29,462 nucleotides of DNA, from the IMG/VR virus record IMGVR_UViG_3300010375_000043, positions 1-29,462 of that record. One strand, given 5' to 3'. Positions 1 through 29,462 of the stretch are shown one piece after another (the first letter of the stretch is position 1; every line of letters begins with the position of its first letter). The position numbers and the translations under genes are program-made. This DNA is from a virus. Under the pieces are notes generated by a model. That model was not told the DNA's origin. It saw nothing but the letters and a program-made list of their open reading frames with translations, and ran no database searches.

Positions 1-35
1 CGTCCACTGAACCCGGCATAATGCCCCGCTGCAAT

Positions 36-121
36 GCCGGTGTGGCGGAATGGTAGACGCGGCGGACTCAAAATCCGCTTCTGGCGACAGAGTGGAGGTT
101 CGAGTCCTCTCACCGGTACCA
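36..121 (+). tRNA. tRNA-Leu (anticodon CAA)
   Basis: An 86-nt cloverleaf with encoded CCA end. The acceptor arms are GCCGGTG and CACCGGT (the first pair is G-T). The anticodon stem GCGGA/TCCGC encloses the loop CTCAAAA, giving anticodon CAA, which reads UUG. A long class II variable arm and the T-loop TTCGAGT follow, as expected for leucine. It is the only convincing gene on the plus strand. The phage late operon ends about 110 bp downstream, so this tRNA is the likely attachment site of the prophage. The second att copy is not in the window. Confidence 0.95.
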
Positions 122-151
122 AGGACTTACGTGAGATTTCGATCTTCGCGT

Positions 152-181
152 TTGGTCCGCAAAATCTGAGTTGGTCCGCAA
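152..181. repeat. Two 11-bp direct repeats beside the tRNA
   Basis: The 11-mer TTGGTCCGCAA occurs at 152-162 and again at 171-181, a 19-bp period, in the non-coding gap between tRNA-Leu and the last phage gene. The location suggests an attachment-region element such as integrase or excisionase arm sites, but that is inference; no integrase is visible to compare with. Confidence 0.4.
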
Positions 182-202
182 TTAGATCCAACTCGATCAT
201 TC

Positions 203-227
203 AAGGCCGTCATCGTCGCGGCCTTTT
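203..227 (+). terminator. Rho-independent terminator downstream of tRNA-Leu
   Basis: A 7-bp stem AAGGCCG/CGGCCTT with a 9-nt loop is followed by a short T run on the plus strand, about 80 bp after the tRNA. On the minus strand the same stem sits just after the last late gene, but no T run follows there, so it would be at most a weak end for the late transcript. Confidence 0.65.
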
Positions 228-503
228 TCATGCCCGCGGAACCGACCGCCAATGCGCCCTAGCCCATCGCTCGGCGTGGGCCATGGGCGTGGTCCGATCA
301 AGCCCGTACCGGTGAATGGTGTATGGGGTGTAGATGCTGATGCCCTGCGGGCAGTGCCACAGGCTCCAGCCGCCATCCAGCCGCTGCACGACCTTCACGA
401 AGGGCACGCTCCGCACCGGCCTGACCAAGCGGCCAACCCATATACCGACCTGCTGCGTGCCGCAGTTCACGGGTGACCACTCGATTTCGACTTCGTCCGA
501 CAT
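228..503 (-). CDS. Small hypothetical protein, last gene of the late operon
   Basis: A 91-residue protein starting MSDEVEIEWSP; a GTG two codons upstream is an alternative start. I do not recognise a family. It has two cysteines (near residues 14 and 51) and ends in a basic, tryptophan-containing tail. It follows the other distal tail gene after 35 bp and ends at the terminator-like stem beside the tRNA. Candidate roles are a tail-tip accessory protein or a moron-like gene. No strong ribosome-binding site is visible, so confidence that it is expressed is moderate. Confidence 0.6.
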   Translation of the reverse strand: MSDEVEIEWSPVNCGTQQVGIWVGRLVRPVRSVPFVKVVQRLDGGWSLWHCPQGISIYTPYTIHRYGLDRTTPMAHAERWARAHWRSVPRA

Positions 504-538
504 CGCCACAGCTTATGCTGGGGCGGTCTCAGGGGGCG

Positions 539-1027
539 CTATAGCAGGCTGGCCAGGTTATCGACCTCGCCGGCGCAGTTGGTGGCGGCGATGGCGTGGC
601 GGATGCTGACGTTCGCCAGGAAGGTGGCGTCCCACGGGATCATGGGCATGGTCTCGCCGCTCTGGCCGCCTGGCACCGGCACCTGAGTGAGCGGCTCGCC
701 GAGCGCGGCAAGGACGTGCTCCTTCGCCAGCGTGTCGGCACCGTAGGCCGTGATCTCTGCCTGAGAACTGTTATGGCGGAACTCGACCACAATCTCCTTG
801 TTCTCGACGCACAGCTTCGTGCTGCCGTCGGCGTTGGTGAGACGCGCGGAGGTGTAGTAGGTCAGGCCGCCGTTGTTCTCCTGCCAGGTACGTTCCACGT
901 ACACTGCCACGTACTCGCCACTATCCAGCTGTACCGCGAGTTCGCACGGGTATAGGCCCGGGGCAGCGACATCGCCGTTATTGGGGTCGCGCAGGGGCGG
1001 CTGGGGGGAAACCTTGGTGTAGCTCAT
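539..1027 (-). CDS. Hypothetical distal tail protein downstream of J
   Basis: A 162-residue protein (MSYTKVSPQPP...) lying 9 bp after the J-like gene in the same direction. The sequence is mixed, without a signal peptide or membrane segment. The middle (about residues 25-85) looks beta-rich, with alternating polar and hydrophobic residues. In lambda-like phages this slot after J often holds a side-fibre or tail-tip accessory protein, and that is my inference here. No enzyme motif is visible. Confidence 0.75.
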   Translation of the reverse strand: MSYTKVSPQPPLRDPNNGDVAAPGLYPCELAVQLDSGEYVAVYVERTWQENNGGLTYYTSARLTNADGSTKLCVENKEIVVEFRHNSSQAEITAYGADTLAKEHVLAALGEPLTQVPVPGGQSGETMPMIPWDATFLANVSIRHAIAATNCAGEVDNLASLL

Positions 1028-1036
1028 GCTGCCCTC

Positions 1037-4000
1037 TCAGGTCGGTTTCAGGTTGTGGTGGCCGATGTAGCGCCCGCGCTGGCGACCCGCCAGGAAGACG
1101 CTGTTCTCGCAGGTGATGTGGATCACCTCGCGGTCGCCGATGTCCTCGACCGCGACGACGCGCTCGTGCCGGTGCTCGCCGAAGTCGCTGACCGGGATGA
1201 CCTGATCGATCAGATCCGGCGCCAGCACCAGCGTCTCGTCGCTACAGAGGATCGGAGCGCTGGTCGAGCAATCCAACGAGATGCCGCTCTCAGTGATGAT
1301 GCGCACGCACGGCGCCAGCTTCCGCTGCGCATAATTCACCCTGCCCGCGCGGCGCGCGAAGGTCGCGGCGTCCACTACCAACTCTAGCTTGTCGCCCACA
1401 CCGACGCTGCCGGCCGCACCATGGCCGGGAAGCCAGCTGTCGACCGTGACGCACTGGCCGCCGCCTGAGCCGCCGCCGGTGCCACTCGTCGGATAGGTCA
1501 CGCTGAAGGAGCCGAGGAAGAGTCGATTGTTGTTCGCCATCGCGGTGATGTTGCTCGTCGTCGCCTGCAGCGTCTGGCTACCGCCGGCCAGCAGCGGGTC
1601 ATCGTAGTAGAGGTAGTATTTCACCGTCGTGCCAGCCGAGCCGCTGACCGACACGCTGGAGGCGTTGTAGGAGACGGTATCGCTGCCGGCCTGCAGGGTC
1701 GCGGCGCTCGCGCTGATCGTCGCCGACGTCGTCGTGGCGGTATAGCTGAAGGTGAGACCGCTCCAGCCGCTGCCATAGTTGCCGAAGGTGACCGTGGGCA
1801 GGTTCTTCTGCGTCGACAGCGTGCCGGCCACTTCATTGGCTAGGTTTTGTGCACGGGTCAGGTGCACATCGTAGAAGTACGACACGCCACCACCGGTGTT
1901 CGGATTTGCCAGTCGAATGAAGCAGTACGCGGTGCCAGACGGTGCAACACCAGATGCCGACACCTGGTTCCATGCATTGAACGCCGCGGCGGTGCCAGAG
2001 CTGCTACCGAGAAAGGTATTGCTGGAACTGAAGAAGTAGATGATCAGCTGCGCCAGCGCGCCGGTCTGAGAATAGATCCAGCACTTCCCATAAACCGTAT
2101 CACCAGCCGAGCATTTGTAGTTTGGCGACTGTGCACCGAACCCACTGGGCGACGATCCGCTGAAAGATACCTGCAGACATTGTGTCGACGCGAATGGCGA
2201 AGCGGTACTCGTGAAATACGCCAGTGTCGCGCCATTGAATGCTGACCATCCTGGGATGTTCCCAAACGAGTCCAGCGGTGCCTGAAAGTTGGCATTGCCA
2301 ACGACGATCGCCGATCCAGGCATCACCGGCGTCTTTGCGTAGCTGCTTCCGTTCGGCACCTCATCGACGGTGCTTGGCTGATAGGTCCATGCCATGTCGT
2401 CGAAGTTGTAGTAGCCGCCGGTGCCGGTGCCAACGCCAGGGGAGATGATCGCCCACGCCGCATTCGACGGCGCGACACCGCTCACGGAGAGCAACTGCAC
2501 GCCGTTGCCCGCCGTGCCGGACTTCACTGGCGAGGCCGGCGACGCAATGTCGGTGCCGCTGATGTCCTGGAACAGGATGCGGATCGCCGGGGTGCCCGTG
2601 GGCGACGAGATTCCGTTGACCTTGCACGTCGCCTTGATGACCTGCCCGGCGACGACGGGTGCGCGGTAGGCATTGCGAAGGAAGGTCGTGGTGGTGCTGC
2701 CGCGGTGGACAACGTAGGTTGTCGTGCCCGGGTTGGGGCCGTTAGTTCCAGTCTCCGCATACCAGTTGCTGGCGTCACTCTCCGGCGTCCAGCCCTGCAG
2801 GCCGAGATCGAAGCCCGGATTGACGATGCCGACCAGCGTCTGGTTCGCCGTCACGTCAGCACCGGCCTGCGCAGGCTTCAGCGAGTCGACGCTCTGACCG
2901 GTGGTGTAGTTGACCTGGTTCGCCGCGGTGACGAACAGGCCCTGAAGATTGTCGAAGCGCGCGGTCCAGGAGTTGAGCGTCGCTGCAGCCGAGCTGCTGG
3001 TATTCAAGGCCTCGAGGTAGACGTAGGCGACGGCGTAACTCGCGCCAGCGGGCACGGTGAACTGGTTGGTGGAGTACTTCGTGTAGGTCGGGTTCGGCGA
3101 GTTCGCCGCCAGCGTCGGTCCGGCGAAGCTGTTGCCGCCCGACACCATGTTGCCGCTGGCGTCGTAGAACAGCATGCCGACCGCGGCGGTCCAGCTGATC
3201 GTCGCGCCGTTGCCGCCAGCCGACTCGGTGCGGATGTCGCCGTTGTAACTAAGGATCTGGCCGGCGGAAACGTAGATCGGCGCGGAGACCAACCGGCACT
3301 TCGCCAGCGCGCTCGCTGCCACGGAGAACCCGGCCACGGCGCTGATCTGCATGTCGTTGTTGCCGACGTCCGGCACCGTGCTGTCTCGGCCCGCAGTGAA
3401 GGCCCCCGTGGTCATCTCGGAGATGTACCAGGAGTCACAGACTGGCGTGCCCAGCAGCGTGTTTCCCGCCGGCGCATGGATGTTGTTCAGCTCGAACGAG
3501 GGGTTCGGGATGAAGTTGGAGCCGGACGCCGGTGCCGCGTACTGCCCGGCGAGCTGGTCATAGAGCTTCGGTGGCGCCAGCACGTCCGACGCGCCAAGGA
3601 CATGGCTATAGGCCGTCACGGCGGACAGCTGCTCCATGGCGCTGCCGAAGACGTTGAAGCTGACGAACTTGAAATACACCGTGTTGCCGCGCTTCCCCTG
3701 ATCGTAGGGGATCCGGAAGATGGCCTCGTCGATGCGCACGAAGACGTCGCCGGAGACGTGGGCCTGGTTCGTGGAACCGTAGCCGGCGCGGCGCAGGTAG
3801 CTGAGCTGGTAGGACAGCGTGCCGGTGAGCGTGGCATCGCGGAAGGAGATCAGTTCGCCGCCTGAGGCGCCGCCAATGAAGGCGAGCTGCCGCCAGTTGT
3901 CGGCGTCCGCAGTGGTGCCACTGTTGAGCTGTCCGCGCAGGAGCGACAGCTGCGGCGTATGCGTGGTGTCGGGATCGGCACCAACGGCCAGCGCAGACGT

Positions 4001-5524
4001 CAGCGCGCCGTAGCGCGCCGCGCCGGTGATGCGGCCGACGCGCTGATAGGTGGTGTTGTCCTCGGAGGCGTAGACGTCGCAGCCGCCCCAGTACTGGCCG
4101 ATGCCGGCAACAGCGATCCAGGTCTCGAACCCTCCCTGGGTGAGTAGCCCCGGGGCATTGAAGATGACCGGAGGTGACACGCTGCCGGGCGACACATTGA
4201 AGTCCTGCGAGTAGCCGCCGCTGGCCTGCGGGGCGTACTGCGGGGCTGAGGCGACGCCGATGGGAAGCTCCTCGGCCTCGAACTCCAGCTCGTCGTTCTC
4301 CTCGGTGACCTTGGTGATGCGCACCAACTCGCGATTCAGACCGGCGTTCGGGTCGGTCAGCGTGATGATGTCCATCGGCTCCAGCAGCATGTAACGCATG
4401 CCGGTGCGGAAGTGATAGGTCTTCCGGATATAAAGGTCGCGCTGCAGCATCAGCTGCGCCACGTCGCGCGCGACCTGTGCGGAGGTGATGCCATTCACCG
4501 AGATGCTCGACATCGGGAAGGCGCCACGGCTGTCGATATCGGCCTGGTCCTTGGCCTCCTGCGAGACAGTGTTGTAGCTGTTGGCGCGGTCGTTGTACTC
4601 GATGCGCACCGAGTTGTGGCACTGCTCCAACTCCTTCCAGTCCAGCTCGACGCCGCAGTCGCTGCCGTCTTCGTACAGGAAATCGTCCGGCCCGAGGTCG
4701 TACAGCGGCGTCAAGTTCGGCGTGTAGGTGCCGTAGGTGCCCGTGATCGCGGCATCGCCGTAGGGAAGCAGCAGCAACTGGTTGTAGCTCCACACCGGCG
4801 CGAAATTGCACCACTTCGCCATGTCGTTGACGAAATCCGCCGCGGTGCGCTGCTGATCCTCGATCGGCGACATGAAGAGACCGCGCGCCAGGCTGTAGGC
4901 GCGCAGTTGAGCGGTGCTGCCGAGGTAGCCGCCGAAGCCAGCCCCGTGCACGGAATCGGTCAGATAGTCGGTCAGGATGTCGCTGGGAAGCGCATCATCG
5001 ACCACGCCTGGGTTGTAGAGCTGCAGCCCCTTCACCTCGAAGTTGAGGTTCGGCAGGCCGGTGCTGCTCCCGAGTTGCAGCGCCGAGGCGCCGACATAGG
5101 CCATGCCGCTGTAGGCGATCGCCTGGGAGGAGTTGTAGCTCTGCAGCCAGGTCCATGGCGACTGCGGGCTGGTGCCATTGAACAGGGTGAAGCCGAGGTC
5201 CGACAGCGTATGCAGCTCCTTGTCCTTCCACACCGTGCCGATGCCATTGATCGGTCCTTCAGACAGCAGCAGGATCACGCCGGTGGTGTAGGTATAGCTG
5301 GTCGACGTGGAACCGCCGCCACCACCGCCCTTGCCGCCGCTGGACTGCTTCTCGGTGTGCGCCGTCGGGATCCAGTTGCCGTACCAGCCCAAGTTTCCGG
5401 CGATCCGGTTCTTGCCGTAGAGCAGCGGCAGCACTACGCCGAAGGTGCTGGTCTGCACCTGGAGCGCGGATACCGCCTTGGTGCTCTGGCTCTTGGCCTT
5501 CTTGCCGCCGAAAACTCCGCTCAC
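1037..5524 (-). CDS. Tail tip / host-specificity protein J with C-terminal Hint domain
   Basis: This 1495-residue protein starts at GTG, overlapping the stop of the NlpC/P60 gene as GTGA. Residues 1-650 are the J-like tip body; a Gly run lies near 62-75. Three segments beginning near residues 667, 897 and 1071 look alike (an N-P-x-F or N-x-N-F opening followed by a W-bearing stretch) and resemble galactose-binding-like or CBM-like modules; they may contact the host receptor. A further beta-rich segment starts near 1238. After a Gly/Ser linker, residues 1358-1495 form a Hint (hedgehog/intein) domain. J proteins sit at the tip of the siphophage tail, bind the receptor and help trigger DNA ejection. 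Module 3 (about 1860-2300) is less GC-rich than its surroundings. Confidence 0.93.
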   Translation of the reverse strand: MSGVFGGKKAKSQSTKAVSALQVQTSTFGVVLPLLYGKNRIAGNLGWYGNWIPTAHTEKQSSGGKGGGGGGSTSTSYTYTTGVILLLSEGPINGIGTVWKDKELHTLSDLGFTLFNGTSPQSPWTWLQSYNSSQAIAYSGMAYVGASALQLGSSTGLPNLNFEVKGLQLYNPGVVDDALPSDILTDYLTDSVHGAGFGGYLGSTAQLRAYSLARGLFMSPIEDQQRTAADFVNDMAKWCNFAPVWSYNQLLLLPYGDAAITGTYGTYTPNLTPLYDLGPDDFLYEDGSDCGVELDWKELEQCHNSVRIEYNDRANSYNTVSQEAKDQADIDSRGAFPMSSISVNGITSAQVARDVAQLMLQRDLYIRKTYHFRTGMRYMLLEPMDIITLTDPNAGLNRELVRITKVTEENDELEFEAEELPIGVASAPQYAPQASGGYSQDFNVSPGSVSPPVIFNAPGLLTQGGFETWIAVAGIGQYWGGCDVYASEDNTTYQRVGRITGAARYGALTSALAVGADPDTTHTPQLSLLRGQLNSGTTADADNWRQLAFIGGASGGELISFRDATLTGTLSYQLSYLRRAGYGSTNQAHVSGDVFVRIDEAIFRIPYDQGKRGNTVYFKFVSFNVFGSAMEQLSAVTAYSHVLGASDVLAPPKLYDQLAGQYAAPASGSNFIPNPSFELNNIHAPAGNTLLGTPVCDSWYISEMTTGAFTAGRDSTVPDVGNNDMQISAVAGFSVAASALAKCRLVSAPIYVSAGQILSYNGDIRTESAGGNGATISWTAAVGMLFYDASGNMVSGGNSFAGPTLAANSPNPTYTKYSTNQFTVPAGASYAVAYVYLEALNTSSSAAATLNSWTARFDNLQGLFVTAANQVNYTTGQSVDSLKPAQAGADVTANQTLVGIVNPGFDLGLQGWTPESDASNWYAETGTNGPNPGTTTYVVHRGSTTTTFLRNAYRAPVVAGQVIKATCKVNGISSPTGTPAIRILFQDISGTDIASPASPVKSGTAGNGVQLLSVSGVAPSNAAWAIISPGVGTGTGGYYNFDDMAWTYQPSTVDEVPNGSSYAKTPVMPGSAIVVGNANFQAPLDSFGNIPGWSAFNGATLAYFTSTASPFASTQCLQVSFSGSSPSGFGAQSPNYKCSAGDTVYGKCWIYSQTGALAQLIIYFFSSSNTFLGSSSGTAAAFNAWNQVSASGVAPSGTAYCFIRLANPNTGGGVSYFYDVHLTRAQNLANEVAGTLSTQKNLPTVTFGNYGSGWSGLTFSYTATTTSATISASAATLQAGSDTVSYNASSVSVSGSAGTTVKYYLYYDDPLLAGGSQTLQATTSNITAMANNNRLFLGSFSVTYPTSGTGGGSGGGQCVTVDSWLPGHGAAGSVGVGDKLELVVDAATFARRAGRVNYAQRKLAPCVRIITESGISLDCSTSAPILCSDETLVLAPDLIDQVIPVSDFGEHRHERVVAVEDIGDREVIHITCENSVFLAGRQRGRYIGHHNLKPT
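1040..1453 (-). other. Hint (intein-like) domain at the C-terminus of J
   Basis: The last 138 residues of the J-like protein. The block opens with Cys directly after a Gly/Ser linker ending GGGQ (C-V-T-V-D-S-W-L-P-G), has a V-G-V-G-D block near domain residue 17, a T-E-S-G-I-S-L-D-C-S-T block near 54-64, and ends H-H-N-L-K-P-T. The order Cys1, VGD, TxxG...L..T, terminal HN is that of Hint domains. The usual +1 Cys/Ser/Thr after HN is Leu, so self-cleavage is more likely than splicing. Confidence 0.8.
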
Positions 5525-5955
5525 GGTTCAATGCTCCAGAAGGAATGTAGGCGTTCCGCGTAGTCGGCCGCCGCAAGGCTCTCTTCCCAGCAGCCCAGGC
5601 CGAGGTATGCATGCACCATGGTGGTGGTGGAAGTCAGGATTCCGCTGTGGCTGACGGTGCGGCCATAGCGGAAGAGAGCGATGTCGCCCGGGCGCGGCTC
5701 ATCCACCCGGTGAGCCCAGGTCTCGAAGTTGAGCAGGAAGCGCTCCTCCGACCGGTGCAGATGCCACTCGTGCGGGTACGGCCGTGGGTCCGGTACCTCG
5801 AACAGGCCAAGCGCGTGGTACACCGACCAGGTCAGCATGGCGCAGTCCACGCCGACGCCCTTCACCGCGGCTAGATGGTGGTACGGCGTACCGACCCAAC
5901 TGCGGGCCTCATCGACGACGCGCGAGCGCCAGTCCTCAGCTCTGATAGGTGCCAA
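5521..5955 (-). CDS. NlpC/P60 family peptidase, tail tip assembly protein (lambda K-like)
   Basis: A 144-residue cysteine peptidase. The catalytic set is Cys38 in G-V-D-C-A-M, His103 in S-H-S-G-I-L and probably His115 in V-H-A-Y-L. The P-R-P-G-D-I-A-L-F motif near residues 87-95 is also typical of NlpC/P60. Such proteins are virion-associated in lambda-like phages and may cut the peptide stems of peptidoglycan during DNA entry. The gene overlaps the DUF2163 gene by 20 bp and is joined to the J-like gene by a GTGA overlap, the conserved tail-tip order. Confidence 0.93.
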   Translation of the reverse strand: MAPIRAEDWRSRVVDEARSWVGTPYHHLAAVKGVGVDCAMLTWSVYHALGLFEVPDPRPYPHEWHLHRSEERFLLNFETWAHRVDEPRPGDIALFRYGRTVSHSGILTSTTTMVHAYLGLGCWEESLAAADYAERLHSFWSIEP

Positions 5956-6886
5956 GGCCGCGCTTCGCTGTGGTGGTGGAACCGCTGATGGAGACGCCGG
6001 AGCTGCCGGTGTCCGCCGAGCTTCCGGCGACGCCCGGGCCGCCCTCCAGCGCCGTCTCCGCGACCGGCACGTAGGGCGTCGACTTTAGACGAGGCAAGTT
6101 GTTGTAAGCGCTGCATGCCGCCTGCGTGCGCAGGCAACCCTGCTGAATGTTGAAGGTGTCGCCGTTGGCCGGCACGTTCGGCAGCGGGTAGGCCAGGTAG
6201 ATCACGCCGCCCACGTTCTGCTTGATCGAGCGCGTCACGCCGGCGTTGGCACCGGTGATGAACTTGATCTTGCCCAGGTCGAACTGGTGGTCCGTGAGAC
6301 CCGAGGCCGTCGGTTGCGTCTGTGTGCCGCCAGTACAGGTGCCGGAGAACGTCACCGTGGCCACGTTGAAGCCGCAGGACGCATCACCGAAGGCGTTGTT
6401 GCAGGACGGCTGGATGACCGTGCGCGGCATCGCGATGGCCAGCTTGCCGATCATGCTCTTCACCGTCAGCACGACCTTGCCGGCGATGGACTTCGGCGTC
6501 GACACATAGCCAAGGAACCATCCGCAGATGCCCGGCGAGGTGTCGCCCCAGGTCGGCATCACCAGCTTGTCGATCTGCACGGTAGCGCCGTTGAAGAGCC
6601 CCGCCGCCACCGCAGTCATCAGCGTCGTGCCGTAGAACTGGAGCACGCCATCGTCGTACAACTCGATATCGATCTGGTCAGGCATGGTGCCGATGCGCTG
6701 GCTCGTGCCCATGCGCGACCACTTCAGCGCGTGGCTATAGGTGTTCCCGCCGACGGTCAGGTCGATATCCGCCGAGGTGAAGCGATACACAACGCCTACC
6801 TGCGTGGTGATCGTGATCAGGTCGGCGCGCAGGAGCGTGCCGCCGGCGGCCAGCAGGTTCTGGAACGCGGTCGATACGATTTTCAT
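5936..6886 (-). CDS. Tail tip protein, DUF2163 / phage BR0599-like
   Basis: A 316-residue protein whose ATG overlaps the preceding stop as TGATG, which fixes the start. The N-terminal half (residues 1-160) matches the DUF2163 pattern, with F-T-S-A-D-I-D-L and G-T-S-Q-R-I-G-T-M-P-D segments. The C-terminal half has the cysteine-bearing region of BR0599-like proteins (C-N-N-A-F-G-D-A-S-C-G-F, and later G-C-L-R-T-Q-A-A-C). In lambda terms it is the L-like tip protein, where homologues may carry a metal or Fe-S site. The extreme C-terminus is Gly/Ser-rich. Confidence 0.9.
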   Translation of the reverse strand: MKIVSTAFQNLLAAGGTLLRADLITITTQVGVVYRFTSADIDLTVGGNTYSHALKWSRMGTSQRIGTMPDQIDIELYDDGVLQFYGTTLMTAVAAGLFNGATVQIDKLVMPTWGDTSPGICGWFLGYVSTPKSIAGKVVLTVKSMIGKLAIAMPRTVIQPSCNNAFGDASCGFNVATVTFSGTCTGGTQTQPTASGLTDHQFDLGKIKFITGANAGVTRSIKQNVGGVIYLAYPLPNVPANGDTFNIQQGCLRTQAACSAYNNLPRLKSTPYVPVAETALEGGPGVAGSSADTGSSGVSISGSTTTAKRGLGTYQS

Positions 6887-7479
6887 CAGAGCTTCACCGA
6901 CTGGAACGACAGCGACTTCAGGGACCAGATGTTGATGTGCTCCTGGCCGAACTCGGGGTTGTCCTGGAGCATGCGGCACAGGAAGTAGAACGCTCCCGTC
7001 CAGGTCAGGACCGCGCCAGATGCCGGCGCCGAGGCGAACGTCACAACGCCGTTGGCACCCAGCGATACGCTGGTGTTGCGCACACCGTTAACGTAGACCA
7101 TCAGGCCGATCGGCTCCGGCTGCTGCACCGGCTCGCTATAGCCGCCGTAGGAGCGCACAAGCTGGAAGCTGACCTTCGTTCCATCGCCGGTGCCGAACGG
7201 CTGCGCGGTGACGGCATTGTCCTCGGCATCGGTGTATAGGAACGGCAGCGCCATGCCCTGCAGCGTGTTGAGGAAACCGATCATCTGCGCCAGTTCGGCG
7301 TATCCGCTGTAGCTGCGAAGGGCGTTGAAGTCCACCGTCCAGTTGTAGAGCGGATAGCTCATGTAGGCCAGCCGCGTCTCTTTTCCGGAAAGCGTGGACT
7401 GGATGCTGGAACGCCATACAGGACTGCGCCGCGTCGCGATGGCCATGCCCGCGAGGTTCGGGAACATCGGGTAGGTCAT
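6886..7479 (-). CDS. Minor tail protein, DUF2460-like
   Basis: A 197-residue protein starting MTYPMFPNLAG, 2 bp after the tape-measure stop, with GGAG just upstream. It has the DUF2460-like pattern: an N-terminal P-x-W region, a middle F-L-N-T-L-Q-G segment and a C-terminal W-S-L-K-S-L-S-F end. In the lambda-like order it occupies the M position at the distal tail, linking the tape measure to the tip. The last codons overlap the DUF2163 start. Confidence 0.9.
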   Translation of the reverse strand: MTYPMFPNLAGMAIATRRSPVWRSSIQSTLSGKETRLAYMSYPLYNWTVDFNALRSYSGYAELAQMIGFLNTLQGMALPFLYTDAEDNAVTAQPFGTGDGTKVSFQLVRSYGGYSEPVQQPEPIGLMVYVNGVRNTSVSLGANGVVTFASAPASGAVLTWTGAFYFLCRMLQDNPEFGQEHINIWSLKSLSFQSVKL

Positions 7480-7481
7480 GG

Positions 7482-10427
7482 TCAGCTCCGGGTGGCTGCT
7501 GCGTTCTTCGTCACACCAGAGGCGTAGCGCGCCGCCACCGCGCCACCACCGCGTCGCAGGAAGCCCTCGAAGGAGCGTGAGTCCATGGTGCTGATGTTCC
7601 AGTGGTGGTGATGGACCGTCGAACCGCTGCCGTTAGCAGCCGAGGCGCCCTGCGCCGATGCCGCGCCGCTACGCACGAAATCGGCGATATGCGCAGGCAA
7701 CACCATCTCGTCCTTGTGGATCTGCGCGATCTGGTCGGCCGGCACCTGTCCCCAGCCACCAGCAGCAGAGGCCATGGGCGCATAGCTGAGCGCGGCGGCC
7801 ATCATCTCCGCACCGAAGGCCGGTGCGCCCATATCGATCGGCCACGGCGCGCCAGCAAAGGAGGCCGTTCCTTGCGCGGCCGCGACGCCAGCGGCTCGCG
7901 TCACGGATTGCACATTGGTCGTGGCCTCGGCCACCGAATTGGCAATGCGCTGGGACTGCTCTGCCGCGGCGAGAGAGGTCTGGGTCTGGATGCCGATATG
8001 CAGCTTCTCTGCCTCGGCAAGCACCCAGCGCTCCAGCGGCTTCTCGATCGCTACACTGATCATCGTGGAACCGATCGATTCAGCGATATTCAGCACGCCG
8101 CCCTTGAGGGTCTGCCCCTGAAAGAGCATGCCGCGCACCGCGCCGGTGAACGAGCTGGACATCTGGCGCGCGGTGGTCTCCCACTCCCGCTTCGCGTTGT
8201 CGTGGTACTCCTTGTCGCTCTTGGCCAGGTCGCGGTTTGCCTCTTCCTTGGCCTTGAGGATCGCCGCGTCGTCCTTGGCCTGTGCCAGCGCATCCGACGC
8301 GTCCAGCGCCCGCTTCGCCTGCAGATACTGCAGATCGATGGCCAGCTTCTGGGTGATCAGGTTCCGCTCGAGGGTGAGTAGCTGCTGGGCGGTGATCTGC
8401 CCTTCGCGGTACTGCTCCTCGGCCGCGCGGCGCTGCTCCGCGATCTCGCTGGTCTGCTCCGTGCGCTTGTCGGCCAGTTGCTGCACGTTGATCTCGCGCA
8501 GCCGGTTGTTGAACTCCCTGGTGTCCGTTTCCTTCTGGCGCAGCGCGGCGGTGTAGTGGGAGGAATCCTCGCCGTATAGCGCCTTGGCACGGTCGACGAT
8601 CTGCTGGTCGAGCTGCAGGCGGTCCTGGCTGTACTGCTGGGTCTGCGCGCGCTTCTGGGCGAGTTGATTCATCTCGCCCGATGCCTCCTCCTTGGCCTCC
8701 TTCGCCGCGGCACGCTCCGCCGCGCGTTCCGCAGCCGCGGCCTGGCGCTGCGAGCGCGTGGTGGTGTCGATGTCCTGGTACTTCTTGTCGATCTCCGCCA
8801 GCAGGCCCACCATGCGCTCACCACCAACCACCGCGCCGCTCATCGGGTCGAACTCGATGCCCTGGACGCGCTGGTCATCAGGGTTGGCCTTGTGGATGGC
8901 GGCCAGCTCGTTCTCCAGTTCGATGGTCTTCTGGAGGCGAAGCTGCTGCCGATCGAGGCCGCCGAAGTCGGAGTCGTACTTGCGTGCGGCGTCCTTGCCT
9001 TCCTGCTGAGTGCGCTGGCGTTCGGCTTCCGCCTGGGCTTGAGCGTTCTCTCCCTGCATCTCCTGACGAAGCTGGTTCAGGCGCGCGCGAAGTTCTTCGG
9101 ACTTGTCGATGGCGACCTGCATCATTGTTCCAGGGCCGCCCTTGCTGCCCATGGCCTGAGCGTTCGCGATCTGGTCCTGGTACGCCGTGTATTCCTTGAG
9201 GACGTCGTCGTACTGGCTCTGCAGTGTGGACTTGCGACCGATGCCGCTGATCGCATCCCACATGAACGAGGCGTCTTCACGGACGGTCTTCATGAGGCGA
9301 TCAAGCGAGCCGAGATTGTCCTCCACCTGCGCCGCGCGCTCGTGCATGGTGTCGGCGTAGAGCTTCATCGCCTCCGCGGCGGCGCCTTGCGCATCGCCCT
9401 GCTTCTCAAGCTGCTCGATCTCATCCAGCTGCGTCAGGGTGAGGAAGTGGTACTGCTCATCGAGCTGCTGGACCGCCTTGACTGGGTTCTCCTGCAGCTT
9501 GACGATGGCCTCGACGCACTTGTCCATGCTCTGGCCGGTGACCGTGGCCATGTCCGCCGCCATCTGCCCGGCCTGCTGCAACTGGTCGCCGGAAAAGCGG
9601 CCTGATTCGGCGAAGCGCATCAGCGCCTCGCGCGACTGGCCAGAGGTCACCTCCAGCGTGACCAGCGATGCTGCCATGCCGTCGAACTGGCCCTGGGTCA
9701 CACCTAGGAAGCCGCCCGTGGCGATCACGGTCTTGTTGAACTGCGCGCTTTCCTGCTCGCCGTCGTATATCGCCTTGCCGAAGCCGTAGACCAGCGCGCC
9801 AGCACCAATGGCGGCCAGGCCGGTGGCGCTGAAGGCGTACTGCAGGAGATCCATCCGGTTGGCGAGGGTGATCGTGGAGCCTTCCAGGCGGGTCCAGTTG
9901 CCGCGGGCGGCCTCGCCAGCCAGGACGCCAAGCTCGCGCGCGACGGCGCCGCTCATGACGCCAAGTCGCCCTGTGGCGGCCGTCTGCTCATTGGTGGCGA
10001 CCGTGGCCGCTTCCGCCGCCGTGGCGGCGGCCGCTTCGGCACCCATGAATTCCGACATCTGGATCATCTGCGCGTTCTGCGCGGCAACCGTCTCGGCGAC
10101 GGACCGGGCGGCGCGCCCATTGGCCGCAGCGAAGGCCTCGGTGGCCGCGGCGGATTCGGATGAGGCGCGCGCGGTGGCCGTCATGGCCTCCTGCTGCCGG
10201 CCGCTCTCCTGGACCATGGCGCGGATGCGTGCGGACGCCTCCTCCGCGCTCTCGCCGATGGCCTTCGCCGCGGCGGACATGCCGTCGCCCGCCTTGGTGA
10301 CGGCGTCCTGCATGGCCGCCGAGTCGGTCTTGACCTTCTCGGCGCTGGCATCCATGCCGCTGTCCAGCTCGCCATGGTCGGCAGTGAGCTTGACGCGGAT
10401 TTCGTTCTCGGAACTGGGTCCGGACAT
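7482..10427 (-). CDS. Tail length tape measure protein
   Basis: This 981-residue protein is rich in Ala, Gln and Glu, with long coiled-coil stretches (about residues 10-180 and 380-780) and a hydrophobic segment near residues 195-215. That is the usual build of a siphophage tape measure. The C-terminal region has His-rich H-H-H-H-W. By the rule of about 0.15 nm per residue, a tail near 150 nm is predicted. The start has GGAG upstream and lies 3 bp after the frameshift-extension gene of the tail chaperone. The protein acts inside the tail tube and leaves with the DNA. Confidence 0.95.
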   Translation of the reverse strand: MSGPSSENEIRVKLTADHGELDSGMDASAEKVKTDSAAMQDAVTKAGDGMSAAAKAIGESAEEASARIRAMVQESGRQQEAMTATARASSESAAATEAFAAANGRAARSVAETVAAQNAQMIQMSEFMGAEAAAATAAEAATVATNEQTAATGRLGVMSGAVARELGVLAGEAARGNWTRLEGSTITLANRMDLLQYAFSATGLAAIGAGALVYGFGKAIYDGEQESAQFNKTVIATGGFLGVTQGQFDGMAASLVTLEVTSGQSREALMRFAESGRFSGDQLQQAGQMAADMATVTGQSMDKCVEAIVKLQENPVKAVQQLDEQYHFLTLTQLDEIEQLEKQGDAQGAAAEAMKLYADTMHERAAQVEDNLGSLDRLMKTVREDASFMWDAISGIGRKSTLQSQYDDVLKEYTAYQDQIANAQAMGSKGGPGTMMQVAIDKSEELRARLNQLRQEMQGENAQAQAEAERQRTQQEGKDAARKYDSDFGGLDRQQLRLQKTIELENELAAIHKANPDDQRVQGIEFDPMSGAVVGGERMVGLLAEIDKKYQDIDTTTRSQRQAAAAERAAERAAAKEAKEEASGEMNQLAQKRAQTQQYSQDRLQLDQQIVDRAKALYGEDSSHYTAALRQKETDTREFNNRLREINVQQLADKRTEQTSEIAEQRRAAEEQYREGQITAQQLLTLERNLITQKLAIDLQYLQAKRALDASDALAQAKDDAAILKAKEEANRDLAKSDKEYHDNAKREWETTARQMSSSFTGAVRGMLFQGQTLKGGVLNIAESIGSTMISVAIEKPLERWVLAEAEKLHIGIQTQTSLAAAEQSQRIANSVAEATTNVQSVTRAAGVAAAQGTASFAGAPWPIDMGAPAFGAEMMAAALSYAPMASAAGGWGQVPADQIAQIHKDEMVLPAHIADFVRSGAASAQGASAANGSGSTVHHHHWNISTMDSRSFEGFLRRGGGAVAARYASGVTKNAAATRS

Positions 10428-10430
10428 GGC

Positions 10431-10673
10431 TCACTCCGGCGGCGGCGCGCCGATCAGTTGGGTCAGTTCGGCGATCGCATCGCCGCCATGGGAATCACCG
10501 GCAGTGCCGGCGTCGCCGCGGAGCTGCGGCGCGAGCTTGGATAGGACCGCCAGGCTGACGATGGCTGGCGGCCAGTCCTTCCAGAAGGTGCAGAGGTTTC
10601 GGTAGTCCAGCCACGTCATGCCGTCCCACACTTCGCGGAACGGATGCCCCGTCATGGCCACGATCTCGGCCAC
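10431..10673 (-). CDS. Tail assembly chaperone, T-like frameshift extension
   Basis: As a free ORF it begins at GTG (VAEIVAMTGHP) and gives 80 residues. The same frame is open and protein-like further upstream to about 10718, in the -1 frame relative to the preceding gene, and joins that gene at the GGGGGAA run at 10715-10721. It is therefore probably made as the C-terminal part of a G-T fusion rather than alone. In lambda the fusion recruits the tube protein to the tape measure. The aromatic middle (W-L-D-Y-R-N-L-C-T-F-W) fits a helical chaperone extension. Confidence 0.8.
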   Translation of the reverse strand: MAEIVAMTGHPFREVWDGMTWLDYRNLCTFWKDWPPAIVSLAVLSKLAPQLRGDAGTAGDSHGGDAIAELTQLIGAPPPE

Positions 10674-10687
10674 AACCTCGCCGATGT

Positions 10688-11026
10688 CTAGGTCGACGAA
10701 GTTGCGGCCGTCGCTTCCCCCTGCTCGCCTTCCTTCGCCAGGAAGCCGTTGCGGGCAAAGACCGCCACGATGAGGTCGGGGAAATTGACCGTATCGAGGT
10801 TGTCGATCAGGAAATCCGAATCGACCGCCTCTCCGGCACGCGCGAAAGAAGCGACGCCGACCTTCACGGCCGCGGCGCGCACCTCGGCATTGGCGAAGTT
10901 CGTGCCGGCGCTGGACATCAGCAAGTCGACCTCGGGTTTCAGGTCGTCCAGCTGACGGAAAGAAAGGGCCGCGAGCTTGAACTCGCGGCCACCCAGGGAG
11001 AACGGCTTGCGGCTGATGGTTGCCAT
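10688..11026 (-). CDS. Tail assembly chaperone, G-like
   Basis: A 112-residue acidic, mostly helical protein between the tail tube and tape-measure genes, the invariant place of the siphophage G/GT chaperones. It starts MATISRKPFSLGG and has the L-x-F-R-Q-L-D-D-L segment near residues 21-29 that is common in such proteins. Shortly before its stop the mRNA holds GGGGGAA, where a -1 slip would continue into the next frame. It is needed for tail assembly and is not expected in the virion. Confidence 0.85.
   Translation of the reverse strand: MATISRKPFSLGGREFKLAALSFRQLDDLKPEVDLLMSSAGTNFANAEVRAAAVKVGVASFARAGEAVDSDFLIDNLDTVNFPDLIVAVFARNGFLAKEGEQGEATAATSST
10715..10721 (-). promoter_or_regulatory. 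Probable -1 ribosomal frameshift site (GGGGGAA)
   Basis: In the zero frame the codons are CAG GGG GAA GCG. A one-base backward slip lets GGG re-pair perfectly, and GAA would re-pair as GGA. After the slip the frame reads G-S-D-G-R-N-F-V-D-L-D-I-G-E into the downstream ORF without a stop. The slip is less ideal than lambda GGGAAAG, so efficiency is uncertain. Confidence 0.6.
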
Positions 11027-11031
11027 GGCGA

Positions 11032-11784
11032 TCAGGACGCCTTGTCGTTGGTCGACCAGTCCATCACGCGGCCGGCGACATCGGCGAACGCCATGAACTC
11101 GAAGTTCGGGATGGCGAAGTCGTTCTGCTTCGTCGCCAGCGAGAGCTTCGTGCCGGTGCAGGCGTAGAGCTTAATGCCCGGCAGCGTGGCGCCGCTGGCG
11201 GTATAACCGCCAGCCAGCAGCAGTGAGAAGATCGGTGCCTGGCCGACAAGCTGCTGCGACAAGCTGAGCTTCTGGCCGCTCGCGGAGACCGTATAGGCGT
11301 AGGAGATGAGCACCTGCGCGTTGGCATCGGCCGCCGCAAACGTGAAGACGCCGGCGGCCACGCTGTACTGCCCCGCAGCCGGTGCCGAGGCTACCTTGAT
11401 GAACGGCTGGCCGGTGGTGGCGTTGAGCACCTCCCACTCGTCGACGAACGTGGCGCTATTCGCCACCGTCACGGTGTAGGTGCTCGCACCCGGCACGGTG
11501 CCCGCCTCGCGCACGGACACGGCAGTCTCGCCCTGTGACAGCGTGCCGTTGAAGAAGATGTCGTTGAACAGGCGGGCCTGGATGTTGGCCGAGGCGGCCT
11601 TGCCGGTGATCTTGCAGTTGCCCTGGCCGACGGCCACCGCGAAGTTGTACTGGCCGTACAGCTCCTTGGTGGTCCACGACAGGTCGATGGACACGTTCTG
11701 CAGGGTTCCGAACGCCTGCGGCGTGGCGTTGGCGGCACTGCCCTTCGCCATCAGGGTGCCGGTGTGATAGATGAGCTGAGACAT
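11032..11784 (-). CDS. Major tail tube protein
   Basis: A 250-residue beta-rich protein starting MSQLIYHTGT, with AAGGAG upstream; an in-frame ATG 12 codons earlier lacks such a site. It has the tail-tube pattern: an N-terminal strand region, T-x-G repeats, and near residues 150-180 the G-Q-Y-S-V-A-A-G-V-F-T-F segment followed by an I-S-Y-A-Y strand that is frequent in siphophage tube proteins. It polymerises into the hollow tail. The place between a small unknown gene and the chaperone genes agrees. Confidence 0.9.
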   Translation of the reverse strand: MSQLIYHTGTLMAKGSAANATPQAFGTLQNVSIDLSWTTKELYGQYNFAVAVGQGNCKITGKAASANIQARLFNDIFFNGTLSQGETAVSVREAGTVPGASTYTVTVANSATFVDEWEVLNATTGQPFIKVASAPAAGQYSVAAGVFTFAAADANAQVLISYAYTVSASGQKLSLSQQLVGQAPIFSLLLAGGYTASGATLPGIKLYACTGTKLSLATKQNDFAIPNFEFMAFADVAGRVMDWSTNDKAS

Positions 11785-11791
11785 GACGTGG

Positions 11792-12055
11792 TTACTCCTT
11801 GGTGGCAGGCGCCACGGCATCGACCGCGCTCTTCACGAGAGCGGTCTTGTCGTCGGCGGAAAGGGGTGCGCGGCCGGCGACCGCGCAGGCATGGAAGTGG
11901 CGCTCGTACCAGCCATCGATCGCCGCGACAACGCGCTCTTCAATGGACATGGCCGCCTTCTCGGCGCGAGCGAGAAAGCCCGGCTCCGCGGGCTTGATGG
12001 TGTTCTCGGGCAACACATCGCCATCCGCCTTCGCGGATGCTTTCTCGGTGCTCAT
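11792..12055 (-). CDS. Small hypothetical protein between tail terminator and tube
   Basis: An 87-residue protein (MSTEKASAKADGD...), 16 bp after the tail terminator gene, with GAGGA well placed upstream. The first 30 residues are low in complexity and charged; residues 30-65 look helical with H-F-H-A-C. I do not recognise a family. The position suggests a tail or neck accessory protein, but no function can be assigned. Confidence 0.75.
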   Translation of the reverse strand: MSTEKASAKADGDVLPENTIKPAEPGFLARAEKAAMSIEERVVAAIDGWYERHFHACAVAGRAPLSADDKTALVKSAVDAVAPATKE

Positions 12056-12071
12056 GGGTGATTCCTCGGGA

Positions 12072-12515
12072 TTAGGCGACTTTCAGCAGGAGCGGAATCT
12101 TCGCGAAGGCGCGGTCGCCAAGAACGCCCTCCGCATACTGGATCGGGCCATCCAGCTGCACGCTGGTGACCAGGCCGCCAAGAGTCTGGCCGCCCGTCGG
12201 CGCGGCACTGAATGCTGGCGGCAGGCCAAGGGATGCGCACAGCGCATCCACGAGCGGGTTCAACTGAGAGCTGTGCGGCGCGGTATCGTCGCCGCTCTGG
12301 ACGTACACCCACCACTCCACGCGCCAGCTCCCCACCGGCGGCAGATTTCCGGCGGTCTGCGACCACTGCTCCTCGACTTGGTACTGGTAGAAGGCCGGGA
12401 AAGAGGCAGCATCCAGCTCTTCGATATGCTTCAGGCGGCGACCGGACGTCACGAAGCCGGCCGCGACCAGCCCGCGCGCGAATAGCGCCTGATAGATCTG
12501 CTCGCGCGGACTCAT
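12072..12515 (-). CDS. Tail terminator protein (gpU-like)
   Basis: A 147-residue protein that follows the HK97 gp10-like gene with a 4-bp ATGA overlap. The opening M-S-P-R-E-Q-I-Y-Q-A-L-F-A-R and the middle W-R-V-E-W-W-V-Y-V pattern are usual for siphophage tail terminators, which cap the growing tube and join it to the neck. The gene order connector, gp10-like, this gene, tube supports the call. No enzyme motif is present. Confidence 0.85.
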   Translation of the reverse strand: MSPREQIYQALFARGLVAAGFVTSGRRLKHIEELDAASFPAFYQYQVEEQWSQTAGNLPPVGSWRVEWWVYVQSGDDTAPHSSQLNPLVDALCASLGLPPAFSAAPTGGQTLGGLVTSVQLDGPIQYAEGVLGDRAFAKIPLLLKVA

Positions 12516-13000
12516 CGCTGCGCCTCGGACAGCAGTTCCTGCATCGACTTGCGGATGCGCTCCACCTCGAACTCACGCTTGTCCTGCAGCGAGCTACGCA
12601 GGAAGGATCGCTCCGGCAGGTTGATGTAGGAGCTGTGCTGGTTGACCAAAACCTCCCGCGGGTTCTTCATCGGCTTGCCCCAGGCCATCGTCTGCATGCG
12701 GTGGTGCACCGTGACGACGACGTTGCGCTGGATGCCGTACTCGTGCGCGGCGGCATACTGCACGCCAGTACCCACGCTCGCGCTGACGCTGGAGGTGTCG
12801 GTCTCGACGCGGCTGTTGATCGAGTTGCGCAGCCGGCCGGTCCGACGATTCAGCACCTGGCCCGACAGCTTCTGCGTCATGACGTGCTGCTGGACGTCGA
12901 AACCGACCTTGCCCATGGTGTCGATCAGGCGCTGCCGTACGCCATCGCGCACGGCGACCATCATCCGTACGACCGCGTCCTGGCCGGTGACGGTGTTCAC
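12512..13000 (-). CDS. Tail completion / neck protein, HK97 gp10-like
   Basis: A 162-residue protein with N-R-R-T-G-R-L-R-N-S-I near residues 51-61 and Y-A-A-A-H-E-Y-G-I near 82-90. These two segments are the hallmark of HK97 gp10-like proteins (compare the T-G-x-L-R-x-S and A-x-x-x-E-x-G patterns). The family acts at the head-tail junction. Its ATG overlaps the connector stop as ATGA, and its end overlaps the tail-terminator start. Confidence 0.9.
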   Translation of the reverse strand: MNTVTGQDAVVRMMVAVRDGVRQRLIDTMGKVGFDVQQHVMTQKLSGQVLNRRTGRLRNSINSRVETDTSSVSASVGTGVQYAAAHEYGIQRNVVVTVHHRMQTMAWGKPMKNPREVLVNQHSSYINLPERSFLRSSLQDKREFEVERIRKSMQELLSEAQR

Positions 13001-13551
13001 GCCATGTACCTGCGCGCGTAGTTGCTCAGCGTCGACGCCGCCGACTTCGGCAGGTCGAGCTGGTTGAAGGTAACCGACTCTCCATTGATCGCCTTGCCGG
13101 AGATGTGGATGTCGGTGCGGCGCTTGTACTTGGCGGCCACGATCTCCACGCAGGCCTGCGACAGGTCGGCCGGGATGCTGGCATAACCGGCGGTGTACTG
13201 GATCGCCACGTTCTGCACGCCGAAGCTGAACCGGTGGCCGCGGAGGTACAGCATGTTCGTGTCGAAGAGATAGCCGGAAGCCTGTGCCGAGGTCGCCAGC
13301 GGGATCGGTACGCCATCCACGCTGACCGATGCGACGGCGCTGACCGGGTACTGCCAGAACGCGATGCGATCGCTCCCGGTTCCGTTGCGCACTTCCTGGT
13401 ACGCCTCCGACAGCAGATTGCGATTGATCTGGTTCAGCACGAACGCCGAGGCATTGGTGATGAGCGTCTGCAGCAGCGCGTCCTTGTCGGAATTGGTGAT
13501 GTCCAGGAACGCCTTCACATCAGCGACCTGGCACAGGTCTCCGGCGGCCAT
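12997..13551 (-). CDS. Head-tail connector protein, gp6/gp15-like
   Basis: A 184-residue protein. The start M-A-A-G-D-L-C-Q-V-A-D-V-K-A-F-L with an early helix pair, then F-V-L-N-Q-I-N-R, and the later Y-T-A-G-Y-A-S-I-P-A-D-L motif near residues 118-129 are characteristic of HK97 gp6-like adaptor proteins. The family forms a ring beneath the portal. It lies between the capsid genes and the gp10-like gene, in the normal order. Confidence 0.9.
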   Translation of the reverse strand: MAAGDLCQVADVKAFLDITNSDKDALLQTLITNASAFVLNQINRNLLSEAYQEVRNGTGSDRIAFWQYPVSAVASVSVDGVPIPLATSAQASGYLFDTNMLYLRGHRFSFGVQNVAIQYTAGYASIPADLSQACVEIVAAKYKRRTDIHISGKAINGESVTFNQLDLPKSAASTLSNYARRYMA

Positions 13552-13554
13552 GGG

Positions 13555-13845
13555 TTATTCGCCCTTGGCCTTCAGCGGGCTCGTGCTGAGCCCATGCGAC
13601 TGCAGCGCCGGCACGGCGTCGTGAGGCACCAGCACGGAGCCATCCTTGGCCACCTTGTAGGTGGCGCCATCGGCGGTGCAGCTGGTCATGCCCGCAGGGG
13701 CATACAGCTTGGCCAGCGACTGTTCCACCTTGGCGGTGCTGGTGACGCTTTCCGCCTCGACCGGCGGCGCCGGGTCGATCGGCGGCGCGGGAGTGGGCGC
13801 CGGATCCTGTTCCGGGTTCGGATTGGTCTTCTTGTTCTCGTCCAT
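13555..13845 (-). CDS. Small Pro-rich protein following the capsid gene
   Basis: A 96-residue protein whose first 35 residues are very rich in Pro, Asn and Asp (D-P-A-P-T-P-A-P-P-I-D-P) and probably disordered. The C-terminal part, with A-T-Y-K-V-A-K-D-G-S-V-L-V-P, looks like a small folded domain. AAGGA precedes the start at 13845. The position after the major capsid gene suggests a capsid accessory or head-completion protein, but I do not recognise the family and assign no function. Confidence 0.75.
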   Translation of the reverse strand: MDENKKTNPNPEQDPAPTPAPPIDPAPPVEAESVTSTAKVEQSLAKLYAPAGMTSCTADGATYKVAKDGSVLVPHDAVPALQSHGLSTSPLKAKGE

Positions 13846-13882
13846 ATCGGTGTCCTTGATGAATGCGTGTGGATACGGCAGA

Positions 13883-13904
13883 GCCGACGCCTTGCGGCGC
13901 CGGC
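13883..13904 (-). other. Stable RNA hairpin after the capsid gene
   Basis: In the 77-bp gap after the capsid stop, the minus-strand RNA can form a 9-bp stem (one G-U pair) closed by a GCAA tetraloop of the GNRA type. No U run follows, so it is not a typical terminator. It could protect the 3' end of a capsid mRNA against decay or mark a processing point. Confidence 0.5.
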
Positions 13905-13922
13905 CGGTTACCGTGCAGTGGA

Positions 13923-15404
13923 TCAGCCTTTCGCGATGTTCGTGATGAGGCCGAACGCGAAGGGTGCATAGACCGCGAGGACTTCCTCGGCATAGACGCC
14001 GTGCTCGTACTGGCGGGTGCGCAGAGGCCACTCCAGTTCGTAGTAGTCCTGGCGGGTGTGGACTTCCGCGACATTCGGCACGTTGTTGGACTGGTACTGC
14101 AGCGGCAGGTCTTCGCAGTAGCCCATGATCGTGCCCGGCGGCACATCCGGGTGCAGCATCACCGGGATCTTGTAGCCACCGTTCATGGCGAACGGGTTGT
14201 AGTAGAACTCCACCACACCGTTGGCGACGATGGCGTACGGGTTCTTGCCGTCGGTGTTGACGCGCAGCAGCGGGCCCGAGGAGCTATTGAGCACCTTGTT
14301 GGTGATGCTCTGCTGCTCCTGGCTGTTCACGTACAGCACGGTCGGGCTGACGCGATAGTTGTCCCACATCGCCTTCAGCATATCGTCGATCTCGTTGACG
14401 CTGCCGCGGCTGGATGCGGTGAGCGGCGAGCCGGTTCCGGCGGTGCCGGTGGCCAACACCTTCACGTACGCGGTGTTGGCCGGGTTCAGCGCCGTGGTCA
14501 GCAGGCCGTCGAACGCGTAGTTCTGGTTGCGGCTGCAGTCGGCGGTGATTGCGGTGGCCGCCTGCGTGCCACTGGCGAGCGGCGCGCTGATCGCCAGACT
14601 GTTGATGCTGGTGATGGCCTGCAGCACCTCGTTGCCGGCGGTGCCGACATACCAGGCATAGCCCAGCGCGCCGGTCACGGGCGCCACGCTCGCGAACAGC
14701 GTCTGGCCCAGCGTCACCGCCTGAGTGGCGTTGGTCGACTTGTTCGAACTGCCGCCGTTGAGGTTGAAGGTCTGGCCATCCGCGCCGGTGACCGTCTTCG
14801 AGGTCGCGACGCCGTTGACGACGCTGGAGTTGATGTAGCCCTCGAAGGTCAGCGCCACCACGATCACGCTGTACGTGGCCGCCGGCAGGGTCGCGCCGGA
14901 GCCCGACGCCGACAGCGTTGGCGTGCCAGGGGTGCCCAGCGCCAGCGATGCATTGCCGCCCAGAAGCGCGCGCTCTTCCTTGGTGAACATCTTCTGCAGG
15001 AGGCGCATGGTCATGGTGCTGCGCACATCCTCGAAGCCCTGCGCGGCGTTGCGCGCCTCGAAGCTGAGCTGGTCTTCCTCGCCGATCGTGACGTAGGAAG
15101 CCGCCTTGTTCGAGGTGTTGTACGACATGCGCGCGGCGCGCTGACCTTCCGGCACCCACGGGCCAGCCTCGAAAGCGGAGCCGATGATGGCGTTCACCTG
15201 GCGCCAATTGGTGGCGGTGCCGCCGCGGCCCGGCACGCGGGGCAGTTTGTTGCGGATCGGGGTGATGACGGGATACAGGTTCTTCGCGGGAGCCTGCAGG
15301 TCATACGCGACCAGGCCGGTCGCGGTGGAGATGCTCTTGGACAGCTCGTTGGGCTCCTGATAGCCCTTCTTGAGCAGGTCCAGCGTCTGGCTGGTCGGGT
15401 TCAT
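13923..15404 (-). CDS. Major capsid protein (HK97 fold) with inserted domain
   Basis: A 493-residue protein with a GGAG site before its ATG. The N-terminal region (residues 1-150) and the C-terminal region (about 295-493) are capsid-like: an N-terminal T-G-L-V-A-Y-D-L-Q-A-P segment, then E-E-D-Q-L-S-F-E-A, and a C-terminal Y-Y-E-L-E-W-P-L-R-T-R-Q-Y segment. Between them, residues about 157-293 are Gly/Ser/Thr/Ala-rich and beta-like, opening T-P-G-T-P-T-L-S-A-S-G and with a Y-S-V-I-V-V-A-L-T-F-E-G strand pair, as in Ig-like or fibronectin-like insertions. The protein builds the icosahedral head. It is preceded by two hairpins and followed by a third. Confidence 0.92.
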   Translation of the reverse strand: MNPTSQTLDLLKKGYQEPNELSKSISTATGLVAYDLQAPAKNLYPVITPIRNKLPRVPGRGGTATNWRQVNAIIGSAFEAGPWVPEGQRAARMSYNTSNKAASYVTIGEEDQLSFEARNAAQGFEDVRSTMTMRLLQKMFTKEERALLGGNASLALGTPGTPTLSASGSGATLPAATYSVIVVALTFEGYINSSVVNGVATSKTVTGADGQTFNLNGGSSNKSTNATQAVTLGQTLFASVAPVTGALGYAWYVGTAGNEVLQAITSINSLAISAPLASGTQAATAITADCSRNQNYAFDGLLTTALNPANTAYVKVLATGTAGTGSPLTASSRGSVNEIDDMLKAMWDNYRVSPTVLYVNSQEQQSITNKVLNSSSGPLLRVNTDGKNPYAIVANGVVEFYYNPFAMNGGYKIPVMLHPDVPPGTIMGYCEDLPLQYQSNNVPNVAEVHTRQDYYELEWPLRTRQYEHGVYAEEVLAVYAPFAFGLITNIAKG

Positions 15405-15424
15405 CGCGGTTACTCCATGAAGAA

Positions 15425-15442
15425 GGGCCGCGATAGCGGCCC
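15425..15442 (-). other. Perfect 7-bp hairpin upstream of the capsid gene
   Basis: The arms GGGCCGC and GCGGCCC flank a 4-nt loop. The hairpin lies 21 bp before the capsid ATG and just upstream of its ribosome-binding site. In the minus-strand RNA it is followed by TTCTTC, so it is at best a weak terminator. It may instead stabilise the 5' end of a processed capsid mRNA. Confidence 0.55.
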
Positions 15443-15455
15443 GTGGGTGGAATCG

Positions 15456-15477
15456 AAAAGGCCGCCCGGAGGCGGCC
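15456..15477 (-). terminator. Rho-independent terminator between protease and capsid genes
   Basis: A 7-bp perfect GC stem (GGCCGCC/GGCGGCC) with a 4-nt loop is followed by TTTT in the minus-strand RNA. It lies 26 bp after the protease-scaffold stop and 52 bp before the capsid start. As capsid must be made in excess, this element probably acts as an attenuator that a Q-type antiterminated polymerase reads through, or as an mRNA end. Confidence 0.65.
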
Positions 15478-15502
15478 CGTGGTCAGTGCTGTGCCTGATG
15501 GC

Positions 15503-16822
15503 TCAGCCGATACGGATGGGGTTGGCGTGCGCGGCCTTGACGAGGTTGCGCGCCGTGGCTTCCTGGTCAACCGACCCGTCCACCTTGCGCACGGTGGTGT
15601 CCGGCGTGTCTTCCTTCTTCTCCAGGCCGGTGTTGTCGGTGTTCTTCTCGATCACGCGCGCGGCACCCTTCGGCACTTCGACGCGCTTCTTCAGCGTCTC
15701 GATCTCGGCCTTGGCCGTGGACAGGTCCTTCTGCAGCGTGTCGCGCTCGCCGGTGACCTTGGTCAGAGTGGCGACCAGCGTGGTTGCCTTCTCCACAGCC
15801 GCTTCGCTTTCGGCGCATCCAAGCGCCTTGCCGATGGCATCGACGGAGGCCAGCGCCTTCTGGAGATCGTCCGCCGCCTTGGCCAGATCGCCGGTCTGGT
15901 CGCCCTTCTCGGCGCCCAGGCTCTCCGCCAATTCGCTGGCCTCCTCGGTCGCCATCGCCACCAGGGCGCGGCCCAGCTGCTTCACGGCCTCGCGCAGCTG
16001 GCTAGGCACGGGCGAGTCGTCACCCTCGATCTGCGCCTCCCACTCGGCGTCGGTCGTGATCCATCCAAGAGTGCACAGGATCTCGGCCAGGTCGGCCACC
16101 GCATACATGCCCTTCTCCAGAGGCTTGCCGGCCAGCTGCGCGAGACTCAGCACGACCGGCGCGCTTTTCTCGCAGGCAACCACCTTCTCAGCGAACTGCT
16201 GCCGCAGGTCCGCCGGCTTGGCGTCTTCCGTCGCGGCGGGCGGCGTGGAGACCTTCTCCAGCACCGCGGCGCGCTCCGCATCCGTCAGGCCGGCGGCCCA
16301 CTTCACCAGCGCCTCGCTGTTGTCCAGCGTGGTCTCGAACTTGCGCAGCTCCTCGCTGCCGTCCGACTTGATCACCGTGAACTGCGCTTCCGGGTTGCAT
16401 GGCAGGTCCACCAGCGAGTATTCGTTCGGGATCGCCTCATAGCGGGTGGCCTTTAGGACCGGGTCTTCCCACTTCGGGCCATACTTACCTCCAATGCTGA
16501 AGCCGGTGTAGCAGCCCTTCTGCACCTTCTTCCATTCGTTGTCGTCGACGATCTCCGCTTTGACGGTGATCTGCTTGGCGGTGTCGTCGAAGTTGAGCAC
16601 CTTCGTGACACCGGCGACGGCGTTGCCATGCATCACACGCACGTTGCCAAGGTTCTTCCCCTCGGTGGCCTTGGCGATGTCTTCGGACCACGACTTGAAA
16701 TGCGGCTTGGAGCGGTCGTAGTCGAATACCTCGCCGGAACGATCAACGGCCTCGCTCGCGATGATGCCCTCGACGGTGCGGTCGGCCTCGTTGACCTTGG
16801 TGAGTCGGGCGAAGATCTGCAT
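15503..16822 (-). CDS. Prohead protease (XkdF/S78-like) fused to scaffold region
   Basis: A 439-residue protein, start chosen at MQIFARLTKV because GAGGA lies before it. Residues 1-150 form a serine protease domain: His65 in V-M-H-G, Ser109 in T-G-F-S-I-G-G, and E-Y-S-L-V-D-L-P-C-N-P-E-A at 134-146, typical of XkdF/HK97 prohead proteases. Residues about 155-300 are an Ala/Glu-rich helical region. Residues about 350-395 form a coiled coil (G-E-R-D-T-L-Q-K-D-L), typical of scaffold. The combined layout means one gene supplies both assembly scaffold and maturation enzyme, as there is no other scaffold gene between portal and capsid. Confidence 0.88.
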   Translation of the reverse strand: MQIFARLTKVNEADRTVEGIIASEAVDRSGEVFDYDRSKPHFKSWSEDIAKATEGKNLGNVRVMHGNAVAGVTKVLNFDDTAKQITVKAEIVDDNEWKKVQKGCYTGFSIGGKYGPKWEDPVLKATRYEAIPNEYSLVDLPCNPEAQFTVIKSDGSEELRKFETTLDNSEALVKWAAGLTDAERAAVLEKVSTPPAATEDAKPADLRQQFAEKVVACEKSAPVVLSLAQLAGKPLEKGMYAVADLAEILCTLGWITTDAEWEAQIEGDDSPVPSQLREAVKQLGRALVAMATEEASELAESLGAEKGDQTGDLAKAADDLQKALASVDAIGKALGCAESEAAVEKATTLVATLTKVTGERDTLQKDLSTAKAEIETLKKRVEVPKGAARVIEKNTDNTGLEKKEDTPDTTVRKVDGSVDQEATARNLVKAAHANPIRIG

Positions 16823-16832
16823 GGTGGTTTCC

Positions 16833-19046
16833 TCAGTCGATGACCGGCGCAATGGCGCACCGGCAGTTCGGGTGCTGCGGCGCGGTCATCACGCCTCCCT
16901 GGAAGGGTTGCAGCAGGGGGATGTCGCCCTGGGCCGCGTTCGCGATGCAGACCGGGCACGGATCGGGGTCGAGAATCCAGCGCTTCTTCTCCACGACGCC
17001 GGAGGCGATGTACGCCTCCAGGTTGCCCTGGGACTCAGCCATGGCCAGCTCCGTGCGTGCGATGACTTCCGCGCGCGCCGGGCTGAAGGCGTAGTGCTCG
17101 CGCAGCGCCTTGGCGAGCTGCTTGGTGCTCCATCCTTCGTTCACGGCCTGCTCGACCGTGGAGCGGATCAGATTGCGGGTGGCGTCAACCAGTTCGCCCC
17201 CCTTGCCGTCCGCGGTTATCAGGCTGGCGGCGCGCTGCTTTGCCCAGGTCGTGGCGCGGCCGTTGACCTGCTCGGTCATGCCGGTGCCGTCGATGCTGAG
17301 CTGAGCCAGGCCATGGTGCGCGCCGCGCTGTGCTCTGGCCTCAACCGCCTGCAGCAGTTCCGGGACGACTTGGGCGACACCTTCCAGTGGCAACTGGTCC
17401 AGCATGGTGACGACCGCCTCGACGCCGCCGCCGGCATCGATCGCGGCGCCCACTGCGGCGCTGACCTCCTCGCTCGACAGTGACAGCGCGGCACCGACCT
17501 GCTCCGCCAGCAGTCGCTCCTGCGCGGCGGCGGTTGCCGGCTGATCCTTCGGTTCAGGATCGATGCCAGCGACCTTGGCCACCGACTCGTCATCGTCATT
17601 GCCCGGCTTCCCGCCCTGATCCTTGCCGTTGCTGGCCGCCACCGCGCCGGGTGGCGGCTGCGGCGGCTCCTTCGCGCGCTCCAGTGCGATCGAGAGCGGT
17701 ACGACGCCGGCAGCGGTATAGACCAGCGGCTCGTCTCCACCCTGGATCGGGTCTTCGCCACGCTCGGCGCGCACCTCGTTGATGCACCGGCTGGAGTTGC
17801 GCAAGTCGCGGTCATGGATCTGCGACTGGATGTCCGGGTCGATCTCGCGCTCGTCGGCCCAGATGAACTGCAGGTCCGACCAGCCGAAGTACTTCTGGAT
17901 GACCAGGTCGATGACGTCCTTCACCCACTCCTGCAGCGGAGCCAGACCCTCCTGCAGTGCCGCTTCCTGCGAGGTCTCCGCCGTGGCGCGGTTCATCTGC
18001 TTGATGAATGGCGTTGGCGGCAGGTTGAAGGCGTAGCACACCACCCGCGCCAACCACTCGTCGAAGTCGTTCTTGAGCGCCTCCTCCTTTGTCTGCACGA
18101 AGGACTTGGAGATGGTCGCCGGTACGAAGCGGGCATGGCGGCGCTGCGCGGTATCGCCGGCGAGCAGCGCGTCCCAGATGTCCTGGAATTCCTTGATCTG
18201 CTGCGGCGTCCAGGTCTCCGGCACGCCGATCAGCGCCTCGGGGACATTGCCCTCGGTGTAGTACTGGAGCTGGTGAAGCTGCCGACGCAGCGCGATGTTC
18301 ACCGTCAGCACGATCTGCTCGACGGGCGAGCAGCCGTAGAACTTCCACACCCGAACGTTGCGCGGCATGTAGATCAACTCGTCGGCGCTGTAGTCGACCG
18401 CTGGAATGCCCTTCAGTATCTGCTGGTACGCCGGCGATGGCGGCACCGGCCGGCGACCATCCTCGTTGATGAGCAGCTTGATCGTGCCACCGTCCATGAG
18501 GTCGAGACCCCAGACATCGCCGCCTACGGTGCGCCGTGGGTAGATGGTCGGTGCATCAGTTACCAGCAGTTCTTCGACCAGCGCGCGCAGCCAGGTCTGC
18601 CACGTCAGCACGGTGTCCGGCCGCTTGAAGAACTGCTGCAGCTGCTCGAGACGGGCGTCGACCCCCTTGTCCTTCTTCGGGTCAAGGTTGGCGATGCGCC
18701 AGCGCAGCTTGACCAGTTGGTCCTTGCGGGTCTCGATCGCCAGGCGCACGACGTCGCAGCCATCCGCCAGCGCGCGCAGCTGGCCGAAGGAAATCGGCTC
18801 GTCCTGGCGCGGACGCGTGATGGTGTTGTACCCGACCGGATAGTCGATCTGCCGCCCTTTGGCTTCCTGCTGGAGCGGCTGCAACGGCTGTAACGGCGAC
18901 ATCCATGTATCCGGCCGCACGCCGGTAATGAGATAGCGCACCGCTTCCTTCGCGCGCGCCAACGCGCCCACGGGCTTGCCCTGGTTGGCCTGCTGCACCT
19001 GCGCGGTCTCGATCGGCCGCATGGTGGCTTGCGACTTGTCAGGCAT
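16833..19046 (-). CDS. Portal protein fused to MuF-type minor head protein
   Basis: This 737-residue protein has two parts. Residues about 40-470 are portal-like: P-I-S-F-G-Q-L-R-A-L, then E-L-L-V-T-D-A-P-T-I-Y, then R-N-S-S-R-C-I-N-E-V-R-A-E-R-G-E-D-P. After a Pro/Gly-rich linker (about 470-520) and an Ala/Glu-rich region, residues about 640-737 are a Mu F / SPP1 gp7-like head-morphogenesis domain: A-R-T-E-L-A-M-A-E-S near 658, D-P-C-P-V-C, and terminal H-P-N-C-R-C. Portal and MuF are usually separate neighbouring genes. The portal forms the DNA entry ring; MuF domains go into the head with it. The start overlaps the TerL stop by 8 bp. Confidence 0.9.
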   Translation of the reverse strand: MPDKSQATMRPIETAQVQQANQGKPVGALARAKEAVRYLITGVRPDTWMSPLQPLQPLQQEAKGRQIDYPVGYNTITRPRQDEPISFGQLRALADGCDVVRLAIETRKDQLVKLRWRIANLDPKKDKGVDARLEQLQQFFKRPDTVLTWQTWLRALVEELLVTDAPTIYPRRTVGGDVWGLDLMDGGTIKLLINEDGRRPVPPSPAYQQILKGIPAVDYSADELIYMPRNVRVWKFYGCSPVEQIVLTVNIALRRQLHQLQYYTEGNVPEALIGVPETWTPQQIKEFQDIWDALLAGDTAQRRHARFVPATISKSFVQTKEEALKNDFDEWLARVVCYAFNLPPTPFIKQMNRATAETSQEAALQEGLAPLQEWVKDVIDLVIQKYFGWSDLQFIWADEREIDPDIQSQIHDRDLRNSSRCINEVRAERGEDPIQGGDEPLVYTAAGVVPLSIALERAKEPPQPPPGAVAASNGKDQGGKPGNDDDESVAKVAGIDPEPKDQPATAAAQERLLAEQVGAALSLSSEEVSAAVGAAIDAGGGVEAVVTMLDQLPLEGVAQVVPELLQAVEARAQRGAHHGLAQLSIDGTGMTEQVNGRATTWAKQRAASLITADGKGGELVDATRNLIRSTVEQAVNEGWSTKQLAKALREHYAFSPARAEVIARTELAMAESQGNLEAYIASGVVEKKRWILDPDPCPVCIANAAQGDIPLLQPFQGGVMTAPQHPNCRCAIAPVID

Positions 19047-20346
19047 GAGCGTCGGCTTCCTGTTGCGCCAGCTGGGCGCGGTAGTGATCCAGCAGGCCGG
19101 TAGTGGACTCGCCCACCATCAGCTCGGTGAAGCCCCACACGGCCGCGTCGGCGCGGTCCGGGGACCGGTCGCCGAGGTAGCCCGCGGTGCTGAAATTCGT
19201 CTGCTGCTCTTCCAGCAGCGGGAACGTGCCGGCGTGGAAGATGCGGCCCTGCTCGTACAGCGCTGACACTGGCTCGGCCCGCACCACCTTGCCGCGGCTG
19301 GCCGTGACTTCCTTGAATGGCGCATTCCGGTCAGCGGCGTGCACCACGGCGCGCACCATGTCGCCGCCGAAGTTGCGTTCGCCGATGATCCGGTCCGCCC
19401 CGTAGTCCTTCCACGCCTTGACGGCGATGCGCCCCCACTGCTCCGGGCTGTACCGGCCAGAGAGGTCAGCCAGCAGGTAGCCGTTGTCGTCCTGGCCAAG
19501 CCCGTTGACGGTGATGCCGACCTCGTCGCTGCGCTCGTCCTCCTTTCCCTTGCTGCCGGAGGGGTCGATCGCCACCACCACGCGACGCATCAGCGGCAGG
19601 TCTTCCTTGGCGATCCGCTGCCGCTCCAGCAGCTCGATCGTCCAGAGCGCGCCATCAATCTCCGCAACGTACCGCCCCTCAAGGAAGCGCCGCCTATGCT
19701 TCTCCGGCATGGCCTCCAGCGAGCGGATGTACGCCGGGTCGATGTTGTCCCGGTTGTCCGCCGGGTTGATGTAGAGCATCCGGTAGTCGTCTGGCGTCAG
19801 CAGCGCGCGCCGCGCTACCGGATCGACGTGCTCGACAAACTCCCGGTGCGTCCAATGCCCGGAACCGCCGGGGTTGAGGTCGTAGTAGGCCCGGTTCTGC
19901 AGCCCCTCGACCTGCTGCGCAAGGCGCGTGCGCGCTGTCAGCACCGACGAGTACGGAATCTGGCTGCACTCGTTGAAGTACAGCGTGGCGAACTCCAGGC
20001 CCAGAATCTTCTCGACGCGCTCCTTGTCGTCGAGCCCAGCGAACCAGATTTGCGCGTCATTCGGCAGCAGAACATAGCCATCCTGGCGCTTGTTCTCGTA
20101 CGGCACCCCAGGGAAGCAGAGCCGCATCACCTTCGGCAGCGTGTCCAGCCAGATCGAGGCTCGGAGCGCGTTGTAGCGCAGGCGGAAGATCGCGTGCCGA
20201 CTCCCTGGCGCCTTGATCGCCCGGACCGCCACCTGGCGCGTCAGCACGAACGTCTTGCCGCTGCGGCTTCCGCCGACCAGCGCGGTGTGTCGCTGTGGCC
20301 CGGCCAGCAGATGCCGCGCCTCCTCCTGCTTGGCCGTCAGCCTCAT
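19039..20346 (-). CDS. terL: Terminase large subunit
   Basis: A 435-residue packaging motor, start fixed by an ATGA overlap with the TerS stop. The N-terminal ATPase has Walker A G-G-S-R-S-G-K-T at 25-32 and a Walker B-like L-Y-F-N-E-C at 122-127, where the Glu is the expected catalytic residue. The D-L-N-P-G-G segment at 156-161 is the coupling motif region. The nuclease part begins with V-V-V-A-I-D-P-S at 256-263, with Asp261 as a metal ligand, and D-R-A-D-A-A near the end as a likely further ligand. It cuts and pumps the DNA concatemer into the prohead. Confidence 0.95.
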   Translation of the reverse strand: MRLTAKQEEARHLLAGPQRHTALVGGSRSGKTFVLTRQVAVRAIKAPGSRHAIFRLRYNALRASIWLDTLPKVMRLCFPGVPYENKRQDGYVLLPNDAQIWFAGLDDKERVEKILGLEFATLYFNECSQIPYSSVLTARTRLAQQVEGLQNRAYYDLNPGGSGHWTHREFVEHVDPVARRALLTPDDYRMLYINPADNRDNIDPAYIRSLEAMPEKHRRRFLEGRYVAEIDGALWTIELLERQRIAKEDLPLMRRVVVAIDPSGSKGKEDERSDEVGITVNGLGQDDNGYLLADLSGRYSPEQWGRIAVKAWKDYGADRIIGERNFGGDMVRAVVHAADRNAPFKEVTASRGKVVRAEPVSALYEQGRIFHAGTFPLLEEQQTNFSTAGYLGDRSPDRADAAVWGFTELMVGESTTGLLDHYRAQLAQQEADAHA

Positions 20347-20741
20347 GCCTTGGCGTCGGTCCCGTCGATCGTGACGGAGATACCGCCCTCGTGCTTGTGC
20401 TCGACCTTCTCGCCGTATCGCTTCGGATCCCACTTGGCCAGCAGCTTGAGGTCCGTCTCCACCGTCAGCTTGTCGCGCATGACGCAGGTGGCCGAATCCT
20501 TCCCCTTGCGGTGATCGCCGCGCGCGGTGGCACGGGTGCGCTGGGCGATGGCGTCGTAGCCGTCGTCCTTGGCGGCCTGCATGCGCGCGTCGATCTCCGG
20601 ATCTTCCTCGCGCCACTTGTTGACCGTGCGGCGCTCGAAGCCGATGTCGCGGCAGATCACCGACAGCGGCTCACCGTCCGCCAGGCGCGGCAGGATCTTC
20701 GCCAGGATCGCCTCGCGGTCATGCTCCTTCTTCCCGGCCAT
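20343..20741 (-). CDS. Terminase small subunit
   Basis: A 132-residue basic protein just before terL. A helix-turn-helix is visible at about residues 23-46, with L-S-V-I-C-R-D-I-G-F-E-R-R-T-V-N-K-W as its core, followed by a helical region and a C-terminal K-W-D-P-K-R-Y-G segment, common in this terminase-small family. It should recognise the packaging site and bring in TerL. It starts 3 bp after the Rz1 stop. Confidence 0.9.
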   Translation of the reverse strand: MAGKKEHDREAILAKILPRLADGEPLSVICRDIGFERRTVNKWREEDPEIDARMQAAKDDGYDAIAQRTRATARGDHRKGKDSATCVMRDKLTVETDLKLLAKWDPKRYGEKVEHKHEGGISVTIDGTDAKA

Positions 20742-20744
20742 GGC

Positions 20745-21020
20745 TTACTGCCCCAGGCTCCGAATCTGGTCCAGCTGCCGGTTGCACTGCTCCAGCGACT
20801 CCCGGCGTGCGGCGGCCACACGCACGGCCTCGGCGACGGTGCGCAGCTTGGGCTGCTCGATCGGGCAGGCGGCTGTGAGTTCGGCGGGCACGGCCACGTA
20901 CTTCGTGACGGTCTGGGTCACCACCCTGGGCGTGACCACGGCGGGCCTAGGCGCGTCCAGCGGGCAACCTGCGAGTGCCAGCAGCGCCGGCACGATCAAT
21001 AGTCGGAGAGCGCGGGGCAT
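20745..21020 (-). CDS. Outer-membrane spanin lipoprotein (Rz1-like)
   Basis: A 91-residue lipoprotein with signal peptide: basic M-P-R-A-L-R, hydrophobic L-L-I-V-P-A-L-L-A, and the lipobox L-A-G-C with Cys19 as the lipid-attachment site. GGAGGAGCT before the ATG is an excellent ribosome-binding site. The start lies inside the last 25 bp of the Rz gene in another frame, the classic overlapped Rz/Rz1 arrangement. It pairs with Rz across the periplasm to fuse the two membranes in the last step of lysis. At 91 residues it is longer than lambda Rz1. Confidence 0.92.
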   Translation of the reverse strand: MPRALRLLIVPALLALAGCPLDAPRPAVVTPRVVTQTVTKYVAVPAELTAACPIEQPKLRTVAEAVRVAAARRESLEQCNRQLDQIRSLGQ

Positions 21021-21397
21021 AGCTCCTCCTGGGCCGCATGGCATGCCGGCGTCGCGAGCGCGGCCTGGTACTTGGCCTGCCAGCTCGCGGCGTCCTGCTT
21101 GGCCTGCGCGGCCTGCTTCTGGATCAACTCCACCGCAGCTTCCACCCGCCCCTGCTGGATGGCCGCGTTCATCGCCTCGATGTGCGCGTTGGCGTTGATC
21201 TGCTTCAGCGCGGCGGCGGATTCGTCCACCTGGGCGATCGCGGCGGCGCGGTTCTCCATGGCCTGGGTGATCAGCGCCTGGTCCTTGGCCTGCTGATGGG
21301 CCTCGCCCTTGCTGTAGGCCCACCAGCCGCCGGCCAGCAGCAGCCCGGCCAACACCAGCAGAGCGGCGCCGTAGGCGTAGAGGCGAAGGCTGGTCAC
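20996..21397 (-). CDS. Inner-membrane spanin (Rz-like)
   Basis: A 133-residue protein with a single N-terminal membrane segment (about residues 8-27) and then a long Ala/Gln-rich helical coiled-coil region that would span the periplasm. The start is a GTG overlapping the holin stop as GTGA. The gene ends inside the Rz1 gene. Two C-terminal cysteines (A-C-H-A and E-L-C-P) could make intermolecular disulfides. Confidence 0.9.
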   Translation of the reverse strand: MTSLRLYAYGAALLVLAGLLLAGGWWAYSKGEAHQQAKDQALITQAMENRAAAIAQVDESAAALKQINANAHIEAMNAAIQQGRVEAAVELIQKQAAQAKQDAASWQAKYQAALATPACHAAQEELCPALSDY

Positions 21398-21657
21398 GGC
21401 TGCGCGTCCTTGTCCTGAGGTGCCGGCGCGAGGTTGCCCTGGGCCCAGCGGCGCGCGAAGACGCCAGCGAAGGCGCAGCCAGAGGCCCCACCGCACACCA
21501 CAATGCCGAACCAGTTGGGCATGGCTCCGGCCCATTGCGGCACCAGCACCACCATGCCGGCGTAGGCCGTGGCGGCCGCGCCGAACGCGCCGGCGAGGAT
21601 ACCGAGCTGCACAGACCACCAGCGCCAGAAGTTGTGGATGTCGGCGACGGGTTTCAC
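21394..21657 (-). CDS. Putative holin
   Basis: An 87-residue protein with GTG start (GTGA overlap). After F-W-R-W-W-S-V-Q it has two clear membrane segments (about 17-40 and 47-67), and a charged, hydrophilic C-terminal tail follows. Size, membrane content and position between the lysis enzyme/coiled-coil gene and Rz/Rz1 support a small holin that forms lesions in the inner membrane at the lysis time. The exact family is not certain. Confidence 0.85.
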   Translation of the reverse strand: MKPVADIHNFWRWWSVQLGILAGAFGAAATAYAGMVVLVPQWAGAMPNWFGIVVCGGASGCAFAGVFARRWAQGNLAPAPQDKDAQP

Positions 21658-21998
21658 TTCAACCTCCGGACCTGCTGCAGGTCGTGGATGTCCTGGGTAT
21701 TGCGCTCGGTCTGCACCTTCAGCTCTGCCATCTGGCGGGTCAGGCTTGGCACATCGGCGAGTTGGCTGGTCAGCGTCTCCAGCTTCGAGTTCGTGACGGC
21801 CTGCTTCTCCTTCAGGTCGCCAAGGAGCGCGTTCTGCTCCTTGATCGCCTTGGCCTGGTCGTCCTGCTGGCCGGTGACGGAGTGGAAGACGTAGCCCAGC
21901 GATCCGGTCAGGAGCGCGGCAGCGGCGATGATCACCCAGCGCTCCACCGGACCGAGCCGGAAGTGGAGATGACCGTCTTTCGTGCGGCTCAGGTCCAT
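21654..21998 (-). CDS. Membrane-anchored coiled-coil protein in lysis cassette
   Basis: A 114-residue protein from ATG (M-D-L-S-R-T-K-D-G). A TTG start five codons upstream at 22013 would overlap the hydrolase stop as TTGA, the style of this operon, and is equally possible. A membrane segment lies at about residues 20-40, and then a coiled coil with Q-D-D-Q-A-K-A-I-K-E-Q-N-A-L-L. The layout recalls a spanin-like or holin-accessory protein. Family not recognised; perhaps an antiholin or lysis-timing factor, by position only. Confidence 0.75.
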   Translation of the reverse strand: MDLSRTKDGHLHFRLGPVERWVIIAAAALLTGSLGYVFHSVTGQQDDQAKAIKEQNALLGDLKEKQAVTNSKLETLTSQLADVPSLTRQMAELKVQTERNTQDIHDLQQVRRLK

Positions 21999-22009
21999 GG
22001 GCTCGTCGC

Positions 22010-22489
22010 TCAAGGCACCACCGCGGCGTGCGCGGCGAAGTAGTTGCCGGCCCAGTCGTCGGGCCGGGGCTTCCCGGGGCGCCAGGTGCGCAGGTAGTAC
22101 TGCCACGCCGCGTCGACGGCGCCGACGGCCGGCAACGCCGCGGCATCGGTGAACAGTAGGAGGCGCGAGAAGGCGCAGGCCAGCGGGTCGTCGGCCAGGA
22201 AGGCGGCGTAGACGTCGCTTTCCACTGGCGCCACCGCGCGCAGGCTGCAGATCGCCCTGGCCCAGGCCTTCGTGGCCGGGTGGGTCAGCACGCCGCGGAT
22301 ACCGCCACCCTGCTCGAACTGCCAGTAGCTGCGCGCCGGGCCGCCGACCTGCTGCCGGGCCGCAAAGCCGCTCTCCTGCATCCCGATCGCCACCAGCAGC
22401 ACGCGCGCCGGCAGGCCGTCGAACTTGGCGGCGAGCAGGTGCGCCATCGTCTGCTCGACGATGCTGGCGCCGGTTTGGACGTTGGACAC
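22010..22489 (-). CDS. Putative phage murein hydrolase / transglycosylase
   Basis: A 159-residue protein with I-G-M-Q-E-S-G-F-A-A-R at 35-45, where Glu39 matches the catalytic Glu of lysozyme-like transglycosylases, then G-G-P-A-R-S-Y-W-Q-F-E at 49-59. It has no signal peptide, so the holin would let it through. It lies at the head of the lysis genes. Overall family membership is inferred from these segments and position. Confidence 0.8.
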   Translation of the reverse strand: MSNVQTGASIVEQTMAHLLAAKFDGLPARVLLVAIGMQESGFAARQQVGGPARSYWQFEQGGGIRGVLTHPATKAWARAICSLRAVAPVESDVYAAFLADDPLACAFSRLLLFTDAAALPAVGAVDAAWQYYLRTWRPGKPRPDDWAGNYFAAHAAVVP

Positions 22490-22492
22490 GGA

Positions 22493-22849
22493 TCAGCCCT
22501 TGAGCTTGTCGCGCAGGCGGAAGCCAAGGAGCGGCCAGATCTTCGCCACGGCATTGGCGCGCGCGATCCGCTTCCCGATCTCGGCGTCGAAGTTCTCCGG
22601 GCTGGCGCAGGCCGATTCGCCTGTCACGGTATAGCCGTTCTGCAGCACAAGCACGCAGAAGGTCAGCTGGCGCAGCGGGTGCCGGTCCGGCACCGGAGGA
22701 TGGAAGTCGGCGTCAGGCACCACGCCGTCGGCAGCATTGATGTACCACTCGCTGACGATCTCGGCCTCGATGTCGGCAGGCGTCACGCGCGGGGCGGTCT
22801 TGCCGGCCACTTGAATGGCGGATTCCAGCTGCTGTGCGTCGGTGCTCAT
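22493..22849 (-). CDS. Gp49-like protein (phage N4 Gp49 / Sf6 Gp66 family)
   Basis: A 118-residue protein starting MSTDAQQLESA. The C-terminal half has L-T-F-C-V-L-V-L-Q-N-G-Y-T-V-T-G-E-S-A-C and then F-D-A-E-I-G-K-R-I-A-R-A-N-A, the typical ending of N4 Gp49/Sf6 Gp66 proteins, with W-P-L-L-G-F-R-L-R-D-K-L. The family is common in phages but its function is unknown. It is the first gene after the candidate late promoter and terminator, so it opens the late operon. Confidence 0.9.
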   Translation of the reverse strand: MSTDAQQLESAIQVAGKTAPRVTPADIEAEIVSEWYINAADGVVPDADFHPPVPDRHPLRQLTFCVLVLQNGYTVTGESACASPENFDAEIGKRIARANAVAKIWPLLGFRLRDKLKG

Positions 22850-22887
22850 GGGTCGTAGCCTCTCGTGAGTGGTTGGGTCACGCGCAC

Positions 22888-22916
22888 AAAAAAGCCCCGG
22901 CTGGTAGGCCGAGGCT
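22888..22916 (-). terminator. Strong rho-independent terminator before the late operon
   Basis: A 9-bp stem (AGCCTCGGC paired with GCCGGGGCT, one T-G pair) and a 6-nt loop, then six T on the minus strand. It stands between the Q-like regulator and the first late gene, as the tR' terminator does in lambda. Confidence 0.85.
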
Positions 22917-22944
22917 TCGGGAGTGGTGAGCGTGACTAGGCGCG

Positions 22945-22972
22945 AGTATTCGGGTTTTATGTAGCTACGCAA
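22945..22972 (-). promoter_or_regulatory. Candidate late promoter (pR'-like)
   Basis: On the minus strand TTGCGT (22972-22967) and AATACT (22950-22945) are 16 bp apart, giving weak matches to the -35 and -10 elements. Transcription would start near 22938 and meet the terminator within about 25-50 nt. The match is poor in number and the call rests mainly on position. Confidence 0.25.
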
Positions 22973-23397
22973 GCCCCCTGCTCCGTTTCCGGGCTGAAGG
23001 CCAGGCCCAGGGAGGCGGCGACGTGCACCTTCGCCAGCAGCAGCGCGCGGTAGTAGGTGTGCCGGCTCATCGGCAGCCCGATGGCCTTCAGCGAGTGCAA
23101 CTTCTCGTGCTCCGGCGCGTGCGACATGGCGTACTCGGCGCGCAGAACGCGGGCCGGCCGGTAGCCTTCGTCCTGGCGCTCGAGGAACCGCACCGCAGCT
23201 TCCACCTGATCCGCCGGCGTGTTGGTCTCGATCCGGCGCGGATTTAATCCCTGCGGCGCCGGGCCGCGATAGACCATCGCCTTGTGTAGTGGCGAGCTGG
23301 ATGGATAGCCGAGGTTCTCGTACCGGCTGTTCTTCGTCTGCCTGAACTCGTCGCCCCACTCGACGAGGCGTGTTTCGAGGTCACTGTTTGCGCGCAT
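22957..23397 (-). CDS. Putative late-gene regulator (antitermination Q-like)
   Basis: A 146-residue protein with an excellent GGGGGAGG upstream. The N-terminal part (L-V-E-W-G-D-E-F-R and N-L-G-Y-P-S-S-S-P) resembles the W-G/Y-P region of phage antiterminator Q-type proteins. The C-terminal part carries a helix-turn-helix at about 100-126 (K-A-I-G-L-P-M-S-R-H-T-Y-Y-R-A-L). The gene is last in the early operon and is followed at once by a promoter-like and a terminator sequence, which is the arrangement expected for a late-gene switch. An ArpU/RinA-like late activator is the main alternative. Confidence 0.75.
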   Translation of the reverse strand: MRANSDLETRLVEWGDEFRQTKNSRYENLGYPSSSPLHKAMVYRGPAPQGLNPRRIETNTPADQVEAAVRFLERQDEGYRPARVLRAEYAMSHAPEHEKLHSLKAIGLPMSRHTYYRALLLAKVHVAASLGLAFSPETEQGACVAT

Positions 23398-23400
23398 GGA

Positions 23401-23569
23401 TCACCTCCCCCTCTGTTTCAATTCTCGATCGACCCACACCAGTGAGCGCTGGTAGGCCTGGGCTTGCTTGACGGCGTCCGGTACGATTCTTGCGCAAGTC
23501 GCTCTGGATGACGCGGAGAGCTGCGGTTGGGAGCGCCTTGACCTGTTTCGGTGTGAGTTCGCAGGTCAT
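23401..23569 (-). pseudogene. Small conserved-looking gene with probable frameshift
   Basis: It starts at an ATGA overlap (M-T-C-E-L-T-P-K-Q-V-K-A-L). The reading frame is convincing up to Q-S-D-L-R-K. Beyond about 23487 that frame turns into an unlikely, Arg/Gly-rich tail that ends at 23381, inside the next gene. The frame beside it gives I-V-P-D-A-V-K-Q-A-Q-A-Y-Q-R-S-L-V-W-V-D and stops at 23401, 3 bp before the next ATG and its ribosome-binding site. One extra A in CAAGAATCG would explain the break. Repaired length is about 55 residues; function unknown. Sequencing error is possible. Confidence 0.6.
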
Positions 23570-23718
23570 GGCTGCTTCGCCTCCGGCTTCTCGTGATCCC
23601 GGCAGTAATGCGGCTGCGCCGGATAGCGCGCGAGGTGCCGCTTCGCGCAGCTGCCCAGGCCAGCCGGCGGATTGACCGGATCGCGGCGATAGTGGCGGCA
23701 GGCTTCGCAGGTGATCAC
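23566..23718 (-). CDS. Small cysteine-rich, zinc-finger-like protein
   Basis: A 50-residue protein with GTG start (GTGA overlap). Cys4 and Cys7 (C-E-A-C-R-H-Y), Cys24 (G-S-C-A-K-R-H), Cys39 and His42 (H-Y-C-R-D-H) make a plausible single zinc site. Such tiny proteins are frequent in the early region of phages, but their function is unknown. The start and end overlaps with both neighbours by 4 bp make it a real coupled gene. Confidence 0.75.
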   Translation of the reverse strand: MITCEACRHYRRDPVNPPAGLGSCAKRHLARYPAQPHYCRDHEKPEAKQP

Positions 23719-23861
23719 TGGGCACCACGCTGCAGCTTCCACATCGCGTAGGCATCGCCCGCGGTAATCCCCCATCCAAAGAACCACATGCGTCCGGGGA
23801 CATACTGCGATGGTTCGCCGCAGTACCACTGGCCCAAGATGAAGACGAGATGCGGCTTCAC
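23715..23861 (-). CDS. Small hypothetical aromatic-rich protein
   Basis: A 48-residue protein from GTG (GTGA overlap) with GGAGGTGGAGG before it, an excellent ribosome-binding site. It has L-V-F-I-L-G-Q-W-Y-C-G and G-R-M-W-F-F-G-W-G near residues 23-31, and ends in a W-K-L-Q-R-G segment. The N-terminal hydrophobic stretch is too short to be a clear membrane segment. Not recognised as a family with known function. Confidence 0.75.
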   Translation of the reverse strand: MKPHLVFILGQWYCGEPSQYVPGRMWFFGWGITAGDAYAMWKLQRGAQ

Positions 23862-24157
23862 GCCTCCACCTCCTCGCGCCGCGTGATCGACTCGGGCTCG
23901 GCGGGTGGATCGAGCTTGGCAAGCTGCCAATCGTGGAATGAGATCCAGCGCGGAATATCATGTTCTTCGCGAATATCTGTCACGTAGTCGCACGCGTAGT
24001 CGATGCGAATCACGCCGCCTGCCAAGTCGACCTGCACAACGTCACCGATCTTGAACGGCCCGACAGCGACGATTTGCACGACCTCGTTCTGAAACCGCGG
24101 GAATCGCGCGGCGATGACCTTTGCCAGCTCACCCACCTTGAACCGCAACCCGCTCAT
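23858..24157 (-). CDS. Hypothetical protein downstream of rusA
   Basis: A 99-residue protein starting M-S-G-L-R-F-K-V-G-E-L. Its ATG overlaps the stop of the repaired rusA frame as ATGA. Residues 1-60 look like a small beta-barrel (V-V-Q-I-V-A-V-G, then K-I-G-D-V-V-Q-V-D). Because of the rusA frameshift, the broken rusA frame now runs straight into this gene, making a 268-codon hybrid ORF. The independent start makes a separate product more likely. No function assigned. Confidence 0.75.
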   Translation of the reverse strand: MSGLRFKVGELAKVIAARFPRFQNEVVQIVAVGPFKIGDVVQVDLAGGVIRIDYACDYVTDIREEHDIPRWISFHDWQLAKLDPPAEPESITRREEVEA

Positions 24158-24664
24158 GCATCCCCCGAGAACACATCGCGCATGTCCATCCGTTCGATGG
24201 TGATGATCACGCCCGGCGCTTCGAGCGCGCCGCGGCCTTCGTTCGGGTAACGCTTGGCGAGCAGGCCGTACTCGACCACGCGCGTCGTCAGCCCAGATAC
24301 CGGCGGCGGTCAGCGCGTCTTCGGTGCTGCGTGCAAGCTTCGACAGATCCGGCGTCCGCATCGGCCAGGTCTTGCGCGTCTTCGGCGCCGACTTCGGCTT
24401 CGGCAGGGTGAACACCATGTGCAGCCGCAGCGGGCCATCAAGCGGCGGACGGCCTGCGCGCACCACTTCCGCCGCGGCCTTCACGTCTTCGCGCCATGGC
24501 TTCACCTTCTTTGACGACTCGACCAGCTTGGCGTGCGTGCGGCCGTCCTTGCCCTTGAACGTGCCCTTGAACGCCTTCGATCCCTGCGGACCTGGAATGC
24601 CGTAGGCGGTGATGGTCAGCGAGCCGGTGTACTCATCGGGCGCGCGCGCGATCTGGGCCGTCAT
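24154..24664 (-). pseudogene. rusA: RusA-like Holliday junction resolvase, frameshifted
   Basis: The N-terminal 129 codons match RusA: G-I-P-G-P-Q-G-S-K near residue 22, then R-T-P-D-L-S-K-L-A-R-S and G-I-W-A-D-D-A-R, the acidic metal-binding segments. Here the frame breaks near 24277: the frame beside it continues V-E-Y-G-L-L-A-K-R-Y-P-N-E-G and ends with the strand P-G-V-I-I-T-I-E-R-M. A loss of two bases in a GTGTGG run restores one protein of about 170 residues, whose stop then overlaps the next ATG as ATGA. RusA dimers cut four-way DNA junctions. The second residue of the D-L-D motif is Ser here, which may be natural in some subfamilies. Confidence 0.8.
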
Positions 24665-24912
24665 GCCGCCACCTCACTGAGCGGATTGCGCCCGCTGTAC
24701 CGTTCGCCGTGGCAGTTAGTGGGCTTGACTCCGTGCGTGTCAGTGCACGACGAACAACGATAGGTAGGGTCATGTAGATCGGGAGTTCCGTCGTAGTCAT
24801 AGCTCCACTGCTGTGACCACGAAACTCCAGGCGCGCAAGCGGATACGAACTTCCCGCATACATCGCAGCGCTCCTGGTATTGAGCCTGCCATCCGCGAGC
24901 GAAGGTGCTCAT
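24661..24912 (-). CDS. Small protein with zinc-ribbon-like cysteine pairs
   Basis: An 83-residue protein whose start and stop both overlap the neighbours by 4 bp. Cys16 and Cys19 (C-D-V-C-G-K) and Cys53 and Cys56 (C-S-S-C-T-D) form two C-x2-C knuckles, with a further Cys26 and Cys67. This pattern suggests a zinc ribbon and perhaps nucleic-acid contact. The middle is rich in Trp, Tyr and Asp. No known family identified. Confidence 0.75.
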   Translation of the reverse strand: MSTFARGWQAQYQERCDVCGKFVSACAPGVSWSQQWSYDYDGTPDLHDPTYRCSSCTDTHGVKPTNCHGERYSGRNPLSEVAA

Positions 24913-25133
24913 ACCCTCACCTCCTCGGCCCGCGTCATTGCACGCTCCCCCTTCTGCTGCTGCTCGTACGTCAGCAACCCATGAATGAAAGCGGCTACGT
25001 GGTATAGGTCGTCGGCCGAGATTACGAACGACCTGACTGGATGCGCTTCGTTCGCTGCTTCACACATGCTCCCAAGCGCATTAACCACTTCGTCCGGCAC
25101 GCGCGGTATTGCCACGACAGTTGCCTCGCTCAT
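24909..25133 (-). CDS. Small hypothetical protein, early operon
   Basis: A 74-residue protein starting M-S-E-A-T-V-V-A-I-P. It has a helical middle (V-V-N-A-L-G-S-M-C-E-A-A) and a second helix (Y-H-V-A-A-F-I-H-G-L-L), ending with a charged tail. Both ends show ATGA overlaps with the neighbouring genes. I do not recognise a family. The composition is that of a soluble helical protein. Confidence 0.75.
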   Translation of the reverse strand: MSEATVVAIPRVPDEVVNALGSMCEAANEAHPVRSFVISADDLYHVAAFIHGLLTYEQQQKGERAMTRAEEVRV

Positions 25134-25318
25134 CGAATCCTCCTCGGAGTTTTGCCTGCCGCGATGTCGCGCATCATCTGCAGGCGCAGGGTGCGGATGG
25201 CGGTGGTCTTGTAGGGGACGCGCTTCCAGGGACTAGCCGCGGCGCCCATGCGAGCGATGCGCCGGGTCTCTGGATCGTCCTTGCGGAAGGTGCGGTAGCT
25301 GGTCCCGTGGCTGGTCAT
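25130..25318 (-). CDS. Small basic hypothetical protein
   Basis: A 62-residue, strongly basic protein (many Arg and Lys, few acidic residues) starting M-T-S-H-G-T-S-Y-R-T-F-R-K-D-D. Its ATG overlaps the winged-helix gene stop as ATGA, and its stop overlaps the next start. The charge suggests binding to DNA or RNA, but there is no recognisable motif. Confidence 0.7.
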   Translation of the reverse strand: MTSHGTSYRTFRKDDPETRRIARMGAAASPWKRVPYKTTAIRTLRLQMMRDIAAGKTPRRIR

Positions 25319-25527
25319 GCGCCACGTCCCTTAGCCAGGTCGTACTGCGGCCATGCCCTACCCTTAGTCGACACGCTTCCGGTGCGGCGGATGACCCCTC
25401 CGTCACGCAGGGCCTGCACGACGCGGCTCACCGTGCCCAGGTTGCTGGTCAGGCACCGTGCCAGCTGGTCGACCGTCATGGGCTGTAGGGCCAGTGCGGA
25501 GGGGATGCGATCACGGAGCGGCGTCAT
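25315..25527 (-). CDS. Small winged-helix DNA-binding protein
   Basis: A 70-residue protein. The core M-T-V-D-Q-L-A-R-C-L-T-S-N-L-G-T-V-S-R-V-V near residues 17-37 is a helix-turn-helix; it is followed by R-D-G-G-V-I-R-R-T-G and Q-Y-D-L, a beta wing. A second in-frame ATG lies four codons upstream at 25539; the chosen start has AGGA near it. Such proteins in the replication region can be accessory replication or regulatory factors. Confidence 0.75.
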   Translation of the reverse strand: MTPLRDRIPSALALQPMTVDQLARCLTSNLGTVSRVVQALRDGGVIRRTGSVSTKGRAWPQYDLAKGRGA

Positions 25528-25900
25528 GGTCCTGCTCATCGTCGTCGCGATCGAGGCCCAGCATCGCGTTGATCTCGGCGATGGCGCGCATCCCACAGGC
25601 CCTGGATTCGTCGCTGGTGAGGCGGCGGTGGCGCGGCTCTCCCGGGAGTGGCGGCATGGCATCGAGCAGGTCACGCGGCGATGGCCAGTTCCTGCAGCGC
25701 CCCTGCAACGTGCGGAACGCGGCCTTGAACCGCGGGCTGTCACGCTGCTCATCGAACACCCTGCCCTCGGTTATCGCTTCCACCCAGGCTGGCAGCGTGC
25801 CGCGCGACAGCACGTCGAGCGCCGGTGCCCGCTCAAGGCTGAGCAGGATCAGCTTCTGCAATCCGGAGCTGATCTCCCGGGTGATCCAGTCCTGTGCCAT
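25511..25900 (-). CDS. Hypothetical replication-region protein
   Basis: A 129-residue protein starting M-A-Q-D-W-I-T-R-E-I-S-S-G-L-Q-K-L. It contains W-P-S-P-R-D-L-L-D-A-M-P-P near residue 72 and an acidic C-terminus. The gene begins 68 bp inside the end of the YdaU-like gene in another frame, an unusually long overlap for this operon. Similar W-P-x-P-R-D-L-L segments are known to me from hypothetical phage proteins next to replication genes, but I cannot name a function. A helicase loader role is possible by position only. Confidence 0.75.
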   Translation of the reverse strand: MAQDWITREISSGLQKLILLSLERAPALDVLSRGTLPAWVEAITEGRVFDEQRDSPRFKAAFRTLQGRCRNWPSPRDLLDAMPPLPGEPRHRRLTSDESRACGMRAIAEINAMLGLDRDDDEQDHDAAP

Positions 25901-26798
25901 TTTTCGCTGCCTCGAGTTCGTGAAGGGCCTGCAGGGTTTTGCTCATCGGTGGCGCGGTGTGGCCATAGACCTGCCGCGGCGGCCCGGTGCTGATCGCCAT
26001 GGCGCCCTCGGCGTGTCGGCTGCGCGCGGTGGTAATGGCCCAGGCGAAGGGTTTCGTCTTGCCAGCGCTGATCGCTTCCGCTGCGGTGTCGGCCAATGCC
26101 TCGGGCGTGACGCCTTCCTGGATGGCGGCGCGGAGGTCGGGGTGACTGGGGTTGGTGTGGGCACAGCCCCGCTGCCGCATCAGCAGGCACGCCCGCCCTT
26201 CCTCGGTCGGCACCCTTGTAGCTACCTGCGGGCTTGCCTCAGTACTACCTACGTAGTTATTGGCTTGTGGCTTGTGGCTAGTGGTAGCCGTGTTCACACT
26301 CGTGACATGGCGTGACATGTCACGGTAAGTCACGCGTGACATCACTGTATAGTCACGCGTGACATGTGCGGTGTGGAGGTCGCGAAGCTCGGCCATCGTG
26401 GCCATCGCATCTGGCACGATTCCCACCTCCCGTAGCTCGGCGAACATCTGCATCCGGCGCTCACGGGTGCGACGCTGGCGCTCCGCCTCGTTGCTGCGCT
26501 TCTCGTCGGCACCGATTGCCCGCTCGCCGAACTTGGCTATCTCCGCATCGGCGCGCGCGTTGTGGCGCTTGCCGTCGGGGCCAATCGGAAAGAAGCGATC
26601 AGCGACCTTTCGTACTGCCGCCTTATCGGCTGCGCTGCTTGCCCCAGCGATGACATAGAGCTCTGCCGGATCGGCGGGCAGCGGCGATTCCTCGGCGTAG
26701 TAGGTGAGCATCAGGCGCAGATAGGCGCCGTGCTCGACCAGGCTGAGGCGGGTCGTGTCGCGGAGGTAGTCGCCGGGGTAGAGCTCGAAATAGTTCAC
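25833..26798 (-). CDS. YdaU/DUF1376-type replication protein
   Basis: A 321-residue protein. The N-terminal domain (residues 1-90) starts M-N-Y-F-E-L-Y-P-G-D-Y-L-R-D-T and has H-G-A-Y-L-R-L-M-L-T-Y-Y, typical of DUF1376/YdaU proteins, which include winged-helix replication initiator-like proteins of prophages. A charged helix (about 90-120, E-R-Q-R-R-T-R-E-R-R) follows, then a low-complexity linker at about 140-200. The DNA coding the linker is the repeat cluster at 26301-26366. The C-terminal region is Ala-rich. It probably opens the phage origin and brings in helicase. ATGA overlap with the PP-loop gene sets the start. Confidence 0.85.
   Translation of the reverse strand: MNYFELYPGDYLRDTTRLSLVEHGAYLRLMLTYYAEESPLPADPAELYVIAGASSAADKAAVRKVADRFFPIGPDGKRHNARADAEIAKFGERAIGADEKRSNEAERQRRTRERRMQMFAELREVGIVPDAMATMAELRDLHTAHVTRDYTVMSRVTYRDMSRHVTSVNTATTSHKPQANNYVGSTEASPQVATRVPTEEGRACLLMRQRGCAHTNPSHPDLRAAIQEGVTPEALADTAAEAISAGKTKPFAWAITTARSRHAEGAMAISTGPPRQVYGHTAPPMSKTLQALHELEAAKNGTGLDHPGDQLRIAEADPAQP
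26301..26366. repeat. Repeat and palindrome cluster inside the replication gene; candidate origin
   Basis: CGTGACAT occurs directly at 26301, 26311, 26335 and 26358. A perfect 14-bp palindrome lies at 26311-26324. The 15-mer AGTCACGCGTGACAT is exact at 26328-26342 and 26351-26365, a 23-bp period, each with the 12-bp palindrome GTCACGCGTGAC. Just to the left (about 26240-26300) the DNA is less GC-rich. Lambda likewise has its origin iterons inside gene O. The role as origin is inference. Confidence 0.65.
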
Positions 26799-27736
26799 TC
26801 AGCTCCCCATTCGCATAGGCCGAGGTCAGAAGTGCAGCCACCACCTGTCTGCTGATCGAAGAACATGCCGTACTGACGGCCGCCACGCGTGGTGCGACTC
26901 CACTCAACCACGGTGCGGATGCCGGCATATGTTCCCGGACGATCCACATCAGTGGGATCAGTGACTGCCGGAAAGAAGGTCGCTGCGCGACGCTTGTTGG
27001 CGGAAGAGACCACACGCTCCCACCGTTCGATCCGATCAATATGATCTGGAAATCGGACAGCGATGGATCGAAGTTCACTCTTGCGGCAGTTGATGCAAGG
27101 CATGCAGCCGACCCTGTTCATGCCCTGGGCATAAAGCGGGTTCGGGGCAATGCCGTGCTTACGGTGCTGGTCCCATACGTCCTGAACGGACCAGCGGAAT
27201 ATCGGGCGCCATAGAACGGAGCCAGATTCGTGGTGGTTGTAGCGCGGCTGCTTAGCCCGGTTAGCGCTCTCATCGGCCCTTATCCCAAGCCATTGCAATA
27301 GCGGCCCAGCCTTCAGCATCGGCAGCACAACCTGCTCCGTAATCGGGATTTCTTTCAGTTCTCCAGTGCAGAACTGCGCCATCCTTGACGGGAATCGCCC
27401 CTTGCTTATGCAAAGATCAAGGTATGGATTGCCAGTCGGCTCGTGGAGTGCAGCGGCCTCCTGAACGATTTCGTCGGGGATGCCTTGCTTCGGCCACTCC
27501 CTGAGCAGGTATTCCCGATGCTGGGCGAGCTGACGAGAGAAGTCGGATCGTACGGTTTCGACTTTCGGTCCTCCGGTGCGTTCATGTAGCCGCGCCACGT
27601 ATTCGTAGGTAGCCTCGTGCTCGTTTCCGGTGTCAGCGAACACGGCACGAAATGGCCGGCCTGACTCAATGGCGAGCAAATAGACAGCCGTGCTGTCCTT
27701 TCCGCCGGACACGCTAACGAGGTGCTGCACGGTCAC
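26795..27736 (-). CDS. PP-loop ATPase, PAPS-reductase-like protein
   Basis: A 313-residue protein from GTG (GTGA overlap). The PP-loop S-G-G-K-D-S-T is at 10-16, binding ATP for adenylation. Q-F-C-T-G-E-L-K at 121-128 and G-I-R-A-D-E-S-A-N-R at 151-160 are usual for the phosphoadenosine-phosphosulfate reductase (CysH/DndC-like) superfamily. It carries extra cysteines at 211, 214 and 217 (C-M-P-C-I-N-C) and at 301 and 308, which could bind an Fe-S cluster or zinc. The classic CysH C-terminal E-C-G-I-H is not seen, so true PAPS reduction is doubtful. Phages carry such proteins near replication genes; the role is not clear. Confidence 0.85.
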   Translation of the reverse strand: MTVQHLVSVSGGKDSTAVYLLAIESGRPFRAVFADTGNEHEATYEYVARLHERTGGPKVETVRSDFSRQLAQHREYLLREWPKQGIPDEIVQEAAALHEPTGNPYLDLCISKGRFPSRMAQFCTGELKEIPITEQVVLPMLKAGPLLQWLGIRADESANRAKQPRYNHHESGSVLWRPIFRWSVQDVWDQHRKHGIAPNPLYAQGMNRVGCMPCINCRKSELRSIAVRFPDHIDRIERWERVVSSANKRRAATFFPAVTDPTDVDRPGTYAGIRTVVEWSRTTRGGRQYGMFFDQQTGGGCTSDLGLCEWGAE

Positions 27737-28206
27737 GCCGCATTCCCCCCGAACACCAGCGACCGCCACAGCGGCGTTGGCGAAAGATGCCGACGCTGGC
27801 TGACGCCGTAGCCGATGCGTTCGATGACCCCAGCCCGGGCGGCGCGCTGGAAGATGGCGCCCCAGGCGCGGGGATCGGCCGGTGAGCCGTAGCCCATGCG
27901 GTCCGCCATCGCCGTCAGCTCCTCGCTGATGAACTCGGCGTGGGTGGTGGCGTAGCGGTACAGGAAGCCATAGGCGAGATCCGGCCATTCATCGTCGCGA
28001 CGTGCCGCGGCGTCATGGGCGCGGTTCATGCCGGCATCGCGTTCGGCGCGCGCGGCGGTGAAGTCCAGGACGGACTGCTGCATGGGTTGCTCCTCGCGCT
28101 TCTGCGCGATCTGCTTGCGGATTGCGCCGACCACCGGCTCCCAACCGACCAGGTCGAGCTCGAGCGGCGGTAGCGAGTGGTCGGAGATGGCGGTTATGGG
28201 GCGCAT
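27733..28206 (-). CDS. Hypothetical early protein with possible winged-helix fold
   Basis: A 157-residue protein from M-R-P-I-T-A-I-S-D. An internal in-frame ATG at 28083 (M-Q-Q-S-V-L-D-F) has a much better ribosome-binding site (GAGGAG, 7 nt before) and would give 116 residues. The C-terminal half has A-D-P-R-A-W-G-A-I-F-Q-R-A-A-R-A-G-V-I, where the helix pair followed by Y-G-V-S-Q-R-R-H looks like a winged-helix domain. The family is not identified. Its stop overlaps the PP-loop gene as GTGA. Confidence 0.75.
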   Translation of the reverse strand: MRPITAISDHSLPPLELDLVGWEPVVGAIRKQIAQKREEQPMQQSVLDFTAARAERDAGMNRAHDAAARRDDEWPDLAYGFLYRYATTHAEFISEELTAMADRMGYGSPADPRAWGAIFQRAARAGVIERIGYGVSQRRHLSPTPLWRSLVFGGNAA

Positions 28207-28415
28207 TCCGCCACGGTCAACTTGTGCTTGCGGACCTGTTCCAGCACATCGGCGTAGTGCACGCGCCGCTCCTTGTGCGTGACTTGGTCGATGGTGAGGT
28301 CACCACGCATCCAACTGGCCAGCAGCGAGCGCCGGTGAGCGTCGCCTGCAGTGCAAGGACGCGTGACCCAACCGTTGTCGGTCTCGGTCCATACGTTGCC
28401 AGTGACGGTGTTCAC
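28194..28415 (-). CDS. Small hypothetical protein, early operon
   Basis: A 73-residue protein with GTG start, overlapping the membrane-protein stop as GTGA; this is preferred to an in-frame ATG 40 codons earlier, whose extra stretch lies antisense-like in the membrane gene and is low in complexity. It starts V-N-T-V-T-G-N-V-W-T-E-T-D-N-G-W and ends with an Arg/Lys/His-rich helical part. No family recognised. The next start lies 13 bp before its end. Confidence 0.7.
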   Translation of the reverse strand: MNTVTGNVWTETDNGWVTRPCTAGDAHRRSLLASWMRGDLTIDQVTHKERRVHYADVLEQVRKHKLTVAECAP

Positions 28416-28636
28416 TGCCTGGTCTTCGTAACGTACGCGATGGCCGCGATCAGCAGCATGACGAGCGCAATGGCCAGCACGATCGCCAGCACGATCGCCA
28501 GCGGAATCCAACTCGGCGCCAGTACCCACCACCACGACCAGCTGATCTTGCCGAGCAGCTTCAGGACGATGAAAACAATGGTCAGCAGGCCGCAGAAGCC
28601 GATGCCGCCGGACGAACTCTTACTGTTGTCGCTCAT
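28412..28636 (-). CDS. Small integral membrane protein (TMEM185 / Fragile-X-F-like)
   Basis: A 74-residue protein that begins with a polar Ser/Gly stretch and has membrane segments at about 12-28 and 44-68, with the S-W-S-W-W-W-V-L-A-P-S-W-I-P-L tract between. This resembles the small phage proteins often labelled transmembrane Fragile-X-F. Its role is unknown. Part of the second segment (L-A-I-V repeats) is encoded by a near-perfect 12-bp tandem repeat around 28476-28502. ATGA overlap sets the start. Confidence 0.8.
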   Translation of the reverse strand: MSDNSKSSSGGIGFCGLLTIVFIVLKLLGKISWSWWWVLAPSWIPLAIVLAIVLAIALVMLLIAAIAYVTKTRQ

Positions 28637-29070
28637 GCAGCTCTCCCGTTTAGGGCGTCAGTGAGGACGCGCACCTTCACGCGCTCGGCATCCAGGGCTT
28701 CCTGGGCCGTGCGCAATGCGCGTTCGGTTTCGGTTTCCCGCTTCCGCAGGCTGGCGGCTTCGTAGCCGCGGGAATGCGTGAGCCAGATCAGCGGCGCTTC
28801 GTTGCCGCATAGGTCCATCAGCGCCGGCAGCTTGTCGACCGGGAAATGGGCCTCTCCGCGGTGGATGCGCGTCCAGTGGCCGGCGTCGATGTCCAGGGCA
28901 CCATAGACCTGCTTGTCGGCCTCGAAGCCGCCGAGGGAGATGCAGAGCTTGATCGCGGCGAGCATGCTGGGCTGCGCGACCACCAAGGCCGGATCAACGG
29001 CCTGTGCCGCGCGCACGAGACGTAGCGGCAGCTGGGGGTCGGCAAACGTCTTCGTGACGTTTGACTTCAT
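28633..29070 (-). CDS. CII-position DNA-binding regulatory protein
   Basis: A 145-residue protein, start at M-K-S-N-V-T-K because GAGGA lies 8 nt before and the ATG overlaps the previous stop as ATGA. An ATG 15 codons further up has neither. Residues about 36-100 appear helix-turn-helix-like (G-H-W-T-R-I-H-R-G-E-A-H-F-P-V-D-K-L), and residues about 105-145 form a charged coiled coil. It lies two genes after the cro-like gene, the position of cII in lambda, so it may activate the lysogeny promoters. Direct CII identity is not proven. Confidence 0.8.
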   Translation of the reverse strand: MKSNVTKTFADPQLPLRLVRAAQAVDPALVVAQPSMLAAIKLCISLGGFEADKQVYGALDIDAGHWTRIHRGEAHFPVDKLPALMDLCGNEAPLIWLTHSRGYEAASLRKRETETERALRTAQEALDAERVKVRVLTDALNGRAA

Positions 29071-29261
29071 TGGACGGTCCTCGTCGGGGCAAAAAAGGGG
29101 GCATGCGAGATGCACACGAAAATCGAAACCAGGGCGGCGCAGAAGCCACCCGAGCCGCTGGTATGGGAGTCGGTGCCGGCGAACGACCCGCTATGGGAGG
29201 CGGACGTGGTGCCGCTGCCGTTGCCGGTAGCGCCAATCCCGTCGGAAGAAACGGAGGACAT
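29067..29261 (-). CDS. Small hypothetical protein with hydrophobic C-terminal segment
   Basis: A 64-residue protein. The first 38 residues are Ser/Gly/Thr-rich, and a hydrophobic stretch (about residues 39-56, F-C-A-A-L-V-S-I-F-V-C-I) could be a membrane segment. The start is 3 bp after the cro-like stop, and the stop overlaps the CII-position gene as ATGA. The tight spacing supports a real gene in a coupled operon. Confidence 0.65.
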   Translation of the reverse strand: MSSVSSDGIGATGNGSGTTSASHSGSFAGTDSHTSGSGGFCAALVSIFVCISHAPFFAPTRTVQ

Positions 29262-29264
29262 GGC

Positions 29265-29462
29265 TCACGCCACCTGCTTCCGGGATTTGCGCGGCGGCTG
29301 ACCGAAGACATCGGGGCGCAGGTCGTAGCGCGTGACCTGGCCACCCGTGGCCTCTTCGATCTGCGCGCAACGTTCAATCGGCACCATGCCGCGCTGCCGC
29401 CACTCGCTGATCGACGGCGAGCGAATGCCAAGCGCTGCTGCCAGCGCCTCCTGGGTGCCCAG
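29265..29462 (-). CDS. Cro/YdaS-like repressor, 5' end outside window
   Basis: The visible 65 residues begin in the middle of a helix-turn-helix (G-T-Q-E-A-L-A-A-A-L-G-I-R-S-P-S-I-S-E-W) and end with the typical tail P-I-E-R-C-A-Q-I-E-E-A-T-G-G and V-T-R-Y-D-L-R-P-D-V. This is the YdaS/Cro family used by many proteobacterial prophages; it represses the lysogeny promoter at the start of the lytic early operon. The gene is first in the visible operon. Only the N-terminus is missing, and the operator with CI should lie just past the right edge. Confidence 0.88.
   Translation of the reverse strand: MGTQEALAAALGIRSPSISEWRQRGMVPIERCAQIEEATGGQVTRYDLRPDVFGQPPRKSRKQVA

What the first reader, a model, noticed from the sequence alone, without database searches (positions are those of the whole stretch)
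1040..1453. Self-cleaving (Hint/intein-like) domain at the end of a phage tail-tip protein
The last 138 residues of the J-like protein begin with Cys straight after a Gly/Ser linker, contain V-G-V-G-D and T-E-S-G-I-S-L-D-C-S-T blocks and finish H-H-N-L-K-P-T. This is the Hint fold layout. With Leu rather than Cys/Ser/Thr after HN, splicing looks impossible; cleavage at the N-terminal Gln-Cys bond is the likely reaction. The virion J could then lack this domain, or be joined covalently to a nucleophile (lipid, sugar or protein) at the tail tip, as hedgehog joins cholesterol. Its role in phage tails is, to my knowledge, not settled.
Basis: partly seen in the sequence, partly recalled or inferred. 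Interest (0 to 1): 0.75.

Follow-up and report, generated by a model that had tools for sequence, protein, structure and literature searches.

The report
Intein-like domain ending phage tail proteins
The tail-tip protein of this phage ends in a small domain with the fold of self-cutting inteins and hedgehog proteins; it belongs to an apparently undescribed family that many water and soil phages carry at the ends of tail proteins, with an active site changed in a way that leaves its exact reaction open.

Summary
Residues 1358-1495 of the J-like protein (window 1040-1453, minus strand) fold as a Hint domain: AlphaFold pLDDT 93.5, and every listed PDB match is an intein, hedgehog or BIL domain (Z up to 18.7). 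A profile of the family also finds solved inteins by sequence. No member gives a credible match in Pfam, NCBIfam or PHROGs, and no paper in the held library describes it.

I collected 60 distinct copies in 13 groups at 45% identity. All sit at the C-terminus of phage proteins, mostly after a run of glycines; where testable these are tail or baseplate proteins or lie near such genes. All 60 keep Cys1, the block-B Ser and the final His-Asn. All 60 lack the block-B His and block-F Asp. After the Asn comes a 4-19-residue tail that always holds a Lys.

The proposed reaction is only partly supported. In a DnaB intein, Gly before Cys1 plus loss of the block-B His abolishes the N-S acyl shift, so ordinary cleavage before Cys1 is not the default. 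Because Cys1 and Asn are both invariant, I favour self-processing at both ends (like an A-type BIL domain), with a substitute for the lost His. No reaction is shown. New variant of a known kind.

The parts
1037..5524 (-). J-like tail-tip protein, 1495 aa, that carries the domain
   Evidence: ORF; Pfam Phage-tail_3 5e-30 and Rcc01698_C 9.5e-15; PHROG 1101 'tail protein' 5.6e-100
1052..1453 (-). Hint domain, Cys1 to Asn134
   Evidence: AlphaFold2 pLDDT 93.5; Foldseek/VIA matches to inteins and hedgehog over residues 1-134
1451..1453 (-). Cys1 (block A nucleophile position), invariant in 60/60
1253..1294 (-). Block B, TESGISLDCSTSAP: Ser63 at the Thr position (60/60), Ala66 at the His position (Ala 51, Thr 9, never His)
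   Evidence: alignment to gp41-1 intein SEEH; counts
1085..1126 (-). Block F, VIHITCENSVFLAG; F4 Asp position is His112 here and never Asp in the family
   Evidence: alignment to gp41-1 D107; counts
1052..1066 (-). Block G, IGHHN; His133-Asn134 invariant in 60/60
1040..1051 (-). Tail LKPT after the Asn; a Lys lies in the tail in all 60 copies
1454..1486 (-). Gly/Ser linker SGTGGGSGGGQ before Cys1
   Evidence: sequence; family has Gly at -1 in 49/54, runs of 4-6 Gly in 42/54
1040..2878 (-). C-terminal half of J (residues 883-1495), 54% identical to a separate fibre protein in contig L001, where the N-terminal partner is a lambda-type J that has its own Hint domain
   Evidence: blastp; ORFs and PHROG_31 halves
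539..1027 (-). Next gene, 162 aa, function unknown; the same gene follows in L001 and L002
   Evidence: phmmer 1.2e-79 to L001, L002; no Pfam/NCBIfam match

Best explanation
A Hint-superfamily self-processing domain has been attached, after a flexible Gly linker, to the C-termini of tail-tip, fibre and baseplate-region proteins in many phages. It most likely removes itself from the tail protein during maturation, working like an A-type BIL domain. His133 drives cyclisation of Asn134 and frees the short Lys-bearing tail. Cys1 takes up the Gly-linker acyl group, which is then released to water or passed to an amine, possibly that of the tail. The virion protein would end in the Gly linker, bare or joined to the tail peptide. 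The lost block-B His and block-F Asp must be replaced by another residue or by a trigger. In the larger clade the extra His132, found exactly where position 66 is Ala, is the best candidate. Shown here: fold, position, conservation. Inferred: any bond breakage, its order, the acceptor.
For: Hint fold with end-to-end correspondence to mini-inteins. Across 60 copies in 13 groups at 45% identity, Cys1, Ser63, His133 and Asn134 never vary; in the 54-copy set the fully invariant columns were C1, S63, G123, H133 and N134, so four of five are Hint catalytic positions. Hedgehog-type chemistry alone would not need Asn, and C-terminal cleavage alone would not need Cys1. The domain sits on unrelated passengers (lambda-type J, Rcc01698-type J, DUF4815/VrlC-like, PHROG 15511 and others). 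J relatives 40% identical in Acinetobacter phages end without it, so it is an add-on, not a structural need. The tail is predicted unstructured (last ten residues mean pLDDT 49) yet always holds a Lys (60/60); Lys within the last three residues in 53/57 against 37/216 other ORFs of the same loci. A degenerate stand-alone paralogue in PhiXhv-12 has lost Cys1 and HN, showing what loss of constraint looks like.
Against: No reaction has been observed. Block-B His and F4 Asp, the main helpers of the N-S acyl shift, are absent in every copy, and Gly(-1) with block-B His->Ala was inert in Ssp DnaB (PMC6333167). The His132/Ala66 pairing is a single change on the tree, so it is weak evidence, and the Thr66 clade (nine copies) has no such His and would need another solution.
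Confidence: 0.5

Rival explanations
1. Hedgehog-like: only the N-terminal bond reacts. Cys1 makes a Gly thioester that is attacked by an outside nucleophile (protein amine, sugar, lipid), so the tail protein is cut or conjugated; the tail and Asn are incidental.
Against: Asn134 and His133 are invariant in 60/60, which hedgehog chemistry does not need; the helpers of the N-S shift are missing; no sterol-recognition-like extra region, the protein ends 4-19 residues after Asn.
Confidence: 0.15
2. C-terminal cleavage only: Asn134 cyclises and sheds the Lys-bearing tail, perhaps to free or expose something at the tail tip; the Hint domain stays on the virion.
For: Penultimate His and Asn invariant; N-S helpers lost; tail disordered but conserved in carrying Lys.
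Against: Cys1 and the block-B Ser would not need to be invariant; the Gly linker directly before Cys1 is conserved.
Confidence: 0.15
3. No chemistry: a retired Hint fold serving as a structural, receptor-binding or trimer-cap module at the fibre end.
For: Two catalytic helpers are lost in every copy; C-terminal tips of fibres are often receptor-binding or chaperone domains (general knowledge).
Against: Four Hint catalytic positions are invariant although most copies are only 23-40% identical to the window's domain; the one clearly degenerate copy loses exactly these.
Confidence: 0.2

Closest known systems
A-type bacterial intein-like (BIL) domains
   Same: Hint fold; Cys1; terminal His-Asn; no Cys/Ser/Thr needed at +1; attached to variable bacterial proteins (PMC7765530)
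   Different: Here block-B His and F4 Asp are missing; phage tail proteins; short Lys-bearing tail instead of a long C-terminal flank; structural match to the solved BIL 2lwy is lower (Z 15.5) than to the best inteins
Mini-inteins, class 1 (gp41-1, RecA, DnaB, CDC21-1)
   Same: Fold, Cys1, His-Asn, block order; found by profile search; gp41-1 also has Ser at the block-B Thr position
   Different: No +1 nucleophile, no block-B His, C-terminal rather than internal
Hedgehog C-terminal (Hog) domain
   Same: Hint fold (Z 18.4); C-terminal; Gly-Cys junction typical of the family
   Different: Keeps a terminal His-Asn; lacks T-x-x-H; no sterol-recognition region after the Hint fold
Tko CDC21-1 intein
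   Same: Naturally lacks the block-B His yet activates its N-terminal junction, by a Lys (PMC7765530)
   Different: A splicing archaeal intein; whether a Lys plays this part here is untested

Membership tests
HINT superfamily | Hint fold | tested here: met
   AlphaFold pLDDT 93.5; PDB matches all inteins/Hh/BIL at E <= 1e-3; Z up to 18.7
Class 1 intein | Cys or Ser at position 1 | tested here: met
   Cys in 60/60
Class 1 intein | Block-B T-x-x-H | tested here: not met
   S-x-x-A (51) or S-x-x-T (9)
Class 1 intein | Terminal His-Asn | tested here: met
   60/60
Class 1 intein | Cys/Ser/Thr at +1 | tested here: not met
   Leu in the window; in 54 copies +1 is V, A, I, M, L, N or G, with one Ser and one Thr
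A-type BIL domain | Conserved terminal His-Asn, +1 not required to be a nucleophile | tested here: met
   definition from PMC7765530
A-type BIL domain | Block-B His as in other Hint domains (own knowledge) | tested here: not met
A-type BIL domain | Self-cleavage at either end | not testable with these tools
   needs expression or mass spectrometry
Hedgehog Hog domain | Sterol-recognition region after the Hint fold | tested here: not met
   protein ends 4-19 residues after Asn
Class 3 intein | Cys at block F position 4 (WCT triad), no Cys1 | tested here: not met
   F4 is V, H, G, A, L, R, K, F, N or P, never Cys; Cys1 present
Named Pfam, NCBIfam or PHROG Hint families | Match to the family profile | tested here: inconclusive
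   no credible match for any of 49 members; single-sequence scans can miss distant kin

The most novel reading that the evidence does not exclude
Phages carry a self-excising end-tag on tail proteins: the Hint domain cuts itself out using a relocated or borrowed catalytic group in place of the block-B His, and joins the exposed Gly-linker end of the tail protein to an amine, either the freed Lys-bearing tail (splicing without a nucleophilic +1 residue) or a Lys of another virion or host molecule, giving a covalently modified tail tip.
Probability: 0.2. Interest if true: 0.85.

Novelty: new variant of a known kind. Interest (0 to 1): 0.62.

Why it matters
If the domain is active, the mature tail tip of many uncultivated (and several cultured Xanthomonas and Stenotrophomonas) phages is not what the gene predicts: it would be shortened, or covalently joined to something, at the very place that meets the host. 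It would be a self-processing step in tail assembly, and a natural Hint domain that works without the histidine usually held essential, of use for protein-ligation chemistry. Cultured carriers such as XacN1, DLP6, LucasX and PhiXhv-12 make it directly testable, and virion mass-spectrometry data for XacN1 are already public (PXD008065, PMC5852040).

Tried and rejected
Pfam, NCBIfam and PHROG scans of the domain gave nothing credible. The PDB sequence-search hits 5byo and other designed repeat proteins were set aside: they score only by summing many weak repeats. Trans-splicing between split genes was considered for L001/L002/L118/L119, where J is two ORFs with a Hint domain closing the first: rejected, because the second ORF starts afresh after a stop codon with no C-intein and no nucleophile. 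Head-to-tail cross-linking of a fibre trimer through the tail Lys was considered; once Asn cyclises no cross-link would remain, so it was not adopted. Toxin release as in polymorphic-toxin Hint domains was rejected: nothing but the short tail follows the domain. The Ala66/His132 versus Thr66/Thr-or-Ser132 covariation is perfect in 60 copies but is one change on the tree, so it is not used as independent evidence. Some scans failed or found nothing. Papers searched for Hint domains in phage tails described only inteins in terminase and similar genes; the library is open-access only, so prior description elsewhere is not excluded.

Full report
What is there. The window is a 29,462-base virus record with terminase, portal-Mu F fusion, tape measure, DUF2460, phiJL001 Gp84-type hub, NlpC/P60 and J-like genes, all on the minus strand. 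The J-like protein is complement(1037..5524), 1495 aa, with Phage-tail_3 and Rcc01698_C domains.

The fold. With 49 related sequences from the window and viral contigs, AlphaFold2 gives pLDDT 93.5 and pTM 0.88. Every one of the 50 PDB matches at E <= 1e-3 is an intein, a hedgehog autoprocessing domain or a BIL/BUBL domain. VIA-align scores 18.7 for a RecA mini-intein (rmsd 2.1 over 129 residues) and 18.4 for the hedgehog domain 1at0, pairing model residue 1 with residue 1 of the intein and, in many rows, residue 134 with its final Asn. Independently of structure, the family profile finds solved inteins by sequence: Pho CDC21-1 at E 1.4e-4, gp41-1 at 0.008 and 0.012, Mja KlbA at 0.034. In viral predicted structures the four best hits at E about 1e-11 to 1e-12 have query TM-scores of 0.89-0.91, followed by Hint and intein regions in terminases and other phage proteins. 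So the Hint assignment is secure.

The family. tblastn found the domain in Xanthomonas phages PhiXhv-12/15/16, XacN1 and LucasX, Erwinia phage Ep032 and Stenotrophomonas phage DLP6, on a Microbulbifer plasmid record, and, with profile-derived patterns, in roughly 75 viral contigs. The passengers differ: lambda-type J (PHROG 31), DUF4815/VrlC-like proteins (PHROG 358), PHROG 15511, PHROG 11610 and several with no family. Neighbours in two marine-type contigs are a PAAR protein (L038), and a baseplate hub-lysozyme and baseplate wedge genes (L028). In all copies read the domain is the C-terminus. PhiXhv-12 has two intact copies and one stand-alone degenerate copy; DLP6 has two; in L001 and L002 J is split into two ORFs joined by a TAATG overlap and both end in a Hint domain. 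L119 shows the same with a divergent second copy, and L118 shows the first copy, with no second found in its next ORF. The C-terminal half of the window's J is 54% identical to the second ORF of L001 although the N-terminal halves are of different J types, so fibre plus Hint moves as a block. J relatives in Acinetobacter and Pseudomonas phages, about 40% identical over 639 residues, end after what look like fibronectin-type repeats without linker or Hint.

The active site. Sixty distinct copies fall into 13 groups at 45% identity. Cys1, Ser63 (block-B Thr position), His133 and Asn134 are present in 60 of 60. The block-B His is Ala in 51 and Thr in 9; the block-F Asp (gp41-1 D107, by the alignment) is V, H, G, A, L, R, K, F, N or P. 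Residue -1 is Gly in 49 of 54 and a run of 4 to 6 Gly precedes Cys1 in 42 of 54. The residue after Asn is hydrophobic in most; one Ser and one Thr occur among 54. The tail after Asn is 4 to 19 residues and always contains Lys (60/60); Lys lies in its last three residues in 53 of 57, against 37 of 216 other ORFs in the same loci. In a marine member the tail is predicted disordered, so it is not simply a strand of the fold.

What this says about mechanism. Review data call the block-B His highly conserved and name two inteins without it, one a decayed gene and one that uses a Lys instead (PMC7765530). In Ssp DnaB, removing it with Gly at -1 makes the N-terminal junction completely stable, and bulky -1 residues rescue it (PMC6333167). 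This family combines the missing His with Gly at -1, the inert combination in that system. His132 is present exactly where position 66 is Ala (51/51) and is Thr or Ser where 66 is Thr (9/9), but this is one change on the tree. Invariant Cys1 argues against C-terminal cleavage alone, and invariant His-Asn against a hedgehog-type reaction alone. The reading that uses all conserved parts is two-ended self-processing like an A-type BIL domain, with the Lys-bearing tail either shed or re-joined. This is inference; no cleavage is shown here or, as far as the held library shows, anywhere.

Verdict. Fold and location confirmed; reaction open; family apparently uncurated. It is a new variant within the HINT superfamily rather than a new kind of system.

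Noticed in passing
window 36-121 (+): tRNA-Leu (anticodon CAA) at the very end of the record, on the strand opposite to the phage genes; possibly an attachment-site tRNA of a host chromosome.
   Followed up: no
L004 5423-5842 (PhiXhv-12, XYR92700): Stand-alone 139-aa gene directly after an intact Hint-bearing gene; it is a degenerate Hint copy without Cys1 and without His-Asn.
   Followed up: partly
L113 3-1652 (DLP6): An unannotated open frame at the start of the DLP6 record encodes a second protein with an intact Hint domain ending SHNVTKQIP.
   Followed up: partly
L001, L002, L118, L119: J is encoded as two ORFs with a TAATG overlap, and a Hint domain closes the first ORF (and often the second); in L001 the two Hint copies are from different branches of the tree.
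   Followed up: partly
L092 6441-7046 (PhiXhv-12): A gene annotated as a 2OG-Fe(II) oxygenase overlaps the end of a Hint-bearing gene by a few bases; it might modify the tail protein.
   Followed up: no
L012 4727-5839: An ORF that looks like an IS605-family OrfB/TnpB protein lies just downstream of a Hint-bearing gene (from reading the sequence only).
   Followed up: no
window 26795-27988 (-): Phage-encoded phosphoadenosine phosphosulfate reductase-domain protein.
   Followed up: no
window domain residues 49 and 62 (codons near 1307-1309 and 1268-1270, minus strand): Two further cysteines, Cys49 and Cys62, are nearly invariant (51/54 and 50/54) and might give redox control of Cys1.
   Followed up: no
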